In this document: piece after piece, positions 1-64,000 of the stretch
How the letters are laid out: every line of letters begins with the position of its first letter
Numbering within the stretch: the first letter of the stretch is position 1
Source of the DNA: an uncultured Bacteroidota bacterium
Lineage (GTDB): Bacteria > Bacteroidota > Bacteroidia > Flavobacteriales > Flavobacteriaceae
Direction: 5' to 3'
Length of the DNA stretch: 64,000 bases
Assembly: GCA_913060705.1 (NCBI GenBank)
Contig: CAJXTX010000001.1
Span: 186,001 to 250,000, forward strand
Made by a program: the position numbers and the translations under genes
Notes under the pieces: generated by a model
Database searches by the model: none
What the model was told of the DNA's origin: nothing
The model's input: only the letters and a program-made list of their open reading frames with translations

Positions 1-1182
1 CTTTCACCACTTAGCACTGCGCAGGTTGACGGGCTAAGGGCGCTCTACCTCAATTTTACGGAAGAAGATGCACTAGAAGTAAAGACGATTGAACAAACTA
101 CAAATCACGATGTAAAGGCAGTCGAGTACTTCATTAAAAAACACATGGATACGTTAGGGTTAAATTCAGTTAAAGAGTTTATCCATTTTGGCCTAACCTC
201 GCAAGACATCAATAATACAGCCATACCCCTTTCTCTTAAGCATGCTATAGAGCAATCTATACTTCCGGCTTATCGCGGTTTAATTGAAGGACTCAAGGCA
301 AGGGTTGCAGAATGGAATGATATCCCTATGCTCGCGAGAACCCACGGACAACCAGCCTCTCCTACACGTTTAGGCAAAGAAATGGAGGTATTCGTAGTGC
401 GCCTTGAAGAACAACTGAACAGTCTACAGCATCAAAAGTTTGCAGGAAAATTTGGAGGAGCAACAGGTAATTTTAATGCACATGCTGTAGCTTATCCAGA
501 GAACGACTGGAAAAGTTTTGCTAAAACCTTTGTAGAAGACCGTTTGGGATTGGATTACAGCTTTCCAACAACCCAGATCGAGCACTACGACCACCTCGCT
601 TCGTTGTTTGATGGACTAAAGCGCCTCAACACCATCCTAATCGACTTTTCTCGAGATGTATGGGCCTACGTATCTCTTGATTACTTCAAACAGAAAATAA
701 AGGCCGGAGAAGTAGGTTCGTCAGCGATGCCGCACAAAGTGAATCCTATTGACTTTGAAAATGCAGAAGGGAATCTAGGAGTCGCCAATGCGCTCTTCGA
801 GCATTTAGCAGCAAAACTTCCTGTATCACGACTTCAAAGAGACTTGACTGATAGCACAGTGTTGCGAAACATAGGGGTTCCAATTGCCCATACACTCCTT
901 TCTCTGAAGTCAATTGAAAAAGGACTCGGAAAGCTTTTAGTCAATACGGAAAAGATTAGCGCAGACCTTTCTAATAATTGGGCGGTGGTAGCAGAGGCCA
1001 TTCAAACTGTTCTGAGACGTGAGGGTTATCCTAACCCTTATGAAGCCTTGAAAGCGTTAACGCGAACCAACGAAGCCATCACAGAGACTTCAATAGCAGA
1101 TTTCATCACTCAACTCGATGTAACTGACGAAGTAAAAGCTGAACTACGTCGCATTACCCCCTTCAACTACACGGGCATTTAG
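1..1182 (+). CDS. purB: Adenylosuccinate lyase (5' end cut by window)
   Basis: Catalyses two purine steps: SAICAR to AICAR plus fumarate, and adenylosuccinate to AMP plus fumarate. The reading frame is open from base 1, so the N-terminus lies outside the window; 393 codons are visible and roughly 50-60 seem missing. In-frame residues before the first internal Met include TNHDVKAVEYF, a family sequence, so that Met is not the start. Other motifs are TSQDINNTA, ARTHGQPASPT and the fumarase/aspartase-superfamily signature GSSAMPHKVNPIDFE (about nt 714-760), which holds the catalytic serine loop. The sequence resembles the E. coli-type PurB. Its stop overlaps the convergent DUF4252 gene by 4 bp. 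Identification is firm. Confidence 0.96.
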   Translation, partial: LSPLSTAQVDGLRALYLNFTEEDALEVKTIEQTTNHDVKAVEYFIKKHMDTLGLNSVKEFIHFGLTSQDINNTAIPLSLKHAIEQSILPAYRGLIEGLKARVAEWNDIPMLARTHGQPASPTRLGKEMEVFVVRLEEQLNSLQHQKFAGKFGGATGNFNAHAVAYPENDWKSFAKTFVEDRLGLDYSFPTTQIEHYDHLASLFDGLKRLNTILIDFSRDVWAYVSLDYFKQKIKAGEVGSSAMPHKVNPIDFENAEGNLGVANALFEHLAAKLPVSRLQRDLTDSTVLRNIGVPIAHTLLSLKSIEKGLGKLLVNTEKISADLSNNWAVVAEAIQTVLRREGYPNPYEALKALTRTNEAITETSIADFITQLDVTDEVKAELRRITPFNYTGI

Positions 1183-1724
1183 TCTTGCTTTCGGTTTAAC
1201 TCTCCTAATTCTTCTGGGAGGTTCATCTTAGAAGCTAATAAGCCTATTTTCTCCATTTCTAGATTTCCTGTGATCGAAAGGAGTACGGTTTCAAAATTGC
1301 GTCCGTTGAGGTTGACATTCTTGAGTTCAGTGACAAGCATGAGTAATTCTTTAATCCGGTCTTTACCCGAATCAGCATAAAAATAAACCTGAGACTCCTC
1401 ATCCTTTACAATCATAAGTTCCATTAGTTTCTTCGAGCCCACATAAGAAAAGGCATCCTCCTTCAGTGCTTCTGCAGTCGTGCTGTCTGAAGTGGTCAAC
1501 ACTCTTAGGCTGCTTATTTCTTTTGCTAAATCGACGAATGCCTGGGCATCTGGGTCGTTAATAACCAGTTGCATATTCGCAAAGAGTTTAAACATACTCT
1601 CAGAAATAACCACAGAAGTGACCTCTTCTTGACGCGCATATTTGTCAAAAAGTGATTGAGCAGACAGGCTATGGAAGCCAACTACAATAAGGAGTAAGGC
1701 AATTTTAATCGTTTGAATCTTCAT
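1179..1724 (-). CDS. DUF4252 domain secreted protein
   Basis: A 181-residue protein with an N-terminal signal peptide (MKIQTIKIALLLIVVGFHSLSAQ in two parts: a basic start and a hydrophobic core ending near residue 22). The rest matches the DUF4252 pattern seen in Bacteroidota: a short helical region followed by a VLTTSD...YVGSKKLMELM-type alpha/beta segment. Function is unknown; the protein is probably periplasmic or outer-membrane associated. It is the last gene of a minus-strand trio after the sigma factor and the membrane protein, 5 bp downstream of the latter. This gene arrangement suggests that it is an output or sensor of that sigma system, which is inference. Confidence 0.8.
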   Translation of the reverse strand: MKIQTIKIALLLIVVGFHSLSAQSLFDKYARQEEVTSVVISESMFKLFANMQLVINDPDAQAFVDLAKEISSLRVLTTSDSTTAEALKEDAFSYVGSKKLMELMIVKDEESQVYFYADSGKDRIKELLMLVTELKNVNLNGRNFETVLLSITGNLEMEKIGLLASKMNLPEELGELNRKQD

Positions 1725-1729
1725 AGGTT

Positions 1730-2167
1730 TTATTTTAAAATTTTCTGTGCGGTTTGATCTATATAATCGAGGTAAACTACTTGCTTTTGAGCGTGTTGCA
1801 ATTGCTTTGAAATGAGCTCAAAGGCCTTCTTGGTTTCAACATAAGCTTCTTGCATTTTTCTCTCTTGATAGTCTTCTTGAAGACGATACACTCCAAAAGA
1901 TGTTACAATGAGCAGGGCTAACGAGGCGGCAATCCGCATCCATGAGCTACCCGAAGAAGCGTTTGTTCTTGGTGCTTCAAGACTCACTTTGAGCTGTTGT
2001 TCGCCATAGGTATACAAAAAGACATCCCTAGCCCATTCCAAGTTGGGGTCAAGCGGCCCCGCTTCGTCTCTGAAATAGCGCTGTAGAAACCTTTCTTCTT
2101 CTAGACTTGTTTGACCTTCTAGGTACTTTTCTAGTAAGGCCTGTATGGTCTTATAATTCGTTTTCAT
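1730..2167 (-). CDS. Small membrane protein, putative anti-sigma factor
   Basis: A 145-residue protein with one predicted membrane helix at about residues 76-95 (sequence MRIAASLALLIVTSFGVY). It has a cytoplasmic-looking acidic N-terminal part (LLEKYLEGQTSLEEERFL) and a helical C-terminal tail. The N-terminal LLEKYLEGxTSLEEE pattern is common in Bacteroidota anti-sigma-like proteins encoded beside ECF sigma genes. The gene overlaps the end of the sigma gene by 17 bp, so the two are probably translationally coupled. I infer that it binds or anchors the sigma factor; no zinc-binding anti-sigma (ZAS) His/Cys motif is visible, so the mechanism is unproven. Confidence 0.65.
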   Translation of the reverse strand: MKTNYKTIQALLEKYLEGQTSLEEERFLQRYFRDEAGPLDPNLEWARDVFLYTYGEQQLKVSLEAPRTNASSGSSWMRIAASLALLIVTSFGVYRLQEDYQERKMQEAYVETKKAFELISKQLQHAQKQVVYLDYIDQTAQKILK

Positions 2168-2666
2168 CCTTACCCAAAATTTGAGTTCTTATTGCTTTTC
2201 TAGCGCGGGACAGCGTTACGCGAACTGCGCTAGCATTCATATCCATTATACTTTGAATTTCTTCGAAATCATATCCTTCAACATCTCTTAATTGCCATAC
2301 TAAACGTTGTTTTTCTGGCAAACATTGAACTGCCTCATCTACCTTTCTCAAACGTTGTGCACTGCTGAAGGTTTCATCTAAATCATCTTCTGCAGAAACT
2401 ACGTCCTCTAAACGGCCCTCTTCCATTCTTAAAAATCCGGCCTGCTTTGATTTTAAACGATCCATACTCTGGTTCTTAACCATAGTTATCGCGTAGGCCT
2501 CTATGCTCTTCGCTTGCTCTGCGATCTCTTGACGTTCAAGGATCTTAACCATTACATCTTGAACACAGTCTTGTGATTCTTCATGAGATACCAATATCCT
2601 TCTCGCAACTCTGTACAGTCGCGATTGTATCGATTGCAATTCATCAATAACTTTATAATGGTTCAT
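2151..2666 (-). CDS. ECF-type RNA polymerase sigma factor
   Basis: A 171-residue sigma-70 family protein of the extracytoplasmic-function class. Region 2 (about residues 20-85) contains LYRVARRILVSHEESQDCVQDVMVKI and the -10-contact helix; region 4 (about 110-165) contains LPEKQRLVWQLRDVEGYDFEEI followed by an AVRVTLSRARKAI helix-turn-helix. I chose the Met at 2666 because it is followed by NHYKVIDELQS, typical of the family; an in-frame Met 5 codons upstream is possible. It heads a trio with a membrane protein and DUF4252. It is divergent from the S41 peptidase gene, from which it is separated by 73 bp. Confidence 0.9.
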   Translation of the reverse strand: MNHYKVIDELQSIQSRLYRVARRILVSHEESQDCVQDVMVKILERQEIAEQAKSIEAYAITMVKNQSMDRLKSKQAGFLRMEEGRLEDVVSAEDDLDETFSSAQRLRKVDEAVQCLPEKQRLVWQLRDVEGYDFEEIQSIMDMNASAVRVTLSRARKAIRTQILGKDENEL

Positions 2667-2714
2667 TAAAATGGTTCTCAAGAATCACCCTTTACATCTA
2701 GGACGAAAACAGCG

Positions 2715-2722
2715 TAGATTTG
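2715..2722 (+). promoter_or_regulatory. TAnnTTTG -7 element for the S41 peptidase gene
   Basis: TAGATTTG is an exact match to the Bacteroidota -7 consensus. It ends 17 bases before the ATG at 2740, giving a short leader. No clear TTG -33 element was found at the usual distance. Its position rules against the in-frame Met at 2671 as the start. Confidence 0.5.
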
Positions 2723-2739
2723 TTACATTAGATAAAGCT

Positions 2740-4347
2740 ATGACAAACCCAGCATTAAAATTCATTTCTCTTTTCGCAGCATCTCTCCTTTTCTTAAGCT
2801 GCACTAAAGAGTCTGTTGTTGAACCTCCAACGGTGCCAGACAGCGCTAACCCTTCAGAACCAGACGCTTCAACACTCTCATCGATCGGATTTGACAATCC
2901 TTCGTTTAACGTGATAAATCCGACTGAATGGTTAGCTTGGCAAGATAAGGTGAGGGCAGCATTTGCAGAAGAGGAAGTAGATACACAGGATTTTATTTGG
3001 AACGCCTTAAACGTATGGTATTTCTGGAAAGAAGAGACCGCAGAACTAGATGAGGATTTCTTCTCAAACCTTCAAGAATACCTCGATTTTCTCAAAGGAT
3101 TTAGTACTCCTGAGAGTATGGTAGACGCACTCACCAATTCAGAAGATCGTTTTACGTTTTACAATGAAGATTATAGCGTTCTCGCCAATTCACTTGGAGG
3201 AATTAGTAAAAGTGATGGACTTGAATTTGGTCTAGTAGCGAATGATGACTCTGAAGATGTCATTATATACACACGTTACGTGGCTAGGGAATCAAACGCT
3301 GAAGCCGCTGGTATCAAGCGCGGTGATCTATTTAATCGAATTGACGGTCAGCTTATAACGCGTTCTAATTATGTGAGTTTATTGAACAACCGCTCTGACA
3401 CTTATAGTCTAGGAAAAGCAGTACAGGACGCTACAGGAGCTTTTGTGAGTGTTGAAGAAGAGGTGACATTGACACAGGTTGAAAACTTCAGTGAAAACCC
3501 AGTATTGCATCACAGTATTTTTAACAACGGATCACAAAAGGTGGGCTATTTGGTGTACAATCAATTTATATCCGCATACAATCAAGAACTGAATGAGATC
3601 TTCGCCACCTTCAAAACCAATGCGATCGATGAATTGGTCATTGATTTGAGATATAATCCAGGAGGATCGACAGCCGCTGCCGCCATATTAGCTAGCCTCA
3701 TACACGATGGTTCTGGTGTGTTTGCAAAACAACGATGGAACCCCTATTGGACCAGTATGTTTGGCTCTAGTCTTGAGGACACATTCAGTAGTCAAATTTC
3801 TGTAGATGGGGCAACTATACCCTTAAACCGATTGGGAATGAGAAGGGTGTACGTCTTGACACAATCAGGAACCGCCTCGTCGAGTGAACTTTTGATCAAT
3901 GGATTACGACCTTATATCGAGGTTGTCCAGATCGGAGAAACCACTAGAGGAAAAAATGAATTTTCTATCACATTGGTAGACGACCCCGGGAGTACTTCAG
4001 GGAGCACCATTTTTCCTTACCTCTACCAATCTAGTCGTATAGATCAGATTAATCCCAATAACAGCTTTGCCCTACAACCTTTAGTGGGTAAATACGAGAA
4101 CAGTGAAGGTTTTTCAGATTATACCGATGGACTCGTCCCTCAAGTCCAATTCAATGAAATTGTGAAAGTCGATGGGCGCACCGTTTTCCGAATCGGGGCA
4201 TTCGGTACGCTTGAAGACGGATTGTTTGCAAAAGCCATTGAACATATGTCTGGGACTATGGGCGCCACTAGAGCCTTCCGTCCCTCTGGGATTCCTGCTG
4301 AGCAACTAAGAGAAAAAGAATCACTAATGTTTGTTGAATTTGAATAA
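2740..4347 (+). CDS. S41 family peptidase, lipoprotein
   Basis: A 535-residue C-terminal-processing-type serine protease. The start at 2740 gives a lipoprotein signal (LLFLSC, Cys21); the Met at 2671 would precede both the signal and the promoter. A PDZ-like region lies at about residues 165-235 (GLEFGLV...AAGIKRGDLFNRIDG). The S41 core shows VIDLRYNPGG, then the catalytic serine in GTASSSE (Ser380) and the lysine in RGKNEF (Lys405). Their 25-residue spacing is the one expected for the Ser-Lys dyad of CtpA-type proteases. It probably sits in the outer membrane or periplasm and degrades envelope proteins. Its stop overlaps the rmuC start (TAATG). Confidence 0.9.
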   Translation: MTNPALKFISLFAASLLFLSCTKESVVEPPTVPDSANPSEPDASTLSSIGFDNPSFNVINPTEWLAWQDKVRAAFAEEEVDTQDFIWNALNVWYFWKEETAELDEDFFSNLQEYLDFLKGFSTPESMVDALTNSEDRFTFYNEDYSVLANSLGGISKSDGLEFGLVANDDSEDVIIYTRYVARESNAEAAGIKRGDLFNRIDGQLITRSNYVSLLNNRSDTYSLGKAVQDATGAFVSVEEEVTLTQVENFSENPVLHHSIFNNGSQKVGYLVYNQFISAYNQELNEIFATFKTNAIDELVIDLRYNPGGSTAAAAILASLIHDGSGVFAKQRWNPYWTSMFGSSLEDTFSSQISVDGATIPLNRLGMRRVYVLTQSGTASSSELLINGLRPYIEVVQIGETTRGKNEFSITLVDDPGSTSGSTIFPYLYQSSRIDQINPNNSFALQPLVGKYENSEGFSDYTDGLVPQVQFNEIVKVDGRTVFRIGAFGTLEDGLFAKAIEHMSGTMGATRAFRPSGIPAEQLREKESLMFVEFE

Positions 4348-5633
4348 TGCTTGAAACCGTTCTTGCCTTTTTAACCTTAGTATTTGGAGTTCTTGGATTT
4401 ATTTTAGGAAAGCGACTGGCTGCAAACGCTCCGAACGATCAACGACTAGAAGAGCGTTTAAGCTTGCTTAAGGAAGCGCTTGAGCAAGAGAAGAATGAAC
4501 ATCAGAGGTTGATCGAAAAGCACCAAGAAACGTATACGACCCTTGTTGAAACACAAAAAGAATTAGAGTTTTTAAACGACAAGAATACGCATCGGCAAGA
4601 GGAGCTCGAGCAACTGCAAAAGCAATTCAAAACTGAATTTGAAAATTTAGCCCAGAAAATCTTTGAAGAGAAATCTACTAAGATTAGTGAAGAAAATCAG
4701 AAAAACATCAAAACGCTCTTAGACCCCTTAAGAGAGCGCATTACTGATTTTTCTCAAAAGGTAGAAGAAAGCAACAAACAGAATCTCACCTTTCACGAGA
4801 CTTTTAAAGTGCAGCTAAAACATATGCAAGACCAAAGTCTTGAGATGAAAAACGAGACGGCTAATCTCATCAAAGCACTTAAGGGTGACAATAAACTTCA
4901 AGGGAATTGGGGTGAACTCGTTCTAGAGCGAATTTTAGAAAAGTCAGGCTTGCGTAAAGACAGCGAATATATGGTGCAACAGAGTTTCACCAATGAGGAA
5001 GGACGCAGACTGATGCCCGATGTCATCTTAAACCTCCCTAATAACAAAAAGATTGTTATCGACTCAAAGGTTTCTTTAGTCCATTACGAGCAATTCGTAA
5101 ATGCTACTGAACAGGAGCAAGAGACCTTTGCTAAGTTGCATCTCAATTCATTACAGCGCCACATTAAAGAATTAAGCGAAAAGCGCTATGAAGATATTTA
5201 CGATATAGATTCACCAGATTTTGTTATCCTGTTCATCCCTATTGAACCAGCATTTGCCGCCGCACTGCAGCAAGATCCACAGCTTTATTTAAAAGCGTTT
5301 GAACGGAATATTATTTTAGTTACCCCTACCACCCTTCTGGCTACTTTGCGCACCATAGATTCGATGTGGAACAACGAGCGACAACACAAGAATGCATTAG
5401 AAATCGCACAACGGGCTGGTGCTTTGCACGACAAGTTTGTCGGATTCATTGAAGACCTAAATAAGGTTGGAATTCGAATGAATGATGCGAAGAAATCCTA
5501 TGAAGACGCAATGAAAAAACTACACACCGGTAATGGCAATGTGGTGAGTAGTATTATCAAACTACAAAACCTCGGAGCGAAGGCTAAGAAAGAGTTGCCC
5601 GAGGCAAATAAGGCTAGAGCCCTAGAAGAATAA
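4347..5633 (+). CDS. rmuC: DNA recombination protein RmuC
   Basis: A 428-residue protein with an N-terminal membrane anchor (about residues 3-22), a long coiled coil (about 30-175, rich in E, K, Q, L) and the RmuC nuclease-like core. The core is recognised by LQGNWGELVLERILEKSGL, RLMPDVILNLP, IVIDSKVSL and FVILFIPIEPAFAAAL. RmuC limits inversions at short repeats and is assigned to the PD-(D/E)XK-like nuclease group; the D..DSK residues fit that. The start codon overlaps the preceding stop by one base, so translation is probably coupled to the S41 peptidase although the functions look unrelated. It is convergent with carB, 10 bp apart. Confidence 0.92.
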   Translation: MLETVLAFLTLVFGVLGFILGKRLAANAPNDQRLEERLSLLKEALEQEKNEHQRLIEKHQETYTTLVETQKELEFLNDKNTHRQEELEQLQKQFKTEFENLAQKIFEEKSTKISEENQKNIKTLLDPLRERITDFSQKVEESNKQNLTFHETFKVQLKHMQDQSLEMKNETANLIKALKGDNKLQGNWGELVLERILEKSGLRKDSEYMVQQSFTNEEGRRLMPDVILNLPNNKKIVIDSKVSLVHYEQFVNATEQEQETFAKLHLNSLQRHIKELSEKRYEDIYDIDSPDFVILFIPIEPAFAAALQQDPQLYLKAFERNIILVTPTTLLATLRTIDSMWNNERQHKNALEIAQRAGALHDKFVGFIEDLNKVGIRMNDAKKSYEDAMKKLHTGNGNVVSSIIKLQNLGAKAKKELPEANKARALEE

Positions 5634-5643
5634 CCTCTATCAC

Positions 5644-8496
5644 CTATTTAGACAGGTACATCTTTCTTCGGGTATAGAGCTCGTAAAATGCATCGTCCTT
5701 TAAATCTTCAATGAAAAGAATACTCTCTCCGGTACTCTTCATTTCAGGTCCAAGATTCTTGTTCACATTCGGAAACTTGTTGAAAGAGAATACCGGTTGC
5801 TTAATGGCATAACCATCCAATTGAGGATTGAAGTTGAAGTCTTTAAGCTTCTTGTCTCCTAGCATCACCTTCGTCGCATAGTTCACGTAGGGCTCACCAT
5901 AGGCCTTAGAGATAAAGGGCACCGTTCTCGAAGCACGAGGATTGGCTTCAATGATATAAACCGTATCGTCCTTCACCGCAAATTGAATGTTGATAAGACC
6001 AACCGTCTTGAGCGCGAGTGCGATCTTTTTGGTGTGATCCTTAATCTGCTGCATGACAAATTCTCCCAAGTTAAACGGAGGCAGAGTCGCATTTGAATCT
6101 CCTGAATGAATACCACATGGTTCGATGTGTTCCATGATTCCGATGATATAAACATCTTCGCCATCACAGATTGCATCTGCTTCTGCTTCTATAGCTCCAT
6201 CCAAGTAGTGATCTAGCAGCAGTTTATTATTCGGAATGCTTCTCAAGAGATCAACTACATGAGCTTCTAACTCTTCTTTATTGATCACAATTTTCATTCC
6301 CTGACCACCCAGCACATAAGAAGGTCTAACAAGTAACGGAAAACTTAGCTCCTCCGATAAGGCTAGAGCCTCGTCGGCGCTCTCGGCTACACCGAATTTT
6401 GGATACGGAATATCTAAGTTTTTCAGAAGTGTTGAAAAACTCCCCCTATCTTCTGCTAGGTCTAGAGCTTGATAAGACGTTCCAATAATCGGTATACCAT
6501 AACGATCAAGCTTTTCTGCGAGCTTAAGCGCTGTCTGTCCACCGAGTTGAACAATAACCCCTTCTGGCTTTTCATGCTTAATGATGTCGTAAATATGTTC
6601 CCAGAAAACAGGTTCAAAATAAAGCTTGTCTGCGGTATCAAAATCCGTTGAAACGGTCTCAGGGTTACAGTTGATCATGATAGTTTCGTATCCGGCCTCA
6701 GCAGCAGCTAATACCCCGTGTACGCAACAGTAATCAAACTCAATCCCTTGTCCGATGCGGTTTGGTCCTGAACCCAATACCACAATTTTTTTACGATCCG
6801 AAACGATCGATTCGTTTTGAATAGTGGTGGTGCCATCGGCATATTGCATCTCTTCTTCAAAAGTAGAGTAATAGTAAGGGGTCTGCGCCATAAATTCAGC
6901 AGCACAGGTATCTACGAGCTTATACACCCTTTTTACCCCTAAGGCCTCACGCTTATTGTATACTTCACTTTCGAGGCATCCCATCATATGGGCGATTTGA
7001 CGATCCGCAAATCCTTTCTGTTTGGCTTCAAGCAGTAATTCTTTTGAGAGGTTTTCAATCTTATGAGACGCGATCTCTTTTTCCAGTTGATAGAGCTCCT
7101 CGTATTGCTTCAAGAACCACATATCAATCTTGGTGATGTCGTGGATGCGCTGAAGCGGTATTCCTAATTGAATGGCATCGTAAATAACAAAGACTCTATC
7201 CCAGCTAGCTACTGTTAGCTTCTGAATGATTTCATCGTATTGTGTATAGCCTTTGCCATCGGCACCTAATCCATTTCGCTTGATTTCTAGCGATTGGGTT
7301 GCTTTGTGAAGGGCTTCTTGAAAACAACGTCCAATACCCATCACCTCTCCTACGGCCTTCATTTGAAGACCAAGAGAGCGATCTGCACCTTCGAATTTGT
7401 CAAAGTTCCATCGTGGAATTTTCACAATGACATAATCTAGGGTGGGCTCAAAAAGAGCTGAGGTGGTTTTTGTGATTTGATTTTCTAACTCGTCTAAGGT
7501 GTATCCAATCGCAAGCTTGGCAGCGATTTTGGCGATGGGATATCCGGTCGCCTTTGAGGCTAGAGCCGATGAGCGCGACACTCTAGGATTGATTTCAATT
7601 GCAATAATATCTTCTTCATCATCCGGACTTACCGCAAACTGAACATTACATCCGCCTGCAAAGTCTCCAATATTGCGCATCATCTTGATCGCCATATCTC
7701 GCATGCGCTGAAATGTGCGATCTGAAAGAGTCATTGCCGGAGCTACGGTAATAGAATCCCCAGTGTGAATACCCATTGGATCCATATTCTCAATGGTACA
7801 GATGATCACCACATTGTCGTTAGCATCTCTAAGAAGCTCTAACTCGTATTCTTTCCAGCCAATAAGCGCTTTATCAATCATCACCTCATGAATGGGTGAA
7901 ATCTCAAGGCCGTAGCTCAATTGTTGATCAAACTTTTCAGGATCGTAAATGATAGAAGCTCCTGCACCTCCGAGTGTAAAGGATGCCCTAACACATAAAG
8001 GGAACCCAAATTGTTGGGCAATTTCTTTACCCTTTAAAAAAGAGTTAGCCGAGGCCTGAGGTGGCATTCCGATATCTATCGTTTGCATTAAATCACGAAA
8101 CTTCTCGCGATCCTCAGTAATCTGAATAGCATCGATATCGACTCCTATGATTTCAACTCCAAAATCGCTCCAAATCCCCTTCTCGTCAGCTTCTATGCAC
8201 AAATTAAGTGCCGTTTGACCTCCCATAGTCGGAAGCACCGCGTCAATATGCGGATGTTTCTTCAGGATCTCAATGATAGATTTAGTCGTAAGCGGTAGTA
8301 GGTATACGTGATCCGCCATCGACGGATCTGTCATGATCGTCGCAGGGTTCGAATTAATCAAAACCGTTTCTATGCCGTCTTCTCGTAACGATCTTAAGGC
8401 TTGTGATCCTGAATAGTCAAACTCACAGGCTTGTCCGATTACAATAGGTCCTGAGCCAATGATTAAGATAGATTTGAGGTCTTTGCGTTTAGGCAT
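5644..8496 (-). CDS. carB: Carbamoyl-phosphate synthase large subunit, lacking the C-terminal MGS domain
   Basis: Makes carbamoyl phosphate from bicarbonate, ATP and ammonia delivered by CarA, for pyrimidines and arginine. Two homologous synthetase halves are present: residues 1-about 400 (ILIIGSGPIVIGQACEFDYSG; MGGQTALNL; SFTLGGAGA) and about 565-935 (VVLGSGPNRIGQGIEFDYCC; LGGQTALKLA; SYVLGGQGM), with a helical oligomerisation region between them. The protein ends at residue 950, directly after the second ATP-grasp domain (STGESILFIED...). The roughly 120-residue allosteric methylglyoxal-synthase-like domain of E. coli CarB (1073 aa) is absent. There is no frameshift, so this is the natural end. 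carA is not in the window. The gene starts 27 bases past the rpmH terminator. Confidence 0.96.
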   Translation of the reverse strand: MPKRKDLKSILIIGSGPIVIGQACEFDYSGSQALRSLREDGIETVLINSNPATIMTDPSMADHVYLLPLTTKSIIEILKKHPHIDAVLPTMGGQTALNLCIEADEKGIWSDFGVEIIGVDIDAIQITEDREKFRDLMQTIDIGMPPQASANSFLKGKEIAQQFGFPLCVRASFTLGGAGASIIYDPEKFDQQLSYGLEISPIHEVMIDKALIGWKEYELELLRDANDNVVIICTIENMDPMGIHTGDSITVAPAMTLSDRTFQRMRDMAIKMMRNIGDFAGGCNVQFAVSPDDEEDIIAIEINPRVSRSSALASKATGYPIAKIAAKLAIGYTLDELENQITKTTSALFEPTLDYVIVKIPRWNFDKFEGADRSLGLQMKAVGEVMGIGRCFQEALHKATQSLEIKRNGLGADGKGYTQYDEIIQKLTVASWDRVFVIYDAIQLGIPLQRIHDITKIDMWFLKQYEELYQLEKEIASHKIENLSKELLLEAKQKGFADRQIAHMMGCLESEVYNKREALGVKRVYKLVDTCAAEFMAQTPYYYSTFEEEMQYADGTTTIQNESIVSDRKKIVVLGSGPNRIGQGIEFDYCCVHGVLAAAEAGYETIMINCNPETVSTDFDTADKLYFEPVFWEHIYDIIKHEKPEGVIVQLGGQTALKLAEKLDRYGIPIIGTSYQALDLAEDRGSFSTLLKNLDIPYPKFGVAESADEALALSEELSFPLLVRPSYVLGGQGMKIVINKEELEAHVVDLLRSIPNNKLLLDHYLDGAIEAEADAICDGEDVYIIGIMEHIEPCGIHSGDSNATLPPFNLGEFVMQQIKDHTKKIALALKTVGLINIQFAVKDDTVYIIEANPRASRTVPFISKAYGEPYVNYATKVMLGDKKLKDFNFNPQLDGYAIKQPVFSFNKFPNVNKNLGPEMKSTGESILFIEDLKDDAFYELYTRRKMYLSK

Positions 8497-8523
8497 GAGA
8501 ATTGGTTTTCAAAAAGTATAGAT

Positions 8524-8556
8524 CAAAAAAAAGGTGTTACCCTAAAAGTAACACCT
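8524..8556 (-). terminator. Rho-independent terminator of rpmH
   Basis: A perfect 9-bp stem, AGGTGTTAC/GTAACACCT (8532-8540 and 8548-8556), with a 7-base loop is followed on the minus strand by a run of eight or nine T. It lies 37 bp after the rpmH stop and just before carB. Confidence 0.85.
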
Positions 8557-8592
8557 CTTAACTAGTATTTCAATGAGACTCTTCTGCGCATC

Positions 8593-8751
8593 TTATTTTT
8601 TGTGACGCGGCTCTGAAGAGACGGTTAATTTCTTTCTTCCCTTAGCACGTCGACTAGCAAGAACTTTACGGCCATTTTTGGTAGCCATGCGCTCACGAAA
8701 ACCGTGCTTGTTTCTTCTTTTACGTTTCGAAGGTTGGTAAGTTCTTTTCAT
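8593..8751 (-). CDS. rpmH: 50S ribosomal protein L34
   Basis: A 52-residue, very basic protein beginning [18 protein letters not shown] and continuing through [19 protein letters not shown]. This is the universal L34 sequence with the Bacteroidota-style tail [14 protein letters not shown]34 binds 23S rRNA domain III in the large subunit. The gene is monocistronic here: it has its own TATATTTG promoter about 40 bases upstream and a strong terminator downstream. The usual rnpA/dnaA neighbours are not seen, as is common in this phylum. Confidence 0.97.
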
Positions 8752-8792
8752 TCGTGATTCTTTAGAGGATCGTGCCTTGAATTTATCGGGTG

Positions 8793-8800
8793 CAAATATA
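8793..8800 (-). promoter_or_regulatory. TAnnTTTG -7 element for rpmH
   Basis: The minus strand reads TATATTTG, an exact Bacteroidota -7 match. TTG elements lie 16 and 22 bases upstream. The leader would be about 37-40 bases. It is back-to-back with the promoter at 8850. Confidence 0.6.
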
Positions 8801-8849
8801 GAGATATTTTTAAAATCAAATGCAAAAAGTCTTTGCCCATAGTTTTGAT

Positions 8850-8857
8850 TAAATTTG
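8850..8857 (+). promoter_or_regulatory. TAnnTTTG -7 element for the TPR-like membrane protein
   Basis: TAAATTTG matches the -7 consensus exactly and ends 18 bases before the ATG at 8876. A TTTG at 8832-8835 could act as the -33 element but is closer than usual (14 bases). Confidence 0.5.
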
Positions 8858-8875
8858 CCTCCCTAAGCTGAACAG

Positions 8876-9391
8876 ATGATCCACAAGAATATCAAGATTA
8901 TACTGAGTAGCGTCTCTCTAGGCTACGCGATTTTACAATTTATTGAAGGTTTTATTGGCAACGGCATCTTTTTCGTCCTTCTTAGTGCCCTAATCCTGTT
9001 TTTATATTTCAGGAATGAAATTATTCTCTTGTCGTTTTTAAAAATGCGCAAACAAGATCTAGCTGGAACAGAGCGCTTATTGCTCCGCATAAAAAATCCT
9101 CAAGCTGCTTTAGTGAAAAAACAACAAGGGTATTACAATTACCTCTTTGGGATTATTTATTCTCAGCGCAACCTCAACGAGGCTGAGAAGTTTTTTAAAA
9201 CCGCACTTAAACTTGGCCTTAGCATGGATCACGATATAGCGATGACAAAGCTTAGCCTTGCGGGTATTGCGATGCAAAAAAGAAGAAAGATTGAAGCTCA
9301 AACCCTTTTGACAGAAGCCAAGAAACTCGATAAGGGAGGTTTGTTGTTAGATCAGGTAAAACTTATGCAGCAGCAACTTAAACGCATCTAA
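8876..9391 (+). CDS. Membrane protein with TPR-like C-terminal region
   Basis: A 171-residue protein with two hydrophobic segments near the N-terminus (about residues 8-24 and 29-45, separated by a short turn around GFIGNG). A soluble helical region follows with TPR-like spacing: YYNYLFGIIYSQRNLNEAEKFF..ALKLGL, then KLSLAGIAMQKRRKIEAQTLL..AKKL. I do not recognise a named family beyond a Bacteroidota conserved hypothetical. TPR-like helices suggest a protein-protein contact on the cytoplasmic face. It has its own promoter and is divergent from rpmH. Confidence 0.6.
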   Translation: MIHKNIKIILSSVSLGYAILQFIEGFIGNGIFFVLLSALILFLYFRNEIILLSFLKMRKQDLAGTERLLLRIKNPQAALVKKQQGYYNYLFGIIYSQRNLNEAEKFFKTALKLGLSMDHDIAMTKLSLAGIAMQKRRKIEAQTLLTEAKKLDKGGLLLDQVKLMQQQLKRI

Positions 9392-9505
9392 GAATTCTGC
9401 TGTTTTTTAACAAAAAGCTCATTTTCAGTGAACTGGACTATGCCTTATCGTGGTTTATAGGCAGATTTTTATTATTTTTACAAAATCTTAACATTTATTG
9501 AATCA

Positions 9506-9802
9506 ATGAGCAACCTAGAACTTAAAGACAATACTTTTTTAAGACAATACGAGGTTTGCGTTGAAGGAAATCTAGCCAAAATAGAATACGCTGCACAAGA
9601 AAAGAAAGTGTTTCTGACCAAATTGGTTATTCCGGAGCAAATCAACACCAAAGAATTCAAGGACGCTTTTATTAAAGCGGTTCTAGAACATATTCAAGAG
9701 CAAAAATTAAGGGTTGTTCCTACAAGTCCGCAAATTGCGGGCTTCCTCAGAAAACATAGACAACAGTATAAAGAGATGCTACCGGTAGGTATTCGTATCT
9801 AA
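9506..9802 (+). CDS. GNAT-like small N-acetyltransferase (COG2388 type)
   Basis: A 98-residue protein matching the compact GNAT-like family exemplified by YidJ/COG2388. Its beta strands show AKIEYAAQEKKVFLTKLVIPE, and it carries the conserved VVPTSPQIAGFLRKHRQ segment, equivalent to the VPxCPFVxxYIRKH acetyl-CoA-binding region. These proteins are about 90-100 residues long, as here. The substrate is unknown. Its stop overlaps the convergent mtaB gene by 4 bp. The 114 bases upstream are AT-rich with no exact promoter match. Confidence 0.72.
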   Translation: MSNLELKDNTFLRQYEVCVEGNLAKIEYAAQEKKVFLTKLVIPEQINTKEFKDAFIKAVLEHIQEQKLRVVPTSPQIAGFLRKHRQQYKEMLPVGIRI

Positions 9803-11145
9803 ACTACCGCTTGTTTTATTCGGGCAAAGCCTTTTTCATCAATACGATCTATTGCTATTTTTTGCAGTGCATTCGATAACGCTGGATCCCACGGTGTCCT
9901 TACACGAATATAGTTTTCAGTAAAGCCCTCTGCATACCCTTCATTGATCTCTTTTTCAAAAAGTACCTCTCGCGAAGTTCCAAGGTGCTGTTCATAGAAT
10001 TGACGTTTTTTCTTCTCTGAAAGACTTCGTAGCATTTTTGAGCGCTTTTTTCTCACTTCATGAGGTACTACCCCTTCCATAGTTGCAGCGGGTGTATTCT
10101 CGCGTTCTGAATAGGTAAACACGTGTAAATAAGACACCTCCAAATCAAGTAAGAACTGGTACGTCTCTAAAAACAGCTCGTCGGTTTCACCCGGAAAGCC
10201 AACAATGACATCAACACCTATACACGCATCTGGCATTATGGAACGGATGCGCTCGATGCGCTGACGGTACAATTTAGTGAGGTACCTTCTTTTCATCCGC
10301 TTTAGAAGCGTGTCTGATCCACTTTGAAGCGGAATGTGAAAGTGAGGTACAAAATTTTTGCTTTGAGCAACGAAATCAATAATCTGATCCGATAAGAGAT
10401 TTGGTTCGATAGATGAAATACGCAGTCGCGATATTCCCTCGACCTCATCTAAGGCTTCTATTAGCTCTAAAAAGGTATGATCGTGCTTCTTATTGCCGTG
10501 TTCACCTTTTCCGTAATCGCCAATATTTACTCCCGTTAATACGATCTCCTTAATGCCTTGTGCCGCTATTTCTTTTGCCTGGTTGAGCAGCTCCTGAAGG
10601 GGAGCACTTCTAGAAATTCCACGCGCCAAAGGAATCGTACAATAGGTACATGGGTAATCACAACCGTCTTGAACCTTTAAGAAAGCGCGTGTACGTTCAC
10701 CTATGGCATAACTGCTCACAAAAGTGTCTGTTTGTTCGATTTCACAGGCATGAACCTGTCCTCGAGCGGTTGTTTTGGGTGACGTCAACAACCCATTGAG
10801 GTAACTTGAGAGACTGAACTTCTCTCGTGCCCCTAATACCATATCCACCCCGTCAACTGCGGCTAATTCTTCGGGTTTAAGCTGGGCATAGCATCCCACA
10901 GCAACAATGTAGGCCTCTGGATTTAATTGGTGTGCTGATTTGGCAATAGACCTAAATTTTTTATCCGCATTTTCAGTAACCGAGCAAGTGTTGATAACAT
11001 AAACATCAGCCACTTCTTCAAAGGCTACCTTCTGATACCCTTCATGTTCTAGAGAACGCGCTAAGGTAGAGGTCTCTGAAAAATTAAGCTTACACCCTAA
11101 GGTGTAAAATGCAACCCTATTGGTATGTGAATGCTCTACTCCCAT
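9799..11145 (-). CDS. mtaB: tRNA t6A37 methylthiotransferase
   Basis: A 448-residue radical-SAM methylthiotransferase that adds a methylthio group to N6-threonylcarbamoyladenosine at position 37 of tRNAs reading ANN codons. The N-terminal domain (VAFYTLGCKLNFSETSTL, VINTCSVTENADKK, VGCYAQLKPEEL) carries the three cysteines of the auxiliary 4Fe-4S cluster. The radical-SAM motif is CDYPCTYCTIPLARG (CxxxCxxC). A TRAM-like C-terminal part follows (about residues 375-440). The GCKLN rather than GCQMN N-terminus points to MtaB and not MiaB. Its start overlaps the end of the upstream GlmU-like gene by 10 bp, suggesting coupled translation. Confidence 0.93.
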   Translation of the reverse strand: MGVEHSHTNRVAFYTLGCKLNFSETSTLARSLEHEGYQKVAFEEVADVYVINTCSVTENADKKFRSIAKSAHQLNPEAYIVAVGCYAQLKPEELAAVDGVDMVLGAREKFSLSSYLNGLLTSPKTTARGQVHACEIEQTDTFVSSYAIGERTRAFLKVQDGCDYPCTYCTIPLARGISRSAPLQELLNQAKEIAAQGIKEIVLTGVNIGDYGKGEHGNKKHDHTFLELIEALDEVEGISRLRISSIEPNLLSDQIIDFVAQSKNFVPHFHIPLQSGSDTLLKRMKRRYLTKLYRQRIERIRSIMPDACIGVDVIVGFPGETDELFLETYQFLLDLEVSYLHVFTYSERENTPAATMEGVVPHEVRKKRSKMLRSLSEKKKRQFYEQHLGTSREVLFEKEINEGYAEGFTENYIRVRTPWDPALSNALQKIAIDRIDEKGFARIKQAVV

Positions 11146-12299
11146 TGTGGAATCAATTCATGTAATGTATCAAAAAGCAGCTCCTCTTTGCCAGCAAAAG
11201 GCACTTCTCTTCGCTTCATCATTTCTTCAGCGGTGCGCTTCGCTTTATCTAGGCGGTATTCACTTAATCCCTGAGCACCTCCCCATTTAAAGCTTGGGAT
11301 AAAATTTCGAGGAAATCCACTCGAGAAGACATTTGTGCTGAATCCAATAACCGTTCCTGTATTTAACACGGTTCCGATAGCAGTTTTAGAGTGATCTCCC
11401 ATAATCAGACCGCAGAATTGAAGTCCTGTAGGTTCAAATCGTTGCGAAGTATAGCGGTACAAGCGAACCTCTTCAAAGGTGTTCTTCAGGTTCGAATTGG
11501 TGGTATTAGCCCCCAAATTGCACCACTGCCCTATGACTGCATTCCCTAAATAGCCATCATGACCTTTATTCGAGTAAGAGTGAATCGTAACGTTATTTAA
11601 TTCTCCACCTACCTTAGAATGAGGCCCTACCACTGATGGTCCGTAAATTTTAGCACCCATTTTAACAACACCCGAATCGCCTAGTACAAAAGGGCCTCGA
11701 ATCAACGAACCCTCCATGACCAATGCATTCTTACCAATGTATATAGGGCCGTTTTCGGTGTTAAAAGTGGCAGCGTATGCCACTGCTCCCTCATCCATAA
11801 AAACCGGGTGCTTTCCGATCACACAGCAAGAGGGATGTAAGGCTTCGGATTTACGATGTTGAATGTGCCCCTGAATGGATTCACTTAAGACCAGCTCAAG
11901 CTTAGAAAATAAATCCGAAGGTTGAACCAACTCTACCACCGTATGCTCTTCGAATACGATTCGTTTAAGGTCTACAGCATCTGGCTGCATACGACGGGCA
12001 ATTTCAATATCGCCCTGAACAAGCACCTCATCTGAAGCTAAGCGCGACACAGCAACTGCCATTTCTCGAGTAGGAAAAACAGACCCATTGAGCACAACAT
12101 GCTCCTTTTCTACACCCATGGGTGGATACCAAGGGGCTAAATGCGGCAAAGTATCATAGCAAAAGAAACCCTCGGGGATAAGACCTTTCCACTGGTCAGC
12201 TATAGTGAGCACTCCAAACCTTAATTCAGAGAGTGGTCTCGATAGGCACAGCGGAAAAAAGTCTATGGTCTTACCAAAATCACTGAGTACGTAATGCAT
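11136..12299 (-). CDS. GlmU-like protein (putative sugar nucleotidyltransferase with left-handed beta-helix)
   Basis: A 387-residue protein of the GlmU-related family common in Bacteroidota. The N-terminal region (about 1-130; LSDFGKTIDFFPLCLSRPLSELRFG) resembles a degenerate nucleotidyltransferase. The region of about 165-340 has hexapeptide repeats of a left-handed parallel beta-helix (IYIGKNALVMEGSLIRGPFVLGD, VVKMGAKIYGPSVVG, AIGQWCNLGANTTNSNLKN, AIGTVLNTGTVIGFSTNVF). Typical full GlmU proteins are about 450 residues long and keep a GGxGTRM pyrophosphorylase loop, which is not seen here. The uridylyl-transfer function is therefore doubtful, and an acyltransferase or sugar-binding role is possible. 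It has a TACCTTTG promoter 17 bases upstream and is co-transcribed with mtaB. Confidence 0.75.
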   Translation of the reverse strand: MHYVLSDFGKTIDFFPLCLSRPLSELRFGVLTIADQWKGLIPEGFFCYDTLPHLAPWYPPMGVEKEHVVLNGSVFPTREMAVAVSRLASDEVLVQGDIEIARRMQPDAVDLKRIVFEEHTVVELVQPSDLFSKLELVLSESIQGHIQHRKSEALHPSCCVIGKHPVFMDEGAVAYAATFNTENGPIYIGKNALVMEGSLIRGPFVLGDSGVVKMGAKIYGPSVVGPHSKVGGELNNVTIHSYSNKGHDGYLGNAVIGQWCNLGANTTNSNLKNTFEEVRLYRYTSQRFEPTGLQFCGLIMGDHSKTAIGTVLNTGTVIGFSTNVFSSGFPRNFIPSFKWGGAQGLSEYRLDKAKRTAEEMMKRREVPFAGKEELLFDTLHELIPQWE

Positions 12300-12316
12300 G
12301 GTGCTAATTCTACGTG

Positions 12317-12324
12317 CAAAGGTA
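12317..12324 (-). promoter_or_regulatory. TAnnTTTG -7 element for the GlmU-like gene
   Basis: The minus strand reads TACCTTTG, exact for the -7 consensus, 17 bases upstream of the ATG at 12299. The region upstream is the terminator T-run of rpmE2, so terminator and promoter are nearly fused. Confidence 0.55.
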
Positions 12325-12334
12325 CAATGCGTTC

Positions 12335-12364
12335 AAAAAAAAACACCCCCGAAAACGGAGGTGT
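12335..12364 (-). terminator. Rho-independent terminator of rpmE2
   Basis: On the minus strand ACACCTCCG, loop TTTT, CGGGGGTGT forms a 9-bp stem with one U-G pair, followed by nine T. It begins 25 bp after the rpmE2 stop. Confidence 0.87.
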
Positions 12365-12388
12365 CTATAGGTGTAACAAAAGGCCCGT

Positions 12389-12640
12389 TTACTTTTGAAA
12401 CTTGGCGTATTTGTTTTTGAATTTATCAATTCGTCCAGCCGTATCGACCAATTTCGATTTACCGGTGTAGAATGGATGTGAAGTGCGCGAAATCTCTACC
12501 TTAATCAAAGGGTAGCTCACGCCATCGACATCAATAGTTTCTTTTGACTCAGCCGCCGATTTAGTAATAAAGATGTCATCATTCGACATGTCTTTAAACG
12601 CAACTAATCTATAGTTTTCTGGGTGGATTTCGCTTTTCAT
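12389..12640 (-). CDS. rpmE2: 50S ribosomal protein L31 type B
   Basis: An 83-residue protein starting [19 protein letters not shown] and ending with [27 protein letters not shown], the type B L31 sequence. The zinc-binding cysteines of type A L31 are absent, so this is the zinc-independent (C-minus) form. An upstream in-frame Met at 12724 would add 28 non-family residues and lies beyond the promoter at 12666-12697, so the start at 12640 is preferred. The gene is monocistronic, with its own promoter and terminator. Confidence 0.96.
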
Positions 12641-12665
12641 AATCCGTACTTGAATTTTGAGAGTG

Positions 12666-12697
12666 CAAATATAACGCAAACTTTCTAGTAAAGCAAA
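12666..12697 (-). promoter_or_regulatory. Promoter of rpmE2 (TTTG ... TATATTTG)
   Basis: The -7 element TATATTTG (12666-12673) is exact. A TTTG -33 element (12694-12697) lies 20 bases upstream, within the 17-23 base spacing described for Flavobacterium promoters. The -7 is 25 bases from the chosen start. Confidence 0.7.
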
Positions 12698-12729
12698 GCA
12701 TTTTGCGTACTGAAAAAGCGACATTTATA

Positions 12730-12758
12730 TTGGCTAGCGCAATTAATTCATACATTTA
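12730..12758 (+). promoter_or_regulatory. Putative promoter of the DUF4199 gene
   Basis: TTG (12730-12732) and TACATTTA (12751-12758, one mismatch to TAnnTTTG) are 18 bases apart. The -7 element ends 23 bases before the ATG at 12782. Confidence 0.4.
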
Positions 12759-12781
12759 GACCACCAATTCAAATAAACACT

Positions 12782-13297
12782 ATGGAAACTCCTCTTCAGA
12801 CTCGATCTTTCATCCTTACTTATGGCGGTATTCTCGGTGCATTAAGTGCCGTGTTTTCTTTCATGCTCTACACCATGGATATGCATTACCAAGGCGGAAC
12901 AATGGTAACCATTGTCAGCGTTGTTCTTTCGGTTGCGCTATACGCAGTAGGAATGTTTCAGTACCGCAATGCCAATGCCGGTCTTATGACGTTCTGGCAA
13001 GGAGTAAAGATTGGTGTGGGAATTGCCCTTATCAGTGGAATTATCGTTGTACTCTTCAACCTTATCTTAACCCGAGTGATCGATCCTGAAACGATGTCAA
13101 AAGCGATGAATTTTCAGCGTGAACAGCTCATCGAGAACACCGACCTTACCCTAGAGCAGATAGACGCGCAGCTTGCGACCATGCAACAGTTTCAGACTCC
13201 AGCCATACAAGCGGCTTTTGGACTGCTTTTCTCTGTGATTTTTGGATTTTTATTATCGCTATTACCAGCCGCTATCCTTAGAAAAAGCGAAGAATAG
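12782..13297 (+). CDS. DUF4199 family membrane protein
   Basis: A 171-residue integral membrane protein with four hydrophobic segments at about residues 10-30, 39-59, 73-97 and 140-163. The last loop before helix 4 is hydrophilic (NFQREQLIENTDLTLEQIDAQ in parts). This topology and the motif FWQGVKIGVGIALISGII fit DUF4199, a Bacteroidota family often encoded next to a glycosyltransferase, as here (29 bp gap). Function is unknown; it may accompany the undecaprenyl-phosphate sugar pathway suggested by the next gene, but that is only positional inference. Confidence 0.78.
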   Translation: METPLQTRSFILTYGGILGALSAVFSFMLYTMDMHYQGGTMVTIVSVVLSVALYAVGMFQYRNANAGLMTFWQGVKIGVGIALISGIIVVLFNLILTRVIDPETMSKAMNFQREQLIENTDLTLEQIDAQLATMQQFQTPAIQAAFGLLFSVIFGFLLSLLPAAILRKSEE

Positions 13298-13326
13298 ATC
13301 AATAAAATCTTACTTTTGATGCTGCT

Positions 13327-14286
13327 ATGCAGCTGTCAATCGTTATTCCTCTCTACAACGAAGCCGAATCCTTGCCTGAGTTAAGCGCTTGGATCGTCTC
13401 GGTGATGCAAAACCGAGGCATCGACTACGAGATTCTCTACGTAGATGATGGTAGTACAGATGATTCATGGAAAATCTTATCCGATTTATGTCGGCAGAAT
13501 CCGGCGATTAGAGCGCTAAGGTTCAGTAAAAATTTCGGAAAATCTCAGGCGTTGCACGCGGGTTTCAAGAGAACCCGTGGTCAATGGGTAGCCACTATGG
13601 ATGCCGACTTGCAAGACAATCCTGAAGAGTTACCGGCCCTACTTGAACTCATGAGAAGCGAAGGATACGACCTTGTGTCGGGTTGGAAGCGCAAGCGCTA
13701 CGACAATCTGATCACCAAAAATATCCCCTCAAAGCTTTTCAATTGGGCGGCACGAAAGACTTCGAAGATTCAGCTGCACGATTTCAATTGCGGACTAAAG
13801 ATGTACCGCTCAGAAGTAGTCAAGGCCCTTGACATTAAAGGTGAGATGCATCGATACATTCCAGTACTTGCCGCATCTGCCGGATACAACCGGATCGGTG
13901 AAAAGGAGGTAGCACACCAGGCACGCAAGTACGGAACAACTAAATTTGGACCAGAGCGTTTCTTAAACGGAATGCTTGATCTGATGACGGTACACTTCGT
14001 GAGTCGGTTTGGCAGAAGCCCCATGCATTTCTTTGGAGCCTTTGGGGTGCTGATGTTCATCTTCGGTTTCGGAGGAGCATTTTATATGGGGATTGATAAA
14101 TTATTTTTTAATACCACCGCACGATTGATTACAGATCGCCCTGTTTTTTATCTTGCCCTTAGTGCTATGATTATCGGAACTCAACTCTTTCTAGCAGGTT
14201 TCATAGGAGAGTTGATTATTCGCAATGAAGGCTCTAAAGAACGATATACCATCGCAGAAACACTCAATAGCAGCACCGACTCATGA
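13327..14286 (+). CDS. Family 2 glycosyltransferase (polyprenyl-phosphate sugar synthase type)
   Basis: A 319-residue GT2 enzyme resembling DPM1/GtrB-type dolichyl- or undecaprenyl-phosphate sugar synthases. The N-terminal GT-A domain shows LSIVIPLYNEAESLPEL, ILYVDDGSTDDSW, the nucleotide and metal motif DADLQDNPEE and GWKRKRYDN. Two membrane helices lie at about residues 230-255 and 271-294, as in GtrB. It probably moves a sugar from a nucleotide donor to a lipid phosphate on the cytoplasmic membrane. The stop overlaps the phosphohexomutase start by 4 bp (ATGA), which links sugar-phosphate supply with transfer. Confidence 0.88.
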   Translation: MQLSIVIPLYNEAESLPELSAWIVSVMQNRGIDYEILYVDDGSTDDSWKILSDLCRQNPAIRALRFSKNFGKSQALHAGFKRTRGQWVATMDADLQDNPEELPALLELMRSEGYDLVSGWKRKRYDNLITKNIPSKLFNWAARKTSKIQLHDFNCGLKMYRSEVVKALDIKGEMHRYIPVLAASAGYNRIGEKEVAHQARKYGTTKFGPERFLNGMLDLMTVHFVSRFGRSPMHFFGAFGVLMFIFGFGGAFYMGIDKLFFNTTARLITDRPVFYLALSAMIIGTQLFLAGFIGELIIRNEGSKERYTIAETLNSSTDS

Positions 14287-15989
14287 CCCCCCAAGAAAGA
14301 GCACATACCTGGTTAAGCCCCGTTTTTGATAATGAAACCCAAAGTCAAGTCAGACAACTAATAGAAAGCGATTCTGAAGAACTAGTCGACGCCTTTTACA
14401 AAGAGTTAGCCTTTGGAACTGGAGGGATGAGAGGGGTATTAGGTGTAGGAACGAATCGCATTAATAAATACACCCTCGGAAAAGCCACACAAGGACTTAG
14501 TAATTATCTTAAACGACGCCATCCCGGTAAAAACTTATCCGCAGTTATCGCCTACGACTGTCGTCATCAAAGCGACACACTTGGTCGGCTAGTCGCTGAA
14601 ATTTTTAGTGCGAATGGGATTGAGGTTTCGCTGTTTAGTGCGCTGAGAACAACCCCTGAATTGTCATTTGCTGTTAGACATCTATCTGCTGATGTGGGTA
14701 TCGTATTAACGGCTTCACACAATCCGCCGGAATACAACGGATACAAAGTGTATTGGAACGACGGAGGTCAAATCGTACCTCCTGAAGACGGTGAGATCAT
14801 AGCAGAGATTCAGGGTCTTGATTATTCAGCTATACGTTTTGACGCCGACGAAAATCGTATCAGCCTAATTGACAAAGAGGTCGATGAGCCGTTCTTTGAA
14901 GCATCGCTTAAAAACGGTAGCATTGGTCAAGGGGATCGTACCCTTTTGTCGCTGGTATTTACTTCTATTCACGGCACGTCTATTACTGCTGTTCCACAAG
15001 TACTGCAGAAAGCAGGATTCACCAATCTGCACATTGTTGAAGAACAGGCCGTCGTAGACCCCGATTTTAGCACCGTTAAGTCACCGAACCCCGAAGAACC
15101 TGAAGCACTGAGTATGGCCATTCAGCTCGCAGAGCGGATTGATGCAGACCTGGTGATTGGTACAGACCCTGACAGTGATCGCTTGGGAATTGTAGCTCGA
15201 GAGGCCTCAGGAGACCTAAGTATTCTAAACGGAAATCAAGCTATGATCGTCTTGACAGAATACCTCTTGGCGCATCACAAAAAGCAGGGCTTTAAAGGAA
15301 ACGAATTTATCGCCTCAACGATCGTATCGACGCCTATGATCGCCAAGATGGCAGCGCATTATGGCGTGCGATTTGAGCAAACGCTTACCGGATTTAAATG
15401 GATCGGAAAACTTATCAAAGACCATCCTGAACTTAAGTTCATCGGAGGAGGAGAAGAAAGTTACGGCTACATGGTTGGTGACTTTGTAAGAGATAAAGAT
15501 GCAGTAACCTCAAGCCTGCTAGCGGCTGAAATTTCGTGTGAATTGAAAAGCAAGGGCTTAACACTATACGATTACCTCCTCGATTGTTATGTCAAATACG
15601 GCCTCTACCAGGAGCGTCTTATATCGGTTACCAAAAAAGGTCAGACTGGCGCCCAAGAAATTGAAGCCATGATGAAGGGATTCAGATCGCATCCGCCAAA
15701 AGAAGTTGCGGGAGAGCCTGTAGCATATATCGAAGATTACCTTTTACAAGAAATAGTGGATATTCAAACGGGGACTCGGACTCCTATTTCACTACCCAAA
15801 GCCAATGTGATCGTATTAGAAACCACTAATGGAAGTCGTATTGCTGCGCGACCCAGTGGCACTGAGCCAAAAATTAAATTCTATTTCAGCGTGAACACAA
15901 AGCTTCAAGACGCGACCAACTATGCTTCTCAGAAGGCGGCCTTGCAAGAGCGCATCGATCAATTTGTAACCGCTTTAGCTCTCGATTGA
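14283..15989 (+). CDS. Phosphoglucomutase/phosphomannomutase family protein
   Basis: A 568-residue alpha-D-phosphohexomutase. All four domain landmarks are present: the phosphoserine loop TASHNPPEYNGYKVYW (Ser145), the magnesium loop GTDPDSDRLG, the sugar-specificity loop GGEESYGYMVGDFVRDKDAV, and the phosphate-binding RPSGTEPKIKFY near the C-terminus. Length and the GEESYGY form match the PgcA-like phosphoglucomutases of Firmicutes and Bacteroidota, which interconvert glucose 1- and 6-phosphate. It overlaps both neighbours (4 bp upstream, 1 bp downstream) in a glycosyltransferase-mutase-ABC exporter run. Confidence 0.92.
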   Translation: MTPQERAHTWLSPVFDNETQSQVRQLIESDSEELVDAFYKELAFGTGGMRGVLGVGTNRINKYTLGKATQGLSNYLKRRHPGKNLSAVIAYDCRHQSDTLGRLVAEIFSANGIEVSLFSALRTTPELSFAVRHLSADVGIVLTASHNPPEYNGYKVYWNDGGQIVPPEDGEIIAEIQGLDYSAIRFDADENRISLIDKEVDEPFFEASLKNGSIGQGDRTLLSLVFTSIHGTSITAVPQVLQKAGFTNLHIVEEQAVVDPDFSTVKSPNPEEPEALSMAIQLAERIDADLVIGTDPDSDRLGIVAREASGDLSILNGNQAMIVLTEYLLAHHKKQGFKGNEFIASTIVSTPMIAKMAAHYGVRFEQTLTGFKWIGKLIKDHPELKFIGGGEESYGYMVGDFVRDKDAVTSSLLAAEISCELKSKGLTLYDYLLDCYVKYGLYQERLISVTKKGQTGAQEIEAMMKGFRSHPPKEVAGEPVAYIEDYLLQEIVDIQTGTRTPISLPKANVIVLETTNGSRIAARPSGTEPKIKFYFSVNTKLQDATNYASQKAALQERIDQFVTALALD

Positions 15990-17818
15990 TGAAAGAATAC
16001 AAGAGACTTCTTGGATACGCCAATCCTTATCTAGGAAGCGCTGTAGCAAACGCAATGTTCAACGTACTTTATGCGGTGTTCAACGTACTGTCTATCCTCA
16101 TCTTTATCCCTACCCTCGGAATTCTATTTGGCACTCAGCCTAGGGTAACAGAACCACCACAATTTGAAGGAATCGGCAACGCTAAAAACTTTATTGAACA
16201 ACAGCTCAATTACTTTATCACCTCACGTGCTGAACAATCAGATGAAGTGGGTGCTTTATTAGCGATTGTACTGCTAAGTGGAATCATATTCTTGTTAAAA
16301 AACACCTTCCGCTATCTCGCGGCATACGCCCTCTCATTTTTGCGTACCGGAATGGTTAAAGACCTTCAAGATCAACTTTACAACAAGCTTTTATCATTGC
16401 CGATGAGTTTCTCTAAGCAAAAGCGAAAAGGTGATTTGATCGCAAGAATGACGGCCGACGTTAAAGAGGTAGAGCAATCAATAATCAACTCGTTTGAAAC
16501 CCTAAGTCGCGAACCTTTCACTATTGTGTTAGTCTTGGCATCGATGCTCGTTTTGAGCTGGCAATTGACGCTTTTTGTCTTGCTGTTCTTTCCTATTGCC
16601 GGATTCATTATTGCTCGTGTAGGTAAGTCTCTTAAAGCCCAATCGCTGAAAGCCCAGCAAGAAACAGGAATGCTTCTTTCTTTTTTCGAAGAAACATTAG
16701 GGAAGCTCATGGTCATCAAGTCGTTTACTGCAGAGCCCTATTTCAATCAAAAATTCAATCGAAGCACTGCTAATCTAAGGGGAATCATGAATCGTGTCAT
16801 TCAACGCAATGCAATGGCCTCTCCTCTGAGTGAATTTTTAGGGGTGCTAGTAGTGCTGGTAGTTTTGTGGTACGGGGGGTCTTTAGTACTCAAAGGAGAT
16901 GCTGCGTTAAGCCCTCAAGAATTCATGGGTTATATTGGACTCTTTTACACCATAATTAATCCGGTTAAATTCTTAACCACCGTTAATTACAACCTTAAAA
17001 AAGGAAGACCAGCACTCGACCGTATCCTAGAAATTCTTGATGCCACAAATACCATTAATGATCCTTCTAGCCCACAGCCTTTTCATTTCAATCAAGAAAT
17101 TGAATTTCAACAAGTGCGCTTCAGTTATGGAGCTACCACTGTGCTTGAAGATTTTAATCTGACAGTAAAAAAGGGCGAAACCGTCGCGATTGTAGGTACC
17201 TCAGGAAGCGGAAAGTCCACATTGGTACAATTACTGGCCCGCTTGTACGACATTCAGCAAGGTCATGTTCAGATTGACGGAATAGACATCACAGCCTTTT
17301 CAAAGACAGACTTGAGAAAAAATATCGCCTTTGTAACTCAAGAGGCTATGCTTTTTAATGCTCCGGTTATTGAAAATATTGCACTTGGAGCCTCTGACGT
17401 AGAAATTGAGACTGTAAAAGACGCTGCTTCAGATGCCCATGCGGCTACATTCATAGACGACCTTGAGCAGGGCTATACAACCGAATTAGGAGATGATGGG
17501 AATCGATTGAGCGGTGGACAAAAGCAGCGAATCTCTATCGCCCGTGCCTTTTATAAAGATGCTCCTATTCTCATTTTAGACGAGGCTACCTCTGCCCTAG
17601 ATACAGAGAGTGAAAAAGAAGTTCAACAGGCCTTAGCATCCATTCAAAAAAACCGCACCACCTTCATTATTGCCCATCGCCTATCTACAGTTCAAAATGC
17701 AGATCGGATTGTAGTTATCGATCAGAAAAAGGTGGCTGAGACAGGTACACATAATGAGCTTTTGGCTAAAAAAGGGCTCTATTACAATCTCATCCAATTG
17801 CAAACACTTTCGAGTTAA
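15989..17818 (+). CDS. ABC exporter, fused permease and ATPase (MsbA-like)
   Basis: A 609-residue half-transporter. The membrane domain covers residues 1-about 335 with six helices and a long periplasmic stretch after helix 1; the ATPase domain covers about 360-605. It has Walker A GTSGSGKST, Q-loop VTQEAML, signature LSGGQKQRIS, Walker B ILILDEAT and the H-loop IAHRLST. This architecture fits MsbA-type lipid A flippases and related lipid exporters; the substrate cannot be told from sequence. The ATG at 15989 (TGATG overlap with the previous stop) is preferred over the TTG one codon earlier. Confidence 0.88.
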   Translation: MKEYKRLLGYANPYLGSAVANAMFNVLYAVFNVLSILIFIPTLGILFGTQPRVTEPPQFEGIGNAKNFIEQQLNYFITSRAEQSDEVGALLAIVLLSGIIFLLKNTFRYLAAYALSFLRTGMVKDLQDQLYNKLLSLPMSFSKQKRKGDLIARMTADVKEVEQSIINSFETLSREPFTIVLVLASMLVLSWQLTLFVLLFFPIAGFIIARVGKSLKAQSLKAQQETGMLLSFFEETLGKLMVIKSFTAEPYFNQKFNRSTANLRGIMNRVIQRNAMASPLSEFLGVLVVLVVLWYGGSLVLKGDAALSPQEFMGYIGLFYTIINPVKFLTTVNYNLKKGRPALDRILEILDATNTINDPSSPQPFHFNQEIEFQQVRFSYGATTVLEDFNLTVKKGETVAIVGTSGSGKSTLVQLLARLYDIQQGHVQIDGIDITAFSKTDLRKNIAFVTQEAMLFNAPVIENIALGASDVEIETVKDAASDAHAATFIDDLEQGYTTELGDDGNRLSGGQKQRISIARAFYKDAPILILDEATSALDTESEKEVQQALASIQKNRTTFIIAHRLSTVQNADRIVVIDQKKVAETGTHNELLAKKGLYYNLIQLQTLSS

Positions 17819-17828
17819 ATCACATTTT

Positions 17829-19043
17829 ATGCGCTTTCACCGCAATCTTGTTCTGGCTGTAGCCGACGCTATCGATCTTATCTTTAATCAAGACCACTAT
17901 GCCGATAAGGTCATTGAGCGTATTTTAAAGCGGGACAAAAGATGGGGGGCTAAAGACCGTGCCTTTATTGCGAGTACGGTTTACGAAATGGTGAGATACC
18001 GCCGACTATATCTCGAAATTGCAGAAGAAAGGTTACCACTCTCTGGTGAGGGGTTCACCAAAGTCTTTTCGGTTTGGTGTGTCCTACGAGGACACGGTCT
18101 GCCCGATTGGCCAGAATTTGAACAGGTTCCCACACGAAAGATTAAAGGACGTTTCGATGCCCTTAGAAAAGAAAGAGCCATCAGAGAGTCAATTCCAGAT
18201 TGGCTCGATGTATTGGGTGAAAACGCCTTTGGAGCTGAGAAATGGGAGCAAGAATTAAAAGCCCTAAATGAAGAAGCACCGGTAGTACTTCGTGCCAACG
18301 GGCATAAGATCAGTCGTAAAGAATTAAAAGTGAAACTCGCTGGCGAAGGGGTTGAAACCCATGAAATCAGCGGTCTCAATGACGCCTTAGAACTAAAGGA
18401 GCGCTCAAACGTGTTTCAGCATCAGTCTTTTAAAGAGGGACTCTTCGAAGTACAAGATGCCAGCTCTCAAAAGGTAGCTCCCCTACTCGATGTGAAGCCC
18501 GGACAGCGTGTCATCGATGCATGCGCCGGTGCGGGAGGAAAATCACTTCATCTCAGTTCTTTAATGGAGAACAAAGGTCAACTCATTGCACTAGACATTT
18601 ATGAGCACAAATTGAAAACCTTAAAATTGAGAGCGCGCAGAGCAGGAGCCCATAATATAGAAACACGCACTATTGATTCTAACAAGGTGATTAAAAAACT
18701 GTATTCTAGTGCAGACCGTGTATTGATCGACGCTCCGTGCACAGGATTAGGGGTTTTGAGACGAAATCCTGATGCGAAATGGAAGATCACTCCTGAATTC
18801 TTAGACCGTGTGGTGAAGACGCAACAAGAACTGTTGAGCTCATATTCACAAATGGTGAAGCCCGGAGGAAAAGTACTCTATGCAACCTGTTCTATTCTGC
18901 CGCAAGAAAACGAAGATCAGGTAGCAGCATTTTTGAAGCGACCTGAAGGCGCTGCCTTTAAACTCATCAGTCAACAACACCTATACCCTTCAACAGATCA
19001 TTATGACGGCTTTTTCATGGCCCTGTTTGAGCGTGAATCCTAA
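17829..19043 (+). CDS. RsmB/NOP-family RNA m5C methyltransferase
   Basis: A 404-residue SAM-dependent RNA cytosine-C5 methyltransferase. The N-terminal part (1-about 140) resembles the NusB-like/antiterminator segment of RsmB. The Rossmann domain has the SAM motif IDACAGAGGKSLHLS, the DAPCTGLGVLRRNPDAKWK motif with the conserved PC, and the TCSILPQENEDQV motif with the catalytic cysteine. Start choice: Met at 17829 (MRFHRNLV) is the first with family-like sequence; an in-frame Met at 17754 lies inside the ABC transporter gene. It follows that gene by 10 bp. The target, probably 16S rRNA, is inferred. Confidence 0.87.
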   Translation: MRFHRNLVLAVADAIDLIFNQDHYADKVIERILKRDKRWGAKDRAFIASTVYEMVRYRRLYLEIAEERLPLSGEGFTKVFSVWCVLRGHGLPDWPEFEQVPTRKIKGRFDALRKERAIRESIPDWLDVLGENAFGAEKWEQELKALNEEAPVVLRANGHKISRKELKVKLAGEGVETHEISGLNDALELKERSNVFQHQSFKEGLFEVQDASSQKVAPLLDVKPGQRVIDACAGAGGKSLHLSSLMENKGQLIALDIYEHKLKTLKLRARRAGAHNIETRTIDSNKVIKKLYSSADRVLIDAPCTGLGVLRRNPDAKWKITPEFLDRVVKTQQELLSSYSQMVKPGGKVLYATCSILPQENEDQVAAFLKRPEGAAFKLISQQHLYPSTDHYDGFFMALFERES

Positions 19044-19076
19044 TTAAATACCTTTGATTTTTTAATCGCCTCCCCT

Positions 19077-22000
19077 ATGATTTATTTCTTCGGAAATCCC
19101 ACTTCTTTGATTTATGCCGTTCAAAAAACGGATGCCTTAAGTGCCTCAGATATCGAAAAACTTCAGTGGCTCTTTGGTGGCCACCCCCTACTTCAAGACG
19201 AGCGTATCGCTCAAGCCTTTAGTGGTCCTCGTGCCAGTATGATAACTCCATGGAGTACTAATGCCACTGAAATCATTGAAAATATGGGAATTCAAGGAGT
19301 CAGAAGGGTCGAACAATTCAACGCCTTTACGGACAACAACGAGATAGACCCCATGCTCTTTCAGCAGTATCAGGGTCTAGACCAAACGCTATTCGACGTT
19401 TCAGTAGCGCAGAATCCGAGCCTGTTGATCGAAGATATCGCAAGCTACAATGCCCAAGAAGGACTGGCGCTAAGTGAAGATGAAGTAGATTATTTAGAAG
19501 GACTCAGCAAAAAGCTAGGGCGCAAATTAACAGATGCCGAGGTGTTCGGATTCTCTCAGGTGAATTCAGAGCATTGTAGACACAAAATTTTCAACGGTAC
19601 TTTCGAAATCGATGGTACTGCAAAACCTTTCTCACTATTTAAGCTCATTCGCAAAACTTCAGAGGAGCACCCAAATAGCATCGTATCGGCTTATAAAGAC
19701 AATGTTGCCTTTATTGAGGGTCCTGAAATCACTCAGTTTGCCCCAGAGTTTGCCCAAAAGGCTTCTTACTACAAAGAGAGCAAACACAAGAGTGTAATTT
19801 CTCTCAAAGCAGAGACACACAACTTCCCCACCACTGTAGAACCTTTCAACGGTGCAGCTACGGGTTCAGGCGGAGAAATACGAGACCGATTAGCAGGCGG
19901 TATTGGGTCATTACCCCTTGTAGGATCAGCGGTCTACATGACAAGCTATCCACGGCACAAGAAAGAATTAGCCGCCCATGAAGCTTCCATTGAGGCGAGA
20001 GAGTGGCTGTACCAAACCCCTCTAGACATTCTGATCAAAGCCTCAAACGGCGCTTCTGATTTCGGAAATAAATTTGGACAACCTCTTATCGTAGGGTCAC
20101 TTTTGACGTTCGAACATCAAGAATCTAATCCGGCATATGACACGCGCGCACTGGCTTATGACAAGGTAATTATGTTGGCAGGTGGTGTGGGCTATTCAAG
20201 GAGAGAATACGCTCAAAAGAAGAGGCCGACGCCTGGCGATAAAGTAGTAGTACTCGGAGGAGATAACTACCGTATTGGTATGGGTGGGGCCGCAGTGTCG
20301 AGTGCAGATACTGGTGCCTTCGGAAGTGCCATTGAACTCAATGCCATTCAACGTTCTAATCCAGAGATGCAAAAGCGTGCTGCTAATGCCATTAGAGCAC
20401 TCGCTGAAAGCGATGACAATCCCATTGTTTCTGTGCACGATCACGGTGCTGGAGGTCACTTGAATTGCCTCTCAGAATTAGTAGAAGAAACCGGCGGTAA
20501 AATCAATTTAGACGCCTTACCTGTTGGTGACCCAACACTTTCAGAAAAAGAGTTGATCGGAAACGAATCACAAGAGCGCATGGGACTCGTGGTACCCGAA
20601 AAATCTCTCGGACTGCTGAAAGAAATCGCTGAACGCGAACGCGCACCCATGTATACCGTTGGGGATATCACTGGAGACCATCATTTTTCATTTTATTCTG
20701 AAAAATCAGATTCTAAACCCATTGATCTTGAATTAACAGACTTTTTTGGCAATGCCCCAAAAATGATCCTTAAAGACAGTACTACTCCTCGAAGCTACGA
20801 AGCCCTTACCTATACCTTAGCCGATTTTCACGACTACCTTGATGCAGTGCTACGTTTAGAAGCGGTAGCCTGTAAAGACTGGCTTACCAACAAGGTCGAT
20901 CGCTGTGTCTCAGGACGCGTTGCAAAACAACAATGCATCGGACCGTTACAATTGCCCTTGCAGAACTACGGTATAGCCGCATTAGACTTTGCGAGTTACA
21001 ACGGGATCGCAACCAGTATTGGACACAGCCCGGTGAGCGGATTGATCGATGCTGTTGCAGGGAGTAAAAACAGTATCGCAGAAGCCCTTACCAATATCGT
21101 TTGGGCACCACTTGCCGAAGGTCTGAAATCGATTTCACTATCGGCCAACTGGATGTGGCCTTGTAACAATGAAGGCGAAAACGCTAGACTGTACGACGCT
21201 GTTGAAGCCGCATCCCAATTCGCGATCGATTTAGGTATAAATATCCCAACAGGAAAGGACTCTCTTTCGATGAAGCAGCAGTATCCCGATAAAGAGGTCT
21301 TGGCGCCAGGTACAGTCATTATTTCTGCTGCCGGACATTGCAGCGACTTTACCAAAGCCGTTGAACCGCTGTTTAAAAAGGATAAGGGAGCCATCTATTA
21401 CATCAATCTTTCACAAGACGATTACCAGCTCGGTGGTTCATCTTTTGCACAAACACAAGCTAAAATTGGAGAACACGCACCCACGATTAAGGGGCACAAA
21501 ACCTTTGGTGCTGCCTTCGATTGGATTCAATTACAACTTAGCCATGACCGCATTTGCGCAGGTCACGATGTCGCCTCTGGTGGATTGATTACAACGCTTC
21601 TTGAAATGTGTTTTGCCGATACTGCTATCGGGGCAACTTTAGACCTCAACGCATTAGGATGCGAAGACACTATCCGCCTTCTTTTCGCTGAGAATGCCTC
21701 TGTGGTATTTCAAGCCACAGACGATAGCTTTGATGCTATTGCAGCCACCTGCCCTATTCAGTGCGTAAAAATCGGTGAAGTACAAGAAGGGGGTGAATTA
21801 GTTATTAAGAATGCAGGTGTTGAGCTCGGTTTGAATAGTGCAAGCCTAAGAGATCGCTGGTACGAGACTTCTGTAGCCTTTGATCAACATCAGACCGCTG
21901 ACAATTTAGCGTTCACGCGATTTGATAACTACAAAAATCAACCACTCACCTATCAATTTCCGAAACAGTACCACTCGCAGCGATTTGAAATTCAAGGGAA

Positions 22001-22745
22001 GCGACCTAAAGCAGCTATTCTGCGTGAAAAAGGAAGTAACTCTGAACGCGAGATGGCTAATGCACTATACGCTGCAGGATTCGAAGTAAAAGACCTGCAC
22101 ATGACCGATTTAATCAGCGGGCGTGAGACGCTTGAAGACGTTCAGTTTTTAGGTGCTGTAGGAGGCTTTTCGAACTCTGATGTTTTAGGGTCTGCAAAGG
22201 GTTGGGCTGGAGCCTTTAAATACAATGAGAAAGCTCAAAAAGCCCTCAATGATTTCTTCACGCGCGAAGACACGCTTTCTATAGGGATATGCAACGGCTG
22301 CCAACTGTTTATGGAGTTAGAGCTACTCTACCCAGAACATGAGACACACGCAAAGATGACCTTCAATCAATCTAGAAAGCACGAGAGTGCCTTTACCTCA
22401 GTAGTTATAGAAGAAAACAACTCCATAATGCTGGGCTCAATGGCCGGAGCGCGCCTAGGAGTATGGATCTCTCACGGTGAAGGAAGATTTAGTATGCCAC
22501 TCGAAAAAGAGCAATATCATATTGTCGGAACTTACGGGTACGATGGATATCCCTCGAATCCGAATGGCAGTGATTTCAACACGGCAATGCTTGTAGACCC
22601 GAGCGGAAGACACCTCGTGACTATGCCTCATATTGAGCGTTCTCTATTTGCCTGGAACTGGGCGTACTATCCGAATTCAGAGGATCATTATAGCCCATGG
22701 ATTGAAGCCTTTATTAACGCGAAGAATTGGATTTTAAATTGTTAA
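19077..22745 (+). CDS. purL: Phosphoribosylformylglycinamidine synthase (single-chain form)
   Basis: Catalyses step four of purine synthesis: FGAR plus glutamine and ATP to FGAM. At 1222 residues it is the large fused form, slightly shorter than E. coli PurL (1295). In order it has an N-terminal PurS-like part, the linker and two AIR-synthase-like halves (FSQVNSEHCRHKIFNG, LKAETHNFPTTVEPFNGAATGSGG split across two segments, DHGAGGHLN, HDVASGGLI). A C-terminal glutaminase follows, with nucleophile Cys1072 in GICNGCQ and the His/Glu site near SHGEGRF. It stands alone, 33 bp after the methyltransferase. Confidence 0.96.
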   Translation: MIYFFGNPTSLIYAVQKTDALSASDIEKLQWLFGGHPLLQDERIAQAFSGPRASMITPWSTNATEIIENMGIQGVRRVEQFNAFTDNNEIDPMLFQQYQGLDQTLFDVSVAQNPSLLIEDIASYNAQEGLALSEDEVDYLEGLSKKLGRKLTDAEVFGFSQVNSEHCRHKIFNGTFEIDGTAKPFSLFKLIRKTSEEHPNSIVSAYKDNVAFIEGPEITQFAPEFAQKASYYKESKHKSVISLKAETHNFPTTVEPFNGAATGSGGEIRDRLAGGIGSLPLVGSAVYMTSYPRHKKELAAHEASIEAREWLYQTPLDILIKASNGASDFGNKFGQPLIVGSLLTFEHQESNPAYDTRALAYDKVIMLAGGVGYSRREYAQKKRPTPGDKVVVLGGDNYRIGMGGAAVSSADTGAFGSAIELNAIQRSNPEMQKRAANAIRALAESDDNPIVSVHDHGAGGHLNCLSELVEETGGKINLDALPVGDPTLSEKELIGNESQERMGLVVPEKSLGLLKEIAERERAPMYTVGDITGDHHFSFYSEKSDSKPIDLELTDFFGNAPKMILKDSTTPRSYEALTYTLADFHDYLDAVLRLEAVACKDWLTNKVDRCVSGRVAKQQCIGPLQLPLQNYGIAALDFASYNGIATSIGHSPVSGLIDAVAGSKNSIAEALTNIVWAPLAEGLKSISLSANWMWPCNNEGENARLYDAVEAASQFAIDLGINIPTGKDSLSMKQQYPDKEVLAPGTVIISAAGHCSDFTKAVEPLFKKDKGAIYYINLSQDDYQLGGSSFAQTQAKIGEHAPTIKGHKTFGAAFDWIQLQLSHDRICAGHDVASGGLITTLLEMCFADTAIGATLDLNALGCEDTIRLLFAENASVVFQATDDSFDAIAATCPIQCVKIGEVQEGGELVIKNAGVELGLNSASLRDRWYETSVAFDQHQTADNLAFTRFDNYKNQPLTYQFPKQYHSQRFEIQGKRPKAAILREKGSNSEREMANALYAAGFEVKDLHMTDLISGRETLEDVQFLGAVGGFSNSDVLGSAKGWAGAFKYNEKAQKALNDFFTREDTLSIGICNGCQLFMELELLYPEHETHAKMTFNQSRKHESAFTSVVIEENNSIMLGSMAGARLGVWISHGEGRFSMPLEKEQYHIVGTYGYDGYPSNPNGSDFNTAMLVDPSGRHLVTMPHIERSLFAWNWAYYPNSEDHYSPWIEAFINAKNWILNC

Positions 22746-22786
22746 GTGTTTAGCGTATTTTGCAAATACCTTAACATTTAGCAAAC

Positions 22787-24556
22787 ATGACTTCTGTAAC
22801 ACGCTTATTTGATTTCGCGTACGATCAATTGCAACGCGATCCGCTCTCAAAGGCCTTTAACACCAAGAAGGATGGAAATTGGGTCTCGACCAGCTCTGCT
22901 GAATTCATAGAGCAAGCCGAATCCGTCAGTAAAGCATTGATTGATCTCGGTGTGCAAGCAAACGATAAAATTGCACTGATCTCTATGACCAATCGCACCG
23001 AGTGGAGCGTTCTAGACCTGGCAGTGTTACAGATTGGTGCCCAAACCGTTCCCATTTACCCGACGATTTCCCAAGAAGACTACGCCTACATTCTCAATCA
23101 TAGCGAAGCAAAGTATTGTTTTGTATCCTGTGATGAGATTTTAGAAAAGGTGCTCGCTGTTAATAGCGAATTAAAACACTTAAAAGAAATATACAGTTTC
23201 GACAAATTGAAACGCGCCAAACATTGGACCGAACTGCGAGATAAAGGGCAGCACCTCAACCACAGTGACGAACTAGAAGCTCGTAAAAAGGCAGTTCAAC
23301 CCACAGATCTCGCTACCCTCATCTATACTTCTGGTACTACCGGTAAGCCCAAAGGCGTTATGCTATCGCATGAAAACATTGTGACCAACGTGCTTTCTTC
23401 ACGAGAACGCGTTCCCTTTGAATCAGGCGCTGTGGCTTTGAGCTTTTTACCGATGTGTCACATCTTCGAACGCATGATCGTTTACCTCTACCAATACTGT
23501 GGTGTGAGCATTTATTACGGAGAAGGCTTAGATAAAATCAGCGATAACATCAAAGAGATCAAACCGAGTGTGATGACCGTTGTTCCTCGCCTACTCGAAA
23601 AGGTCTACGATAAGATCATCGCGAAAGGAAAAGAACTCACGGGTCTCAAAAAATCATTGTTTTTTTGGGCGGTAGATTTGGGACATGCTTTCGAACCCTA
23701 TGACCGCGGACTCGTCTATAATTTGAAACTCGCCATTGCGCGTAAACTCATCTTCTCGAAATGGCAAGAGGCGCTTGGCGGTAATCTTGAGCTCATGGTC
23801 TCAGGAAGTGCTGCGCTTCAACCCCGCTTAACACGCGTATTTGGGGCGGCCGGAATTCCCGTTATGGAAGGATACGGACTTACCGAAACATCTCCGGTGA
23901 TCACGGTAAACGATCAACGCAACAGAGGATGGCGCGTAGGTTCTGTCGGAAAGGTTATTTCTGGCGTTGAGATTAAGATCGCTTCAGACGGAGAAATTTT
24001 ATGTAAAGGGCCGAACGTAATGCAAGGCTATTACAAAGACGAAGAAAAGTCGTCTGAAGTATTAAAAGACGGATACTTTCACACCGGTGACATCGGAGAA
24101 ATTGATTCCGATGGATTCTTGAGAATCACAGATCGGAAAAAAGAGATGTTCAAGACCTCGGGCGGTAAGTATGTAGCTCCTCAATTGCTCGAAAATCGCT
24201 GCAAGCAATCCCTATTTATTGAACAAATCATGGTGGTCGGAGAAGGTCAAAAGATGCCCGCCGCACTCATTCAGCTCAACTTCGAATTTATTGAAGAGTG
24301 GGCTAGCAAAAAGGGAATTGCATTACCTCAAAATCGCGCTGATTACGGTAGTGACGAAGCGGTCATTACACGAATTGGCAAAGAGATTGAAGAAGCAAAT
24401 AGCGATTTTGCCCAATGGGAAAAGATCAAAGACTTTAGAATTACCCCAGATGCATGGTCTATTGAGGGCGGACACCTCACCCCTACAATGAAGCTCAAGC
24501 GCAAAGAGGTACGGGGATTGTACAAAGACCTTTACGATTCTATATACGCCTCTTAA
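22787..24556 (+). CDS. Long-chain fatty acid-CoA ligase (AMP-forming)
   Basis: A 589-residue acyl-adenylate-forming enzyme that activates fatty acids to acyl-CoA. The AMP/ATP motif LIYTSGTTGKPKGVMLSH lies near residues 179-196, followed by GYGLTETSP and the hinge/adenylate motif YFHTGDIGEIDSDGFLRITDRKKEMFKTSGGKYVAPQ (spread over about 30 residues). The C-terminal lysine region is TPTMKLKRKEV. Length and motifs fit bacterial eukaryote-type long-chain ligases. It is directly upstream of marR and the beta-oxidation genes, 73 bp before marR, and probably feeds that pathway. Confidence 0.9.
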   Translation: MTSVTRLFDFAYDQLQRDPLSKAFNTKKDGNWVSTSSAEFIEQAESVSKALIDLGVQANDKIALISMTNRTEWSVLDLAVLQIGAQTVPIYPTISQEDYAYILNHSEAKYCFVSCDEILEKVLAVNSELKHLKEIYSFDKLKRAKHWTELRDKGQHLNHSDELEARKKAVQPTDLATLIYTSGTTGKPKGVMLSHENIVTNVLSSRERVPFESGAVALSFLPMCHIFERMIVYLYQYCGVSIYYGEGLDKISDNIKEIKPSVMTVVPRLLEKVYDKIIAKGKELTGLKKSLFFWAVDLGHAFEPYDRGLVYNLKLAIARKLIFSKWQEALGGNLELMVSGSAALQPRLTRVFGAAGIPVMEGYGLTETSPVITVNDQRNRGWRVGSVGKVISGVEIKIASDGEILCKGPNVMQGYYKDEEKSSEVLKDGYFHTGDIGEIDSDGFLRITDRKKEMFKTSGGKYVAPQLLENRCKQSLFIEQIMVVGEGQKMPAALIQLNFEFIEEWASKKGIALPQNRADYGSDEAVITRIGKEIEEANSDFAQWEKIKDFRITPDAWSIEGGHLTPTMKLKRKEVRGLYKDLYDSIYAS

Positions 24557-24581
24557 AAGTAAAAGATCCACCTAAATTTTA

Positions 24582-24615
24582 ACTCAATTTATTATGCATG
24601 CATAATAAATTGAGT
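24582..24615. promoter_or_regulatory. Perfect 34-bp palindrome at the marR promoter, likely operator
   Basis: The left half ACTCAATTTATTATGCA (24582-24598) is followed without a spacer by its exact reverse complement (24599-24615). A near-consensus -7 element, TATCTTTA (24615-24622), begins at the last base of the palindrome, and the -33 zone lies within it. A bound dimer would therefore block transcription of marR and the fad genes. It ends 14 bases before the marR ATG. Assigning MarR as the ligand is inference from location. Confidence 0.7.
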
Positions 24616-24629
24616 ATCTTTATGGGGTC

Positions 24630-25076
24630 ATGTCTTCAAAGAAACCCCTTATAGATCATTCACTTAGAGCCACTTGGCAGAGTGTGTCGCGCATGTATAC
24701 TGAAATTGCCAAGCAGTACGGTATTACGATGGCGCTAGGATTGACCTTACTCAATATCGATCCTAAGAACGGGACTGCTTCCACTGCTCTTGGTCCTATA
24801 ATGGGTATGGAACCCACTTCGCTTTCCCGTCTATTAAACTCGCTAGAAGATCTGAAGCTTATTGAACGAAAACCTAACCCGCACGACGGTAGAGGTGTTA
24901 TCATTCATATTACAAAGGACGGTCTTGATAAAAGGGATCTCATTAAAAAACATGTCTATGCCTTTAATCAAGGCGTAGAGAAACAATTGAGCCCTAGAGA
25001 CCTTGAAGGGTTTTACGCTACCATCGAAGCGCTTAATCAACAAACTCAGACAAACGAATCGATTAACGTCATATGA
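24630..25076 (+). CDS. MarR family transcriptional regulator
   Basis: A 148-residue winged-helix repressor-type protein. The DNA-binding core spans about residues 35-105: ALGPIMGMEPTSLSRLLNSLEDLKLIERKPNPHDGRGVIIHIT, with the recognition helix TSLSRLLNSLEDL and the wing DGRGVIIH. Flanking helices form the dimer interface. It is the first gene after a perfect palindrome that overlaps its promoter and overlaps the FadN-like gene by 4 bp (ATGA). It is thus probably an autoregulated repressor of the fatty-acid degradation operon that responds to acyl-CoA or fatty acid; ligand and target are inferred. Confidence 0.88.
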   Translation: MSSKKPLIDHSLRATWQSVSRMYTEIAKQYGITMALGLTLLNIDPKNGTASTALGPIMGMEPTSLSRLLNSLEDLKLIERKPNPHDGRGVIIHITKDGLDKRDLIKKHVYAFNQGVEKQLSPRDLEGFYATIEALNQQTQTNESINVI

Positions 25077-27472
25077 AAAAGAGAATCACAAAAGTGGCCG
25101 TCATCGGCTCTGGAATCATGGGTAGCGGAATTGCTTCTCATCTTGCAGGAATAGGACTAGAAGTTCTGCTTTTAGATATCGCGCCGAAGGAGCTTCTTCC
25201 TGAAGAAGAAGGGCTTTCATTAGAGCATCCGAAAGTAAAAAACAGGATCGTAAATCAAGCATTGAGCAAATCGCTCAAGTCTAAGCCCTCTCCTATTTAT
25301 CATCAGGGCTTCGCCTCTCGTATTCAAACGGGAAACCTAGACGATGACTTGCATAAAATCAAAAGTGTAGACTGGATCATTGAGGTCGTTGTTGAGCGCT
25401 TGGACATCAAAAAACAGGTGTTCGAGGCTATTGAAAAGCACAGAACGCCCGGAACCTTGATCAGCTCAAATACCTCAGGAATCCCTATCGGGCTTATGTC
25501 TGAGGGAAGAAGTGATGATTTTCAACAGTATTTCTGTGGAACGCATTTTTTCAATCCTGCTCGTTATCTCAGATTGCTAGAAATTATTCCTGGGCCCAAA
25601 ACCAAACCAGAGGTACTTTCTTTCTTTGAAGACTTTGGAACACGCTTCTTAGGAAAACGTGTTGTAGTCGCGCAAGATACCCCCGCCTTTATCGGAAACC
25701 GCATCGGAATTTTCAGTATCCAAAGCTTGTTTCACAGCGTCAACACCCTAGGCCTTACCGTAGAAGAGGTAGATAAGCTTACCGGACCGGTGATCGGACG
25801 TCCTAAATCAGCCACCTTCAGAACCGTAGATGTCGTAGGATTAGATACGCTTGTCCATGTTGCCAATGGAATTAAAGAGCACTGCCCACAAGACGAGCGC
25901 CATGAACTATTTAGCCTGCCATCCTTTGTCACAGACATGATGAGCAAAAACAGGTTAGGAGCTAAAACCGGAGAAGGTTTTTATAAAAAGACCAAAAAAC
26001 CAGACGGGTCTTCAGAAATCTTAACCCTTGACCTGAATACATTAGCGTATCGCCCCCAACAAAAGGCAAAATTTGAAACACTAGAGAAAACGAAAAGTAT
26101 TAGCGAAGTTGAAGATCGGTTTAGCGTACTCTGCGACGGCACCGACAAGGCCGGAGAATTTTACAGATCTGTATTTGGGGATCTTTTCGCTTATGTAGCT
26201 CAGCGCGTAGGAGAAATTACAGATCGCATATATAAAATTGACGACGCCATGAAGGCAGGGTTTGGCTGGCAGCACGGACCTTTTGAAATATGGACCGCTC
26301 TTGGTTTAGAAAAAGGGATTGAATTGGCTAAAGCAAAAGGCCATGAATTGCCCGATTGGGTAACAGCCCTACATCAAAACGGTGCGACAGGCTTTTACGC
26401 TCTTGATCAACAACATACGACCTATTACAATCAAGACACTAAGACTTTTGAGCGTATCCCCGGAAGAGATGCCTTTATCATTCTTGATAACACGCGTAAA
26501 ACCAACAGTGTCTACAAAAACCCAGATTTCGAATTGTTAGATCTCGGAGATGGGATTGTTTGTGCGGAGTTCCGCTCGAAGATGAATACCATTGGTGCCG
26601 AAGTACTCACTGGGCTTAACAAGGCCGTAGAGATAGCCGAGAATCAATTCGAAGGACTCGTCGTAGGTAATCAAGGTGCGAACTTCTCAGTGGGCGCCAA
26701 TCTAGGAATGATTTTCATGCTCGCTGTAGAGCAAGAATACGACGAGCTCCACATGGCCATCAAATATTTCCAAGACACCATGATGCGCATGCGTTACAGC
26801 AAGATACCGGTGATAGCAGCCCCTCATGGAATGACCCTTGGAGGCGGATGTGAACTGAGCTTGCACGCAGATCGTGTTGTTGCTGCCGCGGAGACCTACA
26901 TCGGACTTGTAGAATTCGGAGTGGGTGTTATTCCTGGAGGAGGAGGTAGCAAAGAAATGGCAGTTCGGGCGGCAGACACCTTTAAAAAAGGAGACCTCGA
27001 GTTGAATGCACTTAGAGAATATTTCTTAACCATTGCCATGGCCAAGGTGTCCACCTCAGCCTATGAGGCTTACGACTTAGGAATTCTTCAAAAAGGCAAA
27101 GACATTGTAGTGAACAATAGTGACCAACAATTAGCCACAGCAAAGGCCTATGCCCGCATCATGGCCGACCAAGGCTACACACAACCTATCCAGAAAACAG
27201 ACATCAAAGTCTTGGGTAGACAAGCATTAGGTGCCTTTTTGGTCGGAACAGACAGTATGGTCGCCGGAAACTATATTTCTGAATACGACAGAAAAATGGC
27301 CGACAAATTGGCCTATGTGATGTCAGGAGGAGATCTATCCGCGTCTACAACTGTTAGTGAACAATACCTCCTTGACATAGAACGTGAAGCGTTCTTGTCT
27401 TTATGTGGAGAACGAAAAACGCTTGAACGCATTCAGCATATGCTTAAAACAGGTAAACCCTTAAGAAATTAA
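25073..27472 (+). CDS. fadN: 3-Hydroxyacyl-CoA dehydrogenase/enoyl-CoA hydratase fusion (FadN-like)
   Basis: A 799-residue bifunctional beta-oxidation enzyme. The N-terminal NAD-binding dehydrogenase (KVAVIGSGIMGSGIASHLAG; SSNTSGIPI; CGTHFFNPARYLRLLEIIP) is followed by its C-terminal dehydrogenase domain. The crotonase/enoyl-CoA hydratase domain comes last (about residues 510-690; VVGNQGANFSVGANLG and MTLGGGCELSLHADRVVAA). This domain order is the reverse of E. coli FadB and matches the Bacillus FadN type. It is followed by a thiolase and an acyl-CoA dehydrogenase, the same order as the Bacillus fadNAE operon. Coupled to marR by a 4-bp overlap. Confidence 0.9.
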   Translation: MKKRITKVAVIGSGIMGSGIASHLAGIGLEVLLLDIAPKELLPEEEGLSLEHPKVKNRIVNQALSKSLKSKPSPIYHQGFASRIQTGNLDDDLHKIKSVDWIIEVVVERLDIKKQVFEAIEKHRTPGTLISSNTSGIPIGLMSEGRSDDFQQYFCGTHFFNPARYLRLLEIIPGPKTKPEVLSFFEDFGTRFLGKRVVVAQDTPAFIGNRIGIFSIQSLFHSVNTLGLTVEEVDKLTGPVIGRPKSATFRTVDVVGLDTLVHVANGIKEHCPQDERHELFSLPSFVTDMMSKNRLGAKTGEGFYKKTKKPDGSSEILTLDLNTLAYRPQQKAKFETLEKTKSISEVEDRFSVLCDGTDKAGEFYRSVFGDLFAYVAQRVGEITDRIYKIDDAMKAGFGWQHGPFEIWTALGLEKGIELAKAKGHELPDWVTALHQNGATGFYALDQQHTTYYNQDTKTFERIPGRDAFIILDNTRKTNSVYKNPDFELLDLGDGIVCAEFRSKMNTIGAEVLTGLNKAVEIAENQFEGLVVGNQGANFSVGANLGMIFMLAVEQEYDELHMAIKYFQDTMMRMRYSKIPVIAAPHGMTLGGGCELSLHADRVVAAAETYIGLVEFGVGVIPGGGGSKEMAVRAADTFKKGDLELNALREYFLTIAMAKVSTSAYEAYDLGILQKGKDIVVNNSDQQLATAKAYARIMADQGYTQPIQKTDIKVLGRQALGAFLVGTDSMVAGNYISEYDRKMADKLAYVMSGGDLSASTTVSEQYLLDIEREAFLSLCGERKTLERIQHMLKTGKPLRN

Positions 27473-27476
27473 TGCA

Positions 27477-28667
27477 ATGAAAACAGCATATATAGTTAAA
27501 GCCTACAGAACAGCGGTCGGAAAAGCCCCAAGAGGATTGTTCCGATTTAAAAGACCTGATGAACTCGCTGCAGAAACCATGCGTCATATGCTCGATCAAG
27601 TTCCACAACTCGATAAGAAGCGTATAGATGATGTCATTCTTGGAAGTGCGATGCCTGAGGCAGAGCAAGGTTTAAACGTGGCCCGCCTAGTGGCTTTAAT
27701 GGGGTCTGATACAGAAAGTATTGCAGGAGTTACTGTCAATCGTTACTGTGCATCGGGTTTAGAAACCATTGCACTCGCCACGGCTAAAATCCAATCGGGT
27801 ATGGCAGATTGCATTATTGCAGGCGGAATGGAGAGCATGAGCTACATCCCCATGGGAGGATACAAGCCCGCTCCTGATTATAACAGCGCTATCACAGGGC
27901 ATTCTGATTATTATTGGAATATGGGACTCACTGCCGAAGAGGTGGCTAAACAATACAAGGTGAATCGCGAAGATCAAGATCAATTTGCCTTCGAGTCACA
28001 TCAAAAGGCATTAGCCGCACTAGCTGAAAACAGATTTAAGGATCAGATTGTACCGATTACAGTTAACGAGATTTATCTTGATAGCAACCAGAAACGCGCA
28101 GAACGCTCTTATGTGGTCGATACCGATGAAGGTCCCCGTGCTGACACGAGTCTTGAAAAGCTTGGAAAATTACGTCCTGTGTTCGCCGATGGAGGAACGG
28201 TTACTGCTGGTAATGCCTCTCAAATGAGTGACGGCGCAGCCTTTACCCTAGTGATGAGCGAAGAGATGGTTAAAGAACTCCAACTCGAGCCGATTGCGCG
28301 TTTGGTAAGCTATGCCGCTACCGGTGTCCCACCACGAATCATGGGGATCGGACCTGTTGAGGCGATTCCAAAGGCCTTGAAAATGGCACACTTGAAAAAA
28401 GAGGATGTACTCATTACTGAACTCAATGAGGCATTTGCTGCCCAATCACTGGCCGTTATCCGTGAACTTGATTTAGATCCTTCAACGGTAAATGTCAACG
28501 GAGGAGCGATAGCCCTTGGCCACCCCTTGGGTTGCACCGGAACTAAATTGAGCGTACAGCTCTTTGATGAAATGCGTCAACGCAGTTTGAAAGGCAAACA
28601 CGGAATGGTTACGATGTGCGTCGGAACCGGTCAAGGCGCAGCAGGAATATTTGAATTTATTGCTTAA
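27477..28667 (+). CDS. fadA: Acetyl-CoA acyltransferase (3-ketoacyl-CoA thiolase)
   Basis: A 396-residue thiolase that cleaves 3-ketoacyl-CoA with CoA to release acetyl-CoA, the last step of each beta-oxidation round. The nucleophile is Cys91 in [13 protein letters not shown]. The second site is [14 protein letters not shown] with His349, and the acid/base cysteine is Cys381 in [10 protein letters not shown]. All three active-site positions are intact and the length is normal. It sits 4 bases after the FadN-like gene, with which it would work as a complex or metabolic pair. Confidence 0.94.
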
Positions 28668-28677
28668 ACCTACAGTT

Positions 28678-30498
28678 ATGGAAGAGAAAACAGCAACTAC
28701 AACACACATTAGAGGCGGACAGTTTATTGTCAAAACCCCTACTCCAGAAGCGATCTTCACCCTAGAAGATCTCTCTGAGGACCAAAAAATGATGCGCGAA
28801 AGCACCAAAGAATTTGCTGAACGTGAGCTATGGGCGCACTGGGAACGCTTTGAGAAAAAGGATTACGAATACACCAAGCAATGCATGCAAAAAGCGGGTG
28901 AGCTTGGCCTATTGAGTATAGCAGTACCAGAAGCATACGGAGGTATGGGAATGGGATTCGTTTCAACCATGCTCGTTTGCGATTACATCTCTGGTGTCAC
29001 CGGTTCGTTTAGCACCGCATTCGGAGCACATACAGGCATCGGAACCATGCCGATCACCCTCTACGGAACAGAAGAGCAAAAACAAAAGTATGTTCCTAAA
29101 CTCGCCAGTGGTGAATGGTTTGGCTCGTATTGCCTTACAGAGCCTGGTGCCGGATCTGACGCCAACTCAGGAAAGACAAAAGCGGTACTCTCTGAAGACA
29201 AGACGCATTATCTGATTACCGGTCAGAAAATGTGGATCTCTAATGCCGGCTTTGCCGATCTTTTTATCGTTTTCGCTCGTATTGAGGACGATAAATACAT
29301 TACCGGTTTTATCGTTGAGAACGATCCAAACAACGGTATCAGTTACGGAGAAGAAGAAAAGAAACTAGGTATCCACTCCTCTTCTACCCGTCAAGTCTTT
29401 TTTAACGAGACCAAGGTACCCGTTGAGAATATGTTATCAGAGCGTGGTAACGGATTCAAGATTGCAATGAACGCCCTCAATGTAGGTCGTATCAAGCTTG
29501 CCGCAGCATGCTTAGATGCAGAAAGACGTGTAATTCGAGAGGCGACCAAATACGCAAAAGAACGCGTGCAGTTTAAAACTCCAATCGCCAATTTTGGAGC
29601 GATCAAAGAAAAACTCGCCTTAATGGCCACGCAATGTTACGTCGACGAATCGGCCTGTTACCGTGCCGCAAGCGATATCGAAAACAGCATCAACGCAAGA
29701 CTCGCGAAGGGTGAATCGCATCAAGATGCTGAGCTAAAAGGGGTTGAAGAATTTGCGATCGAGTGCTCGATCTTAAAGGTCATTGTGTCTGAACATATAC
29801 AAGACTGTAGCGACCAAGGGTTGCAGATTTACGGAGGAATGGGATTCAGTGCAGATGCACCCATGGAATCTGCATGGAGAGACGCTAGAATCTCTAGAAT
29901 TTATGAAGGAACCAATGAGATCAACCGAATGCTTTCTGTAGGTATGTTGATTAAGAAAGCCATGAAGGGACACGTTGACCTATTGGGCCCTGCCTATGCC
30001 GTGAAAGAAGAACTTATGGGCATTCCTGATTTTGAAGTGCCCGATTTTAGTGCGCCATTGAGCCAAGAAGTTGACCTTGTAAAAAGACTAAAGAAGGTGT
30101 TTCTGATGGTGGCTGGAGCTGCAGTTGAGAAATTTGGAACCGAGCTAGAATCGCATCAAATGCTACTCATGGCAGCAGCGGATATTTTGATTGAAATCTA
30201 TATGGCAGAGTCTGCAATTTACCGTACTCTGAAAAACATCGACCGTTATGGAGCTGATGCTCAAAAAGTGCAAATCGCTATGACTGAGCTCTATGTCTTT
30301 AATGCTGTAGAAACCATTACCACTAAGGCAAAAGAAGGTATTGCTTCGATTGCTGAAGGAGACGAACAAAAAGGTATGCTCATGGGGCTCAAACGTTTCA
30401 CCAAATACCATCAATTACCCAATATTGGTGAACTTAAAGAGGTGATTTCAGAGGCCATCAAAGAAAAAGATGGATACACCTTTGACGCCATCGCCTAA
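28678..30498 (+). CDS. fadE: Acyl-CoA dehydrogenase (FadE-like)
   Basis: A 606-residue FAD-dependent acyl-CoA dehydrogenase, longer than the 380-residue short forms because of a C-terminal helical extension (about residues 430-606), as in Bacillus FadE. Motifs are YCLTEPGAGSD, KMWISNAGFADLF, and the catalytic glutamate Glu410 in IYEGTNEI. It makes the trans-2-enoyl-CoA used by the FadN-like enzyme. The start at 28678 (MEEKTATT) is chosen because it lies after the thiolase stop; a Met 9 codons earlier overlaps the thiolase end. A terminator follows, closing the operon. Confidence 0.92.
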   Translation: MEEKTATTTHIRGGQFIVKTPTPEAIFTLEDLSEDQKMMRESTKEFAERELWAHWERFEKKDYEYTKQCMQKAGELGLLSIAVPEAYGGMGMGFVSTMLVCDYISGVTGSFSTAFGAHTGIGTMPITLYGTEEQKQKYVPKLASGEWFGSYCLTEPGAGSDANSGKTKAVLSEDKTHYLITGQKMWISNAGFADLFIVFARIEDDKYITGFIVENDPNNGISYGEEEKKLGIHSSSTRQVFFNETKVPVENMLSERGNGFKIAMNALNVGRIKLAAACLDAERRVIREATKYAKERVQFKTPIANFGAIKEKLALMATQCYVDESACYRAASDIENSINARLAKGESHQDAELKGVEEFAIECSILKVIVSEHIQDCSDQGLQIYGGMGFSADAPMESAWRDARISRIYEGTNEINRMLSVGMLIKKAMKGHVDLLGPAYAVKEELMGIPDFEVPDFSAPLSQEVDLVKRLKKVFLMVAGAAVEKFGTELESHQMLLMAAADILIEIYMAESAIYRTLKNIDRYGADAQKVQIAMTELYVFNAVETITTKAKEGIASIAEGDEQKGMLMGLKRFTKYHQLPNIGELKEVISEAIKEKDGYTFDAIA

Positions 30499-30522
30499 AA
30501 TAGAGCAATACGCATAAAACAG

Positions 30523-30549
30523 AAGGCCGCAGTATTGTGGCCTTTTTTT
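30523..30549 (+). terminator. Rho-independent terminator of the fad operon
   Basis: AAGGCCGC, loop AGTATT, GTGGCCTT forms an 8-bp stem with one G-T pair, followed by seven T. It starts 24 bp after the fadE-like stop. Confidence 0.85.
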
Positions 30550-30550
30550 A

Positions 30551-30579
30551 TTGTGATTCATGACGAACCGCTATATTTA
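30551..30579 (+). promoter_or_regulatory. Putative promoter of the M28 peptidase gene
   Basis: TTG (30551-30553) and TATATTTA (30572-30579, one mismatch to TAnnTTTG) are 18 bases apart. The -7 element lies 16 bases before the ATG at 30596, and the in-frame Met at 30560 would lie upstream of it. Confidence 0.5.
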
Positions 30580-30595
30580 TAGAAACCTTATTTCT

Positions 30596-31936
30596 ATGAA
30601 AAACTATAGTTATAGCATCGTTCTGGGTCTCCTTCTGAGCACCTTTTCGGTACTCGGTCAAACCGATCCCAAGATCTATGATATCATTGAGGCTGTAAGC
30701 GCCGATCGCATTGAAAATACCGTTAAGAATCTTGTGGGTTTTGGTACCCGCCACACCTTAAGCGACACCCTCTCAAACACAAGAGGTATTGGAGCTGCAC
30801 GTAGATATATTAAAGGTAAGTTTGATAGTATTTCTTCTGAATGCGGAGACTGCCTCGAGGTATTCTATCAGCATAATTTCTTTCCGAAAGGCACCAACGA
30901 GCGTATCGTAAAGGACGTTGATATTGTTAATGTTGTAGCTATTAAACGGGGGACAAAAAATCCGAATCACTTTATCATTATGAGTGGAGATATCGACTCG
31001 CGGGTAAGTGATCCGACCGATTACACCTCCACTAGCCCAGGCGCAAACGACAATGCCAGCGGAATGGCCGGAACCATTGAAGCCGCTCGCGTCCTTTCGC
31101 AGTACGAATTTGATAATAGTATCATTTTTGTAGGGCTTTCAGGCGAAGAACAAGGGCTTTTCGGAGGGCAAGGGCTTGCGGCTTATGCCAAGGATAAAGG
31201 ATGGAACATCATTGGAATTCTCAACAACGACATGATTGGTAACATCACAGGAGTAGATGGATATACCAGTAATAAAGATTTTAGAATTTTTTCAGAACCC
31301 GTCCCTGTTACCGAATCTGAACGTGCACGAAGAGCGCGCCGTTTTTATGGAGGTGAGGTAGATGGTCACTCGCGTCAACTCGCACGCTACGTACATCGTC
31401 TTACCACCACCTATATGCCTGACATGAACCCCATGATGATCTACCGCTTAGATCGATTCGGAAGAGGAGGACATCACAGACCTTTTAACGACGCCGGGTT
31501 TGCGGGTATACGCATCATGGAAGCCCATGAGAATTACACCCAACAACACCAAGACATTCGCACCGAAAACGGAATCAATTATGGCGACACCTTTGAACAT
31601 GTCAACTTTCCGTATGCGGCAAAACTAACAGCGGTAAACGCCATCACCTTAGCCTCTTTAGCCTGGGCACCGCTGGCTCCTGAAAAAGTAGGGATTGGCG
31701 GCATTGTTGAAGCAAACGCCCGCCTCAACTGGTCTGAAGTGGCAGAGGCATCTCATTACAAGGTGCATTGGCGCCCCACTACTGCAGCCCAATGGGAGAG
31801 TTCTAGAGCAATACACAACGCTACCGAGCACACCCTAAAAGGGGTCGTAATTGACAATTTCTTCTTCGGAGTCTCAGCGGTAAGTAAAGACGGACATGAA
31901 AGCCTTGTGGTCTTTCCAAATGAAATCATTCGATAA
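30596..31936 (+). CDS. Secreted M28 family metallopeptidase with C-terminal Fn3-like domain
   Basis: A 446-residue exported zinc aminopeptidase-like protein. The signal peptide is MKNYSYSIVLGLLLSTFSVL, cleaved near Gly-Gln. The peptidase core has PGANDNASG (bridging Asp), GLSGEEQGLFGG (catalytic Glu and ligand Glu), LNNDMIGN and a late His (YTQQHQDIRT). The first zinc ligand, His in the family motif GHxDS, is replaced by Asp132 (SGDIDS). The last about 85 residues (VGIGGIVEANARLNWSEVAEASHYKVHWR in parts) look like an Fn3 domain. It probably degrades peptides at the cell surface or in the periplasm. Own promoter; the next gene is also secreted. Confidence 0.85.
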   Translation: MKNYSYSIVLGLLLSTFSVLGQTDPKIYDIIEAVSADRIENTVKNLVGFGTRHTLSDTLSNTRGIGAARRYIKGKFDSISSECGDCLEVFYQHNFFPKGTNERIVKDVDIVNVVAIKRGTKNPNHFIIMSGDIDSRVSDPTDYTSTSPGANDNASGMAGTIEAARVLSQYEFDNSIIFVGLSGEEQGLFGGQGLAAYAKDKGWNIIGILNNDMIGNITGVDGYTSNKDFRIFSEPVPVTESERARRARRFYGGEVDGHSRQLARYVHRLTTTYMPDMNPMMIYRLDRFGRGGHHRPFNDAGFAGIRIMEAHENYTQQHQDIRTENGINYGDTFEHVNFPYAAKLTAVNAITLASLAWAPLAPEKVGIGGIVEANARLNWSEVAEASHYKVHWRPTTAAQWESSRAIHNATEHTLKGVVIDNFFFGVSAVSKDGHESLVVFPNEIIR

Positions 31937-31966
31937 TTCAATTTCAACTATTCACACCAACGATTT

Positions 31967-34900
31967 ATGAAAAATAGTTTACTCTTTGGTTTACTACTCA
32001 GCAGCGTTTTCACTTTCGCTCAAGAGTTTAACATGGATTTAGCGCAAGACCTAAAGCCAAGAAATATTGGCCCCGCAGGTATGAGTGGCCGTGTTACCGC
32101 TATCGATGTGGTGACAGAAGATCCGGATATCATCTATGCGGGTACAGCCTCTGGTGGGTTGTGGAAATCGACCTCTGGTGGAACCACATGGACGCCTATT
32201 TTCGATAACGAATCGACGGCTTCAATCGGAGCCGTGGCAATCGACCCTTCGAATGCTTCAGTGATATGGGTAGGTACAGGTGAAGGAAACCCAAGAAATA
32301 GTCTAAATGGCGGCTATGGGGTATTTCGCTCCTTAGATGCAGGTAAGACATGGACCTCTATGGGTCTTGAAAAAACAAGACACATTCACCGCATCCTCAT
32401 CGACCCAAGCGATTCGAATACCGTTTATGTCGGAGCCATTGGGTCTCCGTGGGGGGCTCATAAAGAGCGTGGTGTGTACAAAACCACCGATGGCGGAAAA
32501 ACGTGGAAGCAAGTACTCTTTACCAATACCTTGAGTGGTGTTGGTGATATGGTCATGGACCCTAAAAATCCGAATAAGTTGTTGGTAGGAATGTGGGAAC
32601 ACAAAAGAGATCCCTGGTTTTTCAAGTCTGGTGGTCAAGGTAGTGGCTTATACCTCACCTACGACGGAGGTGAAAGCTGGAAGAAGCTCTCTGATAAGGA
32701 GGGACTCCCAGAGGGCGAATTAGGCCGTATCGGATTAGCCATTGCACCCAGTAATACCAACATAGTCTATGCACTAGTAGAGGCAAAGAAAAATGCGCTT
32801 TATCGCTCTTCAGATGGAGGAGAAAAATGGGAAAAAGTGAACGACAAAGAAGAGATCGGAAACCGTCCGTTCTACTACTCAGACATTGCGGTCGATCCTT
32901 CTAACGAAAACCGTATTTACAGCGTGTTTACCTATGTAAACGTTTCAGAGGATGGCGGCAAAAGTTTTAAGGAGCTCATGCCTGCCTATAACGTATCCAA
33001 TGGGGTCCACCCGGACCATCACGCTTGGTATATTCATCCGAAAGATCCAGATTTCATGATCAACGGAAACGACGGTGGATTGAACATCACAAGGGATCGC
33101 GGAAAATCTTGGCGCTTTGCCGATAATATTCCGGTCGGTCAATTCTATCACGTGGCCGTCGATAATGAATTCCCTTACAACGTTTACGGCGGGATGCAAG
33201 ACAACGGATCGTGGCGCGGACCAGCCTATGTTTGGAAGGCCCAAGGCATTCGCAACAGTTACTGGCAAGAAATCTCATTTGGAGACGGATTCGATGTGGT
33301 TCCTGATCCAGACGATTCGCGCTATGGTTATTCAATGAGTCAGCAAGGAAACGTAGTGCGCTACGATTATATAACCGGAAATAATTACGGGGTACGCCCT
33401 ACCCCACCAGATGAAACTACAGAGCTCAGATTCAATTGGAACTCAGGGATAGGACAAGACCCTTTTGACAGTTCAACGGTCTATTTCGGGAGTCAGTTTG
33501 TTCACAAGAGTACCGATAAAGGATTAACCTGGAGCGTCATCTCACCTGACCTTACCACGAATGACCCCGAGAAACAAAAGCAAAGTGAAAGTGGTGGATT
33601 AACGATGGACGCGACTGGGGCAGAAAATCACTGTACTATATTGGTGATCGAGCCCTCTAAAGCCGAAAAGAACTTCTTATGGGTGGGTACAGACGACGGA
33701 CGTGTGCACTACACCAAAGACGGAGGCAACCAATGGACTGAGGTGACTTCAAACCTAAAAGGCCTTCCGAAAGGCTCATGGATTGCTCAGATTAAAGCTT
33801 CTGAAACCAATCCAGGAGAAGCCTTTCTTATCGCCAATGATTACAGAAGGTTCAACTATACCCCTTACGCTTATCACACAACCAACTACGGAAAATCTTG
33901 GGAACGTATCGTGGACGAATCTGATGTGAGCAGTTACACCCTCTCTATCATTCAAGATCCAGAATACCCGAATCTACTCTTTCTAGGCACAGATGACGGC
34001 CTTTATCTTTCATTAGATAAAGGAAAAAATTGGACCAAATACACCAATGGATTCCCAACGGTATCTACTAAAGACCTGCTCATTCACCCTCGTGAAAAAG
34101 ACCTTGTTATCGGAACATTCGGAAGAGCACTTTGGGTATTAGATGATATTAGACCATTACAACAACTCTCTAGTCGCTCAAGCTTGCTTGATGAAGAAAT
34201 TGTGGTATTTGATGCGCCAACCGCATATCACGCCGCATATCAGCAGCCAACCGGGTCTCGCTTTGGGGCAGATGCCCTATTTAATGGCGAAAATCGCCCT
34301 TCAGGAGGTCGTATTAGTTATTACATCAAACAAGGGGCTGAGGGAATGAAAACAAAAGACAGTATTCACCTTTTTGTTCTAAAAGAAGCAGATACTATTC
34401 GTCATCTCAAAATAAAACGTCCTGATAAACCAGGTTTTCACCGCACAGGCTGGAGATTAGACGAAAAAGGCGTAGTAAACCCTTCAAGAAATTTACGCAA
34501 GAGCTCACGTGAGCCTTCAGGAGCAGATGTACTCCCGGGTACTTACACGCTGGTCGCACAAGTCGGAGATCACGTATCTCAAGCTACTATTGAAGTAGGT
34601 CTTGACCCTAGATTGAACAGTTCTTTAGAAGATGCCCAAGCAGTATATCAGGCGACTAAAGCATTAGAGGCCTTAACCGCTGAAGTAACGGCTTCAACCA
34701 CCCGTCTAGCGAAGGCCAATGCTCAGATTAAGGCCTTTGAGGCCCAATTGAAGGCCAATGAAACGCAACTCAAAGATGAGGACAAAGAAGCGCTTAAAAC
34801 GATAAAGTCAGAGATTACTGCGCTTCAAGACAAGGTTTTCGGAAAAGAAGACAAGCGTCAAGGAATTACGCGTAATCCTGAGATGACAATTCTTACGCGC

Positions 34901-35095
34901 ATTCGAAATGCATCACGCTATGTTCAAAGTCGTAAAACAGGCCTAACAGCAACCGAAGAAAAATTGATGGAATACGCTGAAAATGCAGTTCAAACGTACA
35001 ACGAAGAAGTCACTGCCTTTTTTGATACGAAATGGAAGGGATTTGTAGAGGGTATGAGTCCGCTACAGGCCCCTGTGCTTTCATCAATAGAGTAA
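31967..35095 (+). CDS. Secreted sortilin/BNR-like beta-propeller protein
   Basis: A 1042-residue protein with signal peptide MKNSLLFGLLLSSVFTFAQ. The bulk is a propeller built from sortilin (VPS10)/BNR-type repeats. Asp-box-like units recur as SGGLWKSTSGGTTWTP, GVFRSLDAGKTWTSM, GVYKTTDGGKTWKQV, ALYRSSDGGEKWEKV and HKSTDKGLTWSVI. A separate C-terminal region follows residue about 740, including a charged coiled coil (about 890-970, rich in A, E, K, Q). Databases usually call such proteins glycosyl hydrolase or WD40/YVTN-like; enzymatic activity is unproven and binding is equally likely. It may form a unit with the M28 peptidase 30 bp upstream. Confidence 0.82.
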   Translation: MKNSLLFGLLLSSVFTFAQEFNMDLAQDLKPRNIGPAGMSGRVTAIDVVTEDPDIIYAGTASGGLWKSTSGGTTWTPIFDNESTASIGAVAIDPSNASVIWVGTGEGNPRNSLNGGYGVFRSLDAGKTWTSMGLEKTRHIHRILIDPSDSNTVYVGAIGSPWGAHKERGVYKTTDGGKTWKQVLFTNTLSGVGDMVMDPKNPNKLLVGMWEHKRDPWFFKSGGQGSGLYLTYDGGESWKKLSDKEGLPEGELGRIGLAIAPSNTNIVYALVEAKKNALYRSSDGGEKWEKVNDKEEIGNRPFYYSDIAVDPSNENRIYSVFTYVNVSEDGGKSFKELMPAYNVSNGVHPDHHAWYIHPKDPDFMINGNDGGLNITRDRGKSWRFADNIPVGQFYHVAVDNEFPYNVYGGMQDNGSWRGPAYVWKAQGIRNSYWQEISFGDGFDVVPDPDDSRYGYSMSQQGNVVRYDYITGNNYGVRPTPPDETTELRFNWNSGIGQDPFDSSTVYFGSQFVHKSTDKGLTWSVISPDLTTNDPEKQKQSESGGLTMDATGAENHCTILVIEPSKAEKNFLWVGTDDGRVHYTKDGGNQWTEVTSNLKGLPKGSWIAQIKASETNPGEAFLIANDYRRFNYTPYAYHTTNYGKSWERIVDESDVSSYTLSIIQDPEYPNLLFLGTDDGLYLSLDKGKNWTKYTNGFPTVSTKDLLIHPREKDLVIGTFGRALWVLDDIRPLQQLSSRSSLLDEEIVVFDAPTAYHAAYQQPTGSRFGADALFNGENRPSGGRISYYIKQGAEGMKTKDSIHLFVLKEADTIRHLKIKRPDKPGFHRTGWRLDEKGVVNPSRNLRKSSREPSGADVLPGTYTLVAQVGDHVSQATIEVGLDPRLNSSLEDAQAVYQATKALEALTAEVTASTTRLAKANAQIKAFEAQLKANETQLKDEDKEALKTIKSEITALQDKVFGKEDKRQGITRNPEMTILTRIRNASRYVQSRKTGLTATEEKLMEYAENAVQTYNEEVTAFFDTKWKGFVEGMSPLQAPVLSSIE

Positions 35096-35102
35096 ATACC
35101 TC

Positions 35103-35714
35103 ATGTACATTCGTGACCAGCATAACAATACTGAATTTGTAGAGGCCCTAGCCTTTATTGAAACTCTTTCGTTTGGTGTGCTGGTCAGCGATGTAGCGGG
35201 CAGAACCTGGGGAGTACATCTGCCCTTTATCGTCAACGCCGACCATTCTCTGAGCTCACACATGGCAAAGTCAAATCCCTTAGCAAAGCAATGGATAGAC
35301 GGAGAACTACCCAATGAGGTGATGTGTATTTTTAAGGGTGCAGGAGCCTATATTTCAGGATCATGGTACCTTCAAGAAGAGGTTTCGACTTACGATTATT
35401 CTGCTCTTCACCTTTATGCAAAAGTTGAGCTGTTAGATGCAGAAGAAACCTTACACGATTTAGAGGTGCTCATAGACCGACATGAATCGATCCAAAAGAA
35501 TCCGAAACCTATGGCGGACTATAATCAGACTACACTCTCTCAATACCGAGGAGTACTCGGATTCAAGTTGCACCCCACCGATTTTTATTTCGCTCAAAAA
35601 TTATCTCAAGAACGCACGGAAGATTTGCATGAGGTCATCCGTCATCTAGAAAACGGCACAGCAGAAGAGCAACGTGTAGCTCAAGATATTAAGAAGAAAA
35701 GTAGTATTAAATGA
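35103..35714 (+). CDS. PaiB-like FMN-binding protein
   Basis: A 203-residue protein of the PaiB family (FMN-binding split-barrel). Recognisable segments are MYIRDQHNNTEF, FGVLVSDVAGRTWGVHLPF, SSHMAKSNPLAKQW, CIFKGAGAYISGSWY and VSTYDYSALHLYAKVEL, matching the AHLP.., HxARxNP, GPHAYISPSWY and VPTWNY landmarks of the family. B. subtilis PaiB was described as a transcriptional regulator, but the fold also suggests a flavin or heme-linked activity. It overlaps oxyR by 4 bp (ATGA), so a role linked to redox stress is a reasonable inference. Confidence 0.85.
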   Translation: MYIRDQHNNTEFVEALAFIETLSFGVLVSDVAGRTWGVHLPFIVNADHSLSSHMAKSNPLAKQWIDGELPNEVMCIFKGAGAYISGSWYLQEEVSTYDYSALHLYAKVELLDAEETLHDLEVLIDRHESIQKNPKPMADYNQTTLSQYRGVLGFKLHPTDFYFAQKLSQERTEDLHEVIRHLENGTAEEQRVAQDIKKKSSIK

Positions 35715-36655
35715 CCATCACCCAACTTCATTATCTCATTGCTGTCGCAGAACATCAGAATTTCACGGTAGCTGCAGAAAAGTCCTTTGTCACTCAGCCC
35801 ACCTTGAGCATGCAGATTGCCAAACTTGAAGAAGAGCTCAACGTGCGCTTGTTTGATCGCGGTACCAAACCGATCAAACTAACCGCAGTGGGTGAAAAAA
35901 TTGTAGAGCAGGCAAGACGTGTGGTAATTGAAGCCGAGCGCATCAAGGATATCGTTTCTGTAGAGAAAGGGTTTGTAGGAGGGCCTTATAATCTCGGTAT
36001 TATCCCTACCGTAATGCCCACTCTTCTTCCTATGTTTCTAGCGACTTTTATCAAAAAATACCCAAAGGTCAAACTCATTATCAAAGAGATGACCACTGAA
36101 GAAATAGCGGTTCAGCTCCGAGAAGGAAGACTCGACGGAGCTATTGCGGCAACCCCTTTAGGTTTTGATGACATTGTAGAGCGTCCGCTTTATTATGAAC
36201 CCTTTGTGGCCTACATTCCTGAAGATCACAGACTGAATACAAAAGCCACCTTAAAGAGCGAAGATTTACGACTAGATGAGGTTTTACTTCTAGAGGATGG
36301 ACATTGCTTTAGAGATGGTGTTATCAATCTATGTGGAGCTCCCAAACAATTAGATCCAAGCGAGTTTAGAATTGAGAGTGGGAGTTTTGAAACGCTTATC
36401 AAACTCTCAGACGAAAATATGGGTATGACCCTACTCCCCTATTTACACACACTCCAACTTAAAGAAGTTCAAGAACAACGGCTCAAACACTTCGAAAAAC
36501 CCGAGCCCGCTCGAGAGATAAGCTTGATCTATCACAAAAGTGAACTAAAACTTCAAATTACCACGGCACTAAAAGAAGTGATTAGCGCCGTGATAAGAGG
36601 AGCCATTAGCTTTCACGATGTAAAAATAATTTCGCCTAAACAGCGATCAGTGTAG
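35711..36655 (+). CDS. oxyR: Hydrogen-peroxide sensor OxyR (LysR family)
   Basis: A 314-residue LysR-type regulator. The winged helix occupies residues 1-60 (TITQLHYLIAVAEHQNFTVAAEKSFVTQPTLSMQ in parts). The regulatory domain holds EDGHCFRDGVINLCG, placing cysteines at residues 199 and 208, the same numbers as the peroxide-sensing pair of E. coli OxyR. This identifies it as OxyR rather than a generic LysR protein. It is coupled to the PaiB-like gene by a 4-bp overlap and is convergent with a small gene, its 3' end overlapping by 20 bp. trxB lies nearby on the other strand. Confidence 0.93.
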   Translation: MTITQLHYLIAVAEHQNFTVAAEKSFVTQPTLSMQIAKLEEELNVRLFDRGTKPIKLTAVGEKIVEQARRVVIEAERIKDIVSVEKGFVGGPYNLGIIPTVMPTLLPMFLATFIKKYPKVKLIIKEMTTEEIAVQLREGRLDGAIAATPLGFDDIVERPLYYEPFVAYIPEDHRLNTKATLKSEDLRLDEVLLLEDGHCFRDGVINLCGAPKQLDPSEFRIESGSFETLIKLSDENMGMTLLPYLHTLQLKEVQEQRLKHFEKPEPAREISLIYHKSELKLQITTALKEVISAVIRGAISFHDVKIISPKQRSV

Positions 36656-36833
36656 GAGTGGCCATTAAGGCGTGTTTCAAAAGGGGCTTATCGTTGACAT
36701 AATCTCTGAGCCATTCCACCAGGGCAGACCATTCGTGTGCTTGCAAGCCTCGCTTGGCCTTCTGTACTTCTTTTAAGAATAAATCACGATCAAAGCTTAC
36801 CTTTTCTAAAATCGATTGGGTGTATCGTAACAT
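36636..36833 (-). CDS. Small helical protein of unknown function
   Basis: A 65-residue basic protein starting MLRYTQSILEKVSFDRDLFLKE and followed by a second amphipathic stretch (LQAHEWSALVEWLRDYV). An in-frame Met four codons upstream (36845) is possible, but the MxxYTxxILxKVSFD opening resembles the start of small proteins I associate with flavobacterial genomes; no function is known to me. It overlaps the 3' end of oxyR by 20 bp on the opposite strand. Base composition and residue pattern look like a true gene rather than a shadow, but confidence is moderate. Confidence 0.55.
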   Translation of the reverse strand: MLRYTQSILEKVSFDRDLFLKEVQKAKRGLQAHEWSALVEWLRDYVNDKPLLKHALMATPTLIAV

Positions 36834-36915
36834 TTTATTTCTCATGAACTACATTTTTAGCTCTATGAAATTAAATGCTACTTCAAAAAAAGACTGCTAA
36901 GAGATCGTTAAAATT

Positions 36916-37368
36916 CTAGGTGTTCTTCACTTTAATCGACCATTGAAAGTCGAAAGACGAAACGCAATCATTCGATGCATCAAAACCCTGACTGTTCAGC
37001 CAAAAGGTAACCCCCTGTTTGGTTTTTATAGCTTGGGCAATGGCTTTTTTAATGCTATCCTCAGCTTCGCATTGAAACCGTATGCTACCCGTAGCCTTCT
37101 TTGAAAAGTTGGCCTTGTTCTGAACCACTAACATACTCACGCTTTGTTTTGACCGCCTAATTTCTTGCATAATAAGAACACCCGTACTTAGTTCTGCAGC
37201 CATTCCTTGTACCGCCCAAAACATAGACTTGAACGGATTAGAATTGAACCAGCCGTGTTTAACAGTCACTAGAGAATAGGTGTCAGTACACTTTTTTACA
37301 CGCACTCCACTCCAAAAAGCACTAGGGAGCTTAAAAAAGAGAAAAAGGTGTAAGCGGGTCAAAGACAC
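36916..37368 (-). CDS. DUF4442 (hotdog-fold thioesterase-like) protein
   Basis: A 150-residue protein matching DUF4442, a hotdog-fold family related to PaaI/YiiD thioesterases. The landmarks are PSAFWSGVRVKKCT, the segment NPFKSMFWAVQGMAAELSTG (family form NPFGSMYFGAQAMAAELATG) and VQNKANFSKKATG. The latter two would line the acyl-CoA site and the central helix. The substrate is unknown. It starts 5 bases after the trxB stop, so it is probably co-transcribed with thioredoxin reductase. Confidence 0.82.
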   Translation of the reverse strand: MSLTRLHLFLFFKLPSAFWSGVRVKKCTDTYSLVTVKHGWFNSNPFKSMFWAVQGMAAELSTGVLIMQEIRRSKQSVSMLVVQNKANFSKKATGSIRFQCEAEDSIKKAIAQAIKTKQGVTFWLNSQGFDASNDCVSSFDFQWSIKVKNT

Positions 37369-37373
37369 TTTGA

Positions 37374-38324
37374 TTATCCTTCAAGCGTTGCCAAGTAGCG
37401 CTCTGCATCTAATGCAGCCATACACCCTGTTCCTGCCGCTGTAACGGCCTGACGGTATTCCTTGTCCTGAGCGTCTCCACAAGCGAAAACACCCGGAATA
37501 GTGGTTTTGGTAGATTTTCCTTTTGTTTGGATGTATCCTACCTCATCCATTTCAAGTTGTCCTTTAAAAATGTCGGTATTGGGCTTGTGTCCAATAGCAA
37601 TAAATAAGCCGGTTATTGCAATCTCTTCTTTTTCACCTGTCTGATTATTCACCATGCGCAACCCTTCGACTACCTGATCACCCAACACCTCATCAACTTC
37701 AGTATTGTAACGTATATCAATATTTTCGATGCTTTCTACGCGGTGTTGCATCGCTTTTGAGGCACGCATTTCACCTTTACGGACTAACATGGTTACTTTT
37801 GAACAGATGTTGGCCAGATACGAAGCCTCTTCAGCTGCCGTGTCTCCACCTCCAACAATCGCCACCTCTTGACCTTTGTAAAAGAAGCCATCACAAACAG
37901 CACAAGCAGAAACACCTCCTCCTCGCAAGCGCTGCTCACTTGGGATCCCTAGGTACTTTGCGGAAGCTCCTGTGGCTATAATCACTGTGTTTGCAGTCAA
38001 CTGTTTCGATCCGTCGATGACGACCTTATGAATACCCCCAGCCTCAGTAGCAAATTGCACTTCAGTGGCCATTCCGATCCTCACCTCGGTGCCAAATCGC
38101 TCGGCTTGTTGCTGCAATTGCACCATCATACTCGGGCCATCGACGCCTTCTGGATAACCCGGAAAGTTGTCTACCTCCGTGGTAGTCGTTAATTGTCCAC
38201 CAGGCTCCATACCTGTATATACCACAGGTTTCATATCGGCCCTAGCCGCATAAATTGCAGCTGTATAACCTGCAGGTCCTGATCCAATGATTAAGGTTTT
38301 TATGTGTTCGATTGTGTTGTCCAT
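37374..38324 (-). CDS. trxB: Thioredoxin-disulfide reductase
   Basis: A 316-residue NADPH-dependent flavoprotein that reduces thioredoxin. The FAD site is LIIGSGPAGYTAAIYAARA, the redox-active pair is Cys141/Cys144 in CAVCDGFFY, the NADPH site is VAIVGGGDTAAEEA, and the C-terminal FAD motif is GVFACGDAQDKEYRQAVTAAG. All features are those of low-molecular-weight TrxB, with normal length. It faces oxyR, a known regulator of thioredoxin systems in other bacteria. No exact -7 element was found upstream. Confidence 0.96.
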   Translation of the reverse strand: MDNTIEHIKTLIIGSGPAGYTAAIYAARADMKPVVYTGMEPGGQLTTTTEVDNFPGYPEGVDGPSMMVQLQQQAERFGTEVRIGMATEVQFATEAGGIHKVVIDGSKQLTANTVIIATGASAKYLGIPSEQRLRGGGVSACAVCDGFFYKGQEVAIVGGGDTAAEEASYLANICSKVTMLVRKGEMRASKAMQHRVESIENIDIRYNTEVDEVLGDQVVEGLRMVNNQTGEKEEIAITGLFIAIGHKPNTDIFKGQLEMDEVGYIQTKGKSTKTTIPGVFACGDAQDKEYRQAVTAAGTGCMAALDAERYLATLEG

Positions 38325-38443
38325 AGTTGAAAAAATGCAGAAAGCGAATTTAATAAATCCAAAAGGCTAATCTATGTAACTTAGAGCACAAAATGAATCA
38401 GATTCAATTGCTTATTTCGCATCAATTAATTGCAAGACTTACT

Positions 38444-38821
38444 ATGACACGATCTTTCTTTATTCTCAGTTGTGCTCTTTTCGGCATGTGGTGTTCAAAA
38501 GTAAATGCCCAAGAATCAGCTTTGACACGCCTAGATTCTATTGCATTTCTTGAGGGAGCCAAAGAAAAGAACGCCTTACTTATCGATGTGCGTACAAAGA
38601 CAGAGTTTAAGCAAGGGCATTTAAAGGGTGCGAAGCAAGTTGATTTCTTACAACCTGAAAAGTTCGAATCGTTTTTCAAGAGAAAAGACACGCTAGAACC
38701 TGTATACCTCTACTGCAGATCTGGAAATCGTAGTCAAAAAGCCGCCAAGTATCTAGAATCCGTCGGATTTAAAAAGATTTACGATTTAAAAGGCGGCTAC
38801 ATGGGATTGCAGAGAAAGTAA
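38444..38821 (+). CDS. Secreted rhodanese-domain protein
   Basis: A 125-residue exported single-domain rhodanese (sulfurtransferase). Starting at 38444 gives the signal peptide MTRSFFILSCALFGMWCSKV ending at Asn-Ala-Gln; an in-frame Met at 38393 would only add a non-signal extension. The domain shows LLIDVRTKTEFKQGHLKGA, then the active-site loop YLYCRSGNRSQKAAKYL with the catalytic Cys, and GFKKIYDLKGGYMGL. A periplasmic location is likely. It is 3 bp from a DUF2490 gene and upstream of cydAB, possibly linking sulfane-sulfur handling with respiration (inference). Confidence 0.87.
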   Translation: MTRSFFILSCALFGMWCSKVNAQESALTRLDSIAFLEGAKEKNALLIDVRTKTEFKQGHLKGAKQVDFLQPEKFESFFKRKDTLEPVYLYCRSGNRSQKAAKYLESVGFKKIYDLKGGYMGLQRK

Positions 38822-38824
38822 TTC

Positions 38825-39490
38825 ATGAAAAAAGCAGTTCTGCTGCTGTTTAGCTTATTTCTTACCCTTCACTTAGCAAGTGGACAAGAGGCTATCAGCC
38901 AAAACTCACTATTTGCCGTGGGTCATCTGAATTCAGAATGGTCTTATCGCGCAGAAACGCACGTGATTCGTGGGGATTTTTTTAAGCAAGCCCGCCAATT
39001 GATTTTGAGACCCGCTATCACCTACAATCTCACCGATAAAATCGATTTAAGCGGCGGTATATCTTATCTCTATAACGCGAGCTATGAAAATGGCCCTTCA
39101 AATACCAATGAAGAATTTAACAGTTGGGAGCAATTGGGGTATACTCATGAGTTGGGCCGTTTACGATTTTCGCATTGGCTGAGGATCGAACAACGTCATA
39201 GAGAAATCGGATACAGTCAAAGGCTACGATATAGAATAAATATCTCTGCACCAATCAACGCGCTGAAGCTCCCCAATCTGCGTTTGGTTGGATTTAACGA
39301 ACATTTTGTTCATCTAAGGAATTTTAGCCTCGCTGGTACCGACCAGAACTGGACCTTTTTTGGTGTGCAATTTCCAATCAACGAACACCTTTTATTTCGA
39401 AGTGGCTACCGCTATGCACAGGTGCATCAGCAAACAGAAAGTTTTCATCTTAACACCCTACACAGTTGGTTGATTGTAAAGGTGCTTTAA
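38825..39490 (+). CDS. DUF2490 outer-membrane beta-barrel-like protein
   Basis: A 221-residue protein with signal peptide MKKAVLLLFSLFLTLHLASG. After it come alternating amphipathic strands with aromatic girdles (WSYRAETHVI, QLILRPAITYNLTDKIDLSGGISYLYN, GRLRFSHWLRIEQRHRE, LRYRINISAPI, LLFRSGYRYAQVHQ). This pattern and the DUF2490 family suggest a small outer-membrane barrel. Function is unknown. It closely follows the rhodanese gene, so the pair is probably one transcript. Confidence 0.8.
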   Translation: MKKAVLLLFSLFLTLHLASGQEAISQNSLFAVGHLNSEWSYRAETHVIRGDFFKQARQLILRPAITYNLTDKIDLSGGISYLYNASYENGPSNTNEEFNSWEQLGYTHELGRLRFSHWLRIEQRHREIGYSQRLRYRINISAPINALKLPNLRLVGFNEHFVHLRNFSLAGTDQNWTFFGVQFPINEHLLFRSGYRYAQVHQQTESFHLNTLHSWLIVKVL

Positions 39491-39567
39491 TAACCCAAAT
39501 GTAACCTGCGTCACCTAGTTTTTTCTTAGGAGAGTCTTATTTTGCAACAGACACCTAAACCTAACTA

Positions 39568-40944
39568 ATGGAGACTGAAATTCTCGCACGGATTCAATTT
39601 GCATTCACCGTTGCCTTCCATTACATCTACCCGCCCCTAAGTATCGGAATTGGACTAATACTCGTATTTTTTGAAGGACTGTACTTAAAGACTAAAAGAG
39701 AAAAGTACCATGTACTGGCTCGATTTTGGACCAAAATATTCGCTCTCACCTTTGGGATCGGTGTGGTTACCGGGATTGTCATGGAATTTGAATTTGGGAC
39801 CAATTGGGCGGTATACTCGCGCTATGTTGGCGATGTATTTGGCTCTGCTTTAGCCGCTGAGGGTATTTTCGCTTTTGCCTTAGAGAGCGGATTCCTTGGG
39901 GTTCTACTTTTTGGATGGAACAGGGTTAAGCCTTGGGTGCATTTTGTGGCAACCATTGGCGTTTTTCTAGGCTCTATGTTTTCAGCCGTGTGGATTGTAG
40001 TCGCAAATAGCTGGCAGCAAACCCCCTCAGGATTTCACATTGTTGGAGAAGGACTGAATGCGAGAGCAGAGATTACTGACTTCTGGGCTATGGTATTTAA
40101 TCCTTCAAGTGTTGAACGGCTGCTGCACGTATGGCTAGGAGCCTTCTTGGCAGGGGCCTTTCTGGTGCTATCGGTTCATGCGTATTATCTTATTAAAGGA
40201 CGTCATATTGAAGTCTCAAAAACTGCGATCAAAGTAGCCCTAATAATCGCCACGGTATTTTCGTTAGGACAGCTTATGACAGGGCACGCATCCGCTGAAG
40301 GCGTGTCGCACAATCAGCCCGCAAAGCTTGCAGCTTTAGAAGGGCATTACCCTGCGAATGAAAAGGCTGATATGTATATTTTCGGATGGGTAAACAACGA
40401 AACCCAAGAGGTTACAGGTCTTAAAGTACCAGGTGGACTCTCGTTCTTATTACATCAAGATTTTGAAACTCCGGTTATCGGACTTAACTCATTTAGCCCT
40501 GAAGACCGACCTAAACAGGTCAATGCCATTTTTCAGTTTTATCATATTATGATCGCAATTGGCATGTTCTTGATTGGATTCACGGTTTATGCAAGCATCC
40601 AATTGTATCGAAAAAAACTGTTTGATCAAAAATGGTTATTGTTCATCATGATGTGGAGTGTCCTATTGCCTCAAATTGCCAATCAAGTGGGGTGGTTTGC
40701 CGCTGAAATGGGACGTCAACCTTGGGTGGTATATGGCTTATTGCGAACCTCAGACGCCTTTTCACAATCGGTTTCTGAAAATCAAATACTTTTTTCTTTG
40801 ATTCTGTTTTTTGTGATCTATGCCCTTCTATTCTTTTTATTCATTTATCTGTTGAATAAGAAGATTCAAGCGGGCCCGCATGACGATACTAAGATTCAAC
40901 GCAACCCCAACCAAGAAGCATATACCCAAACCTTAACCCAATAA
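39568..40944 (+). CDS. cydA: Cytochrome bd ubiquinol oxidase subunit I
   Basis: A 458-residue polytopic heme subunit of cytochrome bd, the high-affinity oxygen reductase. Landmarks are FAFTVAFHYIYPPLSIG (distal heme His near residue 20), FAFALESGFLGVLLFGWNRV (heme b595 region), the AxAE segment HASAEGVSHNQPAKLAALEG and the C-terminal GRQPWVVYGLLRT. It is shorter than E. coli CydA (522), consistent with a short quinol-binding Q-loop. A weak -7 match (TTATTTTG) precedes it. It is followed by cydB after 3 bp. Confidence 0.95.
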   Translation: METEILARIQFAFTVAFHYIYPPLSIGIGLILVFFEGLYLKTKREKYHVLARFWTKIFALTFGIGVVTGIVMEFEFGTNWAVYSRYVGDVFGSALAAEGIFAFALESGFLGVLLFGWNRVKPWVHFVATIGVFLGSMFSAVWIVVANSWQQTPSGFHIVGEGLNARAEITDFWAMVFNPSSVERLLHVWLGAFLAGAFLVLSVHAYYLIKGRHIEVSKTAIKVALIIATVFSLGQLMTGHASAEGVSHNQPAKLAALEGHYPANEKADMYIFGWVNNETQEVTGLKVPGGLSFLLHQDFETPVIGLNSFSPEDRPKQVNAIFQFYHIMIAIGMFLIGFTVYASIQLYRKKLFDQKWLLFIMMWSVLLPQIANQVGWFAAEMGRQPWVVYGLLRTSDAFSQSVSENQILFSLILFFVIYALLFFLFIYLLNKKIQAGPHDDTKIQRNPNQEAYTQTLTQ

Positions 40945-40947
40945 ATA

Positions 40948-41979
40948 ATGTTTTTAGGCATAGATTATCCTACATGGTGGTTTTTAGTCGTTGGTGGCCT
41001 TTTCTCAGGTTATGCCATATTAGATGGATTTGATTTCGGAGCAGGTGCTTGGCACCTTTTTTTCCGAAAAGAAGAAAATCGTCGAATAGCGCTCAACGCC
41101 ATCGGACCAGTATGGGACGGCAATGAAGTGTGGTTAGTTATTGGCGGTGGAGCATTGTTCGCAGGATTCCCCGTGATGTACGCTACCTTTTTTTCATCGC
41201 TCTACATTCCGTTTATGTTGTTTCTTCTAAATATCATCCTGAGGGCTATTGCTATTGAGTTTAGAGGAAAAGAACCCATGCTATGGTGGAGACGCACCTG
41301 GGACATTACTTATTCAGTATCAAGTATTTTACTGGCTTTTCTTTTAGGTGTAGTTATTGGGAATGTCCTGCGCGGTATTCAAATCGGACCCGATTACCAG
41401 TATCAAGGTGATGGGTTTTTTGAATTCTTGAATCCCTATGCCTTACTCACCGGATTCACTACGCTAACCTTATTCATGGTTCATGGAGCCAATTATCTTC
41501 TCCTAAAAACAGAAGGGCGCCTGTATGCAAAACTTCAATTGCTCCTAAAAAAAGGGATTATCGCCTTTATCCTTTCTTTTGCCATCACAACGCTGTACAC
41601 CTTGATTTTTATTGAACACCTTACAGTGGTATTTAAAGAGAATCCTGTACTGTTCATCGTTCCGGTGCTCGTATTCTTGTCCGTAGCGAATATCCCTAGG
41701 CTAGCATCAAAACGAAAATACCGTGCTGCTTTTCTCTTTTCTTCACTGGTCACAGCATTATTGATGGTTATCGTTGCACTCGAATTGTATCCTCAGTTAT
41801 TAGTATCCACCATCGATGACGCCTATTCAATCTCTATCTACGACGCCGCTTCTTCGGATCAGTCACTAAAAATAATGCTGACCATTGCTGTAATTGGCAC
41901 ACCTCTTGTACTAGGATATACCTATTTCGTCTACAAAACCTTTGCTGGAAAAGTAAAGCTGGACGAACACAGTTATTAA
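40948..41979 (+). CDS. cydB: Cytochrome bd ubiquinol oxidase subunit II
   Basis: A 343-residue membrane protein, the partner of CydA. It opens with YPTWWFLVVGGLFSGYAILDGFDFGAGAWHLFF in two segments. The GFDxG motif and the following GPVWDGNEVWLVIGGGALFAGFP are diagnostic for CydB. About eight or nine membrane helices are predictable. No cydX or cydCD genes are seen in the window; CydX is often too short to detect and none is evident after the stop. Confidence 0.95.
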   Translation: MFLGIDYPTWWFLVVGGLFSGYAILDGFDFGAGAWHLFFRKEENRRIALNAIGPVWDGNEVWLVIGGGALFAGFPVMYATFFSSLYIPFMLFLLNIILRAIAIEFRGKEPMLWWRRTWDITYSVSSILLAFLLGVVIGNVLRGIQIGPDYQYQGDGFFEFLNPYALLTGFTTLTLFMVHGANYLLLKTEGRLYAKLQLLLKKGIIAFILSFAITTLYTLIFIEHLTVVFKENPVLFIVPVLVFLSVANIPRLASKRKYRAAFLFSSLVTALLMVIVALELYPQLLVSTIDDAYSISIYDAASSDQSLKIMLTIAVIGTPLVLGYTYFVYKTFAGKVKLDEHSY

Positions 41980-42013
41980 ATTGTATATTCAGTACTGAAA
42001 ATCTACACCTACT

Positions 42014-42541
42014 ATGAGATTGCTTGTAGCCTTACTGCTATCGATTGGTTTTAACACACACCTATCTGCGCAGAACTTCACAAATCTCGATCGCAGCCCT
42101 CTGGACATTAGTTATGCACGTCCTGAGCGCACTGCCGATCCGGATATTCGAATTATTTATTCACGCCCTCAACTCAAAGGAAGAGAAGTTAAAGACCTTG
42201 TTCCAAAAGGAAAAATTTGGCGCACAGGGGCGAATGAAACCGTTGAGATCACCTTTTTTAAAACGGTATTAATTGAAGGAAAGCGCATTGAGGCCGGTAC
42301 GTATACACTGTATACTATTCCGGGTAACCGCAATTGGACTGTTGTATTAAATAGTAAACTCAACACATGGGGCGCTTACGCCTACGAAGAAGATCTTGAC
42401 ATTGGAAGATTCACAGCCGAGGTCTTACCCACCGAAAATGAAGTTGAGGTCTTTTCTATAAATTTTGAGCGTACCGAATCGGGTTATACCCTCTTCTTTG
42501 CTTGGGGGGAAACCCTTGTAGCCCTTCCTATTCAGGCCTAG
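42014..42541 (+). CDS. DUF2911 secreted protein
   Basis: A 175-residue protein with signal peptide MRLLVALLLSIGFNTHLSA. The mature part has the DUF2911 pattern: IRIIYSRPQLKGREV, LVPKGKIWRTGANE, ITFFKTVLIEGKRIEAGTYTLYTIPG and WGAYAYEEDLDIGRF. The family is common in Bacteroidota; function is unknown, and a beta-sandwich fold is probable. It follows cydB by 34 bp and may be on the same transcript. Its 3' end overlaps the convergent propeller gene by 14 bp. Confidence 0.85.
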   Translation: MRLLVALLLSIGFNTHLSAQNFTNLDRSPLDISYARPERTADPDIRIIYSRPQLKGREVKDLVPKGKIWRTGANETVEITFFKTVLIEGKRIEAGTYTLYTIPGNRNWTVVLNSKLNTWGAYAYEEDLDIGRFTAEVLPTENEVEVFSINFERTESGYTLFFAWGETLVALPIQA

Positions 42542-43481
42542 ACGCACTCAGCGTATACCGATAAAGGGGTTGCGGAATATGAGAAGTTCCGTCGTCGGCA
42601 CATTCTGATGTGGTATAATACCTATTCGAATCAAGATCAAACGCGATGGCTTCACCCTGTTGCTCTAGTTGATATGGAAGCTGTTCTGGCCGCTCCTGCG
42701 TTAGTACCTGTTTCAGTGGTTTTAATTCTGAGTTTGAATACCTCCACACCCTGAAGTAATTTTTAAGGAGTACGCTCCCGTCTTCATGCTGATCGGCAGC
42801 GGTGATGTAATGCAGATAGGTGCGCATGGGAGGTAAATCGCTCTTTAGCGCCTCTAACTGAAGGGTTCCTTCAAACTTCAATGTAGCCACAGTTTCAGGA
42901 GTTATTTGATTCATTTCAATGGTATATACTCGTGCCCTTTCATCGCGTTTTGTCACCATAATCAATTCATTCGTTCGCGAATCGTATAAGAGCGCCTCAG
43001 CATCACGGGCACCATCCTCATAGACCAATTCGATAGTTCGATACACCTTAAGCTTTGTTGAGGATACTGTATCGAGAGCTGGTTCTTCGACCTGGTAGAC
43101 CGTGATGCTTTTTCTAGCTGCTCGATTATCTCCGATATCTCCAATAAATAGGTAATTCTTGCCTTCGATGGTAGCTTGAGTGATATCCTCCCAATCGGTA
43201 TGAGTAGCTCCTTCTATTTCAAATAGAGCTTTAATGGTCATATCTTTTCTTAAGGCATAGAGCACAGGAGCATCTCCACTGTCGTTGTGGACCCAAAATG
43301 TATCAGGGTTTTTCCTCGAAACAAGTAATCCACTGATTTCTTTCAAGCGCGTATCGGTACTAAACCCTAGGGTGTCGATTCGGGTATCATTCTCTTGCTT
43401 GTGCTGTTGTGCGTTTATGAACGAAAAGCAGGCAAAGACTACCGAAAAAAGAAGCGCGCGGATGTGAAATGAAGCTTTCAT
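42528..43481 (-). CDS. Secreted beta-propeller-like protein of unknown function
   Basis: A 317-residue exported protein. The start at 43481 gives signal peptide MKASFHIRALLFSVVFACFS up to about Ala-Gln; a Met seven codons upstream is less likely. The mature part has repeated four-strand blade-like segments with conserved DW/GD/DAEAL residues: EISGLLVSRKNPDTFWVHNDSG, HTDWEDITQATIEGKNYLFIGDIGDN, DGARDAEALLYDSRTNELIMVTKR and EQQGEAIAFDLDSNRYYTTSE. This fits a six-bladed propeller, distantly like SdiA-regulated or phytase-like proteins. No catalytic motif is evident. The role is unknown. Confidence 0.65.
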   Translation of the reverse strand: MKASFHIRALLFSVVFACFSFINAQQHKQENDTRIDTLGFSTDTRLKEISGLLVSRKNPDTFWVHNDSGDAPVLYALRKDMTIKALFEIEGATHTDWEDITQATIEGKNYLFIGDIGDNRAARKSITVYQVEEPALDTVSSTKLKVYRTIELVYEDGARDAEALLYDSRTNELIMVTKRDERARVYTIEMNQITPETVATLKFEGTLQLEALKSDLPPMRTYLHYITAADQHEDGSVLLKNYFRVWRYSNSELKPLKQVLTQERPEQLPYQLEQQGEAIAFDLDSNRYYTTSECADDGTSHIPQPLYRYTLSASRPE

Positions 43482-43555
43482 ACTTATATTTTTATGGATC
43501 AAGATACTTGGGATTCTTGGTGAATCCAGTACATTTCAAATGAAATCTAGATTAA

Positions 43556-44785
43556 ATGTTTAAAACACGTCCGTTTTATAGTGTATTGTTCCTGTTTGGA
43601 GCCCTTTTATCATTGCAGGGGCAGACTAAAATGGTAGAGAAGATTGATGCGGTTATTGAGGATGCCATTCAACAGAAGGCCTTTCCGGGAGGACAATTGC
43701 TGATTGCAAAATCTGGCCAGATTCTGCACCATAAGGCCTACGGATACCACACCTACGATTCTTTGCAGAAGGTTTCGTTAGAAGATGTTTATGATCTTGC
43801 CTCTATGACAAAGGTCTTGGCATCGACCTTAAGTTTTATGAAGTTATATGAAGATCAAGGGATAGATCTAGATCGTCCTTTAAAGCAAGATATTCGAACA
43901 CTCAGAGGAAGAAAAGGAAAGACCACGTATAGAGAAATTTTGGCGCACCAGGCCGGATGGATTCCTTATATCGCCCACCAATACAAGGTGGTAAAGAAAA
44001 ACGGAACATACCGATCGAGAACCTTAAGTGCCTCCTTATCTGACAACTATCCATTACAACTGAACGATTCGCTGTTTATTCATAAGAAGTATCCTCAGAA
44101 AATCCTAAGACGAATTAGACGCACTCCTGTAAGGAATAGAGGCACCTACCGTTATTCTGGTCTTTGGTTTTTCTTGCTTCCTTCACTTATTGAAAAGCAC
44201 TACCAAATGCCTTTTGATCGCTTTTTAGAGGTCCACTTTTATAAACCCCTTAAGGCAGATCGATTAGGATTTACCCCTTCAAAACGATTTAGTGCAGAGA
44301 AAATCGTTCCTACTGAGATCGATACGCTTATGAGAAAGTCTCTTGTCAAAGGTTATGTTCACGACGAAGCCGCGGCACTTATGGGAGGAGTCTCGGGTAA
44401 TGCGGGGCTATTCGGAAACGCGCTATCCGTGTATAAGGTGGCTGAAATGTTTCAGCAGAAAGGAACCGTAAACGGGGTTTCTTACTTGAACGCTTCAACT
44501 ATTGAGCGCTTTACTTCAAAGGCGTATCCAGGAACAGAAAACCGCAGAGGACTTGGCTTTGATAAACCTGATCTGAATGACCCTGAAGATCCTTATCCGT
44601 CTGCATTGATTAGTGAGAATGCGTATGGACATACTGGGTTTACAGGAACCGCATTCTGGATAGATCCAGATAACGAGATGGTGTTTATACTGTTGACTAA
44701 TCGTGTATATCCCAGTAGAACCCAGCAAGGGCTCTATGAAATGAATATACGGGAGCAGTTGTTGGATTTAGCGATTCAATTGTAG
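43556..44785 (+). CDS. Serine hydrolase of the beta-lactamase/penicillin-binding class C family
   Basis: A 409-residue exported protein (signal peptide MFKTRPFYSVLFLFGALLSLQG). The serine-lysine pair is S83-M-T-K86 in DLASMTKVLAS, the tyrosine motif is YSG in GTYRYSGLWFF, and the third element is HTG in YGHTGFTGTAF. These three elements match class C beta-lactamase-related serine hydrolases. Members act as D-aminopeptidases, esterases or peptidoglycan hydrolases; true beta-lactamase activity is unlikely given the sequence between motifs and the Bacteroidota context. It probably acts in the periplasm. It is followed by the hairpin repeats. Confidence 0.85.
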   Translation: MFKTRPFYSVLFLFGALLSLQGQTKMVEKIDAVIEDAIQQKAFPGGQLLIAKSGQILHHKAYGYHTYDSLQKVSLEDVYDLASMTKVLASTLSFMKLYEDQGIDLDRPLKQDIRTLRGRKGKTTYREILAHQAGWIPYIAHQYKVVKKNGTYRSRTLSASLSDNYPLQLNDSLFIHKKYPQKILRRIRRTPVRNRGTYRYSGLWFFLLPSLIEKHYQMPFDRFLEVHFYKPLKADRLGFTPSKRFSAEKIVPTEIDTLMRKSLVKGYVHDEAAALMGGVSGNAGLFGNALSVYKVAEMFQQKGTVNGVSYLNASTIERFTSKAYPGTENRRGLGFDKPDLNDPEDPYPSALISENAYGHTGFTGTAFWIDPDNEMVFILLTNRVYPSRTQQGLYEMNIREQLLDLAIQL

Positions 44786-44788
44786 GCA

Positions 44789-44828
44789 CTGGATTCTTTT
44801 ACCTCACGGTAAAAGATCCTGGGGGGAG
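44789..44828. repeat. Direct repeat copy 1 with internal hairpin
   Basis: This 40-bp unit is identical to 44850-44889. It contains the perfect inverted repeat CTTTTACC-TCAC-GGTAAAAG, extended by GGAT/ATCC with a single bulged T, giving a roughly 12-bp stem. It begins 3 bases after the serine hydrolase stop. The flank ends in a GGGGGGAG run. No open frame uses it convincingly. Confidence 0.85.
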
Positions 44829-44849
44829 CCGCCACACCACTCCCAATCT

Positions 44850-44889
44850 CTGGATTCTTTTACCTCACGGTAAAAGATCCTGGGGGGAG
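44850..44889. repeat. Direct repeat copy 2 with internal hairpin
   Basis: The second identical 40-bp unit starts 61 bp after the start of copy 1; the 21-bp spacer contains CTCCC. This CTCCC can pair with the GGGAG at the end of copy 2, making an outer stem around its hairpin. Confidence 0.85.
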
Positions 44890-44892
44890 TTA

Positions 44893-45024
44893 GACAACAA
44901 ACACCACACTTTCTGCACCTTCGGTGCTTAACCCAAATAAAAAAGACCGCTTTAGAGCAAGCTCTAGCGGTCTTTTTTTCTTGTGCTAAAATCTTTGATT
45001 TTAGAAAGTGTGGTGTTTGTTGTC
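44893..45024. repeat. 22-bp inverted repeats enclosing three small hairpins
   Basis: The left arm 44893-44914 (starts GACAACAAACACC) and right arm 45003-45024 are exact reverse complements over 22 bases. Between them lie GCACC-TTC-GGTGC (44915-44927), the bidirectional terminator (44944-44979) and CTAAAATC-TTT-GATTTTAG (44986-45004, overlapping the right arm by two bases). The right arm runs into the last two positions of the tRNA-Pro gene. The whole unit is 132 bp. Confidence 0.85.
44944..44979. terminator. Bidirectional rho-independent terminator
   Basis: GACCGCT and AGAGC (separated by a 2-base bulge), loop AA, then GCTCT and AGCGGTC form a 12-bp stem. It is flanked by A-rich sequence on the left and seven T on the right, so it can stop transcripts from both directions: the tRNA-Pro on minus and the serine hydrolase on plus. 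Confidence 0.85.
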
Positions 45025-45096
45025 GGGATGACTGGATTCGAACCAGCGACCACACGCACCCCATGCGTGTACGCTACCAGACTGCGCCACATCCCG
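45023..45096 (-). tRNA. tRNA-Pro, anticodon GGG
   Basis: Seventy-four bases fold as a full cloverleaf: acceptor CGGGATG/CATCCCG, D stem GCGC/GCGT, anticodon stem CACGC/GCGTG with loop ATGGGGT (anticodon GGG), and T stem GCTGG/CCAGT with loop TTCGAAT. The discriminator is A, and CCA is not encoded. A TATTTTTG -7 element lies just upstream and the bidirectional terminator downstream. Confidence 0.95.
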
Positions 45097-45108
45097 TGTC
45101 AGGAGGGC

Positions 45109-45116
45109 CAAAAATA
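45109..45116 (-). promoter_or_regulatory. TAnnTTTG -7 element for tRNA-Pro
   Basis: The minus strand reads TATTTTTG, an exact -7 match, ending 12 bases before the mature tRNA 5' end, which gives a leader of a few bases. No firm -33 TTG was identified. Confidence 0.5.
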
Positions 45117-45155
45117 GCATATATTCGTGTATATTTAAAGCTAATCTTTAAGCCT

Positions 45156-46331
45156 ATGACACGTGTCAATTCTTATACGCTTTCAGTAGCGATCGTTTCT
45201 TTAAGCCTCTTGTTTGGGTGCAACAATTCAAGTCAAGGACAAAGCGCCGCTCCTGTAACCACCTCAACAGCTTCGGTTACAATCAGTGAAGTCGAAGAAA
45301 CCCAGACAAATTACGAGTTAGAGCTCGTTGCGGGTGACCTTGACATTCCGTGGGGAATGGTTTTCGTTGACGGAAAGCTTTTAGTTTCTGAAAAGAATGG
45401 TACACTATGGCTTTACGAAGATGCCGAAACGAGAACGGCTGTGACCGGTGTACCTGAAACGTGGCAAAAAGGTCAGGGTGGACTCCTTGATATCGAAATT
45501 GACCCCAATTATGGTGAAGAACCCTGGTTGTATTTCTCCTATTCAAAGCCAGATCCGAACGATAGCAGTTTAGGACATACCGCAATAGGCAGAGCACAGT
45601 TGGTGGATAATGAACTTCAACAATGGGAAGAGTTGTACTATGGATCTGAAACCTCTGATAAGGGCTTTCATTTCGGGTCACGCATAGAATTTGACGATCA
45701 ACAAATGCTTTATTTTTCCATTGGAGATCGCGGAGACCGTGATAATAATCCACAAGATCCTGGACGTGATGGAGGTAAAATCTACCGCATTCACAAAGAC
45801 GGATCCATTCCGACCGATAATCCATTTTATGGGCAATCAGGAGCGAAAGAGGCGGTCTTCAGCTACGGTCATAGAAATCCTCAAGGAATGATTTTTCATC
45901 CAGAATTCAAAGAGATCTGGGTGCACGAACACGGTCCACAAGGAGGTGACGAGGTGAATAGTTCACAGGCTGGCAAGAATTTTGGATGGCCCGTGATTAG
46001 TTACGGTATCAATTACGACGGAAGCTCATTTACCGACATCACTGAAAAAGAAGGCATGGAACAGCCTTTGTATTATTGGGTTCCTTCTATCGCACCTTCT
46101 GGAATGCAATGGGTTACAAGCGAACGTTATCCAGAACTCAAGAATACGCTTTTAGTGGGCTCTTTGAAATTTCAATACTTAGAAGCCCTTCATTTTGAAG
46201 GGAAGAAAGCTGTGAAACGCGAGCGCCTTTTTAAAGACGTAGGAAGGTTAAGAACCGTACGTCAGGGCCCAGAGGGTTACCTCTACATCGCGGTTGAAGG
46301 AAAGGGTATTTACAGAGTGCTTAGTTCTTAG
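45156..46331 (+). CDS. PQQ-dependent sugar dehydrogenase-like lipoprotein
   Basis: A 391-residue soluble glucose/aldose dehydrogenase-type six-bladed propeller (Asd/YliI family). The start at 45156 yields a lipoprotein signal with Cys22 (LLFGC); the in-frame Met at 45063 lies inside the tRNA gene. Motifs are DIPWGMVFVDGKLLVSEK, HFGSRIEFDD, YFSIGDRGDRDNNPQD, GGKIYRIHKDGSIP, YGHRNPQGMIFHP and WVHEHGPQGGDEVN, containing the PQQ- and calcium-site residues of the family. It probably oxidises sugars outside the cytoplasm. No PQQ synthesis genes are in the window. It overlaps murQ at the 3' end by 11 bp (convergent). Confidence 0.87.
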   Translation: MTRVNSYTLSVAIVSLSLLFGCNNSSQGQSAAPVTTSTASVTISEVEETQTNYELELVAGDLDIPWGMVFVDGKLLVSEKNGTLWLYEDAETRTAVTGVPETWQKGQGGLLDIEIDPNYGEEPWLYFSYSKPDPNDSSLGHTAIGRAQLVDNELQQWEELYYGSETSDKGFHFGSRIEFDDQQMLYFSIGDRGDRDNNPQDPGRDGGKIYRIHKDGSIPTDNPFYGQSGAKEAVFSYGHRNPQGMIFHPEFKEIWVHEHGPQGGDEVNSSQAGKNFGWPVISYGINYDGSSFTDITEKEGMEQPLYYWVPSIAPSGMQWVTSERYPELKNTLLVGSLKFQYLEALHFEGKKAVKRERLFKDVGRLRTVRQGPEGYLYIAVEGKGIYRVLSS

Positions 46332-47133
46332 ATTGCTGCAAGGCTACACGCACCGATCCGTATTCGTTTAACAGTTCACGAGCTTCGTTTGTCGGAATGC
46401 CAAGGGCCTCAGACAAGTAACGAGTTCCTCGCTCCCACAGCTTGTCGTTTGAAAGTTGCATGTCTACCATGCGGTTTCCGACAACATGCCCCATCCGAAT
46501 CATTAGCGTGGTTGAAATCATGTTTAGAATGAGCTTTTGAGCGGTCCCGCTTTTCATTCGGGTTGAGCCCGTCACAAATTCGGGACCTACTACCGCTTCA
46601 ATTGGATAATCTACGGCCTGCGACAGTTGACTTCCCTTGTTATTGGTTACACAGGCGGTTAAAAGTCCATTCGCTTTAGCCATCCGCACGCCTCCGATTA
46701 CATAGGGAGTAGTTCCAGAGGCAGCGATTCCCACGACAGTGTCGAGTTCTGAGATCTGAAATTCTTGAAGCGTTTTCCAGGCCTGATCCCAATCGTCCTC
46801 TGCAAATTCAACGGCTTTACGTATGGCTTGATCTCCTCCGGCTATAAGACCTACCACCTTTCCGTGATCCAATCCAAAGGTTGGAGGTATTTCTGAGGCA
46901 TCCACGACTCCTAGTCTTCCTGAGGTGCCTGCGCCGATATAAAAAAGCCGTCCTCCAAGACTAAACCGCTCAACCAATTCATCTACAAAAGGTGCGATTT
47001 GATGAATGCAATCACCAACCACAGCGGCTACTTTGGCGTCCTCTTGATTGATTCCCGTCAAAAGTTCGTGTGTATTTTTCAAGTGTAAGTCGTTATGCAA
47101 AGAATCCGACTCGGTTGTTTTTGTAAAGCTCAT
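46321..47133 (-). CDS. murQ: N-acetylmuramic acid 6-phosphate etherase
   Basis: A 270-residue SIS-domain enzyme that removes D-lactate from MurNAc-6-phosphate to give GlcNAc-6-phosphate. The sugar-phosphate site is YIGAGTSGRLGVVDASEIPPTFG, with the catalytic Glu81 equivalent to E. coli Glu83. Further family residues are IAASGTTPYV and TGSTRMKSGTAQK. It is shorter than E. coli MurQ (298) at the C-terminus. It is divergent from anmK, which makes its substrate, with 48 bp between the start codons; the pair forms the anhydroMurNAc recycling route. Confidence 0.95.
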   Translation of the reverse strand: MSFTKTTESDSLHNDLHLKNTHELLTGINQEDAKVAAVVGDCIHQIAPFVDELVERFSLGGRLFYIGAGTSGRLGVVDASEIPPTFGLDHGKVVGLIAGGDQAIRKAVEFAEDDWDQAWKTLQEFQISELDTVVGIAASGTTPYVIGGVRMAKANGLLTACVTNNKGSQLSQAVDYPIEAVVGPEFVTGSTRMKSGTAQKLILNMISTTLMIRMGHVVGNRMVDMQLSNDKLWERGTRYLSEALGIPTNEARELLNEYGSVRVALQQSKN

Positions 47134-47137
47134 AAGG

Positions 47138-47145
47138 CAAATCTA
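47138..47145 (-). promoter_or_regulatory. TAnnTTTG -7 element for murQ
   Basis: The minus strand reads TAGATTTG, an exact -7 match. Only four bases separate it from the murQ ATG, so transcription would begin at or next to the start codon. A matching TACATTTA for anmK lies at 47170-47177. Confidence 0.45.
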
Positions 47146-47181
47146 ATGCGAATTAGCGCCATTTACCACTACATTTAAGGC

Positions 47182-48279
47182 ATGACTGTATTAGGACTCA
47201 TGTCGGGAACGTCGTTCGACGGATTGGATCTGTGTGTGGTGACTTTTGAGGAGGTCGACAGCGCTTACAGCTATACCATCAATGCCACCCTCCACTACCC
47301 CTATGAAGAGGAATTCGTGCAAGCGCTCAAGAAGGCGCACCTCATGAATGAAGCCGAAATTGCTGCTCTGGAAAAATCCTTTGATTCCCTTACTATCGAG
47401 GCGATTGGTCGACTTTTAGAGGCTTCAGACCTTCAGATTGACCTCATAGCAAGTCATGGGCACACCACAATGCACCAGCCCGAAAAAGGACTAACAAAAC
47501 AGATCGGAGACGGAAGACGCCTGAGCGAAACGTTCGGGATTCCAGCAGTGTATGACTTCCGTTCGTACGATGTTGCCTTAGGAGGTCAAGGGGCTCCTCT
47601 TGTTCCTATTGGTGACGAACTTTTGTTTCATTCTTTTGATGTGTGCATCAATCTAGGAGGAATCTCTAACCTCTCCTACTCCAATAAGAATACGCGACGT
47701 GCGTTTGATATTGGTATGTTCAACACCCCCATCAACGACCTTGTTCAATCCCTAGGTTATGCTTATGATAAGGATGGAGCAATTGCTCGGTCAGGAAAAA
47801 CTATAGCTTCTCTGTATAATGACCTCAATGCCCTCGAATTCTATGCCCTTCAAGGTGCCAAGTCTTTAGGAAAAGAATGGTACCACGATCAATATGCCAA
47901 GAAGATAACTGCCATGAAGGCCCCAGTTAAAGACCTGGTGCGCACAGTAACAGCGCATAATGTTCATCAGATCACTCAAGCATTAAAAACCATTTTTGAT
48001 GCGGATTCTGAACTTGAAAAGCTTAAGGTTTTGATTACCGGAGGTGGAGCGCATAATTCGTACGCCATGGAACTATTAAAGGCTCAAACCCAAGACTTCG
48101 CAACATTATTGATCCCAGACCATCAACTGATCGACTACAAAGAGGCACTGATTTTTGCCTTTATGGGATACCTAAGGGTTCAGAATAAAATCAACGTGTA
48201 CAGCAGCGTAACCGGAGCTTCCGCTGACTCTTGTGCGGGCACCTTGATTCAACCAAACCAGCAGCGTACCTTTAGCTAA
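47182..48279 (+). CDS. anmK: Anhydro-N-acetylmuramic acid kinase
   Basis: A 365-residue sugar kinase that phosphorylates and opens 1,6-anhydroMurNAc to MurNAc-6-phosphate using ATP. The N-terminal LGLMSGTSFDGLDL and the ASHGHTTMHQP, FGIPAVYDFRSYDVALGGQGAPL and INLGGISNLSY segments are the family landmarks. A GGGAHNSYAMELL nucleotide segment lies near residue 290. Length is normal. It works with divergent murQ in peptidoglycan recycling, and udk begins 9 bp downstream. Confidence 0.95.
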   Translation: MTVLGLMSGTSFDGLDLCVVTFEEVDSAYSYTINATLHYPYEEEFVQALKKAHLMNEAEIAALEKSFDSLTIEAIGRLLEASDLQIDLIASHGHTTMHQPEKGLTKQIGDGRRLSETFGIPAVYDFRSYDVALGGQGAPLVPIGDELLFHSFDVCINLGGISNLSYSNKNTRRAFDIGMFNTPINDLVQSLGYAYDKDGAIARSGKTIASLYNDLNALEFYALQGAKSLGKEWYHDQYAKKITAMKAPVKDLVRTVTAHNVHQITQALKTIFDADSELEKLKVLITGGGAHNSYAMELLKAQTQDFATLLIPDHQLIDYKEALIFAFMGYLRVQNKINVYSSVTGASADSCAGTLIQPNQQRTFS

Positions 48280-48288
48280 AATTTAGGC

Positions 48289-48894
48289 GTGTATATCATA
48301 GGAATCACAGGCGGATCCGGCAGTGGCAAAACCACGCTGGTTAAGGCACTAGGAGAATTGAGCGATCAACCCTTGCAGATTTTATCTCAAGATCGTTACT
48401 ATCACAATCAAGACCATTTAACACCTGCAGAAAGGCGTAAAACCAACTACGATCATCCAGATGCCTTTGACTACGCTTTACTCATCGCCCAGCTCAAGGC
48501 ACTCAAATCCGGAGAATCGATTGATGCTCCCATTTATGATTTTGTGCATGAGACGCGAAAAAAAGAAACCGATACCATCATCCCTCCGAAAGTACTTTTA
48601 TTAGAGGGTATATTATTGATGAATCGTCCTGAAGTATTCGATTTGGTAGATCTTTGGATCTACGTAGATACCGATCAAGACCACCGTCTGCTTAGAAGAA
48701 TTCGAAGAGACACCACCGAACGTGGACACGATCTTGAAACCGCTTTTACGCGCTACACAAAGCAGGTGAAACCTATGCACGACACCTATGTCTCCAAGGC
48801 ACGAAAAAAAGCACATTTGGTCATCAATAACGACGACGATTACGCCGAAGCAGCTCAATTTATCGCACTCGCTATAAAACAGTTATGCCAATAA
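48289..48894 (+). CDS. udk: Uridine kinase
   Basis: A 201-residue P-loop kinase that phosphorylates uridine and cytidine for pyrimidine salvage. It begins with GTG, followed by YIIGITGGSGSGKTT, the Walker A motif at residues 8-16. Also present are LSQDRYY (catalytic Asp), TNYDHPDAFDYALL and RDTTERGHD, the lid motif of the Udk family. No ATG is available at a suitable position, and the family sequence starts directly at the GTG. It overlaps the ftsB-like gene by 10 bp. Confidence 0.93.
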   Translation: MYIIGITGGSGSGKTTLVKALGELSDQPLQILSQDRYYHNQDHLTPAERRKTNYDHPDAFDYALLIAQLKALKSGESIDAPIYDFVHETRKKETDTIIPPKVLLLEGILLMNRPEVFDLVDLWIYVDTDQDHRLLRRIRRDTTERGHDLETAFTRYTKQVKPMHDTYVSKARKKAHLVINNDDDYAEAAQFIALAIKQLCQ

Positions 48895-49214
48895 AAGGAT
48901 CCAATCGCTTAAAAGGTCTGAAGTGGCTAACCAATCTCTATATAGTCATTGGGCTCTTTTTTGTGGTATGGATGCTTTTCTTTGACGCCAACTCGGCATT
49001 GATTCAGTGGCAACTTCAGAAAGAGATCAAGGCTTTAGAAGAAGAACGCGCTTATTTGCAACGTGAAATCGAAACCGATCGGGCACTACTTCAAAAATTT
49101 TCAGATTCACTAGAGAAAGAAAGGTATGCTCGGGAACGTTACCTGTTTAAGCGCGAAGGCGAAGACCTCTATCTAATTGAATACGCCGACAGTATAAAAC
49201 AACCCGAATTCTAG
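48885..49214 (+). CDS. FtsB/DivIC-like septum formation initiator
   Basis: A 109-residue bitopic membrane protein: a short basic cytoplasmic tail, one helix at about residues 17-36 (NLYIVIGLFFVVWMLFF), and a periplasmic coiled coil with heptads (LQKEIKALEEERAYLQREIE). A conserved end follows (ERYARERYLFKREGEDLYLIEY). The ARExYxxKxxGExxxxI pattern identifies the FtsB/DivIC family, which joins FtsL and FtsQ in the divisome. It overlaps the end of udk by 10 bp. Confidence 0.87.
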   Translation: MPIKGSNRLKGLKWLTNLYIVIGLFFVVWMLFFDANSALIQWQLQKEIKALEEERAYLQREIETDRALLQKFSDSLEKERYARERYLFKREGEDLYLIEYADSIKQPEF

Positions 49215-49216
49215 GT

Positions 49217-49259
49217 ATTGTTAACAATTTAGCCCCCCCGATATTGGCCACAGTGGCCA
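49217..49259. promoter_or_regulatory. Two palindromes upstream of parA
   Basis: ATTGTTAACAAT (49217-49228) is a perfect 12-bp palindrome, and TGGCCAC-A-GTGGCCA (49245-49259) has perfect 7-bp arms. They lie between the ftsB-like stop and the parA ATG at 49293. Neither resembles the chromosomal parS consensus. They could be operators or a weak terminator. Confidence 0.45.
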
Positions 49260-49292
49260 GTTATTGTATTTTAGAACACTCTATTTTTCACT

Positions 49293-50087
49293 ATGGGCAA
49301 GATCATTGCGATAGCAAACCAGAAAGGTGGTGTAGGTAAAACCACTACCTCCGTTAACTTGAGTGCCGCTCTTGGTGCATTAGAGCAAAAAGTTCTACTC
49401 ATTGATGCCGACCCTCAGGCGAACGCAAGTTCAGGACTAGGGATTGACGTCGAAAATGTGAGTCTGGGCACCTATCAGTTACTCGAACATACGGCTACCG
49501 CCTCAGAGGTTATCGTGAAAGCGAATTCGCCAAACGTATCACTCATACCCGCCCATATTGACTTAGTGGCTATTGAAATTGAGTTGGTAGAAAAGCCGAA
49601 CCGAGAGTTCATGCTGGCCGAAGCGATAAAACCATTAAAGGAGCAATACGATTATATCGTCATCGATTGTGCTCCATCCTTAGGATTACTAACCCTTAAT
49701 GCCCTTTCAGCGGCAGATGCGGTAATTATTCCCATACAATGCGAATACTATGCGCTTGAAGGGCTAGGCAAACTCTTAAATACGGTCAAGAGCGTTCAGA
49801 AACTCTACAACAAAGATCTCGATATTGAAGGCATGCTCCTTACGATGTACGATTCAAGGCTAAGACTTTCTAATCAGGTAGTCGAAGAGGTTCGCAAGCA
49901 TTTTGGAGACATGGTTTTTGAAACAATTATTCAGCGCAATGTCAAGCTAAGTGAAGCACCTAGTTTTGGTGAAAGTATAATCAGTTACGATGCAAGTAGT
50001 AAAGGTGCTTCAAATTATCTAGGTCTCGCACGAGAGCTTCTGAAGCGCAAAGTGAATGACAAACCGAAAAAAAAGAAGACCTCTTAG
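49293..50087 (+). CDS. parA: Chromosome-partitioning ATPase ParA (Soj)
   Basis: A 264-residue ParA/MinD-family ATPase for chromosome segregation. It has the deviant Walker A KGGVGKTTTS (residues 10-19) with the signature lysine, LLIDADPQANASSGLG (Walker A-prime) and YIVIDCAPSLGLLTLNAL (Walker B). It lacks an N-terminal helix-turn-helix, as expected for chromosomal (type Ib-like) ParA. It is followed 3 bp later by parB. Confidence 0.96.
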   Translation: MGKIIAIANQKGGVGKTTTSVNLSAALGALEQKVLLIDADPQANASSGLGIDVENVSLGTYQLLEHTATASEVIVKANSPNVSLIPAHIDLVAIEIELVEKPNREFMLAEAIKPLKEQYDYIVIDCAPSLGLLTLNALSAADAVIIPIQCEYYALEGLGKLLNTVKSVQKLYNKDLDIEGMLLTMYDSRLRLSNQVVEEVRKHFGDMVFETIIQRNVKLSEAPSFGESIISYDASSKGASNYLGLARELLKRKVNDKPKKKKTS

Positions 50088-50090
50088 CGT

Positions 50091-50966
50091 ATGGCTAAAC
50101 AACAGAAACAAGTTCTCGGAAGAGGTATAGCTGCACTTCTAAAAGACCCTGACAAAGACATTACGATGTCAGAAGGAGGTTCACTCATGGCCTTCATTGC
50201 TCCAAGCTTGATTGAGGTCAATCCCTTTCAACCGAGAACGACTTTCGATGAGCAAGCCCTAAGTGAGTTAGCTCAATCTATCGAACAATTAGGAATCATT
50301 CAGCCCATTACTGTTCGCAAAGTAGAGAATGGCTCTTTTCAATTGGTCTCTGGGGAGCGACGTTTAAGAGCGGCCTTATTGGCGAATCTAGAACGCGTAC
50401 CCGTTTACATCAGAGAAGCGAGTGACCAAGAATCTCTTGAAATGGCCTTGGTTGAAAATATCCAACGTCAAGAGCTCGATCCTATAGAGATTGCACTTTC
50501 TTATCAACGTCTTATAGATGAAATTCAACTCACTCAAGACAAACTAAGTAAGCGCGTTGGTAAGCAGCGTTCGACCATTACCAATTACCTTAGACTTTTA
50601 AAGCTCCATCCTCAGGTGCAAGATGCATTGAAGAACCGTTCGATCAGCATGGGACACGGAAGAGCGATCATGTCACTAGAGAATCATTCAGATCAGTTGC
50701 GCCTTTTAGGCGAGGTTTTAGGCAAAGGATTGTCTGTTCGGGCCACTGAAACTAGAGCACGACAACTAACGCAGCCCTTATCCTCAAAGCCCACAAATGA
50801 ATCTAAACTGAGTAAGAAAGTAACCTCTGCAGTCGAGGCGCTTCATCACTTCAGCGGAAAAGAGGTTAGTGTAGACCTCAGGGCCAATGGTTCTGGAGTT
50901 CTTAAGTTTCAATTTGATTCTGAAAAAGACCTACTAAAACTCAAAAAAGCCCTCATCGGTGAATAG
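50091..50966 (+). CDS. parB: Chromosome-partitioning protein ParB (Spo0J)
   Basis: A 291-residue parS-binding CTPase-type protein. The N-terminal ParB/Srx domain shows NPFQPRTTFDEQALSELAQSI, the Box II SGERRLRAALLA and VENIQRQELDPIE. The helix-turn-helix is LSKRVGKQRSTITNYLRLL. A C-terminal dimerisation segment ends the protein (about residues 245-291). No parS-like site was noticed in the window. The stop overlaps the DUF5683 start by 8 bp. Confidence 0.95.
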   Translation: MAKQQKQVLGRGIAALLKDPDKDITMSEGGSLMAFIAPSLIEVNPFQPRTTFDEQALSELAQSIEQLGIIQPITVRKVENGSFQLVSGERRLRAALLANLERVPVYIREASDQESLEMALVENIQRQELDPIEIALSYQRLIDEIQLTQDKLSKRVGKQRSTITNYLRLLKLHPQVQDALKNRSISMGHGRAIMSLENHSDQLRLLGEVLGKGLSVRATETRARQLTQPLSSKPTNESKLSKKVTSAVEALHHFSGKEVSVDLRANGSGVLKFQFDSEKDLLKLKKALIGE

Positions 50967-51564
50967 GTTTACGGCTTTCTTGCTCGTATTCTTTTCTATA
51001 TACTTCAGCTACGCTCAAGAACAAAACGAGCTGAGTTCGAGAGAAGAAAAAAGAATACAACGCGCAGAAAAACGGCTTGAACGTGCTAGAGACCCTTTAG
51101 CTGCTTCAAAGGCTACCTTTTATTCGGCCGCGTTTCCTGGACTTGGACAATTTTATAATCGACGTTATTGGAAGGTTCCACTAGCCTGGGCAGCAGTAGG
51201 CACCGGTGTTTTCGTTTACCAATTCAATCAAACCCAATACCTCAGGTACCGGGACGCCTTTAAATTGAGAAATGCGGGATTCACTACCGATGAATTTTAC
51301 GACATCAATGGAGACGGTGTTGGTCCTGACGTCTCGAATAGCGCTTTAGAACAAGCTCAAAAGGGGTCACAGAGTCAGCGAGACTCTTCGATCTTAATCG
51401 CTATTGGCCTCTATCTTTTGAATGTGATTGATGCCAGCGTAGATGCGCATTTAAAGCCTTTTAATGTCAATGAAGACCTAAGTCTTCGATTGCAACCTGT
51501 GTTAGAGCCTTTAGCTGTTGGAGCGGGTACTGAAGCAGGACTTAAACTAAAAATTACATTATGA
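50959..51564 (+). CDS. DUF5683 membrane protein
   Basis: A 201-residue protein with a GTG start inside the end of parB and signal or first helix MNRFTAFLLVFFSIYFSYAQ. It has the conserved ATFYSAAFPGLGQFYNRRYWKVPLAWAAV segment (given here over two pieces), then a helix and YRDAFKLRN, and a final helix LIAIGLYLLNVIDASVDAHL. These are DUF5683 features. Function is unknown. In Flavobacteriia it is regularly found between parB and dapB, as here. It overlaps dapB by 4 bp. Confidence 0.85.
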   Translation: MNRFTAFLLVFFSIYFSYAQEQNELSSREEKRIQRAEKRLERARDPLAASKATFYSAAFPGLGQFYNRRYWKVPLAWAAVGTGVFVYQFNQTQYLRYRDAFKLRNAGFTTDEFYDINGDGVGPDVSNSALEQAQKGSQSQRDSSILIAIGLYLLNVIDASVDAHLKPFNVNEDLSLRLQPVLEPLAVGAGTEAGLKLKITL

Positions 51565-52262
51565 GCGCAATTGCTTTGTTGGGATACGGAAAGATGGGAA
51601 AACGCATTGAAACGCTTGCCCTCGAACGCAACCATCGTGTTGTACTTTGTACCAATGAAACCCCAGATCGCCTCCCTCCAGATACCGAGGTGATTATCAA
51701 CTTTAGCACTCCTGACTCCGCCGTAGATTTAATACGCCTTGGATTGCAGCAAGGGATTCCGGTAGTAAGTGGTACCACGGGATGGTTAGAGCGTCTGTCA
51801 GAGATTGAAGCGCTAGCTACCGCTCAGCAAACAGCATTTCTCTACTCGAGTAATTTCAGTCTTGGCGTGAATCTATTCTTTGCACTTAACGACAAACTGG
51901 CATCACTCATGGCTCCTCATAAAGACTATGCGGTAAGTATGACTGAAATTCATCACACCCAAAAGCTCGATGCCCCGAGCGGAACAGCCCTATCATTGGC
52001 TACAGCTCATCTTGAGGCTCAAAATCTCAAAGGAATAAGTGATGTGCCTAAAGATAACCACCTTCATATCACTTCTTTGAGAGAGGGTGAGGTTCCAGGA
52101 ACCCATATCGTGAACTACCAGAGTAACATAGATCAAATCAGTATTCGTCATGAAGCCTTTTCAAGGGACGGATTTGCTTTAGGCGCGATCATTGCAGCAG
52201 AATGGATCATCGGTAAAAAAGGTATTTTTACCCTTTCTGACGTTTTAAACCTTCACCCATGA
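51561..52262 (+). CDS. dapB: 4-Hydroxy-tetrahydrodipicolinate reductase
   Basis: A 233-residue NAD(P)H-dependent enzyme of lysine and diaminopimelate synthesis. The Rossmann motif is ALLGYGKMGKRIE, then VSGTTGW, SSNFSLGVNLFF and the substrate motif EIHHTQKLDAPSGTALSLA with the catalytic His and Lys. It is shorter than E. coli DapB (273) but matches the Bacteroidota form. The 4-bp overlaps at both ends (ATGA) indicate coupled translation with DUF5683 and lepB. Confidence 0.95.
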   Translation: MSAIALLGYGKMGKRIETLALERNHRVVLCTNETPDRLPPDTEVIINFSTPDSAVDLIRLGLQQGIPVVSGTTGWLERLSEIEALATAQQTAFLYSSNFSLGVNLFFALNDKLASLMAPHKDYAVSMTEIHHTQKLDAPSGTALSLATAHLEAQNLKGISDVPKDNHLHITSLREGEVPGTHIVNYQSNIDQISIRHEAFSRDGFALGAIIAAEWIIGKKGIFTLSDVLNLHP

Positions 52263-53953
52263 CAAGCTTTGAATGGATTGCGGTCTTAACCGCTTTTCAC
52301 CTCGTGTACGGATTGCTCTTTATGCTCTTCTTCAAGAAAGAAGGGATTGCGCCGTATAAGGCCTTCATTCCTTTTTACAACAGCGTGCTCATGCTACGCG
52401 TTTTAGAGCGCCCGTGGTGGTGGGTAGTGTTATTTGTCCTTCCTATTATCAATTTGGTCATGTTTCCTGTGCTCTGGATTGACCTTTTATATGCCTATAA
52501 AAAGCCGAAACGAGCAGAACATCTATGGGTCATTTTAACGCTTGGACTCTATTTATTTACGCTTGGTGCTAATGCTTCGTCTAAAAGAGAGACTGATCGA
52601 TTAAAACCCGAAAAAACAAAAACAGGAGAATGGGTGTCGTCTATTGTTTTCGCAGTAGTTGCTGCGACCATTGTGCATACCTATTTCATTCAACCCTACG
52701 CCATACCTACCCCTTCACTCGAGCGAACACTGCGTGTCGGTGACTTCTTATTGGTGAGTAAATTTCATTACGGAGCACGAATTCCCACGACTGCTATTGC
52801 AGCGCCAATGATGCACGATACGGTTCCTATCTTAAAAGTCAAATCGTATTTAAAGAAACCCCAGCTCCCTTACATGAGACTTCCTGGTTTCGCTTCGGTA
52901 GAAAAAAACGATTTGGTGGTTTTCAATTGGCCAGCAGATACCGTTAGACAATTTTTTGTCAAAGAGGCGGGAGTCGTTAAGCCCATCGATAAAAAGTCTA
53001 ACTATGTAAAACGATGCGTTGGAACCCCAGGTGACACGCTTGAAATCATAGACGGTTTTGTCTATATCAATGGCGAATTGCTTGAGCTCGATCATCGCGC
53101 TCGTCCAATGTACAACCACAAGGTCTATGCTGCTTCAGGGGTATCCTCAAGACTTTTATCACAGGCAGATGCATCTGACTTCGTTAGAATATTTACGGCT
53201 ACCTCCCTTTCACAGGAGCAATACAATGCTTTAATCCCTTTCTTGATGGGGGTGAATCAGAGAGAAGACCAAACCATTGAACTTTATACAGATGCAGAAG
53301 GAATTCCTATCCGTGTTTTACAAGAAGAGCGCATCGCATTAAAAGAAGTACTGAAGTCAGAGCAACTGGTAAACCTTCCACTCGACAAGGTCGAATGGCT
53401 TCAATCCCAAGAGCGTATTGATAGCGTAGTAATGGATGTCTCACCGAAAGGGGTTCCCGGGTATGCTATATTTCCGAATCACCCGAATTATACCTGGAAT
53501 GAAGACAATTTCGGCCCTATTTACTTACCCCAATCAGGGGATATTGTTTCACTGGATATAGAAACACTACCCCTCTACAAACGCATTATTGAGGTTTATG
53601 AGAAACGCGACTTAAAGGTCGAAAACGAACAGATATTTATTGACGGCAGTGCAGCCGATTCGTATCAGTTTGAAAAGAATTATTACTGGATGATGGGCGA
53701 CAATCGCGATCACTCAGAAGACAGTAGAAGTTGGGGATATGTTCCTGAAGATCACATCTTAGGAAAACCTGTATTCTTATGGATGAGCTGGGACAATTTT
53801 AACAAGGGTATCACAAAGATGAAGCCCCGGTGGGAACGATTTTTCACGACAGTCCAAGGCCCAGGAGAACCTCAATCTTATCTCAGCATATTCCTTATTG
53901 GATTGGCAGGGTATTTCGTATATCGCTTTTGGCGTAAACGCAAAAAAGGATAA
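52259..53953 (+). CDS. lepB: Signal peptidase I with extended N-terminal and central parts
   Basis: A 564-residue type I signal peptidase. An N-terminal DUF5684-like region with three hydrophobic helices (about residues 5-25, 54-78, 88-104) precedes the anchor helix at 126-143. The catalytic Ser153 lies in IPTPSLERTL, the general-base Lys251 in YVKRCVGTPGDT. Box E is GDNRDHSEDSRSWGYVP near residue 480. About 200 residues lie between the lysine motif and box E, far more than in E. coli LepB. A last helix near residue 540 may return the C-terminus. It cleaves signal peptides of secreted proteins. Confidence 0.93.
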   Translation: MTSFEWIAVLTAFHLVYGLLFMLFFKKEGIAPYKAFIPFYNSVLMLRVLERPWWWVVLFVLPIINLVMFPVLWIDLLYAYKKPKRAEHLWVILTLGLYLFTLGANASSKRETDRLKPEKTKTGEWVSSIVFAVVAATIVHTYFIQPYAIPTPSLERTLRVGDFLLVSKFHYGARIPTTAIAAPMMHDTVPILKVKSYLKKPQLPYMRLPGFASVEKNDLVVFNWPADTVRQFFVKEAGVVKPIDKKSNYVKRCVGTPGDTLEIIDGFVYINGELLELDHRARPMYNHKVYAASGVSSRLLSQADASDFVRIFTATSLSQEQYNALIPFLMGVNQREDQTIELYTDAEGIPIRVLQEERIALKEVLKSEQLVNLPLDKVEWLQSQERIDSVVMDVSPKGVPGYAIFPNHPNYTWNEDNFGPIYLPQSGDIVSLDIETLPLYKRIIEVYEKRDLKVENEQIFIDGSAADSYQFEKNYYWMMGDNRDHSEDSRSWGYVPEDHILGKPVFLWMSWDNFNKGITKMKPRWERFFTTVQGPGEPQSYLSIFLIGLAGYFVYRFWRKRKKG

Positions 53954-54591
53954 TGCAGGATATTCTTCTTCATCCCACTTATTTTGGAACATTAACCCAA
54001 ATGGCCCTCTGTGTACAATATCCTGAGGCGATCGTATGGGAAATCCATGACAATTACCAAAAGCAAACCTTTCGGAATCGTTGTTATATAGCCACCAATC
54101 AAGGGAGTTTATTGCTCAGTATACCCATACAACATTCTCAGGGTGCTCGTCAGCGAACCAAAGAGGTGCTTTCTGAATCGAGTGAAAAGTGGAATGAATT
54201 GCATTGGAAGTCTATAGTGACCGCCTACCGCTCCTCTCCTTTTTTTGAGTTCTACGAAGACGATCTTTATCCTTTTTTTGAGCATGGACAGGTTGAACTT
54301 TTAGAACACTGCAAAAAGAGTATAAGCTTTATACTAAAAGTACTTCAGTTACCTAATGAGCTCAGAACCACGAGTAGTTATGAAGTAAGCCCGAACGAAA
54401 ACACAATAGACCTAAGAGAGTTGGTAAATGCAAAATCCAAAAGTAAGATTGCATTGACGCCTTATCCTCAGGTATTTGATACGGTGTGCGGATTTGTGGA
54501 AGGTGTTTCTCCATTAGACCTACTCTTTAATGTAGGACCAAAAGAGACAAGAAGTTATTTAGAGCAAATTGATCTTAGCGTCCTTTTTTAA
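53953..54591 (+). CDS. WbqC family protein
   Basis: A 212-residue protein of the WbqC-like family. Visible landmarks are ILLHPTYFGTLTQMALCVQYPEA, YQKQTFRNRCYIATNQGSLLLSIPI and WNELHWKSIVTAYRSSPFFEFYEDDLYPFF. In O-antigen clusters WbqC-type proteins have been linked to sugar modification, but here there is no such cluster, so the role is unclear. It begins at the lepB stop (TAATG, 1-bp overlap), and its end overlaps the convergent rhomboid gene by 17 bp. Confidence 0.8.
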   Translation: MQDILLHPTYFGTLTQMALCVQYPEAIVWEIHDNYQKQTFRNRCYIATNQGSLLLSIPIQHSQGARQRTKEVLSESSEKWNELHWKSIVTAYRSSPFFEFYEDDLYPFFEHGQVELLEHCKKSISFILKVLQLPNELRTTSSYEVSPNENTIDLRELVNAKSKSKIALTPYPQVFDTVCGFVEGVSPLDLLFNVGPKETRSYLEQIDLSVLF

Positions 54592-55420
54592 AAAGGTACT
54601 CTTTCTCTTCAGCGCTTAAACTATCATATCCAGAAGCACTAATCTTGTCTAAGATAGCGTCTATGCGTTCTTGATCCGAAGGCTGTTTCGTAGCACTTGA
54701 TTGCTTAGAGCGACTCTTATAAACTTTAAAAGCACCTTTACCCGACCCGCTATTCGAAACATTTAATCGAAGTAAACGTCCAACAAAACGCTGAAATCCG
54801 CCTGCTACCTCTACACCGTTTAACAATTGTCGGGCAGAGAAATAACCAATCGCAGCACCGGTTAAATGAGCTATGCGGCCACCAAAATTCACCCCAGAAG
54901 AAAGCTGCAGTAAATCAATGACTACAAAAAAGGCGCCTAGATGCCATAACTTCAATCGAAAGAATAACAATTGAACCGGCTGATTAGGGCTATAAGTGGC
55001 CATGAATATAAGAACAGCCATCACCCCGGCCGATGATCCGACCATAGCCGATGGAATCACACTCAACGACGGTACTAAAGAGTATAGCATCACATAAACA
55101 ACACCAGCTGAGACACCCCCTAATAAGAACAAACTAAATAAGCGTTCAAAGTCGAAGAAATTGAGAAAGAACTGTCCGGCATAGTAGAGCCATAACATAT
55201 TGAAAACCAAATGCCAGAGGTCGTGATGTAAAAAAAGGTAAGTGAACAGCGACCAAGGACGAAAAAGCAGGTCTGTGACCGAAGAAGAGAGCTCAAAAAA
55301 AGAATAAAGCGATACTCCTAATAGATTGAGTAGTCCAAAGAGTAGAAATACCCCTACCTGAATCGCGATTAAACGCTCAAGTCTTCCTAGCATGGCCCAT
55401 TGATATCCGAGTCTGCTCAT
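54575..55420 (-). CDS. Rhomboid family intramembrane protease (second of pair)
   Basis: A 281-residue membrane protein with six predicted helices and the rhomboid serine-histidine dyad: Ser130 in GSSAGVMA (GxSx) and His185 in AHLTGAAIGY. The HDLWHLVFNMLWLYYAG segment with Asn in TM2 is also typical. The C-terminal tail (about 205-281) is soluble and ends in SASGYDSLSAEEKEYLFKK, a Bacteroidota tail form. The substrate is unknown. It starts directly at the stop of the first rhomboid gene (zero gap). Confidence 0.88.
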   Translation of the reverse strand: MSRLGYQWAMLGRLERLIAIQVGVFLLFGLLNLLGVSLYSFFELSSSVTDLLFRPWSLFTYLFLHHDLWHLVFNMLWLYYAGQFFLNFFDFERLFSLFLLGGVSAGVVYVMLYSLVPSLSVIPSAMVGSSAGVMAVLIFMATYSPNQPVQLLFFRLKLWHLGAFFVVIDLLQLSSGVNFGGRIAHLTGAAIGYFSARQLLNGVEVAGGFQRFVGRLLRLNVSNSGSGKGAFKVYKSRSKQSSATKQPSDQERIDAILDKISASGYDSLSAEEKEYLFKKGR

Positions 55421-56164
55421 CTAATCCCAGCGATTGTTGTTAAAAGAATTTCGTTTCCAATACCACATCATAATGAAGCCTAGCAAGGCGCCTCCAATGT
55501 GTGCAAAGTGGGCTACACCCGTATTTTGATTCGTAATTCCAAAATAAAGATCGCCCAGCACAATCAGGGGTACAAAATACTTAGCCTTAATCGGAAATGG
55601 AAAAAAGAGCAGCATTAATCGGGCCTCAGAATACATAAAAGCAAAGGCCACAAGCACTCCATACACCGCTCCTGAGGCACCCACGGCAGGGGTATAGAAT
55701 GCACCCTGTAGCTGTTGCGCCACTTCTATTGGAACGTACTGTGCGAGATAAGACAGATTAAGCGCTTTTCCACTGCTCAACACCTCCATGAGATCAAATC
55801 GCGAAACTCCTGCTGCAACCAATTGATCCAACGCATCATTAAAATAGTAGTAATTGACCCCTGTATGCAGCAAGGCGGCTCCGAGCCCCGCCGAAAAATA
55901 AAAGAATAAGAATTTGTCACGCCCCCATACACGCTCTAAAGGTGATCCAAAAGCTACCAAGGCGTACATGTTGAACAAAATGTGAGCGAATCCACCATGC
56001 ATAAACATATGACTCACAAATTGCCAATAGCCGAAGTTTGGGTTCTCCATAAACCATAGCGAAAGAAGCCCATACATAAGATCGCCCTGAGTCAGTGTAG
56101 CAACGAAAATGAGTATGTTCGCAATCAGAATTCCTTTGACGGCGTCTGGTAGTTGCTGAAACAT
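55421..56164 (-). CDS. Rhomboid family intramembrane protease (first of pair)
   Basis: A 247-residue rhomboid protease. The catalytic Ser164 is in GASGAVYGV and the His222 in AHFAHIGGALLGF. The HGGFAHILFNMYALVAFGSPLE segment with the conserved Asn in TM2 is canonical. A 50-residue insertion between helices (about residues 105-158, NDALDQLVAAGVSRF...) enlarges a periplasmic loop. It follows mutL by 2 bp in a minus-strand run and immediately precedes the second rhomboid. Confidence 0.9.
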   Translation of the reverse strand: MFQQLPDAVKGILIANILIFVATLTQGDLMYGLLSLWFMENPNFGYWQFVSHMFMHGGFAHILFNMYALVAFGSPLERVWGRDKFLFFYFSAGLGAALLHTGVNYYYFNDALDQLVAAGVSRFDLMEVLSSGKALNLSYLAQYVPIEVAQQLQGAFYTPAVGASGAVYGVLVAFAFMYSEARLMLLFFPFPIKAKYFVPLIVLGDLYFGITNQNTGVAHFAHIGGALLGFIMMWYWKRNSFNNNRWD

Positions 56165-56166
56165 AA

Positions 56167-57939
56167 TTAGTGTAGTTTTTGAATGATATCTCCCACAGGT
56201 ATACTCACAAAGATACGCTTGTTCGACGGAGATATATAGGGCTCCTTACAACGCGCCAATTCTTCCAAAAGATGAGTCATTGCTTCTTGATTGAGGGACA
56301 CCCCCTTTTTAATGGCGCTATGTTTCGCGAGTACTTGAGCGACTAGGTCTGCCGTTGAAAGAGCAACTTTCTCCTCAGCAAGCTGAGTTTCTTCAATAAA
56401 ATGTTTAAAAACCTTTGATGCCTCGTTTACCGGAAAGAATTCGGGAACGCCTTTAAGCACGACTTCACGCTCTTGTAGCTCATAATCAAATCCCAAATCG
56501 ATCAATGTGGTTCCTATTTCGTTTAGCAGTTCTACTTCATGAGCATCAAGCGATACTACTTCTGGGAACAAGAGCTGCTGTGATCCCGCTTGATCTACCG
56601 TCATCTTTTTCAATAAAGACTCGTACAGAATGCGATGGTGCGCTCGATATTGGTCTACCACAAGAAGTTTCTCTCCTTGAGGAACTACGATAAATTTTAG
56701 GTCCCACTGTATCGGAACAATGCCATCGAGTTGCAATAACGCTTCTTGGTGGTCTATTTGCGGTGTCAAACGAATCTGTTCGGCTTCGGTCTCAATGTAT
56801 ACCTCACTAAAATCAGTGGTTTTGACTGCCTCATTCTGAAAAGGGTTGAATGACGAAGAAACACTGATCTTAGGAAATTTAGCCTCAGAAATAGATTGTT
56901 TGTAACTTGGAGTAAGTGACGGATTTAAATCAAAATCAATGGGAGCATTGATCTGGTAACGTCCGATACTATGACGAATCGCCGCACGTAACACCGAAAA
57001 TACATGGTATTCGTCATCAATCTTAATCTCAGTCTTCGTGGGATGAATGTTGACATCAATGGCTGACTTGTCGATTTCAATTTCTATGAAATACCCCGGA
57101 TGGTATCCTGAGAGCAGTAACCCCTCAAAGGCTTCAAGCACCGCACGATGCAAGTATGGACTGCGCACAAAACGCTTGTTAACAAAGAAAAATTGCTCGC
57201 CTCTGGTTTTACGGGCATGCTCTGGTTTTAAGATGAAACCAGACACTACGAAACGTTCGGTTTTTTCTTCAATCGGAACGAGGCGCTCCGCATACTTCGT
57301 TCCAAACAGATGTACAATTCTTTGTCGCCTTGTACTCCTCGGAAGATCGTATACAACTGCATCATTGTGGTGGCATTGAAAGTGAACCTCTTCGTGTAAA
57401 AGCGCCACCCTTTGAAATTCATCCAAACAGTGCTTTAGTTCAACAGACTCTGACTTCAAGAAATTTTTTCTTGCAGGAATACTGTAAAACAGATGATTTA
57501 CACTCACTGAAGTCCCCTTTGAAAAAGCCGTTTCCTCGATCCCCTCACTCTTTCCACCTTTGAACTTAATTTGAAAGGCAGTTGCAACACCCTCTCTCTT
57601 AGACACCATATGGACGTCGGCCACAGCTGCAATACTTGCAAGTGCCTCTCCTCTAAAACCCTTTGTACTCAGATTAAAAAGATCGTCTGCAGAACGAAGC
57701 TTTGAAGTAGCATGGCGTTCGAAAGCTAAAGCCAATTCATCAGGGTCTATTCCTGAACCATTGTCAAGCACTGAAACAAGTGCTATTCCTCCGGCTTTGA
57801 GTCGAAGTTCAATACGATCAGCTCCTGAATCGATGGCATTTTCGAGTAGCTCTTTGACGATTGAAGCCGGGCGCTGAACAACTTCACCAGCTGCGATTTG
57901 ATTGGCAATATTGTCAGGAAGTTTTTGAATTTCAGCCAT
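56167..57939 (-). CDS. mutL: DNA mismatch repair protein MutL
   Basis: A 590-residue GHKL ATPase coordinating mismatch repair. The ATPase motifs are IAAGEVVQRPASIVKELLENAIDSGAD (motif I, split here), DNGSGI and TKGFRGEALASIA. A transducer region follows, and a C-terminal dimerisation domain begins near residue 400. At the place of the endonuclease motif DQHA(X)2E(X)4E the protein reads DQYRAHHRILYE, so His, Ala and the first Glu are replaced. The start at 57939 (MAEIQKLPDN) is the family start; an in-frame Met nine codons upstream is unlikely. It overlaps the small membrane protein gene by 8 bp. Confidence 0.95.
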   Translation of the reverse strand: MAEIQKLPDNIANQIAAGEVVQRPASIVKELLENAIDSGADRIELRLKAGGIALVSVLDNGSGIDPDELALAFERHATSKLRSADDLFNLSTKGFRGEALASIAAVADVHMVSKREGVATAFQIKFKGGKSEGIEETAFSKGTSVSVNHLFYSIPARKNFLKSESVELKHCLDEFQRVALLHEEVHFQCHHNDAVVYDLPRSTRRQRIVHLFGTKYAERLVPIEEKTERFVVSGFILKPEHARKTRGEQFFFVNKRFVRSPYLHRAVLEAFEGLLLSGYHPGYFIEIEIDKSAIDVNIHPTKTEIKIDDEYHVFSVLRAAIRHSIGRYQINAPIDFDLNPSLTPSYKQSISEAKFPKISVSSSFNPFQNEAVKTTDFSEVYIETEAEQIRLTPQIDHQEALLQLDGIVPIQWDLKFIVVPQGEKLLVVDQYRAHHRILYESLLKKMTVDQAGSQQLLFPEVVSLDAHEVELLNEIGTTLIDLGFDYELQEREVVLKGVPEFFPVNEASKVFKHFIEETQLAEEKVALSTADLVAQVLAKHSAIKKGVSLNQEAMTHLLEELARCKEPYISPSNKRIFVSIPVGDIIQKLH

Positions 57940-58207
57940 TGCTTGAGAAGAATATCCCGAAATCAAACCCCATTATCCAAAAGAAAATAAAGAATAAAAT
58001 TGCCGCAATGAGAAGTACTCTTCGATTCGATTCACGCGAAGTTTTTTTGTCGCCAAGATCTTCAAGCGCCCATAGAAGTTTGTTTTTTAACCCCCTGGTT
58101 TGTTGAGCAGTAGAACGAAAGGAATCAAAGCGGTGCGTCATTTTGTAAGGAGACTCTTTACCCTTATAATACCGCGGTTGGTATTCAAATTTCTTGTTGG
58201 ATTTCAT
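57932..58207 (-). CDS. Small conserved membrane protein between ribH and mutL
   Basis: A 91-residue protein: a basic, hydrophilic N-terminal half (KSNKKFEYQPRYYKGKESPYK), then a membrane helix at about residues 63-82 (LLIAAILFFIFFWIMGFDF). The start at 58207 is preferred over a Met five codons upstream because MKSNKKFEYxPRYYKG is the form I associate with this group in Flavobacteriia. Such proteins are sometimes labelled riboflavin synthase beta subunit in databases, evidently because of the neighbouring ribH gene; nothing in the sequence supports that. It overlaps mutL by 8 bp. Function is unknown. Confidence 0.7.
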   Translation of the reverse strand: MKSNKKFEYQPRYYKGKESPYKMTHRFDSFRSTAQQTRGLKNKLLWALEDLGDKKTSRESNRRVLLIAAILFFIFFWIMGFDFGIFFSSNG

Positions 58208-58274
58208 TCTTAGAAAAGCCATGATTAAAGATAAGAAACTCCTAAGAGGAATCCGTGAAAGGGAAGGACAAAGT

Positions 58275-58754
58275 CTAAATAAGACTCATTTTAAGGGCGG
58301 CCAGAGCGGCTTCATCGCCCTTATTTCCGAGGCTGCCTCCACTTCTAGCCCTAGACTGTTCTATGGTGTCATCCGTTAAGACACAAAAGATTACCGGGAT
58401 CTCACCTCTTAGGTTCAAAGCCGTAACACCATCGGTAACTGAGTTACACACATAGTCAAAATGCGCCGTTTCTCCCCTTATCACACAACCAATAACGACA
58501 ATCGCATCGTAAGCCTTTGTATCGAAATGCTTTGCAGCCGCATACACTAGTTCGACTGCCCCAGGTACTTGAATTTGGCTAATACCTGAAGCATTAACGC
58601 CTTGGTCAAGAAGGGTGTCAATACAACCCTTAGTTAAATTATCGGTGATTTCTTTGTTCCACTCAGCAGTAATAACAAGGATGCGTTTCGCACTTAAATC
58701 TTCACCTTTAAGATGATGGTATTGTTCTTTAATGTTACGCTGGTGGGTGGCCAT
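58275..58754 (-). CDS. ribH: 6,7-Dimethyl-8-ribityllumazine synthase
   Basis: A 159-residue enzyme that condenses 5-amino-6-ribitylamino-uracil with dihydroxybutanone phosphate in riboflavin synthesis. It shows ITAEWNKEITDNL, the loop GAVELVYAAAKH, VVIGCVIRGETAHFDYVC (the catalytic His and phosphate-binding Arg region) and PVIFCVLTDDT. Length and motifs are standard; the protein forms 60-mers or pentamers in other bacteria. It sits 3 bp after the TPR membrane protein gene in the minus-strand run leading to mutL. Confidence 0.96.
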   Translation of the reverse strand: MATHQRNIKEQYHHLKGEDLSAKRILVITAEWNKEITDNLTKGCIDTLLDQGVNASGISQIQVPGAVELVYAAAKHFDTKAYDAIVVIGCVIRGETAHFDYVCNSVTDGVTALNLRGEIPVIFCVLTDDTIEQSRARSGGSLGNKGDEAALAALKMSLI

Positions 58755-58757
58755 AAC

Positions 58758-59522
58758 CTATTTTGAGGCCAATCCGATTAATCCATCAATATTCACACTC
58801 TCAGGACTGTCCGGAAAACGCTCTTTCAACGCTTCAGCAAAAGATTTAGCTTTTGAAAAGTCATTGGTTTGGTAAGCCAATAAAGCGGCCTTCTTTAAAT
58901 AGATAGGCGTAGAAAATTCATTGTCTGCGTGAGCGATAGCCGCCTGGTACGATGCCATGGCCTTGTCATAAGACTCAAGCTCGGCATAAGCATCACCTAA
59001 AGCACCTTTGGCTAATGCTCCTAAAAGATCATCAGAAGCAGAAAACTCATTCAAATAAGCAATTGCGTCTTGATATTGATTCAAATGCAGATACGCCATT
59101 CCTGCTCCGTAATAAGCGATATCAGCAGCCTTAGTATTTGAATACACTGAGGTGATATCTAAGAATCCGTATTTTCCTTCAGCCCCATTTAAGGCAAGGT
59201 TTAAAAGAGAGTCTTTTGCGGCACCAGGTTCAAGGGCTTGTTCTAAATAGCGCTGAGGGTAATACAATTCGTTCGATGCTTCTTTCTCTTTGGGCGCCTG
59301 AATAAATTCTGCATATCCGAAGAATCCAAGAGCTATGACTGCTAAGGCAATAATACCCCCTAGAATAGGACGCTGATTTTTTGAAAACCAAGCCTCTGTC
59401 TTAGAAGCCCCAGAATCTAAAGCTGAAAATACCTCAGCGGTTTGGCTATCTTGAACTTGTGCTTCTGAAGCAACTTCATCTTGCTTTGATTTCTTGTATC
59501 CTCTGCGTTTATAACTGGCCAT
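58758..59522 (-). CDS. YfgM-like TPR membrane protein
   Basis: A 254-residue protein with a basic cytoplasmic N-terminus (MASYKRRGYKKSKQ), one membrane helix at about residues 50-70 (ILGGIIALAVIALGFFGYAEFI), and a periplasmic region with TPR-like helices (AYLHLNQYQDAIAYLNEF, ALGDAYAELESYDKAMASYQAAI, KAALLAYQTNDFSKAKSFAEAL). Topology and length match YfgM/TPR_21-type proteins, which associate with the secretion machinery as a chaperone partner. The start at 59522 fits the TATTTTTG promoter 20 bases upstream; a Met at 59615 would lie upstream of that promoter. It is divergent from recF. Confidence 0.8.
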   Translation of the reverse strand: MASYKRRGYKKSKQDEVASEAQVQDSQTAEVFSALDSGASKTEAWFSKNQRPILGGIIALAVIALGFFGYAEFIQAPKEKEASNELYYPQRYLEQALEPGAAKDSLLNLALNGAEGKYGFLDITSVYSNTKAADIAYYGAGMAYLHLNQYQDAIAYLNEFSASDDLLGALAKGALGDAYAELESYDKAMASYQAAIAHADNEFSTPIYLKKAALLAYQTNDFSKAKSFAEALKERFPDSPESVNIDGLIGLASK

Positions 59523-59542
59523 TTGAATTGCGTTTTGATGCG

Positions 59543-59550
59543 CAAAAATA
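59543..59550 (-). promoter_or_regulatory. TAnnTTTG -7 element for the YfgM-like gene
   Basis: The minus strand reads TATTTTTG, an exact -7 match, 20 bases from the start at 59522. On the plus strand TAATTTTA (59589-59596, one mismatch) may serve recF. Confidence 0.5.
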
Positions 59551-59614
59551 GAATTTTTATCTGAATCGTTCGCTTCAGATACAATGCTTAATTTTACGCG
59601 ATTCACTACCTGCA

Positions 59615-60706
59615 ATGCACCTAAAACGATTAGAACTTATTAATTACAAAAACATCGAAATCGGTAAATACGATCTCGATTATACGATTAACTGTTTTGT
59701 AGGGCCCAACGGCATCGGAAAGACAACTTTAATCGACAGTATCTATCACCTTGCATTTGCCAAAGGCTATTTCAATCCCATAAGCACTCAAAACATCAAA
59801 CACGGTGAAGATTTCTTCACCCTAGAAGGCTTGTTTGATCGGAACGGAGCAGAACAACAGATCTATATCGGTTTCAAAAAAGGAAATAAAAAAACAGTAA
59901 AACGCAACGGAAAGATCTACGAACGTATCACCGATCATATAGGACTTATCCCTATGGTCATCATTTCACCGACTGACCGAGACCTTATTTTAGAAGGCAG
60001 CGAGGTGCGCCGAAAGTTCATGGATAGTATTCTTTCGCAGCTTTACCCCGATTACCTAGAGGCCCTGCTCAATTACCAGAGAATCCTCTCCCAACGCAAT
60101 GCCCTTCTTAAGTATTTTTCGAGCAATCACACTTTTGATGATGCCACGCTTACGGTTTACGACGAGCAATTAGTCGGACCAGCCCAACTAATACACGAAA
60201 AACGAACAGCGTTCATTTCGAAATTCAGCACCTTTTTTGAAGCTCAATACAGGGCCATCTGTCCACAACCCAATGAGGTTGTTTCTGTGCAGTACCAATC
60301 CGCATTGAACGCTCAAGGTTTGGATGTACTCTTGCGCGATTCTCGAGCAAAAGACCGCATGGCGCAATACACGACAGAAGGGATTCACAAAGACGATCTT
60401 TTGTTTCACTTGAATGACCATCCCGTAAAGCGTTTCGGGAGTCAAGGTCAGCAGAAAACCTTTCTGATTGCCCTAAAATTTGCCCAGTATGATTTTTTGA
60501 AAGAGCGCAGTGGTGAAAAGCCGATTGTGCTTTTAGACGATATCTTCGACAAATTAGACGACCAACGCGTCGAACGCCTGGTAGCATTGGTAAAAAATGG
60601 TTCCTTTGGACAGCTCTTTATTAGTGACACGAACAAAGAACGGACCGAAAGTGTAGTAAAGCGCACCGAACAGTCCTACCAAATGATTGAGTTAGATTAT
60701 GCGTAA
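59615..60706 (+). CDS. recF: DNA replication and repair protein RecF
   Basis: A 363-residue SMC-like ATPase that loads RecA at gaps with RecO and RecR. The Walker A motif is GPNGIGKTTLID (residues 30-41), with the signature FGSQGQQKTFLIALKFAQ and the Walker B LLDDIFDKLDDQR. The N-terminal LKRLELINYKNIE and the KRNGKIYERITDH segment are typical. It overlaps the DciA-like gene by 8 bp, and dnaA is not adjacent. Confidence 0.95.
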   Translation: MHLKRLELINYKNIEIGKYDLDYTINCFVGPNGIGKTTLIDSIYHLAFAKGYFNPISTQNIKHGEDFFTLEGLFDRNGAEQQIYIGFKKGNKKTVKRNGKIYERITDHIGLIPMVIISPTDRDLILEGSEVRRKFMDSILSQLYPDYLEALLNYQRILSQRNALLKYFSSNHTFDDATLTVYDEQLVGPAQLIHEKRTAFISKFSTFFEAQYRAICPQPNEVVSVQYQSALNAQGLDVLLRDSRAKDRMAQYTTEGIHKDDLLFHLNDHPVKRFGSQGQQKTFLIALKFAQYDFLKERSGEKPIVLLDDIFDKLDDQRVERLVALVKNGSFGQLFISDTNKERTESVVKRTEQSYQMIELDYA

Positions 60707-60989
60707 AGACGAAGAACAATCCATTGCAGATGTGCTCAAGCAGTTTATTGCTACCAACAAGCTAGAAAAGGGTTTAGTTGAAGCAGAGGTCATACGTCTT
60801 TGGCCAGAGGTGATGGGTTCAGGAGTTGCGCATTACACCAACCGAGTCACCTTAAAAGGAAAAGCGCTTCACGTTTACCTCAGTTCATCTGTGCTTCGAG
60901 AAGAGCTTAGTTATGGGCGCAAAAAAATAATCGCCATGCTCAACGAGGCGTTGGATGGCGACTATATTGAAACGGTACAGTTATACTGA
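60699..60989 (+). CDS. DciA-like protein (DUF721)
   Basis: A 96-residue protein of the DUF721/DciA group, implicated as a replicative helicase operator in bacteria lacking DnaC. The pattern is IADVLKQFIATNKLEKGLVEAEVIRLWPEVMG (over two segments) followed by HYTNRVTLKGKALHVYLSSSVLREELSYGRKKII, as in the family (VxxxWxxxVG; L.V.....W..EL). Overlap with recF (8 bp) supports a replication or repair role. The stop is directly adjacent to the convergent ndk stop. Confidence 0.82.
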   Translation: MRKDEEQSIADVLKQFIATNKLEKGLVEAEVIRLWPEVMGSGVAHYTNRVTLKGKALHVYLSSSVLREELSYGRKKIIAMLNEALDGDYIETVQLY

Positions 60990-61409
60990 TTAAAACTGCT
61001 CCCTACCTGAAAAATGGAATGCAGCTTCTATTTCTGCGTTTTCATCACTGTCAGATCCGTGTACTGCATTTTCTCCTATTGAAGTAGCGTACATTTTTCG
61101 AATCGTTCCTTCAGCAGCTTCAGCAGGATTGGTTGCCCCAATAAGCATTCTGAAGTCGTCAACAGCATTTTCTTTCTCTAAAATCGCAGCCACGATCGGA
61201 CCGCTGCTCATGAAAGAAACTAGTTCTGGAAAGAAAGGACGTTCTTTGTGAACCGCATAGAAAAGTGAGGCATCGCGCTCACTCATCTGCGTAAGTTTCA
61301 TAGCTACTATTTTGAATCCAGAGCTTGTAATGCGCTCTAGAATAGCTCCAATATGCTGGTTTTTAACCGCATCTGGTTTAATCATTGTAAAAGTTCGGGT
61401 ACCCGACAT
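60990..61409 (-). CDS. ndk: Nucleoside-diphosphate kinase
   Basis: A 139-residue enzyme that equilibrates nucleoside di- and triphosphates. It begins [15 protein letters not shown], contains [16 protein letters not shown] and the phosphorylated histidine His117 in [13 protein letters not shown], the universal NDK signature. Length and motifs are standard. It has an exact TACTTTTG -7 element 17 bases upstream and appears monocistronic. Its stop abuts that of the DciA-like gene. Confidence 0.97.
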
Positions 61410-61426
61410 AGTGCTTAATTTTTGTG

Positions 61427-61434
61427 CAAAAGTA
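61427..61434 (-). promoter_or_regulatory. TAnnTTTG -7 element for ndk
   Basis: The minus strand reads TACTTTTG, exact for the -7 consensus, 17 bases upstream of the ndk ATG and just before the stop of the upstream PhoD-like gene. Confidence 0.55.
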
Positions 61435-61442
61435 CGGCGATT

Positions 61443-62489
61443 TTAGAATTCTACTTCTAAAGATTCCAAAACCTCTCTTTGGTCTCCCACAATGTAAGCC
61501 TGGACCACCTTTGCTTCGAAGTCAATATCCAGTATACCAAAACTCGTAGTAGAGACAACCTCTTTAACGCGGTAGGCATTAGGCTCACCAGAAAATCCAG
61601 TGTACGAATGTGTTAAGCCACTCGATGTAAAATCTAAAAGCGGAAAGTCTCTCTTGGTATCCGGGTCTAACAGTGAAAACTCAGAGATGTGTCGGTCACC
61701 CGAGAGGATGACCACTGGGACGGGCGAACTATTAATAAGTTCAAGTAAGCGATCGCGCTCGTGCGGAAGGTTATTCCATTTTTCAAAGCCGTGCTCGGCT
61801 GACAAGACTTGAATACTTGAATTGATCACAATGAGATCGTCTTTGCTGTTCTGAATCTCATTGATTAACCAGCTCCATTGAGCCTCTCCTAGCATCGTAC
61901 CCTCTCCATAGGTGCCAGGCTGATACCGCATATCCCCTTCGCCCTCTGTAAGTGCCGACCTAAAATAGCGCGTGTCGAGATGAAGAATAGCTACAGTATG
62001 AGACCCATACGCCAGCTCCTGTTTGTGGTACACCCCTGGGTGGCTTCTCACCGGATGATCTTCTGGAATCTTTAAAAAACGAAGTAAAGCCTCTTTGCTC
62101 TCATCTTTTATTTCAAAGGTGGCACCTCCGTCATTTAATCCGTAATCGTGATCGTCCCAGGTCCCTGAAATAGGTACTTCAGACGCTAATTTGGCATAAG
62201 CAGGTAGTTGCGCTAATTCACTGTAGTAAGATTCAATTTTATCCACCTGATCGGTATCGGCATAGATAATATCCCCGCCCCAAACGAAAACCTGAGGGTT
62301 GGCATTATAGATATCGTCCCAGAGCGCATTTGGTTCTAGATGGTTGTTACAAGATCCAAAGCTGATCCTAAACACATTTTCGGCTTGCGGAAGTACGCTT
62401 AATACGGGCTCTTTATTGGAGCTGTTACATCCGGATACACCTGCAACAACTAAGAGCATTAAACAGACCTTTCTTAATTGAATTTTCAT
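61443..62489 (-). CDS. PhoD-like alkaline phosphatase family lipoprotein
   Basis: A 348-residue lipoprotein; MKIQLRKVCLMLLVVAGVSGC places the lipid-bearing Cys at about residue 21. The metallophosphatase core shows SFGSCNNHLEPNALWDDI, VWGGDIIYADTDQ, GTWDDHDYGLNDGG and VVILSGDRHISEFS, the metal-binding pattern of PhoD. It probably acts on the cell surface on phosphate esters or nucleotides. It is divergent from the DHH phosphoesterase gene. A Met two codons upstream (62495) is an alternative start. Confidence 0.87.
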   Translation of the reverse strand: MKIQLRKVCLMLLVVAGVSGCNSSNKEPVLSVLPQAENVFRISFGSCNNHLEPNALWDDIYNANPQVFVWGGDIIYADTDQVDKIESYYSELAQLPAYAKLASEVPISGTWDDHDYGLNDGGATFEIKDESKEALLRFLKIPEDHPVRSHPGVYHKQELAYGSHTVAILHLDTRYFRSALTEGEGDMRYQPGTYGEGTMLGEAQWSWLINEIQNSKDDLIVINSSIQVLSAEHGFEKWNNLPHERDRLLELINSSPVPVVILSGDRHISEFSLLDPDTKRDFPLLDFTSSGLTHSYTGFSGEPNAYRVKEVVSTTSFGILDIDFEAKVVQAYIVGDQREVLESLEVEF

Positions 62490-62557
62490 AATCATTCGCT
62501 TTATTTAAGCTGCTCAAATTACAAGAGCAGACTCAAATTAATTGTATCTTCGAAGTT

Positions 62558-63580
62558 ATGAGTTTATTACCCTTAAGGGAACTTCAAAATGCCTTAAATA
62601 CGCCCAAAAAAGCAGTGGTGATCCCCCATAAAAATCCAGATGGTGACGCCTTGGGCTCGTGCCTTGCCTTGCAGCACTTTCTGAATACCCAACAGCACGA
62701 ATGCACAGTGGTATCGCCAAACGATTTTCCGGATTTCTTAAAGTGGCTTCCGGGAGCTGATCACATAGTTATTGCAGAATCAAACCTCGATCATGCCTCT
62801 TCACTTATCCGTTCAGCAGATGTGGTATTTACCTTAGATTTTAACGATTTGTCACGTGCAGGCCTACTAGAAGGTGCATTGACCGAATGCGAAGGCGAAA
62901 TGATAATGATAGATCACCATATCGATCCTAAAAATTATGCCAAGGTTACGTACAGCGACACCTCTATGAGCTCGACCTGCGAGATGGTATTCAATGTGAT
63001 TACACAGTTAGGGAGTAAAGAAGCGTTAACCCCGGCAATAAGCAGTTGCCTCTATACCGGAATCATGACTGATACGGGTTCTTTCAAATACCCCTCTGCT
63101 ACAGCAACTACCTTGCGCGTTGCCGCTGATTTAGTAGATCATGGCGCCGATAAAACATCCATCGCACAAGCCTTATACGACCAAGGTCACCTCAGTCGTT
63201 TCAAATTGATGGGGCGAGCCATTGAAAGTTTAGAGGTCATTGCGTCACATGCTACTGCATTGATGTATATCACTGAGAAAGACAAATCAGATTGCCACTT
63301 TAAAAAAGGCGACACAGAAGGTTTCGTAAACATGGGACTGCAACTGAAAGGCATTTGCTTCTCAGTGATCTTTATAGAAAATGCTGAAGACCAAATGATC
63401 AAAATATCATTTAGATCTTCGGGTGACTTCGACGTCAACACCTTTGCACGAAAGCATTTCAATGGAGGCGGACACAAAAATGCTGCTGGAGGTCGCAGCG
63501 AGCAATCATTATCAGAAACATTAGCGTATTTTAGATCCTTATTACCTGATTATTTATCCACTTTAAAATCTCATCAATGA
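62558..63580 (+). CDS. DHH-family phosphoesterase (NrnA-like)
   Basis: A 340-residue protein of the bifunctional nanoRNase/pAp phosphatase group. The DHH domain shows [38 protein letters not shown] and [10 protein letters not shown]. The C-terminal DHHA1 domain ends in [14 protein letters not shown], the GGGH substrate-binding motif. It would degrade oligonucleotides of 2-5 residues and dephosphorylate 3'-phosphoadenosine-5'-phosphate. It overlaps the cyclophilin gene by 4 bp (ATGA). Confidence 0.92.
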
Positions 63581-64000
63581 ATTTAAACTTCCGAAAACTT
63601 GGACTCTTAGTAGCTCTAGGAACCTTAATACTATCCTGCTCTCAGTACAGTGACCTAGAAAATGGAATCTACGCGGTCATGGATACCAGCAAAGGCGAAA
63701 TGATTTTAGAGCTGCATGCGGATAAAACTCCTGTTACAGTAGCCAACTTTGTTTCTTTGGCAGAGGGTAATAGCAAATACGTTAGCGACAATTACGCCAA
63801 CCAGCCGTATTACAATAACACCATATTTCACAGGGTCATTAAAGACTTTATGATACAAGGAGGAGATCCGACAGGTACCGGTCAAGGAGGACCCGGGTAT
63901 CGCTTTAAGGACGAATTTGACGAAAGCCTAACCCACAGCGGAAAAGGAATCCTTTCTATGGCGAACTCAGGACCCTACACCAACGGAAGTCAATTTTTTA
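63577..64000 (+). CDS. Lipoprotein peptidyl-prolyl cis-trans isomerase, cyclophilin type (3' end cut by window)
   Basis: The visible 141 codons start [21 protein letters not shown], a lipoprotein signal with Cys21, and continue into a cyclophilin domain: [54 protein letters not shown] and [17 protein letters not shown] (each a family landmark, in order). The FHR...QGGD and MAN...SQFF residues form the active site. The frame runs off the end of the window. It probably helps fold proteins at the inner face of the outer membrane or in the periplasm. Coupled to the DHH gene by a 4-bp overlap. Confidence 0.93.

Follow-up and report, generated by a model that had tools for sequence, protein, structure and literature searches.

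In our reading, a palindrome lying ahead of a fatty acid degradation operon in an uncultured Flavobacteriaceae bacterium is genuine and forms a DNA docking site that has been widely conserved. Its binder is most likely the neighbouring MarR-family protein, which probably serves as the on-off switch of fatty acid breakdown throughout a broad group of Bacteroidota. More specifically, the palindrome very likely constitutes the operator of this adjacent MarR, through which the protein would repress its own gene and the fadNAE genes that follow.

The window, namely the whole 64-kb stretch of DNA analysed, lies on the first contig of a 1.59-Mb assembly of 66 contigs that is 89.85% complete. As announced by the sequence-only reading, a perfect 34-bp palindrome made of two 17-base halves precedes marR-fadN-fadA-fadE: the unstranded segment 24582–24615, read directly, consists of ACTCAATTTATTATGCA followed by its own exact reverse complement. 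No other perfect even palindrome of the window has an arm longer than 7 bases and, among 200 Markov-simulated sequences of 64 kb, the longest arm measured 6 to 11 bases in 199 and 15 in one, which rules out a chance palindrome. The genes downstream are all encoded on the forward strand. They specify the MarR-family regulator (24630–25076; 148 aa, recognition helix at about residues 62–74; Pfam MarR_2 and MarR above cut-off), a fadN-type 3-hydroxyacyl-CoA dehydrogenase/enoyl-CoA hydratase (25073–27472; Pfam 3HCDH_N, 3HCDH and ECH_1 above cut-off), the thiolase FadA, an acetyl-CoA C-acyltransferase (27477–28667; TIGR01930 above cut-off), and the acyl-CoA dehydrogenase FadE (28678–30498; NF058590 FadE above cut-off), whose start is an in-frame ATG chosen within an open reading frame listed from 28651. 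Upstream, on the same strand, an AMP-forming acyl-CoA ligase gene (22787–24556; Pfam AMP-binding) has no site of its own. This absence had been claimed from the start and is confirmed by two scans: a half-site search across the window with up to three mismatches matched the two arms only, and the 300 bp before the ligase gene hold no operator copy, the best match to the operator core having four mismatches. Searched with two mismatches in the genome of origin, ACTCAATNNATTATG was about as frequent as its control (23+20 against 19+19 matches).

The conservation of the site was assessed in a family sample of 120 genomes searched with the MarR protein, 114 of which gave one match each at E values up to 1e-8. 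The upstream DNA of all 114 genes (30 loci and 84 stretches) was taken and oriented to the gene strand. With up to two mismatches, every one of the 114 genomes has the core TATGCATGCATA, located at 24593–24604 in the window, in the 250 bp that precede marR (no mismatch in 62, one in 41, two in 11), against a mean of 1.8 of 114 for shuffled upstream sequences. The conservation profile of these genomes reaches about 12 bases on either side of the palindrome centre and delimits an unstranded 24-bp candidate operator, ATTTATTATGCATGCATAATAAAT, at 24587–24610. On both sides, none of positions 2 to 6 departs from the consensus in more than one genome. Variation at positions -1 and +1 almost always keeps a purine on the left and a pyrimidine on the right; position 7 varies too, mainly between T and C on the left and between A and G on the right, and the outermost flanks are T-rich on the right and A-rich but weakly conserved on the left. 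A strict 24-mer site with up to three mismatches is missing from 24 of the 114 MarR-positive genomes, yet the core occurs in all of them.

The geometry of the promoter is equally constrained. A -7-like element had been said to start at the last base of the palindrome, and TATCTTTA indeed occupies positions 24615–24622 of the forward strand, beginning 16 bp after the palindrome centre. Throughout the 114 family genomes, the distance from the centre to the start of TAnnTTTG is 17 bp in 68 and 18 bp in 31; one genome has it at 14 bp, another at 16 bp, and 13, window included, contain no exact TAnnTTTG in range. A palindromic site is therefore found at the promoter of the MarR gene itself, with the core in 114 of 114 genomes and the usual TAnnTTTG spacing in 99. 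A Flavobacterium johnsoniae study places the first T of TAnnTTTG at -12 and describes the -33 motif as much less evident (PMC6847099). Following this numbering, the operator would span roughly -41 to -18, and the transcription start of marR is predicted at about 24627, leaving a leader of about 3 nt before the ATG. Since TAnnTTTG lies 17–18 bp after the centre in 99 of the 114 genomes, the operator would cover the -33 region, as expected for a repressor site. The start codon stands 29–31 bp after the operator centre in 13 of the 114 genomes, window included, as against 42–45 bp in 61.

The product of marR possesses a MarR winged-helix domain, as evidenced by PF12802 and PF01047 scores above their cut-offs, by its predicted fold and by PDB matches. 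The AlphaFold2 model, built on a 14-sequence alignment, has a mean pLDDT of 83.9 and the MarR layout, with helix 62–74 in the recognition position. Foldseek matched it to MarR-family structures, DNA-bound MepR being among the best fits: MepR 4lln (4lln_I) is the best-fitting DNA complex among the 50 matches listed, with a TM score of 0.84 by query length. Sequence identity with the solved structures among the matches listed is 14–24%. Sequence matches also include CouR (PDB 6c28, E 3.4e-7) and, weakly, PDB 6jbx (E 8.7e-5), an entry named as a fatty acid biosynthesis regulator, which we take to be FabT. For residue conservation, 2 of the 114 MarR proteins were left out as short or containing unknown residues. 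In the remaining 112, little or no variation is seen in most columns of the recognition helix and of the residues immediately preceding it, and E61, T63, S64 and R67 are invariant in 112 of 112.

Beyond marR, the site recurs at several unlinked fatty acid degradation loci, thus outlining a candidate regulon. An exact 20-mer scan of the named genomes returned at least 118 loci, and the counts that follow hold among the matches listed. The nearest genes are marR at 59 loci (including L159, whose intact marR was missed by the gene finder), etfB/pdhB at 31, other acyl-CoA-type genes at 22 and others at 6; no acyl-CoA gene was assigned at L073, L099, L108, L109, L133 or L126, the last of which shows no flanking gene. 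The 22 include two acyl-CoA dehydrogenase genes and one ligase gene. Also among the 118 loci listed, seven lie at thioesterase and/or nitronate monooxygenase genes, four at the gene of a membrane Fe-S protein, three at a KAS-III-like synthase, three at an OYE/FadH-like enzyme, and one each at a 2,4-dienoyl-CoA reductase-like SDR and an acyl-CoA carboxylase (L094). Representatives were checked by profile and the others placed by BLAST clusters (80 of the 118 loci) or N-termini, except for the L094 carboxylase, named by reading its sequence without a profile. The names 2,4-dienoyl-CoA reductase-like SDR and OYE/FadH-like are loose because both proteins fall under NCBIfam cut-offs, the former scoring 308.1 against a cut-off of 318 for 2,4-dienoyl-CoA reductase and the latter well below its best one.

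In the genome of origin, etfB and pdhB, two divergent genes, are separated by a further exact 24-bp operator (L041 1440–1610; G000:C2:90029–90052). There, the etfB product matches Pfam ETF and is followed by a gene that looks etfA-like by eye, while pdhB passes the NCBIfam cut-offs for pyruvate dehydrogenase E1 beta. On the etfB side, TAnnTTTG lies 25–28 bp from the centre in 18 of 32 such loci and elsewhere in 4, none being found in the other 10; on the pdhB side it stands 50–63 bp away in 25 of 31 loci. Because TAnnTTTG is nearer to the centre on its side, etfB is the likelier target, with weaker support than at marR, and pdhB was rejected as the main target. The operator also precedes the membrane Fe-S protein gene in L056, L080, L107 and L131. 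The L056 protein, the one tested, matches PDB 9ojn (E 1e-43), a code that occurs in a paper on Mycobacterium smegmatis EtfD, where EtfD is described as linking ETF to menaquinone (PMC13083937). This likeness to the mycobacterial protein suggests that the Fe-S protein could be an ETF-to-menaquinone link of Bacteroidota.

The presence of so many sites at genes other than marR raises the question of whether the site belongs to another widely conserved fatty acid regulator, of which marR would be merely one target, the more so as the identity of the binder is beyond the reach of sequence alone. The distribution of site and protein, with presence of the site counted per genome, makes this unlikely. 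In a phylum sample of 296 genomes, a MarR profile match at E values up to 1e-12 was obtained in 54, and the pattern TNNTATGCRYGCATANNA occurs in 51, of which 48 belong to the 54 MarR-positive genomes and three (G260, G320 and G381) to the 242 MarR-negative ones; the MarR-positive genomes without the strict pattern are G191, G263, G283, G306, G310 and G389. A reversed control pattern was found in 9 of the 296. Site and MarR are thus mostly present or absent together, with a Fisher p of 8e-45 that overstates independence because the genomes are related. Outside the family, each of the 24 MarR matches was taken together with about 2.6 kb of downstream DNA. Each of the 20 marR genes with fadN in this stretch has the core, with up to two mismatches, within 200 bp upstream, and the core is absent upstream of the 4 without fadN. 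The nearly invariant recognition helix paired with a nearly invariant operator also argues against another regulator. The four exceptions, L260, L262, L263 and L268, are distant MarR homologues away from fadN, and three of the four genomes concerned (G218, G330 and G377) carry 2, 5 and 7 sites somewhere.

Losses within the family point in the same direction. The 24-mer site, with up to three mismatches, occurs in none of the 6 genomes (of 120) without a MarR match and in 90 of the 114 with one (p 1.6e-4, again for related genomes), and the reversed control matched in none of the 120. G022 and G095 have kept fadN, preceded by other genes, with no MarR match in the genome and no core at up to two mismatches in the 1.7 kb before fadN. 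A close fadN is absent too from G023, G035 and G055, and G015 is uninformative because its contig stops at fadN. The six MarR-less genomes are 83–99% complete, so that some of these absences may be assembly gaps. Overall, the proposal that the fad-operon promoter carries an operator of the neighbouring MarR stands up to the sequence check: the core precedes marR in all 114 MarR-bearing family genomes and follows the distribution of MarR through the class.

The length of the palindrome had led to the idea of a double operator, on which two overlapping MarR dimers would sit. At 34 bp, the palindrome does exceed the usual length of one MarR site, and one genome of the 114 (L202) has three cores 14 bp apart. 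The idea nevertheless fails on the conserved stretch, which covers only about 24 bp, and we hold it to be very improbable. This genome's second site is symmetrical over exactly 24 bp, and so is the site of the nearest relative encountered, L058, whose MarR is 97% identical and which has not kept the outer 5 bp of each arm; the symmetry measures 24 bp in L076 (MarR 88% identical) and 30 bp in G064 (79%). Unbroken arms of at least 17 bases were found in 6 of the 114 genomes, window included, a count in which the 44 genomes with two non-complementary central bases score an unbroken arm of 0. The conserved operator is, as these comparisons indicate, about 24 bp and not 34, and the outer five bases of each arm are best regarded as an incidental extension favoured by the A/T richness of the flanks. 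In 8 of the 114 genomes, two or three cores stand within 250 bp of marR; seven of these genomes have two separate cores 28–30 bp apart, a spacing that suggests one MarR dimer per 24-bp palindrome. These paired cores, about three helical turns apart, belong to L027, L166, L169, L175, L184, L189 and L206.

A transcription terminator or RNA hairpin serving the upstream ligase gene, as could be imagined for a self-complementary palindrome able to form a hairpin 25 nt past the ligase stop codon, is practically excluded by the missing T-run after it and by the same sequence lying between the divergent etfB and pdhB, and the nearly fixed distance to the -7 element also speaks against it.

The reading of the palindrome as the operator of the adjacent MarR leads to a simple mechanism. 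The sequences show that the site exists, where it lies, how far it is conserved, that it co-occurs with MarR and which genes flank it; from this we infer that MarR binds it, that MarR represses and does not activate, and what its ligand is. A MarR dimer would bind the 24-bp operator, covering the -33 region and the spacer and ending just before the -7 element. The bound protein would exclude RNA polymerase, leaving marR and fadNAE repressed. The same MarR would act at the etfB-pdhB site of its own genome, where its target would be etfB, and in relatives it would act at further fatty acid genes. CouR binds an aromatic acyl-CoA; from this and from the pathway itself, our guess is that an acyl-CoA or a related product of fatty acid uptake probably releases MarR. 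Conservation, promoter placement and recurrence at acyl-CoA genes strongly support autorepression at the 24-bp site. From the operator position alone, the protein may also be an activator instead of a repressor.

Fatty acid degradation is already known to be governed by unrelated proteins in different lineages. According to one study, FadR, of the GntR family, and PsrA and FadP, of the TetR family, regulate this pathway in Proteobacteria, with non-orthologous replacement between lineages (PMC5343134). The MarR studied here would resemble them as a single regulator for beta-oxidation and accessory acyl-CoA genes, and differs in its protein family, in its occurrence in Bacteroidota and in a 24-bp palindromic operator of its own. 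Homology to FadR, PsrA or FadP was not detected: Pfam matches at E values up to 0.001 comprise MarR-type and related winged-helix models, with no GntR or TetR model, so that the protein is a predicted functional analogue and not a member of these groups. With the autoregulated MarR, MepR, SlyA, HcaR and CouR, it shares the MarR fold and a gene placed beside its own putative operator and target operon. Unlike them, it is predicted to act on genes of beta-oxidation and electron transfer, across many families of one class. Like FabT, it would be a MarR-family regulator of lipid metabolism, and whereas FabT regulates fatty acid biosynthesis according to its PDB entry, the genes beside the present sites are degradation genes.

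In the open-access PMC literature we found no description of this MarR regulator or of its operator motif, and in open-access papers no fatty acid degradation regulator described for Bacteroidota; among motif letters, the 14-mer was found in none of these papers and the 12-mer in one unrelated nematode paper. Bacteroidota are major degraders of organic matter. We consider it probable that this MarR is the general regulator of fatty acid degradation in the class Bacteroidia, where it would take the place of FadR, PsrA and FadP, and that a single ancient palindromic operator, which has changed little between Flavobacteriaceae and other families and orders of the class, ties beta-oxidation to the electron transfer flavoprotein and to a quinone link of EtfD type. 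This would add a MarR-type case to those already known in which unrelated regulators have replaced one another on the same pathway (FadR of the GntR family; PsrA and FadP of the TetR family). A defined candidate regulator, with its exact operator and a list of genes, is now available for testing in a laboratory strain such as Flavobacterium johnsoniae. Among the 80 matches listed, Mucilaginibacter (L094) and Sphingobacterium (L118) are names from outside the Flavobacteriia, and the sites of both lie before acyl-CoA genes.
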